Origin: Massiliimicrobium timonense
GTDB taxonomy: Bacteria > Bacillota_I > Bacilli_A > Erysipelotrichales > Coprobacillaceae
NCBI RefSeq assembly: GCF_002160865.1
Contig: NZ_NFLJ01000010.1
Location: forward strand, 1 to 64,000
Reading direction: 5' to 3'
Length of the DNA: 64,000 nt
Of the stretch, positions 1-64,000 are shown piece after piece. Positions within the stretch are counted from its first letter, which is position 1, and each line of letters starts with the position of its first letter. A program made the position numbers and the translations under genes. Below the pieces are notes generated by a model. The model did no database searches and was not told the origin of the DNA. It was given only the letters and a program-made list of their open reading frames with translations.

Positions 1-1
1 A

Positions 2-112
2 GAAGCCAGACCAAAGAAAAAATATATTCCACCTATAGATCATCCTTGGAAACAGGCTTCCTACTTAAATTTTCTTGCAAAACAAAAGCACCGTTCTGGT
101 GCTAATGTTTAA
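2..112 (+). CDS. C-terminal end of a probable IS transposase (5' end outside window)
   Basis: An open frame enters from the left edge and stops at a TAA at 110-112, giving 36 residues with no start codon in the window. The tail is basic and contains IPPIDHPWK followed by a Lys/Arg/His-rich end. Proline-rich HPW tails of this kind are what I associate with the C-termini of integrase-type (ISNCY/IS1202-like) transposases. That assignment rests on memory of the family style, not on a catalytic motif, because the DDE domain lies outside. It converges on rpoC, whose terminator lies between the two genes. It could also be the end of an unrelated basic protein. Confidence 0.45.
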   Translation, partial: EARPKKKYIPPIDHPWKQASYLNFLAKQKHRSGANV

Positions 113-160
113 AATTTTTTAGGACATTTTCAAATTTGCTTGACACACTTTTTTTGTTTT

Positions 161-196
161 TTAAAAGAAAACAAGACCTGTATTCAGATCTTGTTT
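161..196 (-). terminator. Rho-independent terminator of rpoC
   Basis: A 12-bp stem (169-180 with 185-196, one G-T wobble, 4-nt loop) begins a few bases after the rpoC stop. On the minus strand it is followed by TTTTCTTTT. It ends the rpoB-rpoC transcript. Confidence 0.85.
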
Positions 197-203
197 AATT
201 GAT

Positions 204-3200
204 TTATTCTGCTGATGTAAATTCTTCATCAATTTCACTACTACTTAATAAACTTTCAGATAAAGTCTCAGCTTCCAAGTGTTCTGCTTCTTCCAATTCT
301 TTTTCTTTACGTGCTTCTTCTAATTCTCTAGCAATTGTTTCAGGAGATTTCAAAGGTCCTCTTAAACCTGTTCCAGCAGGTAATAATTTACCAATAATAA
401 CATTTTCTTTTAGACCTTTTAATTCATCAATTTTTCCTTTAATTGCAGCATCCGTTAAGATTTTTGTTGTTTCCTGGAATGATGCAGCAGATAAGAATGA
501 TTCTGTTTCCAACGATGCTTTTGTAATACCTAATAAGATTGGTCTAGCAACAGCAGGATGTTTTCCAGCCTTTAAGACTTCCTTATTCAATTCTGTAAAT
601 CTTTGAACATTAATATGTGTTCCAGGCAATGCTCCTGTATCTCCACCTTCAACAATACGCATCTTTTTCAACATTTGATGAATAATAACTTCAATATGTT
701 TATCAGAAATTTCAATACCTTGTAAACGATAAACTTTTTGAACTTCTTTCAAGATATAATTTTCTACAGCTTTCACATCAGCCACTGCCAGTAATTCCTT
801 TGGATCAATTGAACCTTCTGTAATTTTAGATCCAATTCCCACTTCATCACCGACAGATACTCTTAATTTTGCACCATATGGTGTTAAATAACTTCTTGTT
901 TCTAACAAATTAGAAACGACAACTTCTGCTCTACCATTATTATCAATGATATTAGAAACTTCACCATCAATTTCAGAAATAATAGATTTTGCTTTTGGAT
1001 TTCTCGCTTCAAATAGCTCTTGAATACGAGGTAAACCTTGAGTGATATCAGCACCACCGGCAACTCCACCCATGTGGAATGTACGCATTGTTAACTGAGT
1101 ACCAGGTTCACCAATAGATTGAGCAGCCATAATACCAATAGCTTCTCCTAATTCAACTTGTTCCCCAGTTGCTAGGTTACGACCATAACATTTTCTACAA
1201 ATTCCATTTTTAGCTTTACATCCAAAGATTGAACGAATTTCAACTTCTTTGATTCCAGCATCTGTAATATTTTTAGCAATCGCTTCATCAATCATTTCTC
1301 CCGCTTGAACAAGCACTTCTCCTGTTTCAGGATGAACAACATCCTTTTGAGAATAACGTCCTACTAGACGGTCATATAATGGCACAATCACTGAATTATC
1401 TGAAGTATTGTACAATTCAGTAACAACAAATCCCTGATCTGTGCCACAATCATCTTCAGTAACAATGACTTCTTGAGCAACATCAACCAAACGTCTTGTC
1501 AAGTATCCTGAATCGGCTGTCTTTAAGGCTGTATCAGTAGATCCTTTACGGGCACCATGTGTAGAGATGAAGAATTCAGATGCTGTTAAACCTTCTCTAA
1601 ATGAAGATTTGATAGGCAACTCAATCGTTTCACCTTTTGGATTAGACATCAATCCACGCATACCTACTAACTGTGTAAAGTTTGAGATATTACCACGTGC
1701 TCCTGAATCAGACATAATGAAGATTGGATTACGATCATCTGCCTCAAATTCTTCCTTAACAACAGCTTGAACTTGGTCTTTAACAGATTCCCATAACTTA
1801 ATAACAATATTATGTCTTTCTTCATCAGTGATTTTCCCTTTACGATATAATTTCTTGATTACTTCAAGTTTTTCATCAGCTTCATCAAATAAAACGTATT
1901 TACTTTGTGGAACCTGAATATCATAAACAGAAACTGTAATACCAGCAATTGTAGAATAATAGAATCCTTGATCTTTTAATTTATCCAACATCGCTGTTGT
2001 ATCACTAATTTTTGTAGGATCAAACATTTCATTGATAATGTTTCCTAAAGCTTTTTTACCCAATGGTTTAATTAAAGGCTGTGCTTTAATATGTGCTTTA
2101 ATATCAGTACCCATTGGTACGAAATATTTATCTGGTGTTGCTACTAAATTTTCTTTACTAGAATCATTGATAAATGGGAATGCCCCATCAAAAATCTGGT
2201 TAAAGATAATTTTACCAACACTTGTAATTAAATAGCTATTATTTTGTTTTTCAGTAAATGTCTTATTCTTTAAAGATTTTCCTCTAATCGCAATTCTTGT
2301 GTGTAAATGTACAGTTTTTGCATCATATGCCATTAAAACTTCATTCACATCTGCAAAAACAGTTCCTTCACCAACAGCCCCTTCATCTTCTAATGTTAAG
2401 TAATAGTTACCTAACACCATGTCCTGAGAAGGTGTAACGATAGGTTTTCCATCTTTTGGTCCAAGGATATTGTGAGAACCTAACATTAACTGTCTAGCTT
2501 CTTGAATAGCTTCTTCCCCTAATGGAACGTGAACTGCCATCTGGTCACCATCAAAGTCAGCGTTGAACGCTGGACATACTAATGGGTGCAAACGAATAGC
2601 ACGTCCTTCAACCAATTTAGGTTCGAATGCCTGAATACCTAATCTATGCAATGTAGGCGCACGGTTTAATAAGACTGGATGTTCTTTGATGACTTCTTCA
2701 ACGATTGGCCAAATCACATCATCCATCTTATCAATTAATCTTTCAGCCGCTTTAATATTTGTTGCTATTTGTTCTCTTACTAATCCACTAATGACAAATG
2801 GTTTAAATAAGTTTAAAGCCATTTCACGTGGAATACCACATTGATACATCTTTAAATCAGGTCCAACAGCGATAACTGAACGTCCTGAATAGTCAACACG
2901 TTTTCCAAGTAAGTTTTGACGGAAACGCCCTTGCTTTCCTTTTAACGTATGACTTAATGATTTTAATGGTCTTCCTCCAGCCCCAGTAATTGGTTTTGAA
3001 CGACGTCCATTATCAATTAAGGCATCCACTGCTTCTTGTAACATACGCTTTTCATTTTGCACAATAATAGAAGGTGTTCCTAGCTCTAACAACTTTTTCA
3101 AACGATTATTACGTGTAATAACACGACGATATAAATCATTCAAGTCACTTGTCGCAAAACGTCCACCATCCAATTGTAACATTGGTCTTAAATCAGGTGG

Positions 3201-3902
3201 AATAACAGGAAGAACATCTAAGATCATCCATTCTGGTTGATTGTGTGAAGTTCTAAATGCCTCAATTGCTTCAAGTCTTTTCAATAATTTTGAACGTCTT
3301 TGTCCTTGTGCTTCTTTTAAGTCTTTTGTTACCAATTCAAATTCTTCATCTAAATCGACTTTTTGAAGCAAGATTTTAATCGCTTCTGCCCCAGTTTTAG
3401 CCTCAAATTGATGACCAAATTTTTCATAACAGTTACGATAATCTCTTTCAGATAAGACTTGTTTATATTCTAAAGGTGTACTTCCCTTATCAGTAACAAC
3501 ATAAGAAACGAAATAAATAATTTCTTCAAGTTGTTTTGGTGTCATATCAAGGATTAATCCCATTCTTGATGGAATACCCTTTAAATACCAGATATGTGCA
3601 ACCGGTGTAGCCAGTTCAATATGCCCCATACGTTCACGACGTACAGATGATTTTGTCACTTCAACACCACAACGATCGCAGATAACACCTTTATATCTCA
3701 CTTTCTTATATTTTCCACAGCTACATTCCCAATCCTTAGATGGTCCAAAGATTTTTTCACAAAATAGACCATCTTTTTCAGGCTTTTGAGAACGATAATT
3801 AATAGTTTCAGGTTTTTTAACTTCACCATAAGACCATTCACGAATTTTTTCTGGAGAAGCTAATCCAATTTGGATTGCTGAAAAGTTATTGACATCTGCC
3901 AT
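204..3902 (-). CDS. rpoC: DNA-directed RNA polymerase subunit beta'
   Basis: Encodes the 1232-residue beta' subunit, which carries the catalytic magnesium site of RNA polymerase. The N-terminal zinc-binding domain has C60, C62, C75 and C78. The invariant NADFDGD motif is at residues 447-453, with Asp449, 451 and 453 as metal ligands. The trigger-loop region reads [13 protein letters not shown], and the second zinc site uses the Cys pair spaced around GICRKC. The C-terminus is an acidic Glu-rich tail. Length is close to the Bacillus protein (about 1200). It lies 12 bases downstream of rpoB, so the two are co-transcribed, and it ends the ribosomal/RNAP cluster with its own terminator. Confidence 0.99.
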
Positions 3903-3914
3903 TCATATTTCCTC

Positions 3915-6900
3915 CTATTCTTCGTTACTTTCTTCTTCATCATCACTAAAGAGTTCATCAATTGCTGAATCTAAATCATCAAATGATTCTTCATCTTCTG
4001 AGAAATCACCTTCAACCTCAGCCACTTCTTCATCAGTAACCTCTGGTTGTTCAGGAGTTGTATCAATTGAAGTAGGGAAGCGACGTTCTTCATCTTCAAT
4101 CTTTCTTGCATCTATTTCTTCACCATTTTCATCTAACATACGAATATCTAAAGCTAAAGCCTGTAATTCTTTTGTTAAAACTCTAAATGATTCAGGAAGT
4201 CCTGGTTCAGGCAATTTTTGTCCTTTGACAATAGCCTCATAAGTTTTGACACGTCCTACAACATCATCAGATTTGACAGTTAAAATTTCTCTCAGTGTAT
4301 AAGCTGCACCATAAGCTTCAAGTGCCCAAACTTCCATTTCTCCAAATCTTTGTCCACCATTTTGTGCTTTACCACCAAGAGGCTGTTGTGTTACTAAAGA
4401 GTATGGACCAACTGATCTGGCATGAAGTTTATCATCAACCATGTGAGCTAATTTAATCATATACATGACACCAACAGAAACGTTTGAATCAAAATATTCA
4501 CCAGTCATTCCAGAAATCACTGGTTGTTTTCCATCAACAGACATTCCTGCTTCTTTCATGATATCTTCAAGATCTTTTGAATTAATACCATCAAAAGCTG
4601 GTGTTGCAAAATACATACCTAACTCTCTGGCAGCATAACCTAAATGTAATTCCAATACCTGCCCAATGTTCATACGTGAAGGAACCCCTAATGGATTCAA
4701 CATGATGTCAAGAATTGTTCCATCTTCTAAGTGTGGCATATCTTCAATTGGTAATATTTTAGAAATAACCCCTTTATTACCATGACGACCTGCCATCTTG
4801 TCACCTTCAGAAATTTTACGTTTTTGAACGATATAAACTTTAACTTCTTTATTAACACCCGGTTGTAATTCATCACCATTTTTTCTAGAGAAAATTTTAA
4901 TATCATGAACAATTCCTGCCCCTCCATGAGGAACTCTTAAAGAATTATCTTTGACTTCTCTAGATTTTTCACCAAAGATTGCTAATAATAATTTTTCTTC
5001 TGCAGATAATTCCGCTTGTCCTTTTGGTGTGACCTTACCAACTAAGATGTCACCTTCCTTAACTTCAGCACCAATCATAATGATACCTTCACTGTTTAAG
5101 TTTTTACGTGCATCTTCACCAACATTAGGAATATCTCTTGTAATTTCTTCAGGTCCTAATTTTGTATCACGACATTCAATACTATATTCTTCAATATGAA
5201 TAGATGTATAAACATCTTCTTTAACTAATCTTTCAGACATGATAACAGCATCTTCATAGTTGTAACCATTCCATGTCATGAAACCAACTAATACGTTTTG
5301 TCCTAAAGCTAATTCTCCCTGTTCCATTGATGGACCATCAGCAAGAATTTCACCTTTCACAACTTGATCGCCAACTTTTACAATTGGTCTATGGTTAATA
5401 CAAGTTCCTGCATTGGAAATCGCAAATTTTGTCAAACGATATTTATGAGGCCCTGTATCTTCTTCAACAATAATCTTTTTCGCATCAACATAAGTAACAA
5501 TACCATCTTTTTTCGCAACAACGGCTGCTCCAGAATCTCTTGCTGCCTGATATTCCATACCAGTTCCTACAAGAGGTGTATGTGGATTTAATAATGGGAC
5601 AGCCTGACGTTGCATGTTGGCACCCATTAAGGCACGAGTGGCATCGTCATTTTCAAGGAAAGGAATACATGAAGTGGCAACAGAAACAATCTGTTTTGGA
5701 GAAATATCAATAAAATCAATTTCTTCTGGTTTTGCCATGATATTTTCCCCTAAATGACGGGCAATAACCTGTTCATCAAGGATTTTACCATTTTCATCAT
5801 GTTGAACCTTAGCTTGTGCAATCACATAATTCTTTTCTTCATCAGCTGTTAAATAACGCACATCATCTTCATCAATAACACTATGATTGACTTTACGATA
5901 AGGTGTTTCAATAAATCCATATTTATTGATTTTTGCATAAGAAGCTAACGTTGAAATCAACCCGATATTTGGACCTTCAGGTGTTTCAATTGGGCAAATA
6001 CGACCGTAGTGAGAAGCATGAACGTCACGAACTTCATAACCAGCACGATCTCTTGATAACCCACCTGGCCCTAACGCTGATAAACGACGTTTATTCGTTA
6101 ACTCTGCTAATGGATTAATCTGATCCATAAATTGAGATAACTGAGATGATGAGAAAAATTCTTTAATAGCGGCTGTTAATGGACGAATGTTTGTTAATGA
6201 TTGTGGAGTGACACTATCAACTTCAGACAATGACATTCTTTCTTTAACAACTCTTTCCATTCTTGACAAACCAATTCTAAATTGATTTTGAATCAATTCT
6301 CCAACAGAACGGACACGTCTATTTCCTAAATGATCAATATCATCTAATAAACCAATACGACTCATCAAATTGACTCTATCATCACTTGCTAAATCTAATG
6401 AATCATAGATATCCACAAGATTTAACATATATGAATAGGCTGCAATCATATCTGAAATTGTAATATATTTACAATCTAATGATAAATCTGTCCCTACAAC
6501 TTTCATTTTCTTTGATTTTGTTTCATCAACATAAACTTCTAATACTTGAATACGTCCATGTGATCTTAAAAAATCATTTGTGTGAATATCTCTCATATGA
6601 GCTCCAGCTTGGAAAACAGGAGCTAAAAGGTCTACTTTATCTTTTGTTAATAAAGTTCCTTCTTTCATCACAACATTTCCATCTATATCTATAACATCTT
6701 GAGCTAAAACACGGTTTGTAATTCTATCTAATAAACTCAATTTTTTACCAAGTTTAAAACGTCCTGCACGTGCAAGGTCATATCTTTTTGCATCAAAGAA
6801 TCTTGTATATAATAAATTGTTAGCACCTTCTAAAGTTGCAGGTTCCCCTGGTCTTAATTTATTGTAAATTTCAATTAAAGCTTCATCAGTATTATGAGTT

Positions 6901-7574
6901 GTATCTTTAGCTAATGTATTTCTGATAAACTCATGATCTCCTAATACTTCAATAATATCTTCATCACTACTTAATCCTAAAGCACGTAATAAAATCGTTC
7001 CCGGTATTTTACGAGTTCTATCAATACGTACATTTAAAATATCTTTTGCATCGTTTTCAAATTCAAGCCATGTTCCTCGTGAAGGAATCATACTTCCAGT
7101 GAAAACAGTTTTACCACTTTTATCCATTGCATCAGCAAAATATGCTCCTGGCGAACGTACTAACTGTGAAACAATAACACGTTCAGCTCCATTAATAATA
7201 AAAGTACCAGAATCTGTCATTAATGGAAAATCACCCATAAAGACTTCATTTTCCTTAATTTCACCAGTGCCATTATTCACTAAACGTAAAGTTGCACGAA
7301 TAGGTGCACAATAATTTGTATCTCTATCTTTTGCTTCTTCCACTGAATATTTCGGTGCATCAAAGCGACAATCCACAAACTCTAAAGTTAAAGTTTCGTT
7401 GTAATTGCTAATAGGATAAACATCGTTATAAACTTCTTTAATTCCTTCGTTTTTAAACCATTCAAAAGAATTTGTCTGGATTTCTACTAAATTTGGCAAT
7501 TCCAAAGACCCACTAATTCTTGAATAATTGCGACGATTAATACGACTTTTTGCCTGAGTTCCATTTCTTTCCAA
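3915..7574 (-). CDS. rpoB: DNA-directed RNA polymerase subunit beta
   Basis: Encodes the 1219-residue beta subunit of RNA polymerase. The rifampicin-pocket region is clear ([15 protein letters not shown] followed by [13 protein letters not shown]). The residue matching E. coli His526 is Asn494 here (codon AAT at 6093-6095); Asp516, Ser531 and their neighbours are unchanged. Downstream are [11 protein letters not shown], the [10 protein letters not shown] motif and the C-terminal [14 protein letters not shown]. The last 60 or so residues are a strongly acidic extension. A promoter lies about 90 bases upstream, and rpoC follows after 12 bases. Asn at this position predicts reduced rifampicin sensitivity. 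Confidence 0.99.
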
Positions 7575-7662
7575 GCCTGTTTCACTCCTTATTCATGATC
7601 TCTATCTCCTAATTAAAGCAAGCAAAAAACACTGCTTTTTATATATGAGTAGGCATTTTATT

Positions 7663-7691
7663 ATACTAGCATAGAGGCCAGTTGAAGTCAA
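7663..7691 (-). promoter_or_regulatory. SigA-type promoter of rpoB-rpoC
   Basis: On the minus strand, TTGACT (7686-7691), a 17-base spacer ending in TGC, and TAGTAT (7663-7668) form a -35 box and an extended -10. The predicted leader to the rpoB ATG is about 80 bases. It gives rpoBC its own transcription start, separate from the ribosomal protein genes upstream. Confidence 0.7.
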
Positions 7692-7739
7692 TACCAAATC
7701 ATAAATTTCAAAATTTCTTTTGAAACACAAAAAACAGTG

Positions 7740-8333
7740 TTATTTTACCGATTTTAAAACAAAATATCCTTTATCTCTTTTTATAATTTCACAATTCCCA
7801 AAAACATCTTCCATCTTTTTCTTAGCAGAAGGAGCCCCTTGTTTTTTTTGAATAACAACAAACAAAGTTCCCGAATCATTTAAATGATGATATGCTTTTT
7901 CTAAAATTTCAAAAACAATTGTCTTTCCAGCACGAATCGGTGGATTAGATACAATAACATCAAAAGTTCCTTTGACATTTTCATAAACCGAACTTTTATA
8001 TATTGTAACATCTTCCAACTGATTATAACAAGCTGATTCCTTAGCTAAATTCAAAGCACGTTCATTTACATCAACCATTTCCACCTTAAGCCATGAATAC
8101 ACTTTTTTTAATGATAACCCCAATGTACCATAACCACACCCAACATCCAGTAATGATTTTTGTGATGGTAAAAGATGTATACTTTCAAGAAGAACACGTG
8201 ATCCATAATCAATATACTCTTTAGAAAAAACCCCTATATCACTGACAAAAGTCAAATCTTGATTACGATATTGAAATGTAATATATTTTTTCTGTGATTT
8301 TAAATCAGTATTATTTGTATAATAATGAGCCAT
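7740..8333 (-). CDS. RsmC-like class I methyltransferase (YbxB)
   Basis: Encodes a 197-residue SAM-dependent methyltransferase of the RsmC/YbxB type, expected to methylate a guanine in 16S rRNA, although the substrate is inferred. The SAM motif LDVGCGYGTLGL and the catalytic NPPIRAG motif of N-methyltransferases are both present. A longer frame from 8366 would begin inside the rplL terminator hairpin. I therefore chose the ATG at 8333, which starts MAHYY and has AAGGAG seven bases upstream; the adjacent ATG at 8336 is the alternative. Its place between rplL and rpoB is the same as ybxB in Bacillus subtilis. Confidence 0.9.
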   Translation of the reverse strand: MAHYYTNNTDLKSQKKYITFQYRNQDLTFVSDIGVFSKEYIDYGSRVLLESIHLLPSQKSLLDVGCGYGTLGLSLKKVYSWLKVEMVDVNERALNLAKESACYNQLEDVTIYKSSVYENVKGTFDVIVSNPPIRAGKTIVFEILEKAYHHLNDSGTLFVVIQKKQGAPSAKKKMEDVFGNCEIIKRDKGYFVLKSVK

Positions 8334-8348
8334 CATCTCACTCCTTGT

Positions 8349-8380
8349 TAAAAAAAAGCCCTTCAATAAGGGCTTTTTAA
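8349..8380 (-). terminator. Terminator of the ribosomal protein operon (after rplL)
   Basis: An 11-bp perfect stem (8353-8363 with 8368-8378) around a 4-nt loop, with a long T run on the minus strand. It lies between the rplL stop and the ybxB ribosome-binding site, so ybxB depends on read-through or on a promoter I could not identify. Confidence 0.85.
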
Positions 8381-8389
8381 TTTTAGAAA

Positions 8390-8761
8390 TTATTTAACTT
8401 CTACAGTTGCACCAGCAGCTTCTAATTGTTCTTTAATCTTAGCTCCTTCTTCAGCTGGAATATCTTTCTTAATTTCAGCAGGAACTTTGTCAACTAAACC
8501 TTTAGCATCAACTAATCCTAAACCAGTAATTTCTCTTACTGCTTTGATAACAGCAACTTTTGTAGCACCAACATCAGTTAATGTTACAGTTACGTTAGCT
8601 GGAGCAGCATCTGCAGCAGCTTCTCCACCAGCAACAACAGCTACAGGAGCAGCAGCAGTTACATCAAATTTTTCTTCGATTGCTTTTACTAAATCATTTA
8701 ATTCTAAAATTGTAGCTTCTTCTAAATAAGCTAAGATATCTTCATGTGTTAATTTTGCCAT
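8390..8761 (-). CDS. rplL: 50S ribosomal protein L7/L12
   Basis: Encodes the 123-residue stalk protein that recruits translation GTPases. It shows the usual plan: an N-terminal dimerisation and L10-binding helix region (residues 1-35), an Ala/Val-rich hinge (about 36-50), and the globular C-terminal domain with TEKTEF-like [14 protein letters not shown] and KGLVDKVP. The start is preceded by GGAGG. It lies 25 bases downstream of rplJ and is followed by a strong terminator. Confidence 0.98.
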
Positions 8762-8786
8762 TTTATTTTCCTCCGTTCATTTTTAA

Positions 8787-9308
8787 CTATTCAGCAGCAG
8801 CTTCTTCAGCCGCATCTCCACCTTTTGCGTCAGCAACAGCTTGAATAACTCTTGCCACTTTAGCAACAGGTTCTTTCATACATGCAAGTAACATTGAGTA
8901 CATACCTTCACGATTAGGTAATTGTGATACTGCCATTACTTCTTCTTTAGGTAAGAATTTACCTTCGATATAAGCAGCTTTAATTTGTAATGCTTCGTGA
9001 TCTTTTGCAAAATTTGCTAAAATTCTTGCAGGAGCCACTGCATCATCTTTACCAAATGCCAATGCGTTTGGTCCAACAAGGTATTCTTCTAATTCGTTCA
9101 TACCTTCTTGTTCAACAGCTCTTTGAACTAATGTGTTTTTATAAACTTTAAATCCCACATTTTCAGCTCTTAAAGCTCTACGTAATTCAGTAACTTCAGC
9201 CACTGTTAATCCACGATATTCAACAACAACTGTAGATTGTGAATTTTTTAATTGTTCACTGATTTCTGCAACAACTTGTTGTTTAGCTTCCAAGATTTCT
9301 TTTGACAT
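8787..9308 (-). CDS. rplJ: 50S ribosomal protein L10
   Basis: Encodes 173-residue L10, which anchors L7/L12 dimers to the large subunit. The N-terminal rRNA-binding domain includes VVEYRGLTVAEVTELR, and the C-terminal helix that binds L12 ends in an Ala/Glu-rich tail. The start follows AGGAGG. The upstream leader carries the L10 autoregulation element and an attenuator hairpin, so rplJL output is expected to be set by free L10(L12) levels. Confidence 0.98.
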   Translation of the reverse strand: MSKEILEAKQQVVAEISEQLKNSQSTVVVEYRGLTVAEVTELRRALRAENVGFKVYKNTLVQRAVEQEGMNELEEYLVGPNALAFGKDDAVAPARILANFAKDHEALQIKAAYIEGKFLPKEEVMAVSQLPNREGMYSMLLACMKEPVAKVARVIQAVADAKGGDAAEEAAAE

Positions 9309-9356
9309 TGTTACACCTCCTATTAATTTTATATATGCAACAATATATCCGTGAAA

Positions 9357-9382
9357 AACTCCCTCGTATTTACGAGGGAGTT
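9357..9382 (-). terminator. Attenuator hairpin in the rplJ leader
   Basis: A perfect 12-bp stem (9357-9368 with 9371-9382) with a 2-nt loop, followed on the minus strand by TTTTTC. It stands between the L10 leader core and the rplJ start, where termination would reduce rplJL expression. A second small hairpin with a 7-bp stem (TTGTCAA/TTGACAA) lies just before it and may compete. Confidence 0.75.
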
Positions 9383-9444
9383 GTCAATTCTTTGACAATA
9401 TCACCTCGGCAACTTGATTAAGGTTTCCCCGTTGCTGTCTACGG
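9383..9444 (-). promoter_or_regulatory. Ribosomal protein L10 leader (autoregulatory mRNA element)
   Basis: On the minus strand the segment runs CCGTAGACAGCAAC, then a GGGGAAACC-type turn, then GTTGCCGAGGTG. The GCAAC and GTTGC arms pair. This is the conserved signature of the L10 leader upstream of rplJ in Firmicutes. L10-L12 binding here is expected to favour the downstream attenuator. Confidence 0.8.
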
Positions 9445-9477
9445 TATATTGATTGCGTCGTTAATATAGCTTCTCTA

Positions 9478-10161
9478 TTACATAGAAGCGACTTTTACTG
9501 AAGGACCCATAGTTGAAGAAATTGCAATATTCTTCATATATGTTCCTTTTGCAGAAGATGGTTTAATTCTTAATAATAAGTCATAAACTGTTTTAAAGTT
9601 TTCTGCAATTTTTTCATCATCGAAAGAAATTCTTCCGATTGGCATATGAACATTACCATCTTTATCAGTACGGTAAGTGACTTTACCAGCTTTTGTTTCT
9701 TGAACAGCTTTAGCTACATCCATAGTTACTGTTCCAGTTTTAGGGTTAGGCATTAAACCTTTAGGACCTAAGATACGTCCTAATTTCCCTAATTCAGCCA
9801 TCATATCTGGTGTTGCAATCATTACTTCAAAATCAAGCCATCCTTTTTGAATATCTTCAAGGATTTCTTTTCCACCTACAACATCAGCTCCAGCAGCTTT
9901 AGCTTCTTCAACTTTAGCTCCTTGAGTGACAACTAATACTTTCTTTGTTTTTCCAGTTCCGTGTGGTAAAACGACTGCTCCACGCAACTGTTGATCAGCA
10001 TGTCTTGTATCTAATCCTAATTTAAATACAACATCCACACTTGCATCAAAATTGACTTTACTTGTTTTCTTTACTAAAGCAACTGCTTCATCAATTGGGT
10101 AAGCTTTACCTTTTTCAATAAGAGCAGCGGCTTCTTGATATTTCTTACTTCTTTTAGCCAT
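9478..10161 (-). CDS. rplA: 50S ribosomal protein L1
   Basis: Encodes 227-residue L1 of the ribosomal stalk on the E-site side, also a translational repressor of its own operon in many bacteria. Family signatures are the N-terminal [30 protein letters not shown] and the C-terminal [16 protein letters not shown]. Length is normal (about 230). It lies 23 bases downstream of rplK, with no promoter between them. Confidence 0.98.
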
Positions 10162-10184
10162 TTTCTTTTCTCCTCTTTTTAAAA

Positions 10185-10604
10185 TTAAGCATCTAAGCCT
10201 TCAACTTTTACACCCATATTACGAGCAGTACCAGCTACGATTTTCATTGCTGCTTCTAAATCGTTAGCATTTAAATCAGGCATTTTGTATTCAGCGATTT
10301 CTTTTAACTTATCAGCTGATAAAGTTGCTACTGTTTGTTTAGAATCAGATGCAGCTTTTTTAATTCCACATGCCTTTTTAATCATTTCTGCAGTTGGAGC
10401 AGTTTTTAATACGAAATCAAAACTTTTATCTTCATAAATTGTCAAAACAACTGGTACCGTTTCTCCCATACGATCTTTTGTCTGATCATTGAAAGCAGTA
10501 CAGAATTTTGGCATTTGAATTCCAGCACCTGCTAAAGCTGGTCCTGGTTTAGCTCCCCCAGCAGGGAATTGAATTTTCATAACTCTTGTGACTTTCTTAC
10601 TCAC
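10185..10604 (-). CDS. rplK: 50S ribosomal protein L11, variant N-terminal domain
   Basis: Encodes L11 of the GTPase-associated centre. I place the start at the GTG at 10604 ([10 protein letters not shown], 139 residues): AGGAGG is eight bases upstream and the N-terminus then matches the family. The more upstream GTG at 10613 overlaps that ribosome-binding site. The N-terminal domain is unusual. Most bacteria have a segment like NPxPPVGPALGQxG after the first strand, whereas this protein reads [11 protein letters not shown], four residues shorter and without the Pro-Pro pair contacted by thiostrepton-type drugs. The C-terminal rRNA-binding domain is ordinary. Confidence 0.96.
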
Positions 10605-10626
10605 GCGACACACCTCCTATAAAAAT

Positions 10627-10690
10627 TTGTCCGTGCTGTGGTAAAGGACAGTCAATCCTCCCACGCATAATAACACATATTGCGTCGTTT
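10627..10690 (-). promoter_or_regulatory. Structured leader of the rplK-rplA operon
   Basis: On the minus strand, between the promoter and the rplK ribosome-binding site, GTGGGAGG (10657-10664) can pair with a downstream ACCAC segment, and further short complements surround it. A GTGGGAGG...ACCAC leader ahead of rplK is common in Firmicutes and is a plausible L1 or L11 feedback site. The regulator is inferred. Confidence 0.45.
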
Positions 10691-10694
10691 ACTT

Positions 10695-10722
10695 ATTATA
10701 CATAAACTATCACAGATTGCAA
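10695..10722 (-). promoter_or_regulatory. SigA-type promoter of rplK-rplA
   Basis: On the minus strand, TTGCAA (10717-10722), a 16-base spacer and a perfect TATAAT (10695-10700). It lies between nusG and rplK and gives a leader of about 80 bases. Confidence 0.65.
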
Positions 10723-10783
10723 TAGTTTTTTATTGAATATATCAACTTTTTTACAAAAAAAGATCATCAAAAATGACCTTTTC

Positions 10784-11341
10784 TTATAATTCTACTTTCT
10801 CTAATTGAACAAGTCCGATTTCCATTAAGTTTTCATTTCCTAAAAAATCAATAAAAACAGAAGCCACTTCTTTTTCATGATCAATAGACTCTACTTTTCC
10901 CTGTTTTCCAGCAAATGGACCAGAAATGACTTTCACTTCATCACCTACACCAAAATCAACTTCAAGTTGAGAAGTCTTGATTCCCATGCTCTTTAAAATA
11001 GGATCAATTTCTTCCTTAGGTAACGGGAAAGGTTTAGCACCCCCACCAGATGACCCAATGAAACCAGTAACTCCAGATGTATTACGCACAATATACCAGG
11101 CTTCATCTGTCATAATCATTTCCACTAAAACATATCCTGGAAACATATTTTTTGTTTTATTAATCTTTTTTCCATCTTTAATTTCTGTTTCTACATGTTC
11201 AGGAATAACAATATTAAATAAACAGTCCTGAAGTCCCATAGATTCAACACGTTTTTCTAAGTTTTCTTTTACTTTGTTTTCATGACCTGAATATGTATTG
11301 ACAACATACCAGCGTCTTCCTTCATCATTCATTCCAGACAT
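10784..11341 (-). CDS. nusG: Transcription elongation/antitermination factor NusG
   Basis: Encodes 185-residue NusG, which binds RNA polymerase across the clamp and couples it to ribosomes or Rho. The NGN domain begins RRWYVVNTYSGHENKVKENL and includes MFPGYVLVEM. The C-terminal KOW motif reads VISGPFAGKQGKVESID. One base separates its ATG from the secE stop, so translation is probably coupled. Length is normal for the family. Confidence 0.97.
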   Translation of the reverse strand: MSGMNDEGRRWYVVNTYSGHENKVKENLEKRVESMGLQDCLFNIVIPEHVETEIKDGKKINKTKNMFPGYVLVEMIMTDEAWYIVRNTSGVTGFIGSSGGGAKPFPLPKEEIDPILKSMGIKTSQLEVDFGVGDEVKVISGPFAGKQGKVESIDHEKEVASVFIDFLGNENLMEIGLVQLEKVEL

Positions 11342-11342
11342 C

Positions 11343-11531
11343 TTAATTCATCCCCAATGCTTTCAAAATTAATGCAATCACTGCATCGCTACCATAAAAA
11401 TAAACGCCAAATAAAAAACAAAAAACCAAAACCACAACAGAATTATAAGCTAATTCCTTTTTTGTTAACCAATGAATATTTTTGATTTCAGCACGAATGC
11501 CTTTTAATGTACACCATTCCTTGATTTTCAT
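11343..11531 (-). CDS. secE: Preprotein translocase subunit SecE
   Basis: Encodes a 62-residue SecE of the short Firmicute type with a single C-terminal membrane segment (about residues 30-55). The amphipathic region before it carries the conserved IKNIHWLTKKEL pattern (W-x-T/S-K-x-E). SecE clamps the two halves of SecY in the membrane. Its position between rpmG and nusG is the standard Firmicute order. Confidence 0.93.
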   Translation of the reverse strand: MKIKEWCTLKGIRAEIKNIHWLTKKELAYNSVVVLVFCFLFGVYFYGSDAVIALILKALGMN

Positions 11532-11540
11532 GTTGACCTC

Positions 11541-11690
11541 CTATTTCGTTTCTTTGTGAATTGTATGTTTTCCACATTTTTTACAATATTTTCTTAACTC
11601 AAGTCTTTCTACATTTAATCTTTTATTTTTAGTGACTGAATAATTACGTGATAAACACTCCGTACATACGAGAATCACTTTTTGTTTCAT
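11541..11690 (-). CDS. rpmG: 50S ribosomal protein L33 (zinc-ribbon form)
   Basis: A 49-residue gene. The protein begins [12 protein letters not shown] and ends [13 protein letters not shown]. The CTEC and CKKC pairs form the four-cysteine zinc ribbon of the C+ type of L33. I place the start at the ATG at 11690, eight bases after AAAGGAG; an in-frame ATG at 11696 sits too close to that site. It lies between sigH and secE, as rpmGB does in Bacillus subtilis. Confidence 0.93.
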
Positions 11691-11727
11691 GTTCATCACT
11701 CCTTTACGTTTTTATAATTTAACACAT

Positions 11728-12342
11728 TTATTTTAGCTCGTCAATGCCAACAACTTTCTTTGAATAGCGATAAACAGCATTATAGACACTTTTCACTGAA
11801 ATATGAAGTTTTTTAGCAATTTCTACTTCATCATATCCTTCTTTTTTATACTTCATAACCTGATTTTCTCGAGGTGACGTTCGTGCTTCAATTTGTGTTG
11901 AATAATAAGTTTTTGCCTCTTTCACCATCAAGCTCATCTCAGGATGATAATGTTCATGACTATCAACAACCATATCTACATAACGTATTTCTTTATCGTC
12001 ATCGACATAATTATCAAGAGATAAAATCGTTGTTCCAGCACGATAACAAATATCTTTATTTACACGCAATAAACTTAAAATACGTTTTGTCAGTGCAATT
12101 TTCATAAATGTGGCCAGTGTCGCTTTTTGATCATCACGATAACTATCAATAATATCGTGAAACCCCATCATTGCCATTTGAATAAAATCTTCATGTTCAT
12201 ACCCACTGACAAAATAATATGAAAACGTCAACATCCATTTCGACACCAAATGATAATAGCGTCGATAAAGTATTTCCCTTGCTCTTTCACTACCGCAATG
12301 CATTAAATAAACCAATTCATCATCATTACTGTAGCCTCTCAT
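11728..12342 (-). CDS. sigH: RNA polymerase sigma-70 family factor, SigH-like
   Basis: Encodes a 204-residue sigma factor. Region 2 is visible at about residues 50-95 (EDFIQMAMMGFHDIIDSY, followed by a helix ending KRILSLLR). Region 4 is at the C-terminus, with the helix-turn-helix YDEVEIAKKLHISVKSVYNA. There is no region 1.1 and region 3 is short. The locus (rlmB upstream, rpmG-secE-nusG downstream) matches sigH (spo0H) of Bacillus subtilis, which starts the sporulation programme. Orthology rests on position and length, because the sequence is fairly diverged. The presence of several sporulation genes in the window supports it. Confidence 0.8.
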   Translation of the reverse strand: MRGYSNDDELVYLMHCGSERAREILYRRYYHLVSKWMLTFSYYFVSGYEHEDFIQMAMMGFHDIIDSYRDDQKATLATFMKIALTKRILSLLRVNKDICYRAGTTILSLDNYVDDDKEIRYVDMVVDSHEHYHPEMSLMVKEAKTYYSTQIEARTSPRENQVMKYKKEGYDEVEIAKKLHISVKSVYNAVYRYSKKVVGIDELK

Positions 12343-12354
12343 GCTACCTCCCTT

Positions 12355-13086
12355 CTACTTTAAAGGGTGACGTGAATTGTAAATCTGATAAAGTATAACT
12401 GCACAAGCAACAGAGGCATTAAGTGATGTCACATGTCCCGTCATTGGCAAAACAACATTCATATCGCAATGTTCTTTAACAAGACGTGAAATGCCAAAAC
12501 CTTCGGAACCAATCACAACAACCAGTGGCATATTATAATCAATCGCACGATAATCCTGTGATTGATTTAAATCACAGCCAACAACCCAGAAACCTTGTTT
12601 CTTTAATTCATCTAAAGTACGAGATAGATTCGTGACTTGAGCAACTTTGACATGATCAATAGCACCTGTAGATACTTTTGCGACTGTTGGAGATAAACTC
12701 ACACTACGCTTTTTGCCAATAATAACGCCATCAACCTCAATAGCATCACAGGTTCTTAAAATCGCTCCTAGATTATGAGGATCCTCTAAACCATCCAGCA
12801 TTACCAACAATGGCTGCTTTCCTTTTGGAATAGCCTGTATCATTTCATCCAGTGAATAATAGCGATAACTTTCTATAGCTGCCACAATTCCCTGATGCAC
12901 GACTGAACCAACAAGTTTCGTTAGCTCATCTTTATGACGCACGATATGAACTTTAACATTCTTTGCTTTTGCTAAAGAAAGAACTTTATCATCTTTTGCA
13001 TTTTTCATCAAATAAACCTCATAAACTGGTTTATTTCCCTTTAAAGATTCAATTACTGTGTTTTTCCCATAAATATATTGTGTCAT
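12355..13086 (-). CDS. rlmB: 23S rRNA (guanosine-2'-O-)-methyltransferase RlmB / TrmH family
   Basis: Encodes a 243-residue SpoU-class (SPOUT) methyltransferase expected to methylate G2251 of 23S rRNA. It has the small N-terminal RNA-binding substrate domain (residues 1-75). Three trefoil-knot motifs follow: DPHNLGAILRTCDA, VVIGSEGFGISRLV and LPMTGHVTSLNASVACAVILY. In Bacillus this gene is followed by the endonuclease gene rae1 (yacP). Here the next gene is sigH, so rae1 is missing from the locus. Only 12 bases separate the two genes. Confidence 0.94.
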   Translation of the reverse strand: MTQYIYGKNTVIESLKGNKPVYEVYLMKNAKDDKVLSLAKAKNVKVHIVRHKDELTKLVGSVVHQGIVAAIESYRYYSLDEMIQAIPKGKQPLLVMLDGLEDPHNLGAILRTCDAIEVDGVIIGKKRSVSLSPTVAKVSTGAIDHVKVAQVTNLSRTLDELKKQGFWVVGCDLNQSQDYRAIDYNMPLVVVIGSEGFGISRLVKEHCDMNVVLPMTGHVTSLNASVACAVILYQIYNSRHPLK

Positions 13087-13127
13087 ATTTTTCTCTCCAT
13101 GCGTCTCAAATTTGTCTCATTTTTTTC

Positions 13128-13517
13128 TCATTTTCCATCTACAAATTCTTTAAATAAATCAAAAATCTCTGTAATTCTCTCTTGTTTTTTTAATAAATAT
13201 AAATGTCCAACTAATGTTTCAAAACCAGTCGACTGATTATAAGTCATGACAGATGTATTTTTAGGAACATGTCGACTCTTTGCATTTCTACCTCTTTTAT
13301 AAATACCTATTTCTTCTTCTGTTAACCATTGCTGTTTTAATGCTTCTTGTATAAAGGCCGCCTGTGCTTTAGCACTCACAAAAAATTTAGCTTCTTTCTG
13401 TAATAAATCTGGTTTCATTATTCCTTTTTCAACTAATAAATACTCTCTGACATAAACCTCAAAAATACTATCTCCCAAATATGCTAAGGCTAATACATTC
13501 ATTAATTCTGGCCTCAT
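13128..13517 (-). CDS. mrnC: Mini-ribonuclease 3
   Basis: Encodes a 129-residue RNase III-like protein lacking the dsRNA-binding domain; the family matures 23S rRNA ends. The catalytic fold shows LALAYLGDSIFEVYVREYLL near the N-terminus, then YKRGRNAKS and NQSTGFETLVGHLYLL. The start ATG follows the cysS stop immediately, so the two are translationally linked. cysS-mrnC-rlmB is the usual Firmicute order. Confidence 0.94.
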   Translation of the reverse strand: MRPELMNVLALAYLGDSIFEVYVREYLLVEKGIMKPDLLQKEAKFFVSAKAQAAFIQEALKQQWLTEEEIGIYKRGRNAKSRHVPKNTSVMTYNQSTGFETLVGHLYLLKKQERITEIFDLFKEFVDGK

Positions 13518-14855
13518 TTATATAATTCCTTTATCCTGTAATTCTTTTCTTAAAAGGTCTGCCTGTTCAAAATTCTTTTCACTTTTTTCCTTTTGCCAGT
13601 TTTGATATAAAGCAATATCTGCTTCACTTAGCACTTTTGTTTCATGTAAAAATCCCATCGTATCCAACATTTTCACAAGTGTCTGATATTCCTTAGAAAT
13701 CATAGTATTATCTTTATCCTTAACACGCATTAATTGATTTAACACTTTCACTTGTCCTAAAATCTGTGTCAAAGCTAAAGATGTATTCAAATCATCGCTA
13801 AGTGCTTTTACCATTTCATCTACTGTTTCCTGACAATACTCATTTTCCAGACAATGATGAACCTGTAGATACAATGAAGACTGTTTTAAAATATTTTCTA
13901 CTTTTTCCACTTCTTTTTTCACATTATTTAAAACATCATCAGTAAAATTCAATGGATTACGATAATGTGTTGATAACATCAGCCACTTATAAACATTACA
14001 TCCTAATTGTTCCAATAAATCTTTTGCCCATAAAACATTTCCCAAAGATTTTGACATCTTTTGATTATTAATATTAATCATTTGATTATGCATCCAGATA
14101 TGTGCAATAGGATGATGATGGCAAGCTATAGACTGAGCAATTTCATTTTCATGATGAGGAAATTTTAAATCCTGTCCTCCTCCATGAATATCAATATATC
14201 CATTTTCAAAAATATCATTGATCATCACAACGCATTCCGTATGCCACCCCGGTCTTCCTTTAGACCATGGGCTATCAAATTGAATTCCTTCATCAGTTTT
14301 TTTCCACAATGCAAAATCAGTAGAACTTTCTTTTTTATCATTGTCTTCAACACGTTCACTCGCTCCAGCAATCAAATCTTCAATTTTGATACCAGACAAC
14401 ATACCATATTCCTTAATCTTTGTCACTCTAAAATAAACATCGCCATCAACTTCATAAGCATATCCATCTTTAACAAGCTGCTCTATAAATTGAATGATTG
14501 GCTGCATTGTTTCTGTAACACGAGGTGCATAAGTTGGGAATAAAAGATTTAAACCTCTACGAACATCTTCATAAGCTTTAATATATTTATCCGTTAATTC
14601 TTTTTCTGAAATTCCTTCTTCTTTAGCGGCTTTAATGATTTTATCATCGACATCTGTAAAATTAGATACAAAAGTCACCTTATAACCCAAATATTCAAAT
14701 GTTCTTCTTAAAATATCAAAAACAATCATAGGACGCGTATTTCCTATATGAACATAATTATAGACCGTTGGACCACAAACATAAATACTCACTTCTCCCT
14801 CTTTAATAGGAACAAATTCTTCTTTCTTATTCGTTAATGAGTTAAATAGTTTCAT
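13518..14855 (-). CDS. cysS: Cysteinyl-tRNA synthetase
   Basis: Encodes the 445-residue class I cysteinyl-tRNA synthetase, which charges tRNA-Cys in the cytoplasm. The HIGH motif is HIGN at residues 36-39 and the KMSKS motif is at 266-270. Zinc-site residues include C28 and the GWHTEC/HHENE segments. The start has AAGGAGG upstream. The leader before it holds a hairpin followed by a T run, suggesting premature termination control. Confidence 0.98.
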   Translation of the reverse strand: MKLFNSLTNKKEEFVPIKEGEVSIYVCGPTVYNYVHIGNTRPMIVFDILRRTFEYLGYKVTFVSNFTDVDDKIIKAAKEEGISEKELTDKYIKAYEDVRRGLNLLFPTYAPRVTETMQPIIQFIEQLVKDGYAYEVDGDVYFRVTKIKEYGMLSGIKIEDLIAGASERVEDNDKKESSTDFALWKKTDEGIQFDSPWSKGRPGWHTECVVMINDIFENGYIDIHGGGQDLKFPHHENEIAQSIACHHHPIAHIWMHNQMININNQKMSKSLGNVLWAKDLLEQLGCNVYKWLMLSTHYRNPLNFTDDVLNNVKKEVEKVENILKQSSLYLQVHHCLENEYCQETVDEMVKALSDDLNTSLALTQILGQVKVLNQLMRVKDKDNTMISKEYQTLVKMLDTMGFLHETKVLSEADIALYQNWQKEKSEKNFEQADLLRKELQDKGII

Positions 14856-14873
14856 CTCTATTCCTCCTTAAAT

Positions 14874-14924
14874 AAAAAAGCAGATGATAAAGACGTCCTC
14901 TTTATTTACTTTATCAAATGCTTT
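14874..14924 (-). terminator. Candidate attenuator in the cysS leader
   Basis: On the minus strand, AAAGCA-N3-GATAAAG (14909-14924) pairs with CTTTATC-N3-TGCTTT (14877-14892), followed directly by a T run and then the cysS ribosome-binding site. It lies between the promoter and the gene, so it is an attenuator, not an end-of-gene terminator. The left arm region contains four ATAAAG repeats that could compete for the single CTTTATC arm. Confidence 0.5.
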
Positions 14925-14941
14925 ATAAACTCTTTATCAAT

Positions 14942-14970
14942 ACTATAACAAATTCACCTTTGTTAATCAA
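14942..14970 (-). promoter_or_regulatory. SigA-type promoter of cysS-mrnC-rlmB
   Basis: On the minus strand, TTGATT (14965-14970), a 17-base spacer and TATAGT (14942-14947). The predicted leader is about 80 bases, too short for a T-box. Confidence 0.6.
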
Positions 14971-14972
14971 GA

Positions 14973-15488
14973 TTAATGATGTACTGTCAAAGATTCCAAA
15001 TATTGTCTAGCCGTATCACTCGATTCTTCATAAACATTTTCTGGAGCCTGATAACCATAAACATAACTTGCTTCTTCTGTAAAATAAACCATTTGTATAA
15101 ACTTCATTCCAGAAGCCTGATAAAGACCTGTAAACTCATAACATTCTATGCCACTAGGAATTGTTTTTAATGAGTAATAAACATCAATAGCTCCATCTTC
15201 TTCTAACTGTCCTTCATAGAGTTGTGGAAGTTCATCTAAAACATTGTCAGTATCATCAATGATTGTAGTATATATATACGTTTCTTCATCTTTAATAAAA
15301 CGAACATCTTTTTGATTTTCATTATTAGCATTTAATTCAAAATCTTTAGGATAATAGAAAGAAACCAGATCAGTCACCTCATACAAATTTCCATCTCTTT
15401 CTAAAGATATTTCTACATTATCCTTTTCACAAGCAAAAAGACCTATTATTAACACCAAAATCACAAAAAGTCTTCTTAATACCTTCAT
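14973..15488 (-). CDS. Putative lipoprotein of unknown function
   Basis: Encodes a 171-residue secreted protein. The N-terminus (MKVLRRLFVILVLIIGLFAC) is a typical lipoprotein signal with the lipobox LFAC, so the mature protein should be anchored by Cys20. The rest is acidic with several Tyr-rich strands and no family motif I recognise. I use the ATG at 15488, preceded by GGAGG; the frame also extends six codons further upstream. It stands alone between cysS and the glycogen operon on the same strand. Confidence 0.7.
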   Translation of the reverse strand: MKVLRRLFVILVLIIGLFACEKDNVEISLERDGNLYEVTDLVSFYYPKDFELNANNENQKDVRFIKDEETYIYTTIIDDTDNVLDELPQLYEGQLEEDGAIDVYYSLKTIPSGIECYEFTGLYQASGMKFIQMVYFTEEASYVYGYQAPENVYEESSDTARQYLESLTVHH

Positions 15489-15561
15489 CTTCCTCCCTCC
15501 TCTCACGAAAACATTGTACTAAACTCACACTTGAAAATCAAATAAAATTTCATGCTCAAAC

Positions 15562-15590
15562 AAAAGAGATAGGTTTCCCTATCCCCTTTA
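15562..15590 (-). terminator. Terminator of the glgCDA operon
   Basis: On the minus strand, just after the glgA stop, GATAGG-GAAA-CCTATC (extended by wobble pairs to about 9 bp) is followed by TCTTTTG. Confidence 0.7.
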
Positions 15591-17018
15591 TTAATCTAAC
15601 AATGAATTAAAAACTTTCAAATAGGCATCAGCACTTTTATCCCAATCAAGTTTCGCTTCCATTGCACGATGTACTAATCCTTGCCATTTTTCTTTATCCT
15701 GATAAACCTTTAAGGCATAATCAATAATATCCATCATTTCATGAGCATTATAGTTCTTAAAGCTAAATCCATCACCAGTATTTTTATACTCATCATATGG
15801 TTCAACACTATCTTTAAGTCCTCCTGTTTCTCTAACAATTGGAATTGTACCATAGCGAAGTGACATCATTTGAGATAAACCACATGGTTCAAATAATGAT
15901 GGCATTAAGAACATATCACATCCGGCATAAATACGACAAGATAATCCAAAATCATATTTTAGATTCAATGATAATTTTTGATTATGATATGCTGCTATTC
16001 CTTTTAGAGGTTCTTCATATTTTTGATCCCCAGCTCCTAAAATAACAACCTGCACATCACGTTTCATTAATTCTTCCATACGATTAATAATTAAATCCAA
16101 TCCTTTTTGCCAAGTTAATCTTGTCACAATACCAATTAAAGGTACATCTTTATTTTCAGGTAATCCACATTCTTTTTGTAAAGCCAATTTATTGATGACT
16201 TTCTTTTCATCAACATTTGTGATATCAAAATGTTCAACAATCTCTGGATCAGTCGCAGGATTAATTGTTTCATAATCAATACCATTTAAAATACCATACA
16301 AATCATGTCTACGCATCTGTAAAATATTCTGTAACCCTTCACCAAAACTATCCGTCAAGATTTCCTGTGCATAAGTTGGCGATACTGTTGTGATAATATC
16401 ACTATAATAGATAGCCGCTTTCATCATATTGAAGCATCCATCATTACGACAGTTTCCATTATAATAGAGATAATTATCCAATCCAAAATGATCACTTAAC
16501 AAAGCAGGATCACATTTTCCCTGATAAGCAATATTATGAATTGTAAAGACAATCTTAATTCCCTGATAATATTCATAATAAGCATATCTTTCTTTATATA
16601 GTGTTGCTATCATTGCTGTCTGCCAGTCATGTAAGTGTAGAATATCAGGCTTAATATCAATATGTGATAACAACTCTAATACTGCAAAATCAAAATAAGC
16701 AAATCTTTCATTATCATCATCATAACCATATAAACCAGGTCTTCTAAAATATTGTTCATTATCAATGAAATAATATGTGACACCATCATATTCAGCTTTG
16801 AAAACACCACAATAGCACTTTCTCCAACCTACCCAAATATCATAATTTGTTACATATTCAAGTGTATCAGCTAATTTCATATCCTGATACTTAGGCAATA
16901 CAACAATGCATTCATGTCCTTTTTGAACAAGAGCCTTAGGAAGTGAACCTAAAACATCCGCCAAACCACCAGATTTAATATAAGGATTCGCTTCACTTGT
17001 CGCAAAAACAATTCTCAT
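15591..17018 (-). CDS. glgA: Glycogen synthase (ADP-glucose type)
   Basis: Encodes a 475-residue GT5-family glycogen synthase that extends alpha-1,4-glucan from ADP-glucose. The N-terminal substrate motif is KSGGLADVLGSLP (KxGGL). The C-terminal Rossmann half has PSLFEPCGLSQMMSLRYG and ETGGLKDSV, the usual catalytic and nucleotide-binding segment. The start overlaps the glgD stop by one base (TAATG), so translation is coupled. It is the last gene of glgC-glgD-glgA; branching enzyme and phosphorylase genes are not in the window. Confidence 0.97.
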   Translation of the reverse strand: MRIVFATSEANPYIKSGGLADVLGSLPKALVQKGHECIVVLPKYQDMKLADTLEYVTNYDIWVGWRKCYCGVFKAEYDGVTYYFIDNEQYFRRPGLYGYDDDNERFAYFDFAVLELLSHIDIKPDILHLHDWQTAMIATLYKERYAYYEYYQGIKIVFTIHNIAYQGKCDPALLSDHFGLDNYLYYNGNCRNDGCFNMMKAAIYYSDIITTVSPTYAQEILTDSFGEGLQNILQMRRHDLYGILNGIDYETINPATDPEIVEHFDITNVDEKKVINKLALQKECGLPENKDVPLIGIVTRLTWQKGLDLIINRMEELMKRDVQVVILGAGDQKYEEPLKGIAAYHNQKLSLNLKYDFGLSCRIYAGCDMFLMPSLFEPCGLSQMMSLRYGTIPIVRETGGLKDSVEPYDEYKNTGDGFSFKNYNAHEMMDIIDYALKVYQDKEKWQGLVHRAMEAKLDWDKSADAYLKVFNSLLD

Positions 17019-18124
17019 TAAACAACATCCCCTTCTCTAACATAAAGTGGTTCACCTTCACCAATAAGTTCTGTTTTCTTTTCAATATGAGCATCTTTAT
17101 CAATAATCACATTTTCAAGATGTGCCCCAGCACAGACTTTAGAACCATTTAAAATAATACAATTTTTCACAACTGCATTCTTACCAATAGATACATTACG
17201 AGATAAAATACATCCATCAACTTCACCATCAATAATAGCTCCATTAGCTACAAATGATTTTTTCACACTTGCATTTTTCAAATATTTTGTTGGTGGTGTA
17301 TCATTTGTATTTGTAAAGATTGGCCATGTACTCTTGAATACTTGTGTAGAAATATCCATATCAAGGAATTCCATACTCACTTTATAATAAGCTTCATAAG
17401 AATCAATACATCTTGCAAATCCTTTATATTCATAAGCCATAATTTTTCTTTCATCACATAAATAAGCAAGAGTATCTCTTAAATTAAAGAATGAACTAAT
17501 CTTTTGAGCATATTGAATTAATTTTAATAAAGTCTTTTTATTAATAATATATGTTTCCAAAGACATATTTCTTTCTTTTCTATTTCCTTTATTGTTCTTA
17601 ATTTCCATCACTTGTTTACCTTTTAAACGTAAGAAATCAGAACCCACAAAAGCTTCATCGGCATTATCAATTTTTTGATAAACCATTGTAATTTCAGCAC
17701 CAGATTTTGCATGAACATCTACAACTTCTGCATAATTCATTGTTGTAATAATATGTGCAGGAGCAATTACAACATAATCTGCTTTTGATTTTTCAAGGAA
17801 TGCAATATTTTCCACAATATTATTAATATCATGATTATACATTGGACTATTTGCATACTTTTCATTGTATAAAAGTGAAACTCCACCAGATTTAGAGTTA
17901 AAATTCCAAGAGTTTCCATTTCCTAAATGTTTAAATAATGATCTTGGTTTTTCTTTAATTAAAATACCAACAGTATCCACATTAGAATTTGACATATTTG
18001 ATAAAACAAAATCAATAATTCCATAACGACCTAAAAAGCTGACTGAAGCTACTGGTCTTTTTTCTGTTAAACCTTTATATGAAATATCAGAGTGTAAATT
18101 TATATATCCAACTACTTTTGCCAT
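17018..18124 (-). CDS. glgD: Glucose-1-phosphate adenylyltransferase, GlgD subunit
   Basis: Encodes a 368-residue nucleotidyltransferase-fold protein with a C-terminal left-handed beta-helix (repeated hexapeptides from about residue 285). It resembles GlgC but lacks the N-terminal GGxGTRL pyrophosphorylase signature, beginning MAKVVGYINLHSDISYKGLT. GlgD is the non-catalytic or regulatory partner of GlgC in Firmicutes. It lies 18 bases after glgC and overlaps glgA by one base. Confidence 0.94.
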   Translation of the reverse strand: MAKVVGYINLHSDISYKGLTEKRPVASVSFLGRYGIIDFVLSNMSNSNVDTVGILIKEKPRSLFKHLGNGNSWNFNSKSGGVSLLYNEKYANSPMYNHDINNIVENIAFLEKSKADYVVIAPAHIITTMNYAEVVDVHAKSGAEITMVYQKIDNADEAFVGSDFLRLKGKQVMEIKNNKGNRKERNMSLETYIINKKTLLKLIQYAQKISSFFNLRDTLAYLCDERKIMAYEYKGFARCIDSYEAYYKVSMEFLDMDISTQVFKSTWPIFTNTNDTPPTKYLKNASVKKSFVANGAIIDGEVDGCILSRNVSIGKNAVVKNCIILNGSKVCAGAHLENVIIDKDAHIEKKTELIGEGEPLYVREGDVV

Positions 18125-18142
18125 CTTGTTAACCCCCTCGTA

Positions 18143-19267
18143 TTATGCATTGTCACTGACAAGTTCCACTTCTTTAGCTTCTTTATTGATTACATCACTT
18201 GATTTCACTACAACACCTTCATCAATAATTGCTTTATAAATTTCTGCGCCTTCTTCTACCAGAACACCTGGCATTAAGACAGAATCAACAACCTTAGCAC
18301 CTTCACCAATATATACATTGTTGAATAAAACAGAACCTTCTACTTCACCATTAACGATACAACCTTGAGTGACAAGTGAATGTTTAATTGACGCTTTTTC
18401 ACCAATAATTTGAGGTTTACTCAATGTATCTTCAGTATAGATTTTCCAATCTTTTTTAATGTTATAAAGATCTAACTCTTTATCATCCAGCAAGTCCATA
18501 TTTGCCTGCCATAAACTTTCAACTGTTCCAACATCTTTCCAATAACCAGAAAATTCATAAGCATATAATTTCTTATCATCGTCCAACATCATTGGAATAA
18601 TGTTCATACCAAAGTCATGTTTACTATTTTCATCTTTTGCATCCGCAATTAAATATTTTCTTAATTCTTTATAAGTAAAGATATAAATACCCATAGATGC
18701 AAGTGTTGATTTAGGTTTTTCAGGTTTTTCTTCAAATTCATAAATTGAACCATCTTTATTTGTATTCATAATACCAAAACGACTTGCTTCTTTTAATGAA
18801 ACATTCAAAACAGCCACTGTTAAATCAGCACCTTTTTCTTTGTGTGCTGCTAACATTTCAGCATAATCCATTTTATAAATATGATCTCCTGATAAGATCA
18901 AAACATATTCCGGATCATATTGATCCAAGAAACTAATATTTTGATAAATGGCATCTGCTGTTCCAGCGTACCAAGTAGCTCCAACGCCACCTCTTTCACG
19001 TGCTGGTAAGATGGCAGCTAATGAATTGTTTCCATCAAGACCCCATTTTGTTCCAGCACCTACATATGTTCCTAATAGAACTGATTCATATTGTGTCAAA
19101 ACTCCAACCACATCAATACCAGAGTTAGCACAATTACTTAAAGGAAAGTCAATAATTCTATACTTTCCTCCAAAATGCACAGCAGGTTTCGCTACTTTTG
19201 CAGTTAAGGCTTCAAGACGTGTACCACGTCCTCCAGCTAAAATCATCGCAACAATTTCTTTTCCCAT
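18143..19267 (-). CDS. glgC: Glucose-1-phosphate adenylyltransferase, catalytic subunit
   Basis: Encodes a 374-residue ADP-glucose pyrophosphorylase, the committed step of glycogen synthesis. The catalytic signature AGGRGTRL is at residues 11-18, followed by [30 protein letters not shown] segment binds the sugar phosphate. The C-terminal beta-helix begins near residue 290. It is the first gene of glgC-glgD-glgA, with GGAGG before the ATG. A weak cre-like site lies upstream. Confidence 0.97.
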
Positions 19268-19292
19268 AATTTTTCCTCCTCAATCGTGATTA

Positions 19293-19306
19293 TGAAAGTG
19301 CTTACC
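19293..19306 (-). promoter_or_regulatory. Weak catabolite-response (cre)-like site before glgC
   Basis: The 14-base palindrome-like site reads GGTAAGCACTTTCA on the minus strand, 26 bases before the glgC start. It matches the Firmicute cre consensus at 12 of 14 positions, but one mismatch is in the central CG. CcpA control of glycogen synthesis is plausible but unproven. The rest of the 211-base gap to cwlJ is AT-rich and shows no clear glgC promoter. Confidence 0.3.
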
Positions 19307-19433
19307 TATGTTTTTATTTTATCACATTCTTTTTTAAAAAAATACTATTTCATGTCATTTTTAATGAAATTTTTTTCACCTATTTTCCTCTTTTCCAAAT
19401 AATCTTGGACTCATCAATATTTTTTCATTTGAG

Positions 19434-19461
19434 TCAACTTTTTCTTATTTTTTCATATATT
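19434..19461 (+). promoter_or_regulatory. Candidate SigE promoter of cwlJ-gerQ
   Basis: CATATATT (19454-19461) matches 7 of 8 positions of the SigE -10 consensus CATACAnT. A partial -35 (TCAACTT, 5 of 7) lies 13 bases upstream. The start codon is about 18 bases downstream. The cwlJ operon of Bacillus subtilis is SigE-dependent. Confidence 0.4.
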
Positions 19462-19478
19462 AAAGAGAGGTGATCACA

Positions 19479-19901
19479 ATGTCCCCACGAATCATATACA
19501 ATGATTCTGATGTTGAATTATTAGCCCGTATCATGAAAGCAGAGGCATTAGGTGAAGGTGAAGAAGGCATGTTAATGGTTGGTAACGTTGTTGTCAATCG
19601 TGTTGTAGCCAACTGTGATGTTTTTAAAAACACCCGTACCATTTCTGAAGTGATCTATCAAAAAAATGCCTTTTCCGGTGTTGGTCAACCCCTTTTCAAT
19701 CAGCCAGTCAATGCTAAAGAAAAAGAATTAGCTTTACGTAATATCGATGGCTATCGTATTGAACCTGCCACCAATGCCCTCTGGTTTAAAAATCCTGGTC
19801 GTAATGTCACCTGTCCCCAACAATTCTATGGTGAATTAAGTGGTCGCTATAAAAACCACTGCTTTTATGCACCCGGTGCAAAAATAAAATGTGATTTATA
19901 A
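19479..19901 (+). CDS. cwlJ: Spore cortex-lytic enzyme / cell wall hydrolase CwlJ
   Basis: Encodes a 140-residue hydrolase of the SleB/CwlJ family, which degrades spore cortex peptidoglycan during germination. Family segments are LLARIMKAEALGEGEEGMLMVGNVVVNRV, shown here as LLARIMKAEALGEGEEG, then VIYQKNAFSGV and the C-terminal YKNHCFYAPG. There is no signal peptide or separate binding domain, as in Bacillus CwlJ (142 residues). The ATG at 19479 follows GAGAGGTG; a GTG at 19470 overlaps that site. gerQ follows directly, reproducing the cwlJ-gerQ pair. Confidence 0.92.
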   Translation: MSPRIIYNDSDVELLARIMKAEALGEGEEGMLMVGNVVVNRVVANCDVFKNTRTISEVIYQKNAFSGVGQPLFNQPVNAKEKELALRNIDGYRIEPATNALWFKNPGRNVTCPQQFYGELSGRYKNHCFYAPGAKIKCDL

Positions 19902-19911
19902 AGGAGAATCT

Positions 19912-20214
19912 ATGGATACAAATAATCAATCAATCATACCCAGTTCACAAACATCTTCATTACCAACCCCTATTTCTGAACAGACTTATCTAGAAAATAT
20001 TTTGCGTTTAAATATTGGAAAACTTGGCACTTTCTATTTCACATATACCGGAAGTGAAGATTGGCGTGATCGTATTTACAAAGGAATCATTGAACAAGTT
20101 GGTAGAGATCATTTTGTTGTACGAGATCCTAAAAACCAAAAATACTATATTTTTCAGTTTGTTTATTTTGATTGGGCAGAATTTGATGAACCCATCAATT
20201 TCAATACACGATAA
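19912..20214 (+). CDS. gerQ: Spore coat protein GerQ
   Basis: Encodes a 100-residue GerQ, the coat protein needed for CwlJ localisation or activity in spores. The conserved core is YLENILRLNIGKLGTFYFTY followed by KGIIEQVGRDHFVVRDP. The ATG at 19912 sits after AAGGAG, and the frame overlaps no other gene. It lies 10 bases after cwlJ, so the two functional partners form an operon. This is good evidence that the organism makes, or recently made, endospores. Confidence 0.92.
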   Translation: MDTNNQSIIPSSQTSSLPTPISEQTYLENILRLNIGKLGTFYFTYTGSEDWRDRIYKGIIEQVGRDHFVVRDPKNQKYYIFQFVYFDWAEFDEPINFNTR

Positions 20215-20218
20215 AAAT

Positions 20219-20257
20219 AAAAACCAATGAAAGAGTTCATCTCCTTTATTGGTTTTT
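20219..20257. terminator. Bidirectional terminator between gerQ and folC
   Basis: A 10-bp stem (20219-20228 with 20248-20257) with further inner pairing and A/T runs on both sides. It serves gerQ on the plus strand and overlaps the last codons of folC on the minus strand. Confidence 0.75.
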
Positions 20258-21469
20258 TGTATCTTGTGTTTGAAGATCAATCAAATATTTTCTGACACGA
20301 GAAATAAAATGTAAAGATCCCGTTACAACAATATGTTGTTTTTTAATATAAGCTGTTTGCATAGCCTCAATAAAACTATTGACAATTGTCAAATGAGGAC
20401 GTGGTGCTATTGACGATAAATCAATAGCTCTTTCATCTTGGAAAGTCGTGATATAAACATGATAACCCGCCTTTAACATAGCTTCCAACATTTCATCAAC
20501 ATCACGATCATTTAAACATGAAAAGACAATCGCCACATCTTCCTCTTTTTTGACTCTCAGGGTTTGTAATAAAGCCTTAATACCCGGCATATTATGAGCA
20601 CCATCAATGTCCACTTTCACACCTTGATAATCCAATGTTTCATAGCGTCCTTTCCATGAAGCATGTTCAATTGCCGGTTGTGTAACAATAGGATCAAGTT
20701 TAATCAGTTTAGAAGCAATTGTTAATGCCAGACGTGCATTTGTCACTTGATAAATCCCTTGATTTTCCAAAGTAAATGCCATATCACGATATCGAAAATG
20801 AAAAGGATAACGAGAAACCTGATATTCAGGAACAACATACATCACTGCACCCATAGCGTCACATTGTTCTTGAAAACGCGCTAGAATCGTCCCTTTGGTT
20901 TCACTTGTGATAAACATTTGATGAGGTTTAATAATGCCCATTTTTTCATTGATAATATCATAAATATCACCCAATTGCTTTTGATGATCTAAACCAATAT
21001 TGGTAATAGCACTCACAATAGGATCAATGACATTCGTTTTATCGTTCATTCCTCCAATTCCAGTTTCAATAATACGATAATCTAAATCTAAGGATTGAAA
21101 ATATGCCAACATAATTAACACATCAATTTCAAACATAGACAGTCCATCTTCTTCAATAATGGCATAATATTGATTGACATATTTTAACAAATCTTCATCA
21201 CTAATAGGTATATCATCAACACGTATACGATCATTATGACAAATCAAATACGGTGAGGTAAAAGTCCCTACCTTATACCCATGAGCATTAAGTATACTGC
21301 GTAAGTAATTCACTGTTGAACCTTTTCCATTTGTCCCTGCAATATGAATCATATTTTTCTGTTTCATTAAAATATGACATTTATTTAAAGTATCTCTAAA
21401 AGCATCAATTGATCTTTTACTTCGTTTTGATTCTATGTATGCTATGGCTTCATGAACATCTGTAAACAT
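20246..21469 (-). CDS. folC: Folylpolyglutamate synthase / dihydrofolate synthase
   Basis: Encodes a 407-residue Mur-ligase-family enzyme that adds glutamate to folates, and possibly to dihydropteroate. The P-loop IAGTNGKGSTVNYLRS is near residue 45, and the family signature ETGIGGMNDKTNVI follows. I use the ATG at 21469, which follows GGAGG and shares its first base with the ung stop (TAATG); a TTG five codons upstream overlaps the ribosome-binding site. It is the last gene of a five-gene minus-strand run (esterase, two HAD genes, ung, folC). Confidence 0.94.
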   Translation of the reverse strand: MFTDVHEAIAYIESKRSKRSIDAFRDTLNKCHILMKQKNMIHIAGTNGKGSTVNYLRSILNAHGYKVGTFTSPYLICHNDRIRVDDIPISDEDLLKYVNQYYAIIEEDGLSMFEIDVLIMLAYFQSLDLDYRIIETGIGGMNDKTNVIDPIVSAITNIGLDHQKQLGDIYDIINEKMGIIKPHQMFITSETKGTILARFQEQCDAMGAVMYVVPEYQVSRYPFHFRYRDMAFTLENQGIYQVTNARLALTIASKLIKLDPIVTQPAIEHASWKGRYETLDYQGVKVDIDGAHNMPGIKALLQTLRVKKEEDVAIVFSCLNDRDVDEMLEAMLKAGYHVYITTFQDERAIDLSSIAPRPHLTIVNSFIEAMQTAYIKKQHIVVTGSLHFISRVRKYLIDLQTQDTKNQ

Positions 21470-22122
21470 TATCGAATCCTCCAATCTATAGGTTCTATTC
21501 CTTGACTTATTAAAAACTGATTTGTTTTAGAAAAAGGTTTAGAACCAAAAAAACCACGATAAGCAGATAAAGGTGAAGGGTGAGGGCTTGTAATCACACA
21601 ATGCTTTGTCTGATCAATCATTTTAGCTTTATCAATAGCCTGTCTACCCCAAAGAATAAAGACTAAAGGCTTTTCTCTTTGATTCATCGCTTCAATGATA
21701 TGATTTGTAAAAACTTCCCAGCCCTTTTCCTTATGTGAATTGGCACGATGTGCCTGAACTGTTAAAACTGTATTCAATAATAAAACTCCTTGATTTGCCC
21801 AAGCAGATAAATCTCCATGACGAGGAATCTCTATCCCAACATCATCATGTGCCTCTTTATAAATATTAACAAGACTCGGTGGAATAGGCACACCTTTAGC
21901 CACACTAAATGCCAAACCATTGGCCTGATGTTCTTCATGATAAGGATCTTGGCCAATAATCACAACTTTTATATCTTCATAATCTTTAAAATTGAAACAA
22001 TGAAAAATACGTTGACGTGGTGGATAAACAGTATGAGTTTGATATTCATGATTGACAAACGCTTCTAACTGCTGATAATAAGGCATTTGACGTTCACGAT
22101 CTATAATTGTTTTAAAATCCAT
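21469..22122 (-). CDS. ung: Uracil-DNA glycosylase (family 1)
   Basis: Encodes a 217-residue uracil-DNA glycosylase that removes uracil from DNA for base-excision repair. The catalytic motif GQDPYHEEHQANGLAFSV carries the water-activating Asp, and HPSPLSAYRGFFGSKPF carries the His of the minor-groove loop. Length is normal. Both ends overlap neighbours by one base (TAATG), indicating tight coupling with folC downstream and the HAD gene upstream. Confidence 0.97.
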   Translation of the reverse strand: MDFKTIIDRERQMPYYQQLEAFVNHEYQTHTVYPPRQRIFHCFNFKDYEDIKVVIIGQDPYHEEHQANGLAFSVAKGVPIPPSLVNIYKEAHDDVGIEIPRHGDLSAWANQGVLLLNTVLTVQAHRANSHKEKGWEVFTNHIIEAMNQREKPLVFILWGRQAIDKAKMIDQTKHCVITSPHPSPLSAYRGFFGSKPFSKTNQFLISQGIEPIDWRIR

Positions 22123-22940
22123 TACAGAATAAACCTTTCAATAATTTCAGCAATAACACCTTCATTATTATCAGCCTTTGTCACAACATCACAAACTTTT
22201 TTGACATCATCCACCGCATTTCCAGCAGCTACAGACAATCCTGCCACTTCTAACATTGGTAAATCATTATAATTATCCCCCACAGCAATACATTCAGACA
22301 AATCCACGCCAATGATTTGAGCCAGATGTTTTAATCCTTCTCCTTTATCCACACCAATCTTATTAAACTCCATATAACGATTAGATGAATAACTGACAGC
22401 ACACATTCCTTCTGTTATTGATTTCATTTGAGGTTCTAAACTCATCAAATAAGGAACATCTGTATTTTGAAATAAAATCTTTGATATAGGCTCATCCTTT
22501 AAAAAATCCATAGAATTCTCTGTCATAATTTCACATTCTACCTGTTGTTCTTGAATACGTTTTGCTTCTGATTCAGATAAATTAAAAACATACACTTTAT
22601 CTTTTGTATAAATATGTTGACAAACATCCTGTTGTAAACCAAACTCAAAGATTTCCTTTGTTTTTTCAAAAGATAACCCTTCAAAATAAAGCAATTGATT
22701 GTTTTTATTCTCTGTTAAAGCACCACCATTAAATGAAATAACATATTCTTGAGGAATATCATATAATCCCAGTAATTTTAAATCACGTTGAATAGACATA
22801 AAACCACGTCCCGTTGCCGGAACAAACTTAACTCCTTTTTCTTTGGCTAAACGAATTAAATCAATATTTCTTTGACAAATGACATGCTGATCATTCAACA
22901 ATGTTTCATCCATATCACTTGCTATCACTTTATATTTCAT
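22122..22940 (-). CDS. Cof-type HAD hydrolase
   Basis: Encodes a 272-residue HAD-superfamily phosphatase of the Cof/YidA subfamily (class IIB cap), with likely sugar-phosphate or cofactor-phosphate substrates. Motif I is SDMDETLL near residue 8. The C-terminal motif IV is VGDNYNDLPMLEVAG, preceded by the conserved KGEGLKHL Lys. It overlaps the paralogous upstream gene by four bases (ATGA). The two share the same plan along their length and probably arose by duplication. The substrate cannot be read from the sequence. Confidence 0.9.
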   Translation of the reverse strand: MKYKVIASDMDETLLNDQHVICQRNIDLIRLAKEKGVKFVPATGRGFMSIQRDLKLLGLYDIPQEYVISFNGGALTENKNNQLLYFEGLSFEKTKEIFEFGLQQDVCQHIYTKDKVYVFNLSESEAKRIQEQQVECEIMTENSMDFLKDEPISKILFQNTDVPYLMSLEPQMKSITEGMCAVSYSSNRYMEFNKIGVDKGEGLKHLAQIIGVDLSECIAVGDNYNDLPMLEVAGLSVAAGNAVDDVKKVCDVVTKADNNEGVIAEIIERFIL

Positions 22941-23758
22941 TTTCCATTTCCTCCCCCTATAAACTTTTCAATCACTTCTTTAACTGCTCCCTGATCATAA
23001 TCTACAGTTGTCACATAATCACTGATATCTTGAATATCTTGACTGGCACCTGCCACACATACACCTAATCCTGCCATTTCAATCATTGACACATCATTAT
23101 AATTATCACCAATCGCAATCACATCTTTGGTATCTATATGTAAATAATTAGCCAACCACTTTAAAGCAGCTCCTTTGCTTACACCAAGAGGATTAAATTC
23201 AAGATAGCGATAAGAAGAATAACTAATAGAAAATTGCTGTTTGATTGTTTCAGGCAAATCTTTTTCAATCGATTTTAAATAATCCATATCTGGTTTGACA
23301 TACAAAAACTTCGCAATCTTAGCATCTTTCAAAAAATCCATATTATATTCATCAACAACTGAAAAAGCTGCTTTTTGGACTGTTTTTCTTTCTATTTCGC
23401 TTGGTTCTGCTCTAAATAAATAACAATGATCCAAAGTAAAAATCATCACACAAACATGATACTTCTCACCCCAATCAAAAAGTAACTTGGCTTCTTCAAA
23501 TGAAAGTCCTTGAAAAGAAAGAATTTGAGCCTCTTTATTTTCAACAATCAACCCGCCATTAAAACAAATAGAATATTGATGTGACTGCTGATATGTTCCA
23601 ATTTCTTTTAAAATATCTTCAATCATAGGAAAAGAACGTCCTGTGGCTGGTACAAACAAAACATCTTTCATCTGATGAATAGCATCCTGATTCATTTTTG
23701 GCACATGATGATTCACTAATAATGTTTCATCTAAATCTGATAAAATCATCTTATACAT
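22937..23758 (-). CDS. Cof-type HAD hydrolase (tandem paralogue)
   Basis: Encodes a 273-residue HAD phosphatase of the Cof subfamily. Motif I is SDLDETLLVNHH. The KGAALKWL Lys and motif IV IGDNYNDVSMIEMAG are intact, so it should be active. It resembles the next gene (22122-22940), and both keep NMDFLKD and SYSSxRYxEFNxxGV segments in the cap region. The ATG directly follows the stop of the esterase gene. Confidence 0.9.
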   Translation of the reverse strand: MYKMILSDLDETLLVNHHVPKMNQDAIHQMKDVLFVPATGRSFPMIEDILKEIGTYQQSHQYSICFNGGLIVENKEAQILSFQGLSFEEAKLLFDWGEKYHVCVMIFTLDHCYLFRAEPSEIERKTVQKAAFSVVDEYNMDFLKDAKIAKFLYVKPDMDYLKSIEKDLPETIKQQFSISYSSYRYLEFNPLGVSKGAALKWLANYLHIDTKDVIAIGDNYNDVSMIEMAGLGVCVAGASQDIQDISDYVTTVDYDQGAVKEVIEKFIGGGNGK

Positions 23759-24544
23759 TTAAACATCCTCCTCATATAAAAAAGACATAAATAAAGGTAC
23801 TCTTTCTCTCCATTCACTCTCATTATGATGAGCACCCGGAAAATAATGAACTTGTAAATTTTCTACCTTTGGTTCTAAATGTTCATAAATTTGTTGATTA
23901 CTTTCTATGTACCATTGATTAATGATTTTATCATCTCCACTTTCAAATTCTCCTAAATCCAAATAGAAACGATTTGATTGATCATAATCTTGATGTTCAA
24001 TAATATCTATAAATTCATCTACATAAAACCAGAACGCTGTCGATAAAGCTGCACATTTTTGAAAAACTTCAGGATATTGAAAAGCTGCATAAGCACTAAT
24101 GACAGCTCCCATAGAACTCCCAACAATGCCTGTATTCTCTTTTTGCGTACGAAATCGACAATCAATATATGGTTTTAATTCATCTTTTAGCCATTCAATA
24201 TAAGCCTGTCCTTCACCACCAATAATCAGTCCATCCTGTTGTGTTTCCTGATAAGAAAGCACATCATTAATCGGCCAAGGCCCATATTCATCCATACGTT
24301 TAAAGCCTTCTTCATTGCAAGGAATCGCAACCATAATGATATCCATTCCCGTTTCTTTGACATACTCTAAAAAGCCCCAGCTTATTCCACTATATGACAG
24401 ATAATCAAAAAAAGCATTCTGCCCATCTTGAATATAGAGAACTGGATAATTCTTTTGTGTTCGATAATAATCATCAGGTAAATAAACTGTAATTTCACGT
24501 TCACGCTGCAATGTTTTCATTGGAAAACAAAACGAAACAAACAT
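23759..24544 (-). CDS. Putative esterase (alpha/beta hydrolase, esterase D family)
   Basis: Encodes a 261-residue alpha/beta hydrolase of the putative-esterase (PF00756-like) family. YPVLYIQDGQNAFF sits near the N-terminus. The nucleophile elbow is GSSMGAV and the probable catalytic His is in PGAHHNESEW. No signal peptide, so cytoplasmic. Related proteins hydrolyse enterobactin-like or carboxyl esters, but no substrate can be named here. It begins the operon continuing into the HAD genes, ung and folC, after AAGGAGG. Confidence 0.85.
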   Translation of the reverse strand: MFVSFCFPMKTLQREREITVYLPDDYYRTQKNYPVLYIQDGQNAFFDYLSYSGISWGFLEYVKETGMDIIMVAIPCNEEGFKRMDEYGPWPINDVLSYQETQQDGLIIGGEGQAYIEWLKDELKPYIDCRFRTQKENTGIVGSSMGAVISAYAAFQYPEVFQKCAALSTAFWFYVDEFIDIIEHQDYDQSNRFYLDLGEFESGDDKIINQWYIESNQQIYEHLEPKVENLQVHYFPGAHHNESEWRERVPLFMSFLYEEDV

Positions 24545-24565
24545 TTTAAAACCTCCTTTAACAAG

Positions 24566-24596
24566 ACAAAAAAATAAGCCCGAGCTTATTTTTTTG
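24566..24596 (-). terminator. Terminator after divIC
   Basis: On the minus strand, AATAAGC-loop-GCTTATT with flanking A/T runs ends in TTTTTTTG. It overlaps the divIC stop codon region and precedes the esterase ribosome-binding site. Confidence 0.75.
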
Positions 24597-24879
24597 ATTC
24601 CGGTAATTTAATAACTTCTTCATCATCATCTGGAAAAATATACTGCTCTCTTGCATATCGGGCAACATAATCATCATCTGTCAAAAGTTCCACTTCCTTA
24701 GACAATTCCTGTTTTTCCTTTTGTAATTCTGCCTTTCTTTCTTCTAATTGTACAAGCTGCTGCTTTTGTCCTATGACACGATAAGCATTGACTCCTAATG
24801 TATAGATCAGCAAAGCAGAAATCCCGATATAGACAAATCCTAAGAGCTTTTTATATCTTGGTGTTTTCTTTTTTGCCAT
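24586..24879 (-). CDS. divIC: Septum formation initiator DivIC
   Basis: Encodes a 97-residue FtsB/DivIC-type protein. It has a basic cytoplasmic N-terminus, one membrane segment (about residues 13-33), a short coiled coil rich in Gln, Glu, Lys and Leu (about 36-65), and the YVARYAREQYIFPDDDEEVI segment typical of the family. It acts in the divisome with FtsL/DivIB. It overlaps the yabQ 3' end by 40 bases. The spoVT-rqcP-yabPQ-divIC order is that of Bacillus. Confidence 0.88.
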   Translation of the reverse strand: MAKKKTPRYKKLLGFVYIGISALLIYTLGVNAYRVIGQKQQLVQLEERKAELQKEKQELSKEVELLTDDDYVARYAREQYIFPDDDEEVIKLPESKK

Positions 24880-25262
24880 TTTTTCTTCATCCTTCCTATT
24901 CTTTTTTGTATTATACCATTAATATAACGAAAAAAGAAGATAAAAGGTGAGAATATTCTTTTGAAAAAGTGAACTATTTTCTCTAACCCATACAAAAGAT
25001 AATAAGCATAATAACGACTATACACCAAATAGCCACCAAGTAAGAAAACTAAAAAATAGCCTCTGACAATTCCCTCATTAAAGAAAACAAGTCCATAAAA
25101 ATAAAGAACGCCATAAATCATACCAAGACAACATTGTATAATATAACGTATCCACAAAGGAATCCCATATAAAAAACGATTCACAACATGATAAACACCA
25201 GTCATGATAAAACCAAATAAAAAGGAATAAAAAAGACATTGAAATTGTATAATTAAAGACAT
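24840..25262 (-). CDS. yabQ: Spore protein YabQ
   Basis: Encodes a 140-residue, very hydrophobic protein with about four membrane segments in the first 95 residues and a basic tail. The family pattern of YabQ, an outer forespore membrane protein needed for cortex formation, is recognisable in the N-terminal LIIQFQCLFYSFLFGFIMTG. It is shorter than the Bacillus protein (about 211), mainly at the C-terminus. The start overlaps the yabP stop by one base (TAATG). Confidence 0.85.
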   Translation of the reverse strand: MSLIIQFQCLFYSFLFGFIMTGVYHVVNRFLYGIPLWIRYIIQCCLGMIYGVLYFYGLVFFNEGIVRGYFLVFLLGGYLVYSRYYAYYLLYGLEKIVHFFKRIFSPFIFFFRYINGIIQKRIGRMKKKWQKRKHQDIKSS

Positions 25263-25555
25263 TATTTCAAGAGTTTATTAAACATCTTTTCTTTAGAATG
25301 TTGTTTCTTCTTATCTGACACATAACTGATACTATCAATATTTCCTCGAATACTTACTTCATTTTGATCTTGATCCAAACGTACCAGAGTCAATTCACTC
25401 CCTGTAATATTTAAATATCCTAAAGATGTTTCAATCAAAAACTCATAAGCATCAAAACTCTCTATCTTTTTGACACCAGTTAACTCCAAACTCTTACGAT
25501 CCTTTAAACACACATGATGATATGGTGTCTGTTCAAAATGTAAACTATTATCCAT
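25262..25555 (-). CDS. yabP: Sporulation protein YabP
   Basis: Encodes a 97-residue YabP/YqfC-family sporulation protein. Recognisable segments are LTGVKKIESFDAYEFLIETSLG and LNITGSELTLVRLD. The frame extends upstream, but the ATG at 25555 follows GGAGGG and starts MDNSLHFE, which fits the family. The SigE-like promoter just upstream (25574-25601) would drive yabP-yabQ in the mother cell. It is coupled to yabQ by TAATG. Confidence 0.9.
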   Translation of the reverse strand: MDNSLHFEQTPYHHVCLKDRKSLELTGVKKIESFDAYEFLIETSLGYLNITGSELTLVRLDQDQNEVSIRGNIDSISYVSDKKKQHSKEKMFNKLLK

Positions 25556-25573
25556 ATTCAACCCTCCTATACC

Positions 25574-25601
25574 AACATATGTTGATTTCCTCTTTTTATG
25601 C
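25574..25601 (-). promoter_or_regulatory. Candidate SigE promoter of yabP-yabQ
   Basis: On the minus strand, GCATAAA (25595-25601) fully fits the SigE -35 consensus KMATAWW. It is followed by a 13-base spacer and CATATGTT (25574-25581, 6 of 8 of CATACAnT). The -35 lies in a 9-bp hairpin (25589-25610). yabPQ are SigE genes in Bacillus subtilis. Confidence 0.5.
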
Positions 25602-25611
25602 AAAAAGAGGT

Positions 25612-25884
25612 TTACAAAATCGTAACCTCCTCTTTCTTCTTTTCTTCAATAATATCATATAACATATGGCTATCATCCTTTAAAACATGATCCCTTAATT
25701 CATTAACCTTCACAACCAATATACTACGACCAAATTCAATCTCAATGATATCTCCAATTTTTAATTTTGTAGATGGTTTAGCCACTTTGCCATTCACCTT
25801 GACACGTGATGCTTCACTCATCTCCTTTGATAACGTTCTTCTTTTAATAATTCTCGAAACTTTTAAAAATTTATCTAAACGCAT
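25612..25884 (-). CDS. rqcP: S4-domain RNA-binding protein RqcP (YabO/HSP15-like)
   Basis: Encodes a 90-residue S4-domain protein. The S4 motif runs MRLDKFLKVSRIIKRRTLS and then VKVNGKVAKPSTKLKIGDIIEIEFG. RqcP stabilises P-site tRNA during alanine tailing on stalled 50S subunits. It overlaps the spoVT 3' end by 10 bases and is followed by the SigE-like promoter for yabP. Confidence 0.92.
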   Translation of the reverse strand: MRLDKFLKVSRIIKRRTLSKEMSEASRVKVNGKVAKPSTKLKIGDIIEIEFGRSILVVKVNELRDHVLKDDSHMLYDIIEEKKKEEVTIL

Positions 25885-26393
25885 GACTCTAATTCCTCCT
25901 CAATAATATCTCTTACAAATTCCAGTAATGCCTGATCTATTAAATAATAAGGCGTCTGATGACTTAACATCAGCAAAGCTCCTTGTACAACCTGTTCATA
26001 AAGCAAAGGAAAAATGGTTACTTTTTCCTCTTTCCCATAAAACTCCATCGTGATTTCTATTTGTTGTTCTCTTTTTTGTAATTGCAATAAAAAATCTTTA
26101 GATAATTCACGTCTTTGATATTTTGCCAGACCATCAGAAGAACAGACGACGATACATCTTTTATCACACAATAAAAATGTATTATGATATTTACTATAAA
26201 GACGTTCTAATAAAATTTGAATCGTAGGACTCAGTTTGTATAACATCGAAAACTTCGTTAAAATGATATGATTGTGTTCAACCGCAAAAGAAACACTCTC
26301 ACCTTCCTTCAACATTAACTGTTTTCTAATTTCCTTAGGAATCACAATTCTCCCTAAATCATCAATTCTTCTGACCATACCTGTTGTTTTCAT
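25875..26393 (-). CDS. spoVT: Stage V sporulation regulator SpoVT (AbrB family)
   Basis: Encodes a 172-residue transcription factor. The AbrB-type swapped-hairpin DNA-binding domain is at residues 1-50 (GMVRRIDDLGRIVIPKEIRK). A GAF-like C-terminal domain follows from about residue 58, as in Bacillus SpoVT (178 residues), distinguishing it from AbrB itself. SpoVT modulates SigG-dependent genes in the forespore. The gene heads spoVT-rqcP-yabP-yabQ-divIC. The yabM and yabN genes present in Bacillus between spoVT and yabO are absent. Confidence 0.92.
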   Translation of the reverse strand: MKTTGMVRRIDDLGRIVIPKEIRKQLMLKEGESVSFAVEHNHIILTKFSMLYKLSPTIQILLERLYSKYHNTFLLCDKRCIVVCSSDGLAKYQRRELSKDFLLQLQKREQQIEITMEFYGKEEKVTIFPLLYEQVVQGALLMLSHQTPYYLIDQALLEFVRDIIEEELESCV

Positions 26394-26397
26394 CTTT

Positions 26398-27087
26398 TCA
26401 CCTCAAATATTCATTTGATATTAGTATATCCACTCCTAATTCTTTTAATCTTTGATATTCTTTAAAATCCGGAATTGTCCACGATGCAGTGAAAATATGA
26501 TGTTTTTTTAATTGTTTCATTCTCTCTAAATCCAAAAAATCATAACGTGGATGAAAAGCCTGAATATGATATTTCAATAATTCATGATACTTTTGTTCAT
26601 AATCATTTTCCATCAAATAACCAACATAAGATTTTGGGGCAATTTCTTTCATCTTCAATACTGAAGATAAAGAAAACGAAGAATAATAAATCTGCTTTTC
26701 AACTCTCAATGCTTTGACAAGAGCATGAACTTTTTCTTCAATACCTTGATAAGCAATCACATCTGTCTTTAATTCAATATTCACAACAAATTCTTTATCT
26801 TGAATAAATGTCAATAAATCCTCCAACAAAGGCAATGGATAAAAGCCCTCTTTGCCACATGAAAAAGAATATTCCTGTAACTTGGCATAAGTATAATCTT
26901 GAATAAAACCATGACCATTACTCGTACGATCAATTGTTTCATCATGAATCAAGACCAGTTGCCCATCTTTCGTCATATGAACATCTGTTTCCACACCATC
27001 AAAACCTTTTTGATAAGCCTGTACAAAAGCTTCCATTGTATTTTCTGGATAACATGCACTATATCCACGATGTGCTAATAATTTCAT
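26398..27087 (-). CDS. Glycerophosphodiester phosphodiesterase
   Basis: Encodes a 229-residue GDPD-fold enzyme that hydrolyses glycerophosphodiesters to glycerol 3-phosphate and an alcohol. The catalytic His pair and metal ligands are in LAHRGYSACYPENT and FDGVETDVHMTKDGQLVLIHDET. There is no signal peptide, so cytoplasmic. The frame extends 44 codons upstream, but the ATG at 27087 follows GAAGGTGAT and starts at the conserved strand. Its promoter overlaps the start of the divergent HAD gene. Confidence 0.93.
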   Translation of the reverse strand: MKLLAHRGYSACYPENTMEAFVQAYQKGFDGVETDVHMTKDGQLVLIHDETIDRTSNGHGFIQDYTYAKLQEYSFSCGKEGFYPLPLLEDLLTFIQDKEFVVNIELKTDVIAYQGIEEKVHALVKALRVEKQIYYSSFSLSSVLKMKEIAPKSYVGYLMENDYEQKYHELLKYHIQAFHPRYDFLDLERMKQLKKHHIFTASWTIPDFKEYQRLKELGVDILISNEYLR

Positions 27088-27115
27088 ATCTTTATCACCT
27101 TCACTATGGTATAAT

Positions 27116-27143
27116 ATTATACTATAAATGTGAGGTGTTACAA
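27116..27143 (-). promoter_or_regulatory. SigA-type promoter of the glycerophosphodiesterase gene
   Basis: On the minus strand, TTGTAA (27138-27143), a 16-base spacer and TATAAT (27116-27121). A plus-strand TATAAT overlaps it at 27110-27115 and may serve the divergent HAD gene, although no good plus-strand -35 is visible. Confidence 0.5.
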
Positions 27144-27929
27144 ATGATAAAAGCAATCTTTTTTGATATTGATGGCACATTATTATCCCATCAAAGTCAA
27201 AGCGTTCCTGCATCAACAAAAAAAGCTTTGAAAATACTTAAAGAAAAAGGCATTTATACTTTCATTGCAACAGGAAGACATATTTCTGAAATCAAGGATT
27301 TACCTTTAGATGATTTAGAATTTGAAGGATATATTACCCTCAATGGTCAATATTGTTATAACAAAGAGGGGGTTATTTACGACTTACCCATTGATCCACA
27401 AGATATTCAACAAATTCTTTCTTTCATTGATCAAAAACCATTTCCTTGTATTTTTGTTGAAGATGAGAAAATGTATATCAATTATCACAACCAGGCTGTT
27501 GAAACAGTTCAAAAAGCCATTTCTACCCCTTTACCCGAATTAGGCAATTTAAAACGTGGTTTGACTCATCCCATTTACCAAGTCATTCCTTATGATATAA
27601 CCATTGAACAAGAACAAGAAATTCTCCAACAGATGCCCCATTGTCAATATACTCGTTGGCATGATTTAGCCATTGATATCATTCCTCAAAATGGTGGGAA
27701 ACAAAATGGTATTTTAGAAGTTTTAAAAAACTACCATATCTCTATTGATGAAACAATGGCATTTGGTGATGGGCATAATGATATAGACATGTTAAAATTA
27801 GTGAATATTGGTATTGCGATGGGAAATGCCAATGATGAAGTCAAAGAAGCTGCTGATGAAGTGACTGATAATATTGATCATGATGGAATTTATAAAGCAC
27901 TTAAAAAGCATCATCTCATTGATGAGTGA
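27144..27929 (+). CDS. Cof-type HAD hydrolase
   Basis: Encodes a 261-residue HAD phosphatase of the Cof subfamily. Motif I is FFDIDGTLLSHQ at the N-terminus, the motif II Thr is in FIATGRHISE, and motif IV is FGDGHNDIDMLKLVN. The ATG at 27144 follows GAGGTG; the frame runs much further upstream but with no ribosome-binding site and non-HAD sequence. It is one of four HAD Cof genes in the window, divergent from the phosphodiesterase gene. Substrate unknown. Confidence 0.92.
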   Translation: MIKAIFFDIDGTLLSHQSQSVPASTKKALKILKEKGIYTFIATGRHISEIKDLPLDDLEFEGYITLNGQYCYNKEGVIYDLPIDPQDIQQILSFIDQKPFPCIFVEDEKMYINYHNQAVETVQKAISTPLPELGNLKRGLTHPIYQVIPYDITIEQEQEILQQMPHCQYTRWHDLAIDIIPQNGGKQNGILEVLKNYHISIDETMAFGDGHNDIDMLKLVNIGIAMGNANDEVKEAADEVTDNIDHDGIYKALKKHHLIDE

Positions 27930-27942
27930 TGCTTTCTTTTTA
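27905..27942. terminator. Bidirectional terminator between HAD gene and pyrophosphatase
   Basis: A long imperfect hairpin with outer arms AAAGCATCA and TGATGCTTT and inner CAT/ATG pairing. It is flanked by A-rich and T-rich runs and spans the stop codons of two convergent genes. Confidence 0.7.
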
Positions 27943-29580
27943 TTGTGTTAAAACTTCAGTAATAACAGGTACAACTTGTTTTTTTCTTGAAATAACTCCT
28001 GGTAAACTTGCCTGCTGATCAACAAGTTCAACATGGAATGCTGTTTCTACATAATCTTTGCGTGGCCCTGCAACCAATACTTCACTTGTCGCATTGATGA
28101 CATCAGTCAATAATAGCATTGTAAATTCCATATGATTATCTTTAGCCACTTGATCCATATAATCAAGCATATCTTTTTTATATGGAGCAAAGCCTTCAAT
28201 ATCCATTGTATTGACCTGAGCTACACCAGCAGATAAATCACCAAATGTAAATTTCTTATAATCCTGATTAAAGATTTCTTCTACTGTTTTTCCAACAAGT
28301 GATGTCCCTGCTTTAAACATACTCATACCAAACTCTTGGATATCAACACCAGCAATTTTAGCCAATTCTTTAGCCATCTTTGTATCAGTTGGTGTACATG
28401 TAGGAGATTTAAACAACAATGTATCACTGATGATTGCCCCTAGCATTAACCCTGCCATGTCTTGAGGAATATCAATTCCTGCTTCCTTATAACATTTTGC
28501 GACAATAGTTGCTGTACATCCGACCGGTTCCGCTCTAAATAAAACTGGTCCTATTGTTTGAATATCAGCCACTCTATGATGATCAATAATCTCTAAGATT
28601 TCTGCTTCTTCAATACCATCAATCGCCTGACTTCTTTCATTATGATCGACTTGAATAACTTTCTTTTTCATCCCATTTAACACTTGATAACGTGAAATAG
28701 ATCCAACAACTCTACCCATAAAATCAATCACTGGGTAACTACGATAACGTGTTTCACTCATGACCTCTTTAACATAATCGACTGTATCATCCGTTGAAAA
28801 AGTTGTTAAACCACCTTTTTGCATCACATATTCTACTGGTACAGCCTGAATGATTTGTTGTGATGCCATAAATGTATTAAATGGTGTAGAAATCACACTT
28901 ATATGTGCATCCATACATTGTTGTAATAATTCCTTAGAAATGGTTAATGAACCTGTTAAAATCACTAATGATATTTTCTTATTCATTAACCGTTCAATCG
29001 CTTCATCACGATCTCCACCAACAATCACTACATCATTTTCATGCACACGTTTACTCGCTTCTTCACCAGTCATAGCGGCAATATGAATTTCACCTTTAAT
29101 TGTTTTTAATTGTTTATCTAAATAAAGAATACTTGCATCCAATGTATCAATCACATTTTCAATCGGTGTATTCGCTTCTTTTAAAATCAAACTATCCCAT
29201 TGATCCATATATCCTTCAATAATATTAGAAGTTGATAACAATCCCAATAACTGACTATGATCATCTAAAACAGGTGCACTCTTTAAATTCTGTTGTTTCA
29301 TTAAAGACCAAGCTGTTTTTAAAGTCAATTCCTTAGAAAAAACAGTTACCTTATCATATTCTAAATCTTCTACTGTCTGTTTTACTGTTTTTAATAAAAC
29401 AGGAATTTCAGTATGAAATCTTTTCAAAATATATTCTGTTTCCTTATTGATTTCACCTAATCTCACAGGCACCGCATTATAACGCCCTATTCTAAATAAA
29501 TAATCAGCATAAGCAATCGCACTACAGATAGAATCGCTATCAGGATTTTTATGCCCACTTACAAAAACAATATCTTTCAT
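27940..29580 (-). CDS. Manganese-dependent inorganic pyrophosphatase with CBS and DRTGG domains
   Basis: Encodes a 546-residue family II pyrophosphatase. The DHH domain is split: the N-terminal GHKNPDSDSICSAIAYA motif is followed by an inserted regulatory module, and the core resumes at EIIDHHRVADI near residue 330. The insert contains two CBS repeats flanking a DRTGG domain (about residues 65-310). The C-terminal DHHA2 domain ends near SRKK. CBS-DRTGG pyrophosphatases are controlled by adenine nucleotides and diadenosine polyphosphates, which is likely here. It lies 15 bases downstream of a YheO-type regulator gene. Confidence 0.95.
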   Translation of the reverse strand: MKDIVFVSGHKNPDSDSICSAIAYADYLFRIGRYNAVPVRLGEINKETEYILKRFHTEIPVLLKTVKQTVEDLEYDKVTVFSKELTLKTAWSLMKQQNLKSAPVLDDHSQLLGLLSTSNIIEGYMDQWDSLILKEANTPIENVIDTLDASILYLDKQLKTIKGEIHIAAMTGEEASKRVHENDVVIVGGDRDEAIERLMNKKISLVILTGSLTISKELLQQCMDAHISVISTPFNTFMASQQIIQAVPVEYVMQKGGLTTFSTDDTVDYVKEVMSETRYRSYPVIDFMGRVVGSISRYQVLNGMKKKVIQVDHNERSQAIDGIEEAEILEIIDHHRVADIQTIGPVLFRAEPVGCTATIVAKCYKEAGIDIPQDMAGLMLGAIISDTLLFKSPTCTPTDTKMAKELAKIAGVDIQEFGMSMFKAGTSLVGKTVEEIFNQDYKKFTFGDLSAGVAQVNTMDIEGFAPYKKDMLDYMDQVAKDNHMEFTMLLLTDVINATSEVLVAGPRKDYVETAFHVELVDQQASLPGVISRKKQVVPVITEVLTQ

Positions 29581-29595
29581 GTCTATCCCCTTTCC

Positions 29596-30255
29596 TTACA
29601 TCTTCTTTAAATAACGATAGATAGTCGGTTCACTTACAGCCAGTTTTTCAGCCACAAGCACAATAGCTCCTTTGACCTTAAACGTTCCTTTTTCCTGTAA
29701 ATATTTAACCACTTTAATCTTTTCTTCCACATTTAATCTTTCTACAAGAAAATAACTTGGAAATCCCATCTGTTCTAAACACTCTTTAATATATTTATCA
29801 ATCATCTCATCTAAAGGTGAAGATAAAATCTCAATTGGATTATCCAACTTAAATTCCACATCTTTACGTTCTTTAATACCTAAAATTCTCTTTAACGTTG
29901 TTTCGATATACTCATAGTCTGAAATATTGACATTTATACAAAGCATACCCACAGGCATTTCATGCCCCTCTTCTTTAATAAAATAAGTAGCTGAACGAAG
30001 TAACTTTCCATCATTACCTGTTGTTTTATAGTTCATGACATAATCATGATCCTTATACTGCTTCGTTTTCAAATAATGAATAGATAAATTCGATAGCTTA
30101 GCGCCTATTTCTCTACCAGAAATATAACCATTTGCAATTGCAACAATTTCCTGCTCTTTGGAAGTGAGATCATGAAGTGCTACTTCAACATTATCACCTA
30201 AAGATTCTCCTAGAAAATCAACTAATTTTGCATAGGGTTCTAATAATTTATACAT
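29596..30255 (-). CDS. YheO-type PAS/HTH transcriptional regulator
   Basis: Encodes a 219-residue regulator with a YheO-like PAS domain (about residues 5-115: LEPYAKLVDFLGESLGDNVE, VALHDL) and a C-terminal DauR-type helix-turn-helix (about 160-219: GAIVLVAEKLAVSEPTIYRYL). Ligand unknown. I use the ATG at 30255, which follows GGAGG. It is co-directional with the pyrophosphatase gene, 15 bases away, suggesting one transcript. Related regulators act on amino-acid metabolism genes, but nothing here identifies its target. Confidence 0.85.
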   Translation of the reverse strand: MYKLLEPYAKLVDFLGESLGDNVEVALHDLTSKEQEIVAIANGYISGREIGAKLSNLSIHYLKTKQYKDHDYVMNYKTTGNDGKLLRSATYFIKEEGHEMPVGMLCINVNISDYEYIETTLKRILGIKERKDVEFKLDNPIEILSSPLDEMIDKYIKECLEQMGFPSYFLVERLNVEEKIKVVKYLQEKGTFKVKGAIVLVAEKLAVSEPTIYRYLKKM

Positions 30256-30321
30256 GAATTTCGCCTCCATTGCAATTATACACTAATTTTTTTAAAAGAG
30301 ATAGCTTTTTTATCATGATAA

Positions 30322-30348
30322 GAAAAAAAGCCGGATTAAATCCAGCTT
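30322..30348 (-). terminator. Terminator of the gal operon
   Basis: On the minus strand, AAGCTGGAT-TTA-ATCCGGCTT (one G-T pair) is followed by TTTTTTC. It spans the galK stop codon. Confidence 0.8.
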
Positions 30349-31627
30349 AATCAATAACTTTCATACCACCATATTTTCTAATCTTTAAAATATGACAGCT
30401 TCCTTCACCAAAATATTTTTCAATACTTTGTTTATATGTTTCAACATAATCATCTTCTACAAAAGCTTGAATTGTTCCAGCAAAACCACCACCATGAACA
30501 CGACATACTCCATGTGTTCCTAATAAATCTTCAGACAATGCAAGAGCTAAAGAAACAGCCTGTTGTCCAACATAGTGATTAGAATAAATATTTTGAAGAT
30601 ATTTAAATGAACTTTCTCCTGAAGCTTTGACAACTTCTTTAAAGGCATCAAAGTCTTCATCTTTTAATGATTGAACAGCTTTTTGAACACGTTTATTTTC
30701 ATTAAATACATGAATAGCTCTTAATACTGCTCGATCATTTGTCGCTTCCCTCACTTCTGTAAAATGACGATAGAAGTCTTCTTCACTGACATCTCTTAAA
30801 TATTCCTGATGGAAGAAATGATCAACTTCTTTTAATTCTTCTGGAATAGAAGCATAATCTGCTGTTAAATCAGCATGTGAAGCATGAACATCAACAATAC
30901 ACAAACTATGATGGAAACGTGGAAAATCAACATTTATTTTTTCTACAACAGGATTATCATCATCCTTGAAATCAATGTGAATCAAACTTCCCACTGAACA
31001 TGCACATTGATCCATCAAACCACATGGTTTACCAAAATAAACATTTTCACTATATTGACCAATTTTTGCAATTGTGACAGGGTCTACTTTCATATCATTA
31101 TACATACCAGAAAGAACCGTTCCAATCATGACTTCAAATGCAGCCGAAGAAGATAATCCAGATCCCTGCAAAACATCACTTGTCATATAGCCCACAAAAC
31201 CACCAGTCTGGTAATTGAGTTGCTGAAATCTTGCCAGAATACCACGAATCAATCCTTCTGATGATTCTTTTTCATTTTCTCTTAATGTCATATCATTGAT
31301 ATCTATGGCTGCAATATCATAATCATCAGATAAAATTTTAATCTTAGCATCATCTTTTGCAACGACTGCAATAATATCTAAATTAATAGCTGCAGCCAAT
31401 ACTTCACCATGTTGATGATCAGTATGATTTCCACAAACCTCGCTTCTTCCAGGTGTACTATAAATCGTAATCTCCTGATCTCCATAAAGCTCTATAAATT
31501 TTTCAATAGCTTGAATATATCTTGCTTTTTGATACTCTAGTTGTTGTAAATCCATATAAACATCTAATAACATATCATTATATACATTATTTTGAATATC
31601 TTGAATAACTAAACTTGCTTTTTTCAT
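30347..31627 (-). CDS. galK: Galactokinase
   Basis: Encodes a 426-residue GHMP-family galactokinase that phosphorylates galactose at C1 (Leloir pathway). Motif 1 is TPGRSEVCGNHTDHQHGEV, the ATP loop is LQGSGLSSSAAFEV, and motif 3 near the C-terminus is VHGGGFAGTIQAFV. It overlaps the galM 3' end by four bases (ATGA), the last gene of galT-galM-galK. Confidence 0.97.
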   Translation of the reverse strand: MKKASLVIQDIQNNVYNDMLLDVYMDLQQLEYQKARYIQAIEKFIELYGDQEITIYSTPGRSEVCGNHTDHQHGEVLAAAINLDIIAVVAKDDAKIKILSDDYDIAAIDINDMTLRENEKESSEGLIRGILARFQQLNYQTGGFVGYMTSDVLQGSGLSSSAAFEVMIGTVLSGMYNDMKVDPVTIAKIGQYSENVYFGKPCGLMDQCACSVGSLIHIDFKDDDNPVVEKINVDFPRFHHSLCIVDVHASHADLTADYASIPEELKEVDHFFHQEYLRDVSEEDFYRHFTEVREATNDRAVLRAIHVFNENKRVQKAVQSLKDEDFDAFKEVVKASGESSFKYLQNIYSNHYVGQQAVSLALALSEDLLGTHGVCRVHGGGFAGTIQAFVEDDYVETYKQSIEKYFGEGSCHILKIRKYGGMKVID

Positions 31628-32640
31628 GATTGTATCACTTTAAACTGATATGATGTTGTTTCATCATAAGTTTCTCCTTTTCTTAAGATTGTTGTTGGTT
31701 GTTCTTCTAAATGAATCGCATCAGGCATATTTTGTGTTTCAATACAAATAGCATCTCTTGCATAATAATGTTCTCCATATTTTCCTAATCGCCCATCTAA
31801 AAAGTTTGCTGTATATATTTGAGCCTGTGGTAACGTTGTTGATACAATTAACTGTCTTCCCGTTGATGGATGCGTCAAAATAACTTGATTTTCATGGACA
31901 TCAAATATAAATGGATGATCAAAACCATTTCCAGTTTTTAATTGTTCATCATCCTGTTCTACTCTTTCGCCAATAAAGGCAGGTTGTCTAAAATCAAATG
32001 GTGTTTCTGCAACATCTTTCAATTCACCAGTTGTTAAACCATCGGAGTCAACACAGGCAAATTGGGATGCATGAATCTGTAAAGTATGCTGATAAATGTT
32101 TTCTTTATGTCCTGACAAATTAAAATAAGAGTGATTTGTAATATTAATCAATGTATCAGCTGTAGATGTTGCTTGATAGTGTACCTTTAAAGTATCATCT
32201 ATTAATGTATAAGTCACTGTCAAATCCAAATCACCAGGATACCCTTCTTGTCCATCAGGAGATAAATAATGGAAAACAAGTGTATGGTCATCTTGAATCG
32301 TATAATCAAAAACTTGATAACTGAAGCCTTTGATACCACCATGCAAGTGATTAGGTCCATTATTCACAGCCAAATGATAAGTTTGTCCATGAAGGGTAAA
32401 TTCACCTTTTTTAATTCTATTTGCAACCCTTCCAACCAATGCTCCTAAATAAGCATCTAATGTCTGATACTGTGTAAAATCATCATATCCTAAAACGACA
32501 TCATCTTTATGACCATTTTTATCGGCCATAATCACTTTGATAATTGTACATCCATAATTAGATACAACAACTTCAAGTTGCTCATTTTTCATCGCAATCA
32601 TATCAATGCGATCATCAATATGTTGAATAACTTCAATCAT
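31624..32640 (-). CDS. galM: Aldose 1-epimerase (galactose mutarotase)
   Basis: Encodes a 338-residue mutarotase that interconverts alpha and beta galactose before GalK. Family segments are LGALVGRVANRIKKGEF, NNGPNHLHGG, NITNHSYFNLSG with the catalytic His, and FDHPF. The frame extends 21 codons upstream, but the ATG at 32640 follows AAGGAGG. It overlaps the end of galT by eight bases. Confidence 0.95.
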   Translation of the reverse strand: MIEVIQHIDDRIDMIAMKNEQLEVVVSNYGCTIIKVIMADKNGHKDDVVLGYDDFTQYQTLDAYLGALVGRVANRIKKGEFTLHGQTYHLAVNNGPNHLHGGIKGFSYQVFDYTIQDDHTLVFHYLSPDGQEGYPGDLDLTVTYTLIDDTLKVHYQATSTADTLINITNHSYFNLSGHKENIYQHTLQIHASQFACVDSDGLTTGELKDVAETPFDFRQPAFIGERVEQDDEQLKTGNGFDHPFIFDVHENQVILTHPSTGRQLIVSTTLPQAQIYTANFLDGRLGKYGEHYYARDAICIETQNMPDAIHLEEQPTTILRKGETYDETTSYQFKVIQS

Positions 32641-34141
32641 GATTATCTTCCTCCTTACGTAATGATTCAACAAAGTCACAAAAAGCATCAATACCTTCAT
32701 CATTCATTTTAAAAACACCAGCATCTTCTAGAACTTCTACAAATTTTATTGTCAAGGCTGTTTTTAAAACATCATCTACATTATCTTCTTGAATTTGATA
32801 TTGTTCTTTGATTTCATTATACCATAATTCATGTTTTTGTAATTCAGGATAATCACTAATTTGTTTTTTCTGTAATAAACAATCTTTTAATAATTCCAGT
32901 TCATTTTTTAATCTGGCTGGTAAAACAGCTAATCCCATCACCTCTATCAATCCTATATTTTCTTTTTTAATATGATGTAAAGATGCATGAGGATGGAAAA
33001 TACCATCTGGATATTCTTGAGATGTACGATTATTTCTTAAAACAAGGTCCATTTGATATTGTTGATTCTTCATTCTTGCGATAGGAGTGATAGTATTATG
33101 TGGTATATCATCTGTATGTGAGAGAATATCTAAAGCAGGGTTAGAATAGTGTTTCCATGCTTTCAACGTTCTTGAAGCAAAATCAATGATTTCCTGTGGA
33201 TTGGAAGAAGTTATTCTTATCGTTGAAAGTGGCCATTTCAATATCTCAATCTTTGATTGAGGAAAATCTTCAAATGTTAATGTTTGAATCACATCAGCAT
33301 TATTCATTGCAAATTCATAACATCCACCTTGAAAATGATCATGTGTTAAAATTGATCCTCCAACAATCGGTAAATCCGCATTAGAACCTAACATATAATG
33401 AGGAAACTGTTCAACAAAGGATAAAAGATGTTGAAACGTATCTTGATTAATCACCATAGGAATATGTTCTTTATTGAAAACGATACAGTGTTCATTATAA
33501 TAAACGTAAGGTGAATATTGAAAATAATAGTCTTGCCCATTCAATTTCAATGGAATAATACGGTGGTTTTGTCTGGCAGGACGATTAAAATCTCCACTAA
33601 ATCCTACATTTTCTTTACATAATAAACACTTTGGATAACCACTTGTTTTGACAAGTTTTGCTTTCGCAATATCTTTAGGATCTTTTTCTGGTTTTGATAA
33701 ATTAATCGTGATATCTATTAAACCATATTTATAATATTTTTGAAAACGAATATTCTGATCAGTACGATCTTTACGAATATAATGGGAATCAATGGAAAGA
33801 TTATAAAAATATTGTGTTGCTTTTTGGGGTGAATGTGCATAGCGGCGATAAAATGTCTGCACAACTTCACTTGGTCTAGGCATTAAACAATTCATTAGAC
33901 GTGTATCAAATAAATCTTTTTCTACAATGCTGTCTTCAATGATGCCTTGTTCAACTGCATAATTTAACATTTTCTCTAAAATGGGTGTACAATCACCAAT
34001 CACTTCATGAATATCTTCTCTTTCAAATTCATTGATATTTAACAAATCCAGTAATAAATTTGTTGCATAATCTCTATCAGCTTCTTGTATTAACTGACGA
34101 TCTAATCCATATTGTATTAACTGATTAATTGCATGGTTCAT
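32633..34141 (-). CDS. galT: UDP-glucose--hexose-1-phosphate uridylyltransferase (class II)
   Basis: Encodes a 502-residue class II GalT, the Firmicute form, which transfers UMP between UDP-glucose and galactose 1-phosphate. Characteristic segments are LMPRPSEV, DSHYIRKDR, GSILTHDHFQGG near the active site, and IPHNTITPIARM. It is the first gene of the operon, behind a promoter with repeated TTTACTT half-sites and a divergent LacI-type gene. No galE is present in the window. Confidence 0.96.
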   Translation of the reverse strand: MNHAINQLIQYGLDRQLIQEADRDYATNLLLDLLNINEFEREDIHEVIGDCTPILEKMLNYAVEQGIIEDSIVEKDLFDTRLMNCLMPRPSEVVQTFYRRYAHSPQKATQYFYNLSIDSHYIRKDRTDQNIRFQKYYKYGLIDITINLSKPEKDPKDIAKAKLVKTSGYPKCLLCKENVGFSGDFNRPARQNHRIIPLKLNGQDYYFQYSPYVYYNEHCIVFNKEHIPMVINQDTFQHLLSFVEQFPHYMLGSNADLPIVGGSILTHDHFQGGCYEFAMNNADVIQTLTFEDFPQSKIEILKWPLSTIRITSSNPQEIIDFASRTLKAWKHYSNPALDILSHTDDIPHNTITPIARMKNQQYQMDLVLRNNRTSQEYPDGIFHPHASLHHIKKENIGLIEVMGLAVLPARLKNELELLKDCLLQKKQISDYPELQKHELWYNEIKEQYQIQEDNVDDVLKTALTIKFVEVLEDAGVFKMNDEGIDAFCDFVESLRKEEDNHD

Positions 34142-34168
34142 ATTTTGTCCTCCTCATTATCTACCTAT

Positions 34169-34197
34169 ACCATACCACGCTTCTTAGAAAACTTCAA
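34169..34197 (-). promoter_or_regulatory. Promoter of galT-galM-galK
   Basis: On the minus strand, TTGAAG (34192-34197), a 17-base spacer and TATGGT (34169-34174), about 28 bases before the galT ATG. The upstream edge touches the repeated half-site array. Confidence 0.5.
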
Positions 34198-34203
34198 ATA
34201 TTT

Positions 34204-34233
34204 TTTACTTATTATTTAAGTAAATTTTTACTT
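34204..34233. promoter_or_regulatory. Candidate operator: three alternating TTTACTT half-sites
   Basis: TTTACTT (34204-34210), AAGTAAA (34218-34224) and TTTACTT (34227-34233) form two overlapping inverted repeats with 7-base and 2-base centres, between the divergent galT and LacI-family genes. A separate perfect 6-bp inverted repeat, GATATT-N6-AATATC, follows at 34238-34255. Either could bind the adjacent regulator. Confidence 0.45.
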
Positions 34234-34250
34234 ATTGAGATATTCTTTGA

Positions 34251-35334
<1,084 letters not shown>

Positions 35335-35335
<1 letters not shown>

Positions 35336-36723
35336 TATTTCTGTTTTAAAGCTTCATCAATAGCTTGGGCAGCTTTTTTTCCAGCACCCATTGCTAAAAT
35401 AACAGTTGCTGCTCCAGTCACGACATCGCCACCAGCATAGACACCTTCCTTAGATGTTTTCATTGTTTCTTCATCAACAATAATTCCACCCCATTTTTGT
35501 GTATCTAAGCCCGGTGTTGTCTGTCTAATCAATGGATTTGGACTTTGTCCAATGGAAACAATAACAGTTCCTGTTTCAATCACAAAGTTTGAACCTTCCT
35601 TAACAACCGGTCTTTTTCTACCACTTTCATCTGGTTCTCCCAGTTCCATTTCTACACATTCCATAGATTTTACCCATCCGTCTTCACCTTCAATTTTAAC
35701 CGGATTTGTCAACAACTTAAAGATGATACCTTCTTCTTTAGCGTGATGCACTTCTTCAGCTCTGGCAGGAATTTCCTGTTCTCCACGACGATAGACGATA
35801 TAAACATTTTTAGCTCCAAGACGTTTGGCTGTTCTGGCTGCATCCATCGCAACATTTCCTGCTCCAATCACACACACAGTATCACTAATTTTCACTGGTG
35901 TTGGATGCTTTGGAAATTCATAACCTTTCATTAAATTCACACGTGTTAAAAACTCATTAGCGGCATAAACACCATTTAAATTTTCACCCGGAATCCCTTG
36001 AAAACGAGGAAGTCCAGCTCCACTTCCTACAAAGATAGCTGCATAACCTTCTTCCTGTAATTCATCAATTGTTATGGAACGTCCAACAACAACGTTTGTT
36101 TCAAACTTAACACCTAAATCAGCTACCCCATCAATTTCTTTTTGTACCAAATCTTTAGGCAAACGAAATTCTGGAATACCATATGATAAAACGCCTCCTG
36201 TTTTGTGCAAAGCCTCAAAAACAGTGACATCATATCCTTTTTTCGCAAGTTCTCCAGCACAAGTCATTCCAGCTGGTCCACTTCCAACTACAGCTACTTT
36301 GATACCATTTTTTTCAATATGATTTTCTTTCTTCTTTCCATGATCACGGTGATAATCTGCAACAAATCTTTCTAAACGTCCAATTCCAACAGACTCACCT
36401 TTAATTCCTCTGACACATTTTCCTTCACATTGATTTTCTTGAGGACAAACACGCCCACAAATGGCAGGTAAAGCATTTTCTTGAGTTATAATTTCATAGG
36501 CTTCTTCAAAATGACCTTTGGCAACTTCACTGATAAATTCAGGAATAGGAACACCTACAGGACACCCATTCTTACATGGACTATGTCTACAATTTAAACA
36601 TCTTGTTGCTTCTTCCATTGCCTGTTCTTCTGTATATCCTAAGGCAACTTCCTGAAAATTCTGGTTTCTCACTTGAGGTTCCTGCTCAGGCATTTTCACC
36701 TTTTCCAATGACATATTTGGCAT
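35335..36723 (-). CDS. nfnB: NfnB-like large subunit of NAD-dependent ferredoxin:NADP oxidoreductase (GltD family)
   Basis: Encodes a 462-residue flavoprotein. Two N-terminal [4Fe-4S] sites are indicated by CLNCRHSPCKNGCPVG and CGRVCPQENQCEGKC. A GxGxxG FAD site (VAVVGSGPAGMTCAGELA, about residue 143) and an NADP-binding VIGAGNVAMDAARTA segment follow. Glutamate synthase small subunits look similar. The immediate upstream partner is an NfnA-like protein, and its length (462 against about 468 in Thermotoga NfnB) favours the electron-bifurcating Nfn transhydrogenase. Start and stop of the pair overlap by one base. Confidence 0.85.
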
Positions 36724-37571
36724 TATTTGACACCTCCCATTAAATTACACATACGATTGGCTTGTTCATCCATTTGATGTTCTTCTTCTTTAAACATTCT
36801 TTGACGTGCCATCAATTCATCAAAATCAACTTGTAATCCATCAAAATCTGGTCCATCAACACAAGCAAATTTAATTTTTCCATCCACAGTTACACGACAA
36901 CATCCACACATACCTGTTCCATCAATCATAATCGGATTTAATGAAACAGAAGTTTTGATATTATGAGGCTTTGTAACGCCAACAACCGCTTTCATCATTG
37001 GTACAGGACCTATCGCAATGACTTCATCAATAGATTCTCCTTGATCAATTAAATCAGCTAAAACTTGTGTGACAAATCCTTTTTGACCTAATGACCCATC
37101 ATCTGTTGTGATATAAATATTCTTACAGAATTTTCTAAATTCATCAGCCCATAAAACATATTGAGCTTCTCTACCACCAATAATAACATCAACATCAACA
37201 CCCATTTGTGCTAACGCTCTTAATTGTGGATAAAGTGGGGCACTTCCAACACCCCCTGCAACACCGACAACGTGTTTAGAAGCATGTAATTTTGTTGGTT
37301 CTCCTAATGGACCTACAAAGTCAGTAATATCATCGCCTTCATTTAACAATGCCAATGCTTTTGTAGAATACCCAACAATTTGATAAATAATTGTAATTGT
37401 TTCTTTTTCTCTATCATAATCAGCAATTGTCAATGGAATTCTTTCACCATCTTCTCCAACCCTTAAAATGATAAACTGTCCCGGTTCACATTTTCTAGAT
37501 ACATGGGGTGCATGAACTACCATCAACTCTACAACATCATTTAATTTTTCTTTGTGTAAAATCTTATACAT
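36723..37571 (-). CDS. nfnA: NfnA-like small subunit (FAD, NAD, [2Fe-2S])
   Basis: Encodes a 282-residue ferredoxin-NADP reductase-like protein. The FAD part includes PGQFIILRVGEDGERIPLT, and the NAD part VVGVAGGVGSAPLYPQLRAL. A C-terminal [2Fe-2S] cluster is suggested by MCGCCRVTV and the later Cys of FACVDGPDFDG. Dihydroorotate dehydrogenase electron-transfer subunits share this fold, but pairing with NfnB points to Nfn, which couples NADH and reduced ferredoxin to NADPH formation. A strong promoter lies upstream. Confidence 0.85.
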   Translation of the reverse strand: MYKILHKEKLNDVVELMVVHAPHVSRKCEPGQFIILRVGEDGERIPLTIADYDREKETITIIYQIVGYSTKALALLNEGDDITDFVGPLGEPTKLHASKHVVGVAGGVGSAPLYPQLRALAQMGVDVDVIIGGREAQYVLWADEFRKFCKNIYITTDDGSLGQKGFVTQVLADLIDQGESIDEVIAIGPVPMMKAVVGVTKPHNIKTSVSLNPIMIDGTGMCGCCRVTVDGKIKFACVDGPDFDGLQVDFDELMARQRMFKEEEHQMDEQANRMCNLMGGVK

Positions 37572-37600
37572 CTCTATCTACCCCTCTCATAGTTTAAAAA

Positions 37601-37629
37601 ATTATATCATAGAGATAAATTTTTCGCAA
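37601..37629 (-). promoter_or_regulatory. SigA-type promoter of nfnA-nfnB
   Basis: On the minus strand, TTGCGA (37624-37629), a 17-base spacer ending in TGA (extended -10) and a perfect TATAAT (37601-37606). Confidence 0.7.
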
Positions 37630-37699
37630 TACAACATCATCATTATCTCTTGACCATATCCTTTAGAAAGCTTATGATATGAAAAAAGGAGAAATATTT

Positions 37700-38488
37700 A
37701 TGCAGACAAAACTTATCTTTTTTGATATAGACGGAACATTAATTGATGAAAAAACAGGAACAATTCCTCCATCAACAATCCAAGCCATTTTACAGGCTCA
37801 AGCCAATAGTCATCTTTGTTTCATTAATACCGGTCGTCCATTTTCAACCATTGATTCAATGATTAGAAACATCCCTTTTGATGGCTATATCTGTGGTTGT
37901 GGCACTTACATTCAATATCATCATCAGCCCCTATTTCACGCTCAATTAAATACTAATCTAAAACATAAAGTAATCCAAAGCATTTATCAACATCAAGTTG
38001 ATGCTATGCTGGAAGGCTATGATGGTGTTTATTTTTCTAAAAATTTGAAGCACCCTTTTATTCAATCTATCCAAAAACATTATCAAGACATCGGTTTTCA
38101 CACAGGAAGTTTTACTTCTCATGATGATGTTTCCTTTGATAAATTAACAATCTGGTATCAACCTCATACTGATATTGAATCTTTTAAACAAGAATTACAG
38201 GATGACTTCCATATTATTCAAAGAGATATCGATTTTTTAGAAATCGTCCCTTTCCCTTATTCTAAAGCTTCAGGCATCCAATATATCATTGATCATCTTG
38301 GATATACAATAAAAGATACTATCAGTATTGGTGATTCAACAAATGATCTTCCAATGTTAAAATATACTCATGATTCTGTAGCTATGGGTAACAGCAATCC
38401 CCTTTTATTTCATGAAGTTTCTTATATAACAACAGATGTTGACAATCATGGTATATTTAACGCTTTAAAACACTTTCAAATTATATAA
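37700..38488 (+). CDS. Cof-type HAD hydrolase
   Basis: Encodes a 262-residue HAD phosphatase of the Cof subfamily. Motif I is FFDIDGTLIDEKTG, the motif II region is FINTGRPFST, and motif IV is IGDSTNDLPMLKYT. The ATG at 37700 follows AAAGGAG; an in-frame ATG at 37679 lies upstream of that site. It stands alone between the nfn promoter and a 342-base intergenic repeat region. Substrate unknown. Confidence 0.92.
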   Translation: MQTKLIFFDIDGTLIDEKTGTIPPSTIQAILQAQANSHLCFINTGRPFSTIDSMIRNIPFDGYICGCGTYIQYHHQPLFHAQLNTNLKHKVIQSIYQHQVDAMLEGYDGVYFSKNLKHPFIQSIQKHYQDIGFHTGSFTSHDDVSFDKLTIWYQPHTDIESFKQELQDDFHIIQRDIDFLEIVPFPYSKASGIQYIIDHLGYTIKDTISIGDSTNDLPMLKYTHDSVAMGNSNPLLFHEVSYITTDVDNHGIFNALKHFQII

Positions 38489-38590
38489 AAAAAGAACGTG
38501 GGGAAACGTTCTTTTTTATATATAGACGAAATTTATAATATAGGGAGAGGGGTCGTCTATATTTGATATTATATGTCTTGTCTTAAGACA
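38489..38590. repeat. Tandem palindromic intergenic repeat, copy A
   Basis: A structured unit with three parts: a terminator-like hairpin (AAAAAGAACGT 38489-38499 with ACGTTCTTTTT 38506-38516), a hairpin with arms TATAGACGA (38521-38529) and TCGTCTATA (38553-38561) enclosing a GGGAGAGGGG loop, and the palindrome TGTCTTAAGACA (38579-38590). All three recur 175-180 bases later in copy B. The first hairpin also serves as terminator of the HAD gene. It lies between two convergent gene ends. Confidence 0.8.
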
Positions 38591-38667
38591 TCTATATATT
38601 AACTGAGTCATATGAATTTACTGTGAATTTTATGAGAACTTTATGTGAACTTTTATATTTACAAACA

Positions 38668-38765
38668 AAAAAGAACGTGGGGAAAACGTTCTTCTTTATT
38701 TATAGACGATAATTTATAGGGAGAGGGTCGTCTATATTTGATATTATATGTCCTGTCTTAAGACA
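38668..38765. repeat. Tandem palindromic intergenic repeat, copy B
   Basis: Second copy of the unit: terminator-like hairpin (AAGAACGT 38671-38678 with ACGTTCTT 38686-38693), arms TATAGACGA (38701-38709) and TCGTCTATA (38728-38736) around GGGAGAGGG, and TGTCTTAAGACA (38754-38765). A following CATACC-GTGAT-GGTATG hairpin (about 38773-38789) is unique to this copy. Short TTTATGTGAAC segments also recur after both copies. No coding potential is seen in the 342-base gap. Confidence 0.8.
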
Positions 38766-38830
38766 ATTTTATCATACCGTGATGGTATGAATTTTATGTG
38801 AACATTTGATTAATCTCTCATGAAAATAAG

Positions 38831-39181
38831 TTAATGTGACGATTCCAGATCTGGTTGAATCACATAAATATCATTAGGTGCACAAATAATAGAGCGTGAA
38901 CTCCCTTCTTTGACCCATCCTACTTTTTCACAATCATGATTCGGGCATTCAACATTTATTGCACGATATTGATGATCTTTCACTTCCAAATGAAAAACAC
39001 CATAATCACCTTCAAAAGTGTATGTTTGATCTTTAGATATATCAATTGTTTCAATCACTTCATTATGATAATAAACTTCTATTTCACCATTTTTTTCCTT
39101 TTGTGTAAGTTCATAAACAAGATACATAATGCCAATGACTATGCATAAACCTATAATAAAAATAATATCTTTCTTTTTCAT
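38831..39181 (-). CDS. NusG domain II-containing membrane-anchored protein
   Basis: Encodes a 116-residue protein with a lysine-rich N-terminus and one membrane segment (about residues 5-25), then a NusG domain II-like beta domain outside the membrane. The family segment AINVECPNHDCEKVGWV followed by SIICAPNDIYV is characteristic, with three conserved cysteines. Such proteins are often found near ApbE or Rnf genes, but none are here. It is a single gene, converging on the palindromic repeat. Function unknown. Confidence 0.8.
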   Translation of the reverse strand: MKKKDIIFIIGLCIVIGIMYLVYELTQKEKNGEIEVYYHNEVIETIDISKDQTYTFEGDYGVFHLEVKDHQYRAINVECPNHDCEKVGWVKEGSSRSIICAPNDIYVIQPDLESSH

Positions 39182-39336
39182 ACTTCTTTTCCTTTACTTT
39201 TATTTTCTTTATTATGGTAATCAAGTCTTATTCATAAGTCAACAATTTTATGAAATTCCATCTTTAATATTTCATAAAATGGTGAATGGGTGTATAATAA
39301 TATTATAGAATGAAATAAATAAGGAGGAATATGAAA

Positions 39337-39657
39337 ATGGTTAAAATTATGTTAGCATGTAGTGCTGGTATGTCAACTAGCTTACTTGTAACAAGAATGC
39401 AAAAAGCTGCTGAGGAAAGAGGTTTGGATGCGAAAATTTGGGCAATCAGTGAAACAGCTCTAACAACAGAATATGCTGCTGATCCTTGTGATGTTTTATT
39501 ACTTGGTCCTCAAGTTCGTTTCCGTTTAAAATCTATCAAAGAACAAGTGAAAAACGCTATCCCTGTTGATGTTATTGATATGCGTACTTATGGTATGATG
39601 GATGGTGCTAAAGTTTTAGACCAAGCTCTTAAAATGCTGGAAGATTGGAAAAAATAA
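39337..39657 (+). CDS. PTS sugar transporter subunit IIB (lactose/cellobiose family), orphan
   Basis: Encodes a 106-residue EIIB of the Lac/Cel type. The phosphorylated Cys is at position 8 in MLACSAGMSTSLLV, and LLGPQVRFRLKSI is the conserved second segment. The ATG at 39337 is nine bases from AGGAGG and starts MVKIML; an ATG at 39331 is too close to that site. No IIA or IIC gene adjoins it, and a terminator follows at once, so it works with components elsewhere or in a regulatory role. Confidence 0.9.
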   Translation: MVKIMLACSAGMSTSLLVTRMQKAAEERGLDAKIWAISETALTTEYAADPCDVLLLGPQVRFRLKSIKEQVKNAIPVDVIDMRTYGMMDGAKVLDQALKMLEDWKK

Positions 39658-39681
39658 AGATACGCTAACATATGAATATGG

Positions 39682-39713
39682 AAAGGACATATACTGCTGA
39701 TATGTCCTTTTTT
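39682..39713 (+). terminator. Terminator of the PTS IIB gene
   Basis: AAAGGACATA (39682-39691) pairs with TATGTCCTTT (39701-39710), followed by further T residues. Confidence 0.85.
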
Positions 39714-39822
39714 ACTTAATCTAAATCTTCACCATTTGATTCAATAACTCTTTATACCAATAAAACTAATCTTGACGCCTTCTTGAAAAGTCCCCAGTTT
39801 CTCATCATATCTGTTTACACAA

Positions 39823-39855
39823 AAAAAGCATAACCATCACGGTCATGCTTTTATT
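39823..39855 (-). terminator. Terminator of adhE
   Basis: On the minus strand, AAAAGCAT-N-ACC-GTGAT-GGT-N-ATGCTTTT is followed by TTT, directly after the adhE stop. The 120 bases between this and the PTS IIB terminator hold nothing recognisable. Confidence 0.8.
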
Positions 39856-39857
39856 TT

Positions 39858-42533
39858 TTATTTTGCATCTTTAGTTGCAAATTTAGATTCATAATCATAA
39901 ATTGTACGTAAGATTTCTTCCATATCTTTAACAATTGGCATTCTTGGGTTAGCTGGAGTACATTGATCTTCATAAGCATTCATAGCAATTCTATGAACTG
40001 ATTCTTCCCAAGCAGCTTTGTCGATACCTTGTGATTTAACGTTATATGCTCCACCAACGCTTACCCATAATTTTTCAACTGCTTCAGCGAACATTTCTAC
40101 ACCTTCAGCAGGAGTTTTTGGTTTTAATCCAATTAATTGAGCTAATTCCATGTATTTAACATCTGCTTTATAGTTTTCAATTTTTGGCCAGATATTTAAT
40201 TTAGTTGGAACAGTACCATTGTATCTAATAACATGTGGTAATAAGATACCATTTGTACGTCCATGAGGAATATGCCATTCTCCACCAATCTTATGAGCCA
40301 TAGAGTGGTTCATACCTAAGAATGCATTAGCGAATGCCATACCTGCGATTGTTGCAGCATTATGCATTTTTTCTCTAGCTAATGGAGTTCCTTTCTTCAC
40401 TGATTCTTCTAAGTAATCAAATACCATCTTAACAGCTTGTTTAGCCCATCCATCAGTAAAGTCAGAAGCTAAAATTGATACATATGCTTCAATTGCATGA
40501 GTTAAAACGTCAATACCAGTATCAGCAGCAATTGCTGGTGGTAAGCTCATAACGAATTCTGGGTCTACAATAGCTACAGTTGGAGTTAAAGCGTAGTCAG
40601 TTAATGGATATTTCTTATTTGCTTTCTTATCAGTAATAACGGCAAATGGTGTAACTTCTGAACCTGTACCAGAAGTTGTTGGGATACAGATTAATCTTGC
40701 TTTCTTACCTAATTCAGGGAATTTGAATGCACGTTTTCTGATATCCATGAATTTTTGTTTGATATCATCAAAGTTAACTTCTGGATGTTCATACATTAAC
40801 CACATAACTTTTGCAGCATCCATTGAAGATCCTCCACCTAACGCAATAATAACATCAGGTTGGAATTTTCTCATTAATTCAACACCTTCGTTAACTGTAT
40901 CAATACTTGGATCAGGTTCTACATCAAAGTATAATTCTAAGTCAACTTTATTACGTCTTCTTCTGATAACGTCTTCAATCTTTTCAACATATCCAAGATT
41001 GTACATACCTCTATCAGTAATAATCATGGCTTTTTCCATGTATTTCATATCTCTTAAATATCTAATTGAATTTCTTTCAAAGTAGATTTTTGGAGGAAGT
41101 TTAACCCATTGCATATTGTTGTTACGTCTCCCTATTCTCTTAATATTTAATAAGTTTACAGCACTAACGTTGTTAGAAACTGAGTTATGACCATAAGAAC
41201 CACATCCTAATGTCAATGATGGAATGAACGCATTATAAACTGAACCAATTCCACCAAATGTAGATGGGGCATTTTCAATAACACGAATAGCTTTACATCT
41301 TAAACCAAATTCTACTGCAATATCATGATTTTGTGTATGAATAGCAGCAGAGTGTCCTAAACCATTGAATGCTACCATTGCAGCAGATTTATTGATACCA
41401 TCTTCAGTTGAAGTTGCTTTTAATACAGCTAATACTGGAGATAATTTTTCTCTTGTTAATGGTTCATTTGGACCAACTTCTTTACATTCAGCAAGTAAGA
41501 TTTGTGTATCTTCTGGCACTTTAAATCCTGCTTGTTCAGCAATCCATGTTGCAGGTTTACCAACAACAGCAGCATTAACTGTACCAACTTCATTGACTTT
41601 ATCACTATATGCTTCAGCACCAAACATATATTTTTCAAGTTTTGCTTTTTCTTCACCGTTTACCCAGTATACTTTAAAACGAGAAATTTCTTCTTTAAAC
41701 TCATTATAAATTTCTTGGTCAACAATTGCAGCTTGTTCAGAAGCACAAATCATACCATTATCAAATGATTTTGATAACACGATATCATTAACAGCTCTCT
41801 TTAATACACATGTTTTTTCAACGTATGCAGGTACGTTACCAGCACCAACACCTAAAGCAGGTTTACCACAAGAGTAAGCAGCTTTAACCATTGCATTACC
41901 ACCAGTTGCTAAAATTGTAGCAACATTAGGATGATTCATTAATGCATTTGTTGCATACATAGATCCACGTACACCAATCCATTGAATACAATCTTCAGGA
42001 GCTCCAGCAGCAATTGCAGCATCTCTGATAACTTTTGCAGCTTGAACTGAACATTCATATGCAGATGGATGGAATGAGAAAATAATTGGGTTTCTTGTCT
42101 TTAATGAAATTAAAGATTTAAAAATAACTGTTGAAGTTGGATTTGTTGTTGGTACAATACCACAAATAACTCCAACTGGTTCAGCAATTTCAGTGATTCC
42201 AGTTAAAGGATCTTCATTAATAATTCCAACTGTTTTCAAGTGACGAAGATTACTTGTTACATATTCGCAGGCGAATAAGTTTTTAACAGCTTTATCTTCA
42301 AAAACACCTCTACCAGTTTCGTTGACAGCTGCTTCTGCTAAAACACCATGTTGATCTAATCCAGCAACAGAACATTTAGCAACAATGTAATCAACTGCAT
42401 CTTGACTATAAGATTCAAATTTGTCTAATGCAACTAATGCTTTTTGAACTAACTCATCAATATGAGCATCAATTTGTTCATTAGTCCATTCAGCCTTTGG
42501 GGCTTCTTTTTTTACAGCTTTTTTTTCTGCCAT
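39858..42533 (-). CDS. adhE: Bifunctional acetaldehyde-CoA/alcohol dehydrogenase
   Basis: Encodes the 891-residue fusion that reduces acetyl-CoA to ethanol, reoxidising two NADH. The aldehyde dehydrogenase half (about residues 15-450) has the catalytic Cys263 in NGMICASEQA. The iron-dependent alcohol dehydrogenase half (about 470-880) has LGGGSSMDAAKVMW for nucleotide binding and GMNHSMAHKIGGEWHIPHG with iron-ligand histidines. Such proteins form spirosomes. It is a single gene with its own promoter and a possible Rex half-site in the spacer, which fits its role in redox balance. Confidence 0.98.
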   Translation of the reverse strand: MAEKKAVKKEAPKAEWTNEQIDAHIDELVQKALVALDKFESYSQDAVDYIVAKCSVAGLDQHGVLAEAAVNETGRGVFEDKAVKNLFACEYVTSNLRHLKTVGIINEDPLTGITEIAEPVGVICGIVPTTNPTSTVIFKSLISLKTRNPIIFSFHPSAYECSVQAAKVIRDAAIAAGAPEDCIQWIGVRGSMYATNALMNHPNVATILATGGNAMVKAAYSCGKPALGVGAGNVPAYVEKTCVLKRAVNDIVLSKSFDNGMICASEQAAIVDQEIYNEFKEEISRFKVYWVNGEEKAKLEKYMFGAEAYSDKVNEVGTVNAAVVGKPATWIAEQAGFKVPEDTQILLAECKEVGPNEPLTREKLSPVLAVLKATSTEDGINKSAAMVAFNGLGHSAAIHTQNHDIAVEFGLRCKAIRVIENAPSTFGGIGSVYNAFIPSLTLGCGSYGHNSVSNNVSAVNLLNIKRIGRRNNNMQWVKLPPKIYFERNSIRYLRDMKYMEKAMIITDRGMYNLGYVEKIEDVIRRRRNKVDLELYFDVEPDPSIDTVNEGVELMRKFQPDVIIALGGGSSMDAAKVMWLMYEHPEVNFDDIKQKFMDIRKRAFKFPELGKKARLICIPTTSGTGSEVTPFAVITDKKANKKYPLTDYALTPTVAIVDPEFVMSLPPAIAADTGIDVLTHAIEAYVSILASDFTDGWAKQAVKMVFDYLEESVKKGTPLAREKMHNAATIAGMAFANAFLGMNHSMAHKIGGEWHIPHGRTNGILLPHVIRYNGTVPTKLNIWPKIENYKADVKYMELAQLIGLKPKTPAEGVEMFAEAVEKLWVSVGGAYNVKSQGIDKAAWEESVHRIAMNAYEDQCTPANPRMPIVKDMEEILRTIYDYESKFATKDAK

Positions 42534-42574
42534 AACATTTCCTCCGACATCATTAATATTTATAGGATTAATAT

Positions 42575-42602
42575 ACTATATTCCTTGTGAAAAAACAAGC
42601 AA
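42575..42602 (-). promoter_or_regulatory. adhE promoter with a possible Rex half-site
   Basis: On the minus strand, TTGCTT (42597-42602), a 16-base spacer and TATAGT (42575-42580). The spacer contains TTCACAA, one perfect half of the Rex operator TTGTGAA-N4-TTCACAA; the other half is poorly conserved. NADH-responsive repression is a reasonable guess, not shown. The remaining gap to tpiA is AT-rich. Confidence 0.45.
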
Positions 42603-42694
42603 GAGAAGATATTTTTTAAAAATAAACCTCTTACATTTTATGTAAACCTTTTCAATTCTCACAATGAAAAGTTATATCAAAAATATTTTATACA

Positions 42695-42720
42695 CAAAGA
42701 GTCAACCCACAGGTTGACTC
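42695..42720 (-). terminator. Terminator of pgk-tpiA
   Basis: A perfect 9-bp stem GAGTCAACC (42699-42707) with GGTTGACTC (42712-42720), followed on the minus strand by TTTGTGT. Confidence 0.7.
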
Positions 42721-42730
42721 ACTTCTTTCA

Positions 42731-43474
42731 TTAATCTAATGCAGCAATCATTGCTTTATAAGAATCTTCTTTTAAAGAAGCTCCACCAACTAATGCTCCA
42801 TCAATATCTGGTTGTTCTAATAAAGCTTTTAATCCTTCTGGTTTAACTGATCCACCATATTGGATTCTTACCTTATCAGCAACTTCTTGTCCATATAATT
42901 CAGCAACAACACTTCTAATATATGCACAAACATCTTGAGCAATTTCGTTAGTTGCAGTTTTTCCAGTACCAATAGCCCATACTGGTTCATATGCAATAAC
43001 AACACGACTCGCACAATTTGGACATACATCCTTAAATGCAGCTACAGTTTGTGTTTTCACAACGTCTTTTGTTGTTCCTGCTTCATATTGTTCTAAAGTT
43101 TCACCAACACATACAATTGGAGTCATATCGTTTGATAAAACTTGACGCATTTTTGCATTGACTGTTTCATCAGTTTCACCAAAATATTGTCTTCTTTCAG
43201 AATGTCCTAAAATAACCCATTCCACTCCGATTTCTTTCAACATTTCAACACTGACTTCACCAGTATATGCACCACTATCTTTAAAGTGGCAGTTTTGAGC
43301 AGCAACAATTAAGTTTTGAGCTGCACCTTTAGCAGTCTGTAAAGCTAAATATGGTGTTGCAATTCCCCAATCAGCTTTATCAGTACATGCTCCATCAACT
43401 GCTTCAACAAATTCTTTTGTTTGAGCAATTGTTTTATTCATTTTCCAGTTTCCTACGATAATTGGTTTTCTCAT
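42731..43474 (-). CDS. tpiA: Triosephosphate isomerase
   Basis: Encodes a 247-residue TIM-barrel isomerase interconverting dihydroxyacetone phosphate and glyceraldehyde 3-phosphate. N-terminal GNWKMNKT has the catalytic Lys, WVILGHSERRQYFGET the electrophilic His, VVIAYEPVWAIGTGKTA the catalytic Glu with loop 6, and IQYGGSVKPEG the phosphate loop. The frame extends 13 codons further, but the ATG at 43474 follows AAGGGGAT and starts MRKPIIVGNWK. It is 16 bases downstream of pgk. Confidence 0.98.
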   Translation of the reverse strand: MRKPIIVGNWKMNKTIAQTKEFVEAVDGACTDKADWGIATPYLALQTAKGAAQNLIVAAQNCHFKDSGAYTGEVSVEMLKEIGVEWVILGHSERRQYFGETDETVNAKMRQVLSNDMTPIVCVGETLEQYEAGTTKDVVKTQTVAAFKDVCPNCASRVVIAYEPVWAIGTGKTATNEIAQDVCAYIRSVVAELYGQEVADKVRIQYGGSVKPEGLKALLEQPDIDGALVGGASLKEDSYKAMIAALD

Positions 43475-43490
43475 TTTTATAATCCCCTTA

Positions 43491-44675
43491 TTATTTATCA
43501 TCAATTGCAGCAATACCAGGTAATACTTTACCTTCCATATATTCTAATGAAGCTCCTCCACCAGTTGAGATATGAGAAACTTTATCAGCATATCCAAGTT
43601 GCATAACAGCAGCAGCACTATCTCCACCACCGATGATTGTATTAGCATCTGGTAAGTTTGCTAAAGCTTCGCATACAGCGATAGTTCCTTTAGCAAATGG
43701 TTCCATTTCAAATACACCCATTGGTCCATTCCATACAACAGTTTTAGCTCCTTCTAAAGCAGCTTTGATATTTTCAACTGATTTAGGTCCAATATCTAAT
43801 CCCATGTATCCTTCTGGAATATCTTCACCACATACTTTAATATCACCTTCAGCAGCAAATGCATTATTGATTACTGAATCAACAGGTAAGATTAATTTAT
43901 CTCCACCTTTTTCAATAATTTCTTTAGCTACTTCAATACGATCGTCTTCAACTAAAGAATTACCAATTTCATGTCCCATAGCTTTCATGAAAGTATAAGT
44001 CATACCTCCACCAACGATAACTTTATCAGCAATCTTTAATAAGTTTTCAATAACTAAAATCTTATCAGAAACTTTAGCTCCACCTAAAATAGCAACCATT
44101 GGTCTTTCTGGATCACTTACAGCTTTTCCAATATAAGCAATTTCTTTTTCAACTAAGAATCCAGCAGCAGATGGTAAATGAGCAGGAATTCCAGCAGTAG
44201 AAGCATGTGCTCTATGTACTGAACCAAATGCATCTTCAACGAATACATCTCCAAGTGATGCCCAATATTTACCTAATTCAGGATCATTTTTGCTTTCACC
44301 TTTTTCATAACGTGTATTTTGTACTAAAATGACTTGAGCATTATTAGCTTCTTTAACAGCATTTTCAAGTTCAGGTCCTCTTGTACAGTTTACAAATTTA
44401 ACATCTACTCCTAATAATTCAGATAATCTAGGAGCTACAACAGATAAATCATTTTTAGCTTTATCTTCTTCAGTTTTTACTTTACCTAAATGTGAGAACA
44501 ATACGATAGCTTTTGGTTTTTGTTCTAACAAATATTTTAAAGTTGGTAAAGCGGCAACAATTCTGTTGTCATTAGTAATTTCTCCTGTTTCTTTGTTTCT
44601 AGGTACATTGAAGTCAACACGAACTAAGACAGTTTTTCCAGTAACTTCAATATCTTTAATTGTTTTTTTGTCCAT
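43491..44675 (-). CDS. pgk: Phosphoglycerate kinase
   Basis: Encodes a 394-residue glycolytic kinase making ATP from 1,3-bisphosphoglycerate. The N-terminal [12 protein letters not shown] substrate segment, [15 protein letters not shown] and the C-terminal [22 protein letters not shown] nucleotide segments are intact. I use the ATG at 44675 (MDKKTIKD), just after GGAGG; a TTG three codons upstream is less likely. It forms pgk-tpiA behind a strong promoter. gapA is not adjacent. Confidence 0.98.
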
Positions 44676-44698
44676 TTTTCTCAATCCTCCATGTGCAA

Positions 44699-44727
44699 AT
44701 TATAACATTCTTATCATTGATTTTCAA
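44699..44727 (-). promoter_or_regulatory. Strong SigA-type promoter of pgk-tpiA
   Basis: On the minus strand, TTGAAA (44722-44727), a 17-base spacer and a perfect TATAAT (44699-44704). The -10 is about 23 bases from the pgk ATG, so the leader is very short. Confidence 0.7.
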
Positions 44728-45034
44728 TTGCTTTTATAGATGTTCATTCGATAATAAATGTCATTTTTAAAAAATAAAAATAATCATTCGTTTTATAAAA
44801 TCATTTTTCATCATCACTCCATAAAAAGAACAAAAAACATGTTTTTTTGAAAATTAATTCATTTCTAAAGATAGTATAAAACTCTCTTTTTTCATAGTCT
44901 ACGTTCACAAATATATGCTTTTAGCAATCTTTATGTTATAATATGTCTGTATGATGAAAATATTTTAAAAATTTCTCTGAAAAAAAAGAAAAATCCGTTT
45001 TTTCTGTATATATGAATAATAGGAGGTATTATTC
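44728..45034. other. AT-rich intergenic region between pgk and the Rpn gene
   Basis: About 300 bases with no coding potential. It contains an AAAAAACATGTTTTTT palindrome near 44830-44846. An extended -10 promoter element, TG-T-TATAAT (44934-44942), points toward the Rpn gene with no good -35. The ribosome-binding site AGGAGG lies directly before 45035. Confidence 0.5.
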
Positions 45035-45964
45035 ATGTCTAAGAAAAATTATATGCTCAGAAAGATTTTTGATATTCGCATCAGATCCCTATTCAAAAAC
45101 TGTCATGTCGCTGCTGATTTTATCAATGGCATCCTTTTCTATGAAAACGCTGTGATCCATTATGACGACATCTCTCTGTCCGATTCCAATCTCGATTCCC
45201 ACCTTCCTAATCAAAACATCACCAGAGAGCGTGAACGTGACAACATCTATTTTGTCAACATTGATGGCACAGAATGTCTGATTGGCATAGAGCATCAATC
45301 CCAGATTGATCATGGCATGTTCCAAAGAACAAGAGAATATGATGAGATGAACTACCTTCAGCAGTTCAATCTCTATCGCTCCACTCATCAGATGATTAAA
45401 GGTGTCATGACATTTGTTGTCTACTATGGACAGAAGAAGTGGAAAGCTCCCAGAACATACGAGGACATGATGAACCCCATGCCTCCTGCCTTAAAGGATT
45501 ATATGAATGCTGCATCCTATCCGCTCATTGAAATGAGATACCTCGATCCAGAGAGATTTCATAGCCAGGAGCTTAAGGAGCTAATCATAGGATTAAGGTA
45601 TTTATACAATCATCAATATGATGAAGATCATGATATCACAATCAGCCACGACATTGCAGTCACAATCGCAGCACTGACAAAGAACACACAGATTTATGAG
45701 AAGGTAAAGGAGGAGAAAATTGATATGTGTCAAGCTATCAGAGATTATGGAAAAGAGAACCTAAACAAAGAGAAATCTATTGGAAGAAATGAAGGTATCA
45801 TTCAGACTTTAATTAGACAACTCAAATCAAAGTTAGGACACCTTTCAAAAGACACCCTTGCAACAATTCAGTCAAGCACTCAAGAACAACTTGATTCACT
45901 GACAGTACATATATTTGATATTGATAGTGAGAAAGATATTCTACATTATTTACAATTAAGCTAA
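45035..45964 (+). CDS. Rpn-family nuclease / PD-(D/E)XK transposase-like protein
   Basis: Encodes a 309-residue protein of the recombination-promoting nuclease (Rpn, PD-(D/E)XK transposase-like) family. The nuclease core spans about residues 5-225. The likely catalytic residues are Asp69 in RERDNIYFV and Glu86 and Gln88 in IGIEHQSQ. A charged linker and a C-terminal domain resembling DUF4351 follow (about 230-309, KLGHLSKDTLATIQ). The first two-thirds is visibly richer in G+C than its neighbours (28 of 60 bases in 45181-45240), suggesting transfer. An internal AAGGAGGAG-N9-ATG at 45725 could express the C-terminal domain alone. Confidence 0.88.
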   Translation: MSKKNYMLRKIFDIRIRSLFKNCHVAADFINGILFYENAVIHYDDISLSDSNLDSHLPNQNITRERERDNIYFVNIDGTECLIGIEHQSQIDHGMFQRTREYDEMNYLQQFNLYRSTHQMIKGVMTFVVYYGQKKWKAPRTYEDMMNPMPPALKDYMNAASYPLIEMRYLDPERFHSQELKELIIGLRYLYNHQYDEDHDITISHDIAVTIAALTKNTQIYEKVKEEKIDMCQAIRDYGKENLNKEKSIGRNEGIIQTLIRQLKSKLGHLSKDTLATIQSSTQEQLDSLTVHIFDIDSEKDILHYLQLS

Positions 45965-46220
45965 TTTAGATATCAAGGAGAAAGTTGATATGTGTCAAGC
46001 TATCAGAGATTATGGAAAAGAGAACTTAAACAAAGGGAAATCTATTGGAAGAAATGAAGGTATCATTCAGACTTTAATCAAACTACTCAAATCAAAGTTA
46101 GGACACCTTTCAAAAGACACCCTTGCAACAATTCAGTCATGCACTCAAGAACAACTTGATTCACTGACAGTACATATATTTGATATTAATAGTGAAGAAG
46201 ATATTTTCCAATTTATTTTA
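45712..46220 (+). repeat. Tandem direct duplication of the Rpn C-terminal coding segment
   Basis: The segment beginning GGAGAAAATTGATATG near 45712 recurs from about 45977 with an offset of 265 bases and high identity through about 240 bases. Differences are mostly single substitutions, with more divergence at the last 25 bases. The second copy is in another frame relative to the full gene, and a stop at 45957-45959 closes that frame upstream. Confidence 0.95.
45725..45964 (+). CDS. Possible intragenic small protein: C-terminal domain of the Rpn nuclease (RpnS-like)
   Basis: An in-frame ATG at codon 231 of the nuclease gene is preceded by AAAGGAGGAG with nine bases spacing, a stronger ribosome-binding site than many genes here. 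It would yield a 79-residue protein beginning MCQAIRDYGKENL and containing the DUF4351-like helices. In E. coli Rpn genes an internal start of this kind makes RpnS, which inhibits the full nuclease. Here this is inference from layout. The purine-rich site also simply encodes Lys-Glu-Glu, so it may be coincidental. Confidence 0.4.
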   Translation: MCQAIRDYGKENLNKEKSIGRNEGIIQTLIRQLKSKLGHLSKDTLATIQSSTQEQLDSLTVHIFDIDSEKDILHYLQLS

Positions 46221-46223
46221 TAA
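45990..46223 (+). CDS. Free-standing duplicate of the Rpn C-terminal domain
   Basis: Encodes 77 residues beginning MCQAIRDYGKENLNK and including KLGHLSKDTLATIQSC. It is nearly the same as residues 231-309 of the preceding nuclease, with a different last few residues. It has no nuclease core. Its own AAGGAG lies nine bases before the ATG, the same spacing as the internal site in the full gene, and the frame is intact. It is either a remnant of a tandem duplication or an expressed stand-alone copy of a regulatory or antitoxin domain. The intact frame and ribosome-binding site favour expression but do not prove it. Confidence 0.6.
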   Translation: MCQAIRDYGKENLNKGKSIGRNEGIIQTLIKLLKSKLGHLSKDTLATIQSCTQEQLDSLTVHIFDINSEEDIFQFIL

Positions 46224-46280
46224 GCATTTTCATTTGAACACACTTTTAAAAAAGGCATACATTAATATAGGTGATAATTG

Positions 46281-46583
46281 ATGTATGTCAGTATAGAACA
46301 ACTTATTCAAGATCCGCAGAATATTGTTATTGATTTAAGAGAACACGAATTATTTCAACAACAGCATTTTAATGAAACTATTAATATTCCTCTTAGTATT
46401 TTTAATTCACAAATTTCTTTTCTTCCATTTGATAAGTCAATCTATCTAATTTGTGAAACAGGCAAAAATGCAAAAAAACTTTCAAAAAAACTTCAAAATG
46501 AAGGTTACCAATGTTTTGCTATTCCTTATGGTTTCACTTTATTAAAAGAATATGCAAAAAGCTCATCACAAAATATTGAATGA
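46281..46583 (+). CDS. Rhodanese-like domain protein
   Basis: Encodes a 100-residue single rhodanese domain, cytoplasmic. Typical segments are VIDLREHELFQQQHF (the substrate-side DxRxxxE pattern) and the active-site loop CETGKNAKKLSKKL, with the catalytic Cys present. Sulfur transfer is likely, but the acceptor is unknown. I start at the ATG at 46281; a TTG directly before it is the alternative. It ends at a bidirectional terminator facing eno. Confidence 0.85.
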   Translation: MYVSIEQLIQDPQNIVIDLREHELFQQQHFNETINIPLSIFNSQISFLPFDKSIYLICETGKNAKKLSKKLQNEGYQCFAIPYGFTLLKEYAKSSSQNIE

Positions 46584-46591
46584 GCTTTTTG
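46555..46591. terminator. Bidirectional terminator between the rhodanese gene and eno
   Basis: CAAAAAGCTCAT (46555-46566) pairs with ATGAGCTTTTTG (46580-46591), 12 bp, and contains the rhodanese stop codon. It serves both convergent genes. Confidence 0.8.
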
Positions 46592-46595
46592 TGTA

Positions 46596-47950
<1,355 letters not shown>

Positions 47951-47958
<8 letters not shown>

Positions 47959-47979
47959 ATGTTTCTTACCATAAAGCAA
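47951..47979 (-). promoter_or_regulatory. Candidate eno promoter
   Basis: On the minus strand, TTGCTT (47974-47979), a 17-base spacer ending in TGA (extended -10) and TATTTT (47951-47956). The -10 lies inside the outer arm of the 20-bp inverted repeat. Confidence 0.45.
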
Positions 47980-48035
47980 CTTTTATACATAATTATTTTC
48001 ATACATAGTATGTCTTTTTCTTTTATTTTCTATAC

Positions 48036-48064
48036 TAAAAAGTGGCAAACGAAGTTGCCACTAA
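48036..48064 (-). terminator. Terminator of pckA
   Basis: On the minus strand, AGTGGCAA-loop-TTGCCACT, 8 bp, is followed by TTTTTAG. It overlaps the pckA stop codon. Confidence 0.8.
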
Positions 48065-49650
48065 AATGTATTATTCACTTTTCCACCTGGTCCTGCATGA
48101 ATAATCGCTTCTGGGAAATGATGATATTGCTTAAAATTTTCTTGGAACATTTCAACCAGCTTTTGAGCAGTTAAATCATAAGCATCTTTACTTACCCATG
48201 TTGTACGTGGATTTAATAATTCCGTTGGTACTCCTGGACAGAATAAAGGTATATTCAAATTAAAGAATGGATCAACTTCGTAACTGACATAATCCAACTC
48301 ACCGTTAATAGCTGCTTCAATCATAGCTCTTGTATATTTTAATGGGATACGTCGTCCTACCCCATATGATCCACCAACCCATCCAGTATTGACTAAGAAA
48401 ACATTAGAACCCGCTTTTGTCATACGTTTCTGGAATTGTTTTGCATAAAGCAATGGGTCCATTGGCAAAAATGGTTCACCAAAACACGTTGAAAAAGTTG
48501 CCTGTGGTTCACTAACACCATTTTCTGTTCCTGCCAGTTTACTTGTATATCCAGATACAAAGTGATAGACCGCAGAATTCATATCCAACTTAGAAATAGG
48601 TGGTAAAACCCCAAAAGCATCAGCAGCCAAAAAGAATATTGTCTTAGGGATAGGTCCCATACCACTAGGCTCAATATTTTTAATAAAATTCAAAGGATAT
48701 CCCACACGTGTATTTTCAGTAATCGAATCATCATCAAAATCAATGATTCTCGTATCTTCAAATAAACTTACATTTTCTGCTAGAGCACCAAATCTCACAG
48801 CTTCCCATATATCTGGCTCATTTTTCTTTGAAAGATTAATACATTTTGCATAACATCCCCCTTCAAAGTTAAAAACTGATGTACGTGACCAACCATGTTC
48901 ATCATCACCAATAAGTTTACGATGAGGATCTGTTGATAAAGTTGTCTTTCCTGTACCAGATAAACCAAAAAACAATGCTGTATTACCATCTTCTCCTATA
49001 TTCGCTGAACAATGCATTGTAAAAACATTACGCTGAGGTAACATATAATTCATAACGCAGAAAATACTCTTTTTAATTTCTCCAGAATAACCCGTTCCAG
49101 CAATTAATACAATTTGTTTTTCATAATCAATGATAACAGCCACATCACTATTTAGACCAACCGATGCATCAATATGACAGTCAGGAGCAACTAATACCAG
49201 ATAATCTTCTTGAAAATGTTGCAATTCACGTGGTGTTGGTTTAATCAATAAATTTGAAATAAAAAGATTTTGACTTGCTTTTTCATTAATAATCCTAAAA
49301 CCATAAGAATATTTGGGATTAGCTCCTGCATAACCATCAAAGATATACAAATCTTTATCCTTAAAATGTTGAACAATGGCTTGATAAACTTGATCAAACT
49401 GCTCTCTAGAAATAGACTGATTCACTTTTCCCCAAGCAATTCTATCATGGACTGCAGGTGTATCCACAACATATTTGTCTTTAGGGGAACGTCCTGTTCT
49501 TTCACCTGTATGTACACATAAACATCCAGCACGACTTAAACGCCCTTCTTTTTTTATTAATGCTTTTTCAATTAATGAACCCGCAGGAATATTTCGATAA
49601 ACACTTCCCGTTGTATGAATTCCATATTTTTGAATATTATAATGATCCAT
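48061..49650 (-). CDS. pckA: Phosphoenolpyruvate carboxykinase (ATP)
   Basis: Encodes a 529-residue ATP-dependent PEP carboxykinase, which interconverts oxaloacetate and PEP plus CO2. The kinase-1a loop GLSGTGKTTLS and the metal-binding IGDDEHGW are both present. The substrate Arg is in HTGERTGRSPKDKYVVD, and the RIPLKYTR segment is intact. In gut anaerobes the enzyme can run toward oxaloacetate, but direction cannot be read here. It is a single gene with its own promoter and terminator. Confidence 0.97.
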   Translation of the reverse strand: MDHYNIQKYGIHTTGSVYRNIPAGSLIEKALIKKEGRLSRAGCLCVHTGERTGRSPKDKYVVDTPAVHDRIAWGKVNQSISREQFDQVYQAIVQHFKDKDLYIFDGYAGANPKYSYGFRIINEKASQNLFISNLLIKPTPRELQHFQEDYLVLVAPDCHIDASVGLNSDVAVIIDYEKQIVLIAGTGYSGEIKKSIFCVMNYMLPQRNVFTMHCSANIGEDGNTALFFGLSGTGKTTLSTDPHRKLIGDDEHGWSRTSVFNFEGGCYAKCINLSKKNEPDIWEAVRFGALAENVSLFEDTRIIDFDDDSITENTRVGYPLNFIKNIEPSGMGPIPKTIFFLAADAFGVLPPISKLDMNSAVYHFVSGYTSKLAGTENGVSEPQATFSTCFGEPFLPMDPLLYAKQFQKRMTKAGSNVFLVNTGWVGGSYGVGRRIPLKYTRAMIEAAINGELDYVSYEVDPFFNLNIPLFCPGVPTELLNPRTTWVSKDAYDLTAQKLVEMFQENFKQYHHFPEAIIHAGPGGKVNNTF

Positions 49651-49686
49651 ATTTCACACTCTCCTTTAAAAAGTCTTCTTTCTTTT

Positions 49687-49715
49687 ATTTTATAAAAAAG
49701 AACCCTTCATCTCAA
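49687..49715 (-). promoter_or_regulatory. SigA-type promoter of pckA
   Basis: On the minus strand, TTGAGA (49710-49715), a 17-base spacer and TAAAAT (49687-49692), about 36 bases before the pckA ATG. Confidence 0.6.
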
Positions 49716-49733
49716 GAAAAGTCGTTCATCTAA

Positions 49734-49760
49734 GAAAAAAAGGATTCCTGAGAATCCTTA
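49734..49760 (-). terminator. Terminator of the TIM-barrel-like gene
   Basis: A perfect 8-bp stem AAGGATTC (49740-49747) with GAATCCTT (49752-49759) around CTGA, followed on the minus strand by a T run. It overlaps the stop codon. Confidence 0.85.
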
Positions 49761-50651
49761 TCTATTCACTGAAGATGCAATTTTATGATATGTCCAGCGT
49801 TTACCTCTAATGGCGATAGATAATGCCATAATATTTTCAGGTAAAGCAATACCACACCATCCAGCATCACCAATATGTTGAATATCAATACCACAACGTT
49901 TATTCACTAATGCGATTTCTCTAATTGTTCCTTCATCACTACCTTCTTGTGAAGTTCCAATAGAACTTAATGATAAAGCCCCTTTAGATTTAATTAATTT
50001 ACAAGCATCTCTGACTTCTTCTTCTGATAAACCAGGCACTGTATAAACAGCAGGCATTAAGATAATATCAGCACCCGCATCAATAAATCTTTCAATGCTA
50101 TCTAAATCAACTAATGCTTCATCAATTCCACTTGAATGCATTTTACCAGCAATAATCATTCCACCAAAGTATTCTTTCGCAAGTTTAATCGCATTTTCAA
50201 TAGAAGCATTACTTACACCTGTTCCAGGATTTCCTGTTAAACAGATAAAATCAAATCCCAATTCTTTTGCTTTCATAAATGTTTCTTTTGTCGCATGACG
50301 ACCATGAGAAATTTCTAATCTGTTTTCCATCATCTTTGCATTTTCATCAATAGGTTCCAAATTACATCCCACTGGTCTACCTACTAATTTCTTCAATAAT
50401 TTCACTGGTTCATCTGTTTCAGGTAATCCATTGATATGAGGATGATCACAATCAAAAACATTTAATAACACCATATCACTACCAAAAGAAACAGCTAATT
50501 CAGCATTTGTTAAATCACCAAGTAAAGGTGGACAAGCCACAACTGTTTCTGTCATAATTGTTCTTCCTTCACTTGCTAAAATAGATTGTTTCAATTCATC
50601 TTTGTTCATTGATAACATTTCACTTGTTGTACAATTTAATAATCTTTTCAT
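49758..50651 (-). CDS. Conserved uncharacterised protein, probably TIM-barrel (DUF7916-like)
   Basis: Encodes a 297-residue cytoplasmic protein. I recognise the family style (MKRLLNCTTSEML, then EGRTIMTETVV), which databases label with a domain of unknown function or as a misnamed hydrolase. Repeating strand-helix units such as DFICLTGNPGTGVSN, MIIAGKMHSSGIDEALVDL and ADIILMPAVYTVPG suggest a TIM barrel with a phosphate-binding end. I cannot name a reaction. The ATG at 50651 follows AGGAGG; a TTG eight codons upstream overlaps it. A near-consensus cre site in the promoter implies catabolite control and thus a link to carbon metabolism. Confidence 0.7.
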   Translation of the reverse strand: MKRLLNCTTSEMLSMNKDELKQSILASEGRTIMTETVVACPPLLGDLTNAELAVSFGSDMVLLNVFDCDHPHINGLPETDEPVKLLKKLVGRPVGCNLEPIDENAKMMENRLEISHGRHATKETFMKAKELGFDFICLTGNPGTGVSNASIENAIKLAKEYFGGMIIAGKMHSSGIDEALVDLDSIERFIDAGADIILMPAVYTVPGLSEEEVRDACKLIKSKGALSLSSIGTSQEGSDEGTIREIALVNKRCGIDIQHIGDAGWCGIALPENIMALSIAIRGKRWTYHKIASSVNR

Positions 50652-50673
50652 TTCCCGTATCCTCCTAAGCAAC

Positions 50674-50702
50674 ATTATATCGCTTTATTATAACGCTTTC
50701 AA
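50674..50702 (-). promoter_or_regulatory. Strong promoter of the TIM-barrel-like gene, with overlapping cre site
   Basis: On the minus strand, TTGAAA (50697-50702), a 17-base spacer and a perfect TATAAT (50674-50679). TGAAAGCGTTATAA (50688-50701) overlaps the -35 and matches the cre consensus TGWAANCGNTNWCA at 13 of 14 positions, including the central CG. A CcpA repressor bound there would block RNA polymerase. Confidence 0.7.
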
Positions 50703-50706
50703 CAGA

Positions 50707-52521
50707 TTAATTTCTAAAGATTTTTTCAGGATTTAAATTTTTCACCATAACACAAGACAATATGACAGAACACAAAAGTGACAAACCATAAATAATACCC
50801 AAAATAACTATCATCTCTAAATATTGAATTTGAATAATCCAAGATAATATCAATACACCCACCAATGATATAAACATTTTAAAAATTTGATCCAGATTCA
50901 AAAGAACAATAAACTCATCAAACATCACACCATTAGCCTTTAATATAGTTAATTCTTTTTCACGTCTTTTCAGTGACCAGTAACACATATACATAAAAAT
51001 CAAAGTAAACAAAACAATTGTAATATATTTTTCCATTGTATACATACTCAATGTTTCATTTTTTGTATTGATTAATAATACAGTATCTTGAAATTGATCA
51101 TTGATATTCACATTTTCACTATGATTTACGATATAATCCTCTACTTGATACAAAGAATTAATATTTTCACAAAATATAACAGAAGCACTTTTTACTGGTT
51201 GAACCCCTGCCTGTAAAGCTAATGATTCCATATCTTCATAATTCATCAACATATAATCCAATGAACTATCATAAGCTACATTCAAACCTATTGCCATAAT
51301 ACCACTCACAGGTATTTCTTTATCAACCTTTATTTTATTATTAAAAGTAAAATCTGAAAAATGATACTCATTTTGATCATGAATCATTGTATAAACACTA
51401 TGATAAGAAGGATAAAGATGTCTATCTTCTTGAATTGTCTGAAATACTTTCCCTTTAAGCTGATTTTCGGGATATAAAGGATAAACAGGAATTTGTTGAC
51501 CATCAACTTGAACTGATAAATCATAAAATGGATAAACTTTTTTAACTCCATCATAATTTTGAATATTCTCCAGCAAATCTACAGATAATGGAGAAGCCTC
51601 ATCATATGCACCTAATTTTTGTGAAACATCACTCGTTTCAATCATGATTTGAAAATCAGCTATACGTTGCATCTTTTGGTCAACACCAGCTTGTGCCTGA
51701 TTCATTGATTTTTGTATCACTAATGTTCCTAAACTACCCAGTATCAAAACAACCACCATCATTATATTCATAAGTTTTTCATTTTGAAGATGAATTTTTA
51801 AATAATATAAAAGAAATGACCATCTATGATGTTTTGACTTTTGTATCAGTTGAATAGGATTATCTGGGCATTCTTTCTTTAAAACAATGCCTTGTTGATT
51901 CATCTCATAGATACAATCAGCATATTCTTCAGCCACATAACTATGACTAGCAACAATAATTGTACATTCTTCTGTATGCAATAAATCTTTTAATAATTGA
52001 AATATTTCTCTTTCATTCTTTTCATCTAAAGCACTTGTCGGTTCATCTAAAATGAGAATTTCTGGTTTTTTCAACAAAGCACAAGCAATAGCCAATCTTT
52101 GCTTTTCACCACCTGACAAAGTCATAATCTTTTGTTTCCAATGACAATAAAGATGGACCTTATGTAATAATTCTTGCATCTTCATTTCATCAAATTTTAC
52201 AGAACTTAAATAACTGTAATATTTTAAACATTCCCCAACATTCATATTTTCAAGTAATCCATAATCTTGAAAAACATATCCAATAGAATATCTTCTCATA
52301 CCTGCTTGTTGACGTTGGTTAAGAGCTGTTAAATCTTGTTCATGATACATATAATGATACTTTTGATCCTTTGAAATCAAACCTAATTTATATAATAAAG
52401 TTGATTTTCCACTCCCACTCAATCCTTGAATAAACGTTAAATGATGTTCAGGAATCCATATACTTTGTTCTTTCACTTTCTTTGATTTATAACGAGAAGA
52501 TAAATGTGTTAATTTAATCAT
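50707..52521 (-). CDS. ABC transporter, fused ATPase and MacB/FtsX-like permease (second of pair)
   Basis: Encodes a 604-residue fusion. The N-terminal ATPase (about residues 1-225) has Walker A GLSGSGKST, signature LSGGEKQR and Walker B ILILDEPTSALDE. A membrane segment follows (about 247-267), then a large extracytoplasmic region and three C-terminal membrane segments (about 500-600), the MacB/FtsX topology. It overlaps the previous ABC gene by four bases (ATGA), so the two probably form a heterodimer. With the two-component system upstream, export of or defence against a peptide is the best guess. Confidence 0.88.
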   Translation of the reverse strand: MIKLTHLSSRYKSKKVKEQSIWIPEHHLTFIQGLSGSGKSTLLYKLGLISKDQKYHYMYHEQDLTALNQRQQAGMRRYSIGYVFQDYGLLENMNVGECLKYYSYLSSVKFDEMKMQELLHKVHLYCHWKQKIMTLSGGEKQRLAIACALLKKPEILILDEPTSALDEKNEREIFQLLKDLLHTEECTIIVASHSYVAEEYADCIYEMNQQGIVLKKECPDNPIQLIQKSKHHRWSFLLYYLKIHLQNEKLMNIMMVVVLILGSLGTLVIQKSMNQAQAGVDQKMQRIADFQIMIETSDVSQKLGAYDEASPLSVDLLENIQNYDGVKKVYPFYDLSVQVDGQQIPVYPLYPENQLKGKVFQTIQEDRHLYPSYHSVYTMIHDQNEYHFSDFTFNNKIKVDKEIPVSGIMAIGLNVAYDSSLDYMLMNYEDMESLALQAGVQPVKSASVIFCENINSLYQVEDYIVNHSENVNINDQFQDTVLLINTKNETLSMYTMEKYITIVLFTLIFMYMCYWSLKRREKELTILKANGVMFDEFIVLLNLDQIFKMFISLVGVLILSWIIQIQYLEMIVILGIIYGLSLLCSVILSCVMVKNLNPEKIFRN

Positions 52522-54512
52522 TTTCTAATCCCCCTTAATATAAGCATAGGTATCCCTATTTCTATACATAAACTTAAAATAATACAGAATGCAAAGAATG
52601 ATGGACGAACAATAAAGACTTCATTATACAATAAAGCAAAAAATACATATGCAATTATAAACATAAAAACAATAGATAAAATCATACAAATCAAACTCTC
52701 ATACAAAAAATAAATTCCCAACATTTTTCTTGAACGTGAAACTGTTAATCCACGTCTTGTAAAAAAGTGAATAAAATCAACATAATCTTGTTTTTGATTA
52801 TATTTGACTCCAAAGAATAACATTAAAACAACGAGCATAATTAACCCTGAAATCATAAAAATACTTTCATTTAATTGTTTGACAATTTGAACTTTCGTAT
52901 AAATTTCATCATATGTAGATGAAACTTTAAAACCTAAAGTCTCTATATCTTCCTTAGCCTCATGAAAATCATAACCATCTTCTACTACAAACTGATAATA
53001 ATTATAATAAAATGGTACGGCATCTTCTGGTATTGTCTTTGATAATTCTTTTTGATATTGTTCTATAACACTAAAAGGATAAAAAACATCAACATCTAAA
53101 ATACCATTAATAGAAGACATAGAAAATGAATAAGGTGTTTCTATAATCCCTTTGATTTTCATCTTAACATTTACTGTCTTATAATAAATATCATCCATAT
53201 CATTATCTATCATACGGTAAACAGGGACGTTGATAGGAATTTCTACTTCTGTCTTTTCATTAACTTCTTGACACATTCTTTCTAATTCATCTTTATGAGC
53301 AACAAAATCTTCTATAAATTGACCTGTCTTTAAAAAATATAAAAAATCAGGCGAGATATAAACACCTTCATCATTATCAATTTCTTTAACATCATTGATT
53401 TTATAATCATAATTCTCATTATATGATGCAACAGAAAAAGCACCCACACTTGTTTCTATTTTTGACTGGTTTTCTAAATGCCCATTTTGATATATTCTTA
53501 ATGTCATATATTCATCATTTTCATTTAAGTGACTTTCCCAATTTTGATCAATAACAAACGGCCATATTTTTATATGTGACAGTTCTTTGACTGCGTCCAG
53601 TTCCTCACCAATAGAAGGTGGATCAGTATCCATTAGAGAATACTCATGATAAAATATACCCCCTTTATTCAAAGGATCCAACTGATCTGCATACTTTTGA
53701 ATAACGGATTGACCATATAAAATAGAAAAACTACATAATCCAATCGACAAAGAAACAAAAATAATCATAGTTATTTTTAATAACTTTCTATGTTCAAACA
53801 TTTTATATAAATATTGTGTATAATGTTTAGAATTTGTTAAAATAGGCGGTTTCATCTCGATCGTTTGAGGACCATTGACTATACTTTGTGTTAATTGGCA
53901 ATTTTCTATCTGATAAACAACATCAGCTTCTTTTTTCAATAATGCATCATGTGTAAAAATAATAACCGTATGTCCTTGATGAGCGTAAGCTTTAAGCAAT
54001 TTTACAATCAATTGCGTATGATGTTTATCTAAGGATGCAGTAGGTTCATCAAAAACGAGTATTTCTGGTTGATGGATCAAAGCCAATAAAATACTCATTC
54101 TTATTTTTTCTCCCCCAGAAAGTTGCTGAGGATAAAGAGAATATGTATGTTTGATTTCCAATTGCTCTGCTAGTTCATCAACATCATAACCATGAAATAA
54201 TGACTGACATAATGCAATATGATCTTTCATTTTTAAATCATTAATAAATGCAGGTATTTGATTCACAATACCCATATGTGTTTGAACAAATTTCTGTTGT
54301 TGATTCTCATTCAGATAAGCAATATTTTCATCATTATAATAATATTCATAAGTTCCAGTTCTTTGAAAAGTCAATAACTCATGCAGAGTAGATTTCCCAC
54401 TCCCACTTTTTCCAACAACAACAGTCAATTCATTATCTTTAGCACAAAAATAAGCATAATTATAAACAACATGATTATCATATTTTATACATATCTGTTT
54501 CATTTCTAACAT
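52518..54512 (-). CDS. ABC transporter, fused ATPase and MacB/FtsX-like permease (first of pair)
   Basis: Encodes a 664-residue fusion with the same plan as its neighbour: ATPase with Walker A GKSGSGKST, signature LSGGEKIRMS and Walker B ILVFDEPTASLDKHH, then one membrane segment near residue 265, a large outer domain and three C-terminal membrane segments. The frame extends seven codons upstream to 54533, but that ATG would lie five bases from the predicted -10. I therefore prefer the ATG at 54512 (MLEMKQI). It has its own promoter, separate from the sensor kinase genes. Confidence 0.87.
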   Translation of the reverse strand: MLEMKQICIKYDNHVVYNYAYFCAKDNELTVVVGKSGSGKSTLHELLTFQRTGTYEYYYNDENIAYLNENQQQKFVQTHMGIVNQIPAFINDLKMKDHIALCQSLFHGYDVDELAEQLEIKHTYSLYPQQLSGGEKIRMSILLALIHQPEILVFDEPTASLDKHHTQLIVKLLKAYAHQGHTVIIFTHDALLKKEADVVYQIENCQLTQSIVNGPQTIEMKPPILTNSKHYTQYLYKMFEHRKLLKITMIIFVSLSIGLCSFSILYGQSVIQKYADQLDPLNKGGIFYHEYSLMDTDPPSIGEELDAVKELSHIKIWPFVIDQNWESHLNENDEYMTLRIYQNGHLENQSKIETSVGAFSVASYNENYDYKINDVKEIDNDEGVYISPDFLYFLKTGQFIEDFVAHKDELERMCQEVNEKTEVEIPINVPVYRMIDNDMDDIYYKTVNVKMKIKGIIETPYSFSMSSINGILDVDVFYPFSVIEQYQKELSKTIPEDAVPFYYNYYQFVVEDGYDFHEAKEDIETLGFKVSSTYDEIYTKVQIVKQLNESIFMISGLIMLVVLMLFFGVKYNQKQDYVDFIHFFTRRGLTVSRSRKMLGIYFLYESLICMILSIVFMFIIAYVFFALLYNEVFIVRPSFFAFCIILSLCIEIGIPMLILRGIRK

Positions 54513-54537
54513 AACATCACCAACCTTTTTCATATTT

Positions 54538-54566
54538 ACTATATTGAAAATTATTTTAAATTGAAA
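54538..54566 (-). promoter_or_regulatory. Candidate promoter of the two ABC genes
   Basis: On the minus strand, TTTCAA (54561-54566), a 17-base spacer and TATAGT (54538-54543). It lies in the 94-base gap after the sensor kinase, so the ABC pair could be switched on by the adjacent LytTR regulator. I see no clear LytTR direct repeat. Confidence 0.5.
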
Positions 54567-54606
54567 TAAAACAATGATAACCCGTTCATTTTAAGGATAA
54601 ATCGTA

Positions 54607-55815
54607 TTATTGTAGTAATAAAGAAAGTTGTATAATAAATGATTTATCATCATATTGAATGTTCATTTCACCATGATATTGATGAACAATTCTACGTATG
54701 CTTTTTAATCCATATCCATGATTTTGCTTATCTTTCTTTGTTTTCAATGTCTGATCAAACGAAAAATCTATATCATTAATCACTTGTATATGTAAGATAG
54801 ATTGTCCAAAAAGAATATTTATCCTTATCAAACCATTTTTAGGACAGTTTTCTATCGCATTATCTAAAACATTAGACAACAAATCATTTAAAACATAATC
54901 TTGGATAGGCAGACTTTGAGGAATATTTATCAAACATTCTACTTTGATACCTTTCACATCTGCATTCATCATTTTATTATTGATGATTGCATTTATAAGT
55001 TCATTTTTCGTTTTCACAAATACAGGTATTGATGTAATAATGTGTTTTCGATTATTTATTAACTCTTTAATCTTTACATAAGCTTTTTGATTTAAATAAT
55101 GATCGATTAATTGATAATCATGTTTTAAATCATGTTTTGTCATCTTTAATTGATCATAGATATGAAGTAATGCTTGTTCATTTTTAAATTCTTGTTTTAA
55201 TTTTTCATATTTTTCTTTTTTATTGTTTAAATCAAACAGATAGAGTAAGAGTATAAAAACACTTAATAAACATAACAATAAGATTCCAAACATTTTTATT
55301 AATTCAGGCGTATTAGATTTTAAAACAAGATATTCTTGTGTAAAAAATGAAGATACACAATATAAGCCAAATAAAATAACAATCAAAATATAGTCATTCG
55401 TTTGGTGCAAAGTAACACGCATAACTTTTAATCTTTTCAAAAAGAAAAACCCTAATACAAAATAAAAAATCTTAGTATAATAAATATCCAATTCTAATAA
55501 ACACAATTCATTGATAAATAATAATATTATATTCATTGTCAAACTATACATATTTTCCAGCATCACAACAAACAATATTTCACTTATTTTATTATAAGTA
55601 AATATATATGCTAAAATAAAATTTAAAATAAAAAGAATAAATACTAGTGGGATATCAGAAATATCTGTTAATCCATAAATTGTTACAATACTCACATTTA
55701 TAATAACCATCACTATTCTATAAAACCAGCTCATATTTTTCTTTATATCTAACAGTTCTGTTACAAACCATGTTTGTAATAAAGAACCTATTATATTTAA
55801 ACTTATCCATTCCAT
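54607..55815 (-). CDS. AgrC-like sensor histidine kinase (GHKL type)
   Basis: Encodes a 402-residue membrane kinase. About six membrane segments fill residues 1-205, followed by a short coiled linker. The H-box is KHDLKHDY, with His232 the probable phosphoacceptor. The HATPase domain has DLLSNVLDNAIENC as N-box and HGYGLKSIRRIV as G-box. This is the AgrC/ComD-like architecture that usually senses peptides. It overlaps the response regulator gene by 13 bases. No agrB or agrD-like gene is visible beside it. Confidence 0.88.
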   Translation of the reverse strand: MEWISLNIIGSLLQTWFVTELLDIKKNMSWFYRIVMVIINVSIVTIYGLTDISDIPLVFILFILNFILAYIFTYNKISEILFVVMLENMYSLTMNIILLFINELCLLELDIYYTKIFYFVLGFFFLKRLKVMRVTLHQTNDYILIVILFGLYCVSSFFTQEYLVLKSNTPELIKMFGILLLCLLSVFILLLYLFDLNNKKEKYEKLKQEFKNEQALLHIYDQLKMTKHDLKHDYQLIDHYLNQKAYVKIKELINNRKHIITSIPVFVKTKNELINAIINNKMMNADVKGIKVECLINIPQSLPIQDYVLNDLLSNVLDNAIENCPKNGLIRINILFGQSILHIQVINDIDFSFDQTLKTKKDKQNHGYGLKSIRRIVHQYHGEMNIQYDDKSFIIQLSLLLQ

Positions 55816-56498
55816 ATATGTTGACTCCTATATTGCAAATATTTTTGTATAAATGGTTTTTTACTACCTCGAGTAAAAGGAATGCAAATTTGCTTGACCA
55901 GTTCAATATGCTGTTTTTGTATACTTATAACATAATCTAAATTGATAATGATATGGTTATTTAACCTATAAAAATGCTGATGATTTAATTCCTGATATGT
56001 TTGTTTAAGTGTCTGATACGAAGTATATGTTTGCATAGATGTATGAATGATGATTTGATTACGCAATGACTCTACATAGATAATGTCTTGTTGCTTGATA
56101 TTGATATGAATACCTTGAACAATAATAGAAAACATTGCTTGAACTTGCAAATGCATTTTTTGATACTTCTTGACAAAGTTGTGATAATCTTCATCAAAAT
56201 GTGATTTCCTAATAAAGAAAAATGTATTTTGTTGATAACTGTCATAAACAAAATGATCGACACTTGAAATATAAATAATGATGGTACGAGGATAGAGTTT
56301 TGAAATATTCATGCCATATTCAAAACTTTCCCCCTCCTTTAACATCACATCTAAAAATACACAATCATATTCTTGATTATAAATCTCATTACAAAAAGAT
56401 ATATAAGTATCTATCTGTACATTCTTAAATGTCTGATTTAAATATGTTTTTAATTGATTTATAAATTCTGCATCATCATCAATAATCATCGCCTTCAT
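55803..56498 (-). CDS. LytTR-family response regulator (AgrA-like)
   Basis: Encodes a 231-residue regulator. The receiver domain has the acidic cluster Asp7-Asp9 and phosphoacceptor Asp50 in CVFLDVML. The LytTR DNA-binding domain spans about residues 130-231 (IIYVESLRNQIIIHT, and HFYRLNNHIIINLDYVISI). This type binds paired direct repeats upstream of target promoters; the neighbouring ABC genes are natural candidates. It is the first gene of the kinase pair. A TGT-TAAAAT extended -10 lies shortly upstream. Confidence 0.9.
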   Translation of the reverse strand: MKAMIIDDDAEFINQLKTYLNQTFKNVQIDTYISFCNEIYNQEYDCVFLDVMLKEGESFEYGMNISKLYPRTIIIYISSVDHFVYDSYQQNTFFFIRKSHFDEDYHNFVKKYQKMHLQVQAMFSIIVQGIHINIKQQDIIYVESLRNQIIIHTSMQTYTSYQTLKQTYQELNHQHFYRLNNHIIINLDYVISIQKQHIELVKQICIPFTRGSKKPFIQKYLQYRSQHIWNG

Positions 56499-56545
56499 AT
56501 CAATATCACCTATCCTTATATTCCTATTTTAACATAAGTTATAAT

Positions 56546-56568
56546 CAAAAAACTAGGCTAAGCCTAGT
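56546..56568 (-). terminator. Terminator of the P-type ATPase gene
   Basis: ACTAGGC (56552-56558) pairs with GCCTAGT (56562-56568) around TAA, with a T run on the minus strand. It overlaps the ATPase stop codon. Confidence 0.75.
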
Positions 56569-58885
56569 CTTGAGGATGTGTATTCAAATAACGAATGACA
56601 ATTTGAGATATACATGTTGATATCATTAAGCCAAATATCAGCACAATCAAAATATACTGGAATAATTGCATATTAATAGGTGCAAGTTGTAATAAATCAT
56701 ATGTGATATATGAAACAAGAACAAACGCTATAATATCTATAATTAAGACAACTGTACGATAAAGATTAATAGGACTATATATACGATAAATCATATGAAT
56801 AGATAATATAGCTGTTGTGTAATAAAGAATGGTAAAAACTTGATTCAATGATAACGAAAGAACTGGTGCTAATAACTTTAATGCAATGACACATAACACA
56901 ATCGCAATAGCATTAGGAAATGAATAACGTAATGTATATCTACCAATAGATTCTTTTTGTTTAGATATATTTTTTTCAAATAAAATCATAAATGAAGGAA
57001 ACCCTTCAACAAAGTTATCTAATAATGTCATTTGAAAAGGTATAAAAGGATAAGGCATATTTAAAACAATACAAGTCATAGAAATAAGTATTGTATAGAT
57101 TGTTTTTAAATAGTACATAGATGCTGAACGTGTAACATTATTAATGTCTAGTCTACCTTCTTTGACAACATCTACCATTGTTGATAATTCCCCATTAATC
57201 ACGACAAACTGTGAAATCTGTTTAGCTGCATCTGAACCAGAACCCATTGCAATCGATACATCAGCATCTTTTAAAGCCAAAACATCATTAACACCATCAC
57301 CTGTCATAGCGACTTTTTGTTTATGTTTTTGTAAACATAGAATCATCTCATGTTTTTGTGAAGGTGAGGCACGTCCAATCACATGATAATTCATAATCGC
57401 ATCTTCTAATTCTTTTGGTGTTGTAAGTGTAGAAGCATCAATATATTTTTGAGCATTTTCAATTCCTGCCTGTTTAGCTAAAGCACTGACAGTAACAGGA
57501 TGATCGCCTGAAATAATTTTCACATCAACATCATTTTCTTTAAAGAACTGTATTGTTTCTTTCGCATCTTCTCTTAACGGATCAGATATAACAATTAAGC
57601 CTAAGGCTGTACTTTGCTCCATATTGTCTTGAAAACTATCGAAATCAAAGTGTCTGGCTACAAGCAAAATTCTTGCACCTTGTTGTTTCGCTGATTCAAT
57701 AGATAGCGGTAATATCAAGTCTGGTAAAATAATTTCTGGTGCTCCAACAATAATAGTACCCACTTTTTCCAGTTCCAAAGCGCTCCATTTTCTAGCCGAA
57801 GAAAAAGATATTCTACGCAAAGGTGAATAAGGTGCTTCTCCTTGAAAATAATCTTTCATCGTTAAAAAGGTCGCATTATTATCAAGACTTCCTTTCACAA
57901 ATGAATTCATGATATTCATAAATTGATCATGCCATTGATTTTCAAAAGTATAAACATCTTGTACTTTCATTTTTCCCTGTGTCAATGTTCCTGTTTTATC
58001 CAGACATAACACATCGACATGTGATAATGTTTCAATACTAAACATCTCTTGTACAAGCACTTTGCGTTTTCCTAATCTGACAACACTTGTCGCTAATGAA
58101 ACACTTGTAAGTAAAACCAAACCAATTGGAAGCATTCCAAGTAAAGCTGTTGAAGTATTCACAATAGTTGATGTTAATGTTTCATTACGAATCCCCAAAG
58201 CCTGATATATCAAACAAATACTAATAGGCAAGACAAGCATACTTGTTAAACGTGTGACTTTTTTAAAAGTCACAACTAAATCAGAAATTACAGGTTTACG
58301 CTTTCTTGCTTCATTTGCTATTTTGGTTGCATAGTTATCTATTCCTACATGCTCAACACGTGCATGACATGCTCCAGATACGACAAAACTTCCTGACAAC
58401 AAATGATCTCCCACATCTTTAAAAACAGGATCGGCTTCTCCAGTCAACAATGATTCATCAACTTCAATGGGTGTATCTAACACGACACTATCTGCTGATA
58501 TTTGTTGTCCCGTTTCAAAAAGCACAACATCATGAAGAACAATGTCTTCATTATCTATTTCATATATTTGTTCCTCACGTAAAACTTTTGTTTTAGGTGA
58601 AATAATTAAATTCAAACGTGCTACCATCTGTCGTGAACGTATATCTTGATAAATATGAATGATTGTATTCATAGTCACTATCAATACAAAAAATAAGCTT
58701 GACCATGCTTGGACATAAATTAAAGCACAAGCAATTACAAAATTATATGCATTAAAGAGTGTAAAAATATGTTCACAAAAAATCTGTCTATGTGTTTTAA
58801 CCAATGGCTTTGGTGAAATATTAACATGACCTAATCGCATTTGTTCTTGTACTTCTTGATTTGTTAATCCCTTGACTTTATTCAT
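56564..58885 (-). CDS. P-type cation-translocating ATPase (CtpE-like)
   Basis: Encodes a 773-residue P-type ATPase. The actuator domain has ESLLTGEADPV. The phosphorylation site is Asp296 in CLDKTGTLTQGK, and the hinge motif MTGDGVNDVLALKDADVSIAMGSG is complete. There are about ten membrane segments and no N-terminal heavy-metal domain. It fits the CtpE-like subgroup, for which calcium uptake has been proposed in mycobacteria; the ion here is unknown. I use the ATG at 58885, with GGGTGATG upstream; the frame extends 14 codons further. It is a single gene. Confidence 0.9.
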   Translation of the reverse strand: MNKVKGLTNQEVQEQMRLGHVNISPKPLVKTHRQIFCEHIFTLFNAYNFVIACALIYVQAWSSLFFVLIVTMNTIIHIYQDIRSRQMVARLNLIISPKTKVLREEQIYEIDNEDIVLHDVVLFETGQQISADSVVLDTPIEVDESLLTGEADPVFKDVGDHLLSGSFVVSGACHARVEHVGIDNYATKIANEARKRKPVISDLVVTFKKVTRLTSMLVLPISICLIYQALGIRNETLTSTIVNTSTALLGMLPIGLVLLTSVSLATSVVRLGKRKVLVQEMFSIETLSHVDVLCLDKTGTLTQGKMKVQDVYTFENQWHDQFMNIMNSFVKGSLDNNATFLTMKDYFQGEAPYSPLRRISFSSARKWSALELEKVGTIIVGAPEIILPDLILPLSIESAKQQGARILLVARHFDFDSFQDNMEQSTALGLIVISDPLREDAKETIQFFKENDVDVKIISGDHPVTVSALAKQAGIENAQKYIDASTLTTPKELEDAIMNYHVIGRASPSQKHEMILCLQKHKQKVAMTGDGVNDVLALKDADVSIAMGSGSDAAKQISQFVVINGELSTMVDVVKEGRLDINNVTRSASMYYLKTIYTILISMTCIVLNMPYPFIPFQMTLLDNFVEGFPSFMILFEKNISKQKESIGRYTLRYSFPNAIAIVLCVIALKLLAPVLSLSLNQVFTILYYTTAILSIHMIYRIYSPINLYRTVVLIIDIIAFVLVSYITYDLLQLAPINMQLFQYILIVLIFGLMISTCISQIVIRYLNTHPQD

Positions 58886-58965
58886 TTCATCACCCATTCT
58901 GTATATCACTGCTTTTAATCTTATCATATTTATATGGAAAAGCCATGAATTTTTTCTTAAGTTTT

Positions 58966-58998
58966 TAAAAAGAAAAGGAATAGCTTTTGACTATTCCT
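58966..58998 (-). terminator. Terminator of the leu-ilv operon
   Basis: On the minus strand, AGGAATAG-TCAAAAG-CTATTCCT, 8 bp, is followed by TTTCTTTTT. It spans the ilvB stop codon. Confidence 0.85.
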
Positions 58999-60667
58999 GA
59001 ATATCATTTTGATCAAAGACATCATCAATTGGAGCACCCGGTGCAACCATAGGAAAGACTTTATCATCTTCTTCTATCACACATTCAATTACAACCGGTC
59101 CTTGACTATCCATTGCTTCCAGTATAGCTGGAGCCACTTCTTCTTTCTTTGTGACTTTAATGGCTTTACAACCTAAACCTTCTGCTGTTTTACAAAAATC
59201 AACTTTATCATCTAAAACTGTTGCAGAATAACGCTTTCCATAGAATAATGTCTGCCATTGACGTACCATTCCCAAGACATGATTATTTAAAATCACTTCA
59301 ATAATAGGTACATTGTAACGTGAAGCTGTTGCCAATTCATTCATATTCATTCTAAAGCAGCCATCTCCAGCAATATTAAAGACATATTGATCTGGTTTTC
59401 CATATTTGACACCAATAGATGCTCCTAAACCATAACCCATTGTTCCAAGTCCACCACTTGTAATCAACTGACATGGTCTTTTAAAATGATAATATTGAGC
59501 AGCCCACATCTGATTTTGACCAACTTCTGTACAGATAATCGCATTATTATCTGTGAGTGCTTCAATTTGTTCAATCACATAAGGCCCAGTTAATTTATCT
59601 GTATCATAAGTTAAAGGATATTGTTCTTTTAAAGCACGAATTTCTTTTAACCATTGTGAATGATTCTGTTGTTTTAATAATAAATTCAATGCATTCAAAA
59701 CACTTTTTGCATCGCCTACAATTCCTAAATCCACATTTACATTTTTATTGATTTCTGCCTCATCGACATCAATGTGAATAATCTTTGCACGTTTAGCAAA
59801 TCTTTGTGCATTTCCAATGACACGATCACTAAATCTGGCACCAATCGCAATTAAAAGGTCACATTGAGAAACACCTAGATTACTTGTTTTTGTTCCATGC
59901 ATTCCAAGCATTCCTGTATAACGTGGATTTGTTCCATCAAATGCCCCTTTCCCCATTAATGAATCAGTTACAGGCGCATCAATCTTTTCAACAAATTCAC
60001 GCAATTCTTCAGAAGCATGAGAACGTACAACTCCTCCACCAACAAACACAAATGGTTTATGACTTTTTTCAATCATTTCAATCGCTTGTTTTAAAGTAGA
60101 TGTTGGATAAGTATAACTGCGTCTTTCAATTTTTTCTGGTTTTTGTGATTGATATTCACATTTGGCAGCTGTGACATCTTTTGTAATATCCACAAGAACT
60201 GGACCTGGTCTTCCTTCTTTTGCAATCTGGAAAGCTTTACGAATAATAGGTGCTAAATTTTCCACATCTTTAACAATATAATTGTGTTTTGTAATAGGCA
60301 TTGTCACACCCGTAATATCGACTTCCTGAAAACTATCTTTTCCTAACAATGGCACACCTACGTTAGCAGTAATCGCTACTAAAGGGACAGAATCCATATA
60401 AGCTGTTGCTATGCCTGTCACAAGATTTGTCGCACCCGGTCCACTTGTTGCCATGCAAACGCCTACTTTTCCAGTTGCTCTGGCATAACCATCTGCCGCA
60501 TGGGCAGCTCCTTGTTCATGAGAAGTTAAAACATGATTAATTTTATCACGATAGTTATATAAACTGTCATAAACATTCAGGATTGTTCCTCCGGGATACC
60601 CAAAAACAGTATCAACGCCTTGTTCCAATAAACATTCTATGACTATATCGGCTCCAGTTAATAACAT
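58991..60667 (-). CDS. ilvB: Acetolactate synthase, large (catalytic) subunit
   Basis: Encodes a 558-residue thiamine-diphosphate enzyme that makes acetolactate or acetohydroxybutyrate. The catalytic Glu51 is in SHEQGAAHAADGYARATGK, an FAD-type central domain follows, and the ThDP site is GDGCFRMNMNELATAS. The biosynthetic length and FAD-domain style separate it from catabolic AlsS. No small regulatory subunit gene (ilvN) lies next to it, and ilvC is also absent from the window. It is the last gene of leuC-leuD-leuB-ilvD-ilvB, 10 bases after ilvD. Confidence 0.95.
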   Translation of the reverse strand: MLLTGADIVIECLLEQGVDTVFGYPGGTILNVYDSLYNYRDKINHVLTSHEQGAAHAADGYARATGKVGVCMATSGPGATNLVTGIATAYMDSVPLVAITANVGVPLLGKDSFQEVDITGVTMPITKHNYIVKDVENLAPIIRKAFQIAKEGRPGPVLVDITKDVTAAKCEYQSQKPEKIERRSYTYPTSTLKQAIEMIEKSHKPFVFVGGGVVRSHASEELREFVEKIDAPVTDSLMGKGAFDGTNPRYTGMLGMHGTKTSNLGVSQCDLLIAIGARFSDRVIGNAQRFAKRAKIIHIDVDEAEINKNVNVDLGIVGDAKSVLNALNLLLKQQNHSQWLKEIRALKEQYPLTYDTDKLTGPYVIEQIEALTDNNAIICTEVGQNQMWAAQYYHFKRPCQLITSGGLGTMGYGLGASIGVKYGKPDQYVFNIAGDGCFRMNMNELATASRYNVPIIEVILNNHVLGMVRQWQTLFYGKRYSATVLDDKVDFCKTAEGLGCKAIKVTKKEEVAPAILEAMDSQGPVVIECVIEEDDKVFPMVAPGAPIDDVFDQNDIQE

Positions 60668-60677
60668 ATACTTCCCC

Positions 60678-62345
60678 CTATTCCTTGACTTTTAAAACAG
60701 CACCAGTGTTTGCAGAAGTCACCATTGACGCATATTTTTTCAAATATCCATTCACAACTGGTAATTTTGGTTTAAAAGCCTTTCTTCTTTCTTCTAAGAC
60801 ATCATCACTCACTAACAATTCAATACGATGATTGATAATATCTATTTCAATCATATCACCTTCTTCAACAAGTCCAATTGGTCCTCCAACTGCTGCTTCT
60901 GGTGACACATGTCCAATAGATGCTCCACGTGTTGCGCCAGAGAAACGTCCATCTGTAATCAAAGCAACATCTTTATCTAATCCCATACCTGCAATTTCTG
61001 AAGTTGGTGATAACATTTCACGCATTCCCGGACCACCTTTAGGTCCTTCATAACGAATCACAACAACATCACCAGCAACAATTTTTCCAGCACGAATAGC
61101 TTGAATAGCTTCTTCTTCGCTATCAAAAACTCTGGCAGGTCCTGTATGTTGTAACATTTCTTTAGCCACTGCACTTTGTTTAACAACACAGCTGTCAGGA
61201 GCTAAATTTCCTTTCAACACAGCAATTCCACCTGTTTTCATATATGGATTATCTACCGGACGAATAATTTCTGGATTTAAATTCACACATCCAGCAATAT
61301 TTTCTTTTAATGTTTTTGTCGTACAAGTTAATACATCAGTATGTAAAATGCCTAACTGATCTAATTCATTCATTACAGCATAGACACCACCAGCTTCATT
61401 TAAATCTTCCATAAATGTATCTCCCGCAGGAGCTAAATGACATAAGTTTGGTGTATGCTTACTAATTTCATTAGCAATCTCTAAGTTTAATTCAACACCC
61501 GCTTCATAAGCGATAGCAGGTAAATGTAACATAGAGTTTGTTGAACAACCTAAGGCCATATCAACTGTTAATGCATTTAAAAACGCATCCTTTGTCATGA
61601 TATCTCTTGGTTTGATATCTTTTTTGACTAATTCCATAATTTGCATACCTGCATGTTTAGCTAATCTTATTCTTTCACTATAGACAGCTGGGATTGTTCC
61701 ATTGCCTTTTAATCCCATTCCTAAAACTTCTGTTAAACAGTTCATGGAATTGGCTGTATACATACCTGAACAAGAACCACAAGTTGGACATGCTTTTTCT
61801 TCAAATTCTTTTAATTTTTCTGCTGTTATTTTACCAGCATTAAATTGTCCTACAGCTTCAAATAAAGATGATAGACATGTTTGTTTGCCATCCAATCTTC
61901 TTCCAGCCAACATTGGTCCACCACTGACAAAAATAGTTGGAATATTAATTCTGGCTGCTGCCATTAATAAACCGGGAACATTTTTATCACAGTTAGGAAT
62001 CATAACCAGACCATCAAATTGATGTGCATTAGCTAAACATTCAGTACTATCACAAATCAATTCTCTTGTGACCAAAGAATATTTCATCCCTGTATGATTC
62101 ATTGCTATTCCATCACAGACTGCAATGGCAGGAATTTCAACAGGTGTTCCTCCTGCCAAATAAATTCCTTTTTTAACTGCCTCAGCAATTTTATCTAAAT
62201 TCATATGTCCTGGTACAATCTCATTATAAGAATTCACAACCCCAATAAGTGGTCTATCCAATTCTTCTTCCGTCATACCTAAAGCGTTAAATAAAGAACG
62301 ATGTGGTGCTCTTTCTACTCCTTTTTTGACTTGATCACTTTTCAT
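60678..62345 (-). CDS. ilvD: Dihydroxy-acid dehydratase
   Basis: Encodes a 555-residue iron-sulfur dehydratase acting in valine, isoleucine and leucine synthesis. Cluster cysteines lie in [15 protein letters not shown] and [16 protein letters not shown]. The C-terminal active-site segment is [22 protein letters not shown]. Length is normal. It is between leuB (12-base gap) and ilvB. Confidence 0.97.
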
Positions 62346-62357
62346 ATCATTACCTCA

Positions 62358-63440
62358 CTATAAATTTTCTACTATCAACTGTCCCATTCTAGAACATGTC
62401 ACTTGTTGTTTTCCTTCTGACATAATATCCACTGTTCGATATCCTTTTTCTATCACTTTCTCCACAGCCTTTTCAATCGCATTGGCTTCTTCATCCATAT
62501 CAAAAGAATAACGTAACATCATCGCTGCTGAAAGAATTGTTGCGATAGGATTGGCAATATCTTTTCCAGCAATATCAGGTGCACTTCCATGACTTGGTTC
62601 ATACATACCTAATTGATCTTCTCTTAATGATGCACTTGATAACATACCAATCGATCCTGTCAGCATACTTGCTTCATCACTTAAAATATCACCAAACATA
62701 TTTTCTGTCAAAATCACATCAAACTGTTGTGGATTTTTGACGAGCTGCATGGCACAGTTGTCAACCAGCATATGTTCCAGCTTCACATCTGGATAATCTT
62801 CAGCTACCTCATTGACGACTTTTCGCCATAAACGTGATGTATCTAAAACATTAGCTTTATCCACACTAATGACTTGACGACGACGTTTCATCGCAATCTC
62901 AAAAGCACGTTTGGCAATGCGACGTATTTCTGATTCACTGTAAATTAAATTATCATGAGCGACCATCTGTCCATCAATTTCTTTGGTTTCTCTTTCACCA
63001 AAATAAAGTCCTCCTGTTAATTCACGAACGATGATCATATCAAAACCATCTTGACTTAATTCTTCTTTTAAAGGACAAGCACCTTTTAACTCTTTATATA
63101 AATAAGCAGGTCTTAAATTGGCAAATAATCCTAATGCTTTACGCATTTTCAATAATCCTGCCTCTGGTCTTAAAGATGGTTCTAACTGATACCATGGAGA
63201 AGTATTGGTATCTCCACCAATAGATCCCAATAAAACAGCATCACTGTTTTTAGCTATTTCAATAGCTTCATCAGTTAATGGAACTCCGTGTTTATCAATA
63301 GAAATTCCACCCATATCAATATATTGATAATCAAATGTATGATGATATTTCAAAGCAACCGCATCCAACACTTTCAATGCTTCATTAACGATTTCTGGAC
63401 CAATACCATCTCCATGAATGACTGCTATTGTTTTTTTCAT
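62358..63440 (-). CDS. leuB: 3-isopropylmalate dehydrogenase
   Basis: Encodes a 360-residue NAD-dependent decarboxylating dehydrogenase of leucine synthesis. [37 protein letters not shown] and the NAD-binding [18 protein letters not shown] are all present. The Leu/Ile-type residues fit LeuB, not isocitrate dehydrogenase. It overlaps leuD by four bases (ATGA). Confidence 0.97.
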
Positions 63441-63937
63441 AGTTTCCCCTCTCTTTTTTGATTGACATAATTAACCAAACCATTGGCTTGAATCATTTTC
63501 TGTAAAAATTCTGGAAATGGCTGTGCCTGATATTTTTTATCTTTGGTAAGATTCTTAATAACTCCAGCATCAAAATCAACTTCCACTTGATCTCCTTCAT
63601 CAATATCTTTGGCTGCTTCTGGGCATTCCAGAATCGCAAATCCAATATTCAAAGAATTACGATAAAAAATACGGGCAAAAGACTGAGCAATCACACAGCT
63701 GACCCCTGCTGTCTTTAAAGCAAGTGGGGCATGTTCACGAGATGATCCACAACCAAAGTTTTTTCCAGCTACCATAATATCACCCGGTTTTAAACGTTGT
63801 GTAAATGTTGGATCAATATCTACCATCGCATGACTGGCTAATTCCTTAGCATCAAATGAATTTAAATAACGTGCTGGAATAATCACATCTGTATCCACAT
63901 TATCTCCATATTTCAATACTGTTCCTTTTGCCTTCAT
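63437..63937 (-). CDS. leuD: 3-isopropylmalate dehydratase small subunit
   Basis: Encodes the 166-residue swivel-domain subunit that pairs with LeuC to isomerise isopropylmalate. Typical segments are [17 protein letters not shown] and the substrate-binding [17 protein letters not shown]. The short form (about 165 residues) is the one usual in clostridia and archaea. The frame extends upstream through leuC, but the ATG at 63937 lies one base after the leuC stop and begins MKAKGTVLK. Confidence 0.96.
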
Positions 63938-63938
63938 A

Positions 63939-64000
63939 CTAATTCCCTGCCTTTCTTGGATCAGCAATATAACCTGCAATGGCACTTGCCGCTGCCACTT
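63939..64000 (-). CDS. leuC: 3-isopropylmalate dehydratase large subunit, C-terminal end (partial)
   Basis: The last 19 codons of a gene running off the right edge end in [11 protein letters not shown] and a TAG at 63939-63941. An Ala-rich stretch followed by GxIxDPR is the usual LeuC C-terminus, and leuC is expected directly before leuD. The iron-sulfur domain is outside the window. Confidence 0.85.

Follow-up and report, generated by a model that had tools for sequence, protein, structure and literature searches.

The window analysed here, a stretch of 64,000 nucleotides, carries an Rpn-family nuclease gene in housekeeping surroundings, with pgk on one side and a rhodanese gene followed by eno on the other. 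The C-terminal tail of the nuclease has its own internal start codon, and a second, free copy of this tail lies downstream of the gene. The features are as follows.

44905-45034, + strand: leader/promoter region, with homologs at unrelated Rpn loci in the genus (blastn)
45035-45964, + strand: rpn gene (RpnL, 309 amino acids), PF04754 core and PF14261 tail
45707-45715, + strand: internal Shine-Dalgarno sequence, AAGGAGGAG, ending nine bases before ATG 45725
45725-45964, + strand: intragenic rpnS (79 amino acids, DUF4351 at 3e-8, internal start), predicted antitoxin
45975-45980, + strand: Shine-Dalgarno sequence of the free copy, AAGGAG, ending nine bases before ATG 45990
45990-46223, + strand: free rpnS copy (77 amino acids, 77 codons, DUF4351 alone at 1.2e-8, above the Pfam cut-off), 95% direct repeat

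The initial annotation had described the internal ATG with its Shine-Dalgarno sequence at nine bases, which proved exact to the base on re-inspection, and an intact downstream ORF with AAGGAG at nine bases and a spacing of 265 bases, all coordinates of which were confirmed. The direct repeat joins 45711-45945 to 45976-46210 (235 nt, 95% identity, spacing 265) and is far beyond chance expectation. Of the 78 codons compared, 15 are not the same in the two tail ORFs; eight of these are within the last 12, and the C-terminal tips read DILHYLQLS and DIFQFIL. From the start codon to the end of the domain the two are equal in length (76 residues each) and in their number of four-residue repeats. The left edge of the unit shared with other Rpn loci falls at about 44904-44910, as blastn of the window against two of these (L015 and L016) begins at 44904 and 44909, respectively. 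Immediately 3′ of the pair, at 46278-46583, lies the gene for a small rhodanese-like protein; a similar gene is found beside Rpn in genome G004 and on other contigs in G002 and G003, and it was not found in G001.

The identification of the gene as an Rpn nuclease held up, on family matches and intact catalytic residues. PF04754 (YhgA-like) matches residues 14-190 (4.7e-11; 43.1 bits against a gathering cut-off of 21) and PF14261 (DUF4351) matches residues 250-306 of the 309-amino acid protein (4.6e-7, above cut-off), giving the same domain order as in the Rpn/YhgA-like nucleases (PF04754, Transposase_31), i.e. a core followed by a variable C-terminal tail (Kingston et al, 2017, PMC5350276). 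The catalytic residues of RpnA are D11, D63, E82 and Q84 (PMC5350276), and the same PD-(D/E)XK motif residues are present in the window gene, where D13, D69, E86 and Q88 appear to be their counterparts as matched by motif. The NCBIfam model of the Rpn subfamily, TIGR01784, scored 9.8 bits, far under its curated cut-off of 52.1, and no PADLOC model matched the locus. Homologs fetched from other genera share only 24-33% identity with the window protein. A structural model of the tail is all-helical (pLDDT 78) and gave no significant Foldseek match at E ≤ 0.001, the reference for the RpnS fold being the RpnAS crystal structure (PDB 7TH0); a sequence search of the PDB returned no match, and the model of the full-length protein was of low confidence, too weak for fold comparison.

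In E. coli, translation from an internal start yields RpnS, an inhibitor of the toxic nuclease RpnL (Zhong et al, 2023, PMC10327210). In a set of 31 different intragenic tails from the family, the longest Shine-Dalgarno match before the internal start averaged 5.32 bases, whereas synonymous recoding of the same residues with Rpn codon usage gave a mean of 3.51, and none of 20,000 simulations had a mean above 4.87. Taken by itself, the window gene shows a weak effect (p = 0.12 when recoded with Rpn codon usage and 0.01 when recoded with that of the window genes), so that the evidence for the internal start is family-wide. Homologs at 24-33% identity retain a coding stretch for KEEKIDMC together with AAGGAGGAG, or a close variant of it, ahead of the ATG. 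The extended motif of Shine-Dalgarno sequence and start is present a single time in the window and absent from all 100 shuffles. These sequence comparisons support the view that the internal start at 45725 is real and likely to be under selection. Selected starts in the 31 tails, catalytic residues and family matches likewise support the intragenic RpnS that had been proposed for this gene.

The initial annotation had read the locus as a nuclease with an intragenic and a second, free antitoxin. Family matches, catalytic residues and selected starts all favour this composition, but the arrangement is not new: it is a further case of a kind described in E. coli, where free DUF4351/RpnS genes of independent origins stand downstream of rpnE (ypaA) and rpnC (PMC10327210). 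The E. coli systems rpnE-ypaA (RpnES) and rpnC with its free RpnCS resemble the window in combining an intragenic RpnS start with a free downstream RpnS gene, and in all of them four-residue repeats follow the start. There, ypaA is translated and its product has been detected, free copies group closest to their own upstream gene in phylogeny, and the addition of one four-residue repeat to RpnC broke the match between L and S and abolished inhibition (PMC10327210). The window differs from the E. coli pairs in having a DUF4351-type tail from Massilimicrobiota (Bacillota) and equal repeat numbers in its two tails, whereas every E. coli pair examined has unequal ones. In the literature library that was searched, no publication later than 2023 on RpnL/RpnS was found.

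A second whole pair is present in the same genome, beside pyrG on contig C74, with different flanks. The block that it shares with the window (44991-46218, 93.8% identity; identical over 44991-45034) starts at the first base of C74 and stops at the end of the free copy, so the pair was most likely copied as a unit. The two cores differ at 16 of 690 bases with four amino acid changes (dN/dS about 0.07), and the two free copies have a dN/dS of about 0.14. Many Rpn genes of this draft assembly (G000) lie at contig ends (contigs C25, C30, C33, C37, C39, C50, C67, C74 and C80), and the family is therefore probably larger than assembled. Such placement, which is typical of repeats, could also speak for the duplicate being an artefact of assembly. 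However, the two window copies differ at 15 codons, and assembly recovered the same architecture independently at C74, where the flanks are different, as well as in further family genomes, one of which (G004) is a single contig; we regard an artefact as extremely improbable.

An ortholog of the window rpn gene occupies the same place between pgk and eno in a congener. At this site G004 has a frame-split Rpn gene with one tail, plus the rhodanese gene, and G001 has before eno a single tail with eight extra residues; with one tail only in both congeners, the free copy is not conserved at that site. Homologs in the genus are often broken, by a frameshift (L015), an internal deletion (L016), a split frame (L098) or a stop (C48 of G000), which points to rapid turnover. 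The single tails at the orthologous locus and the frequent decay of related genes would both fit a free ORF left over as neutral debris when a tail was duplicated or recombined unequally, having no selected role and destined to be lost. Against this, Shine-Dalgarno sequence, start and open frame are retained by the free ORFs of most pairs, the product of ypaA has been observed in E. coli (PMC10327210), and the dN/dS of the free copies indicates constraint, part of which could come from exchange with intragenic tails. Debris thus seems to us an improbable account of the free copy.

Core and tail also differ in composition. G+C content is 39.7% in the core, 31.7% in the tail and 30.8% in the free copy, against 32.6% for the window, and GC3 is 0.47 in the core, 0.23 in both tails and 0.11-0.21 in resident genes. 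In a comparison of 19 family genes that included the window gene (45035-45964), GC3 was higher in the second half of the core than in the DUF4351 part in 18 of the 19 (means about 0.35 versus 0.17). The step marks core and tail as compositionally different modules and does not date a transfer. A G+C-rich core had been taken to suggest transfer, but recent transfer does not follow from it, as the step recurs in 18 of 19 genes and an ortholog sits at the pgk-eno site of a congener.

A scan of related genomes for rpn genes followed by stand-alone tails, which had been put forward as a check, recovered similar pairs in four genera of the family (g1, g6, g12 and g19). A free downstream tail also accompanies an Rpn gene of a different subfamily in the same genome (L083:516-1856, on contig C23 of G000), where the gene's repeat region exceeds that of the free copy by eight residues. 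In a wider sample of the phylum, DUF4351 matches were confined to 10 of 343 genomes, nine of them in the window's family. The structure of the gene would account for the recurrence of free copies: with a ribosome-binding site and a start codon included in each Rpn tail, a duplicated or displaced tail is a ready-made gene. A role of free RpnS as phage counter-defence was dropped, as no match to a phage-borne free RpnS was found in 50,697 phage records or in viral contigs; plasmid carriage was likewise dropped, with just two distant matches at 26% identity.

The length from start to domain end is a multiple of four in 43 of 47 tails, and it allows repeat numbers to be compared between intragenic and free copies. 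Repeat number is unequal in eight of ten family pairs, the window being one of the two matched exceptions. Lengths in residues (intragenic/free) are as follows.

Equal: window 76/76; L096 96/96
Unequal: C74 84/76; C25 100/84; C23, by 8; L097 72/68; L102 80/84; L103 88/80; L105 88/80; L106 92/88

The 16 E. coli haplotypes examined, nine distinct ones of rpnE/ypaA and seven of the rpnC pair, are unequal without exception, K-12 included; within the rpnE set, the number of repeats in the intragenic tail shows no correlation with that in the free one (r = 0.06). In K-12 (L122:1905-3002) ypaA has one repeat more, the rpnE tail being without the four residues KLEG that are present in ypaA; this ypaA, which has been called a second RpnES, may therefore be non-cognate to rpnE. 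The mismatch may already have been seen by Zhong et al (PMC10327210). The intragenic tail is the longer one in 18 of 24 mismatched pairs or haplotypes, a tendency that is only suggestive, since this is a hand count and the haplotypes are related.

Adjacent tails were mismatched in 8 of 10 pairs (a table that includes L104, a pair of two free tails, and omits C23) and non-adjacent tails of similar identity in 33 of 44, these last pairs not being independent. With adjacent and non-adjacent tails so alike, nothing indicates that neighbours are held to the same repeat number or to different ones. Selection for matching repeats is not seen here, adjacent tails being no better matched than non-adjacent ones, and selection for mismatching repeats does not follow either, as independent drift yields about the same figure (0.6 matches expected among the nine rpnE haplotypes). 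The proposal that specificity could evolve separately from the toxin fits these data, with uncorrelated repeat numbers in rpnE and most pairs unequal. The companion proposal, that a second free antitoxin raises the dose, agrees only with repeat-matched pairs like that of the window, while in most pairs no inhibition is predicted under the published rule; it is unlikely, judging from repeat numbers, that free copies in general serve as a further dose of one antitoxin.

In the four tails of this genome, no variable site sets the intragenic copies apart from the free ones; four sites group by locus and four crosswise, so that movement of tail segments between positions or loci is probable. The nearest relative of the window intragenic tail is the C74 free copy (94% in the domain, equal repeat number), and that of the window free copy is the C74 intragenic tail. 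The 3′ end of the window free copy (ATTTTCCAAT...) is shared with the single tail of G001 and not with the window intragenic tail. In the three single-tail rpnE strains of E. coli that were read (3/3), the nuclease ends in the 3′ sequence of the free copy, a kind of fusion also noted by Zhong et al (PMC10327210). Such strains may reflect either loss by recombination or an ancestral state before a new tail arrived.

These observations bear on a reading in which free RpnS is not for its neighbour; it would be a displaced older or alternative tail that maintains immunity against other Rpn alleles of its repeat class, whether at other loci in the same cell or on incoming rpn genes, and that acts as a donor for tail exchange with the nuclease gene. 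Unequal repeat numbers in eight of ten family pairs and in the 9 rpnE and 7 rpnC haplotypes, the loss of inhibition caused by one extra repeat (PMC10327210), the crossing of tail alleles between the window and C74, and the fusion of the free copy's 3′ end to the nuclease in single-tail rpnE strains are all consistent with it. However, the window pair is itself repeat-matched, independent drift would also give mismatch, and displacement could have gone in either direction; as an account of the window we think this reading unlikely. Put in general terms, it is a tentative proposal, and on the doubtful side, that free RpnS genes are generally non-cognate to the adjacent nuclease, being displaced tails that store alternative specificities, confer immunity to other Rpn alleles and swap into the nuclease by recombination between tail positions. 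If such a store exists, toxin specificity and the built-in antitoxin would change together in one step.

Displaced (orphan) C-terminal modules are familiar from Rhs/CdiA toxins, in which a spare tail lies downstream of a gene with a replaceable tail. The likeness is an analogy only, and no homology is claimed; in Rpn the tail is itself the antitoxin and has its own start.

For the window we favour an Rpn toxin-antitoxin module in which the free copy is probably a second, separately evolving specificity module and not a fixed extra dose. The full gene would encode a toxic DNA nuclease (RpnL), the start at 45725 its C-terminal antitoxin (RpnS), and the free ORF at 45990 a second RpnS. Because repeat numbers are equal in the two window tails, cognate inhibition is plausible here, and under the published rule the free copy should bind and block the window nuclease; across the family, free and intragenic tails would drift apart in repeat number and exchange sequence. 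Translation, toxicity, inhibition and defence at the window locus are what we infer from its sequence. Rpn genes are widespread, and an antitoxin encoded in the same reading frame forces toxin and antitoxin to co-evolve, a link that free RpnS breaks. What the comparison adds is that free and intragenic tails are usually unequal in the repeats that set specificity, match no better than tails that are not adjacent, and undergo sequence exchange. If free copies usually belong to another specificity class, to which repeat numbers in the family and in E. coli K-12 point, what they neutralise becomes a directly testable question, for which this genome offers a pair of nucleases and four tails whose repeat numbers are known.

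The same genome also carries three nearly identical Rpn-like genes in tandem on contig C44 (L084, G000:C44:29300-33000); they belong to another subfamily and have tails of 73, 73 and 85 residues.
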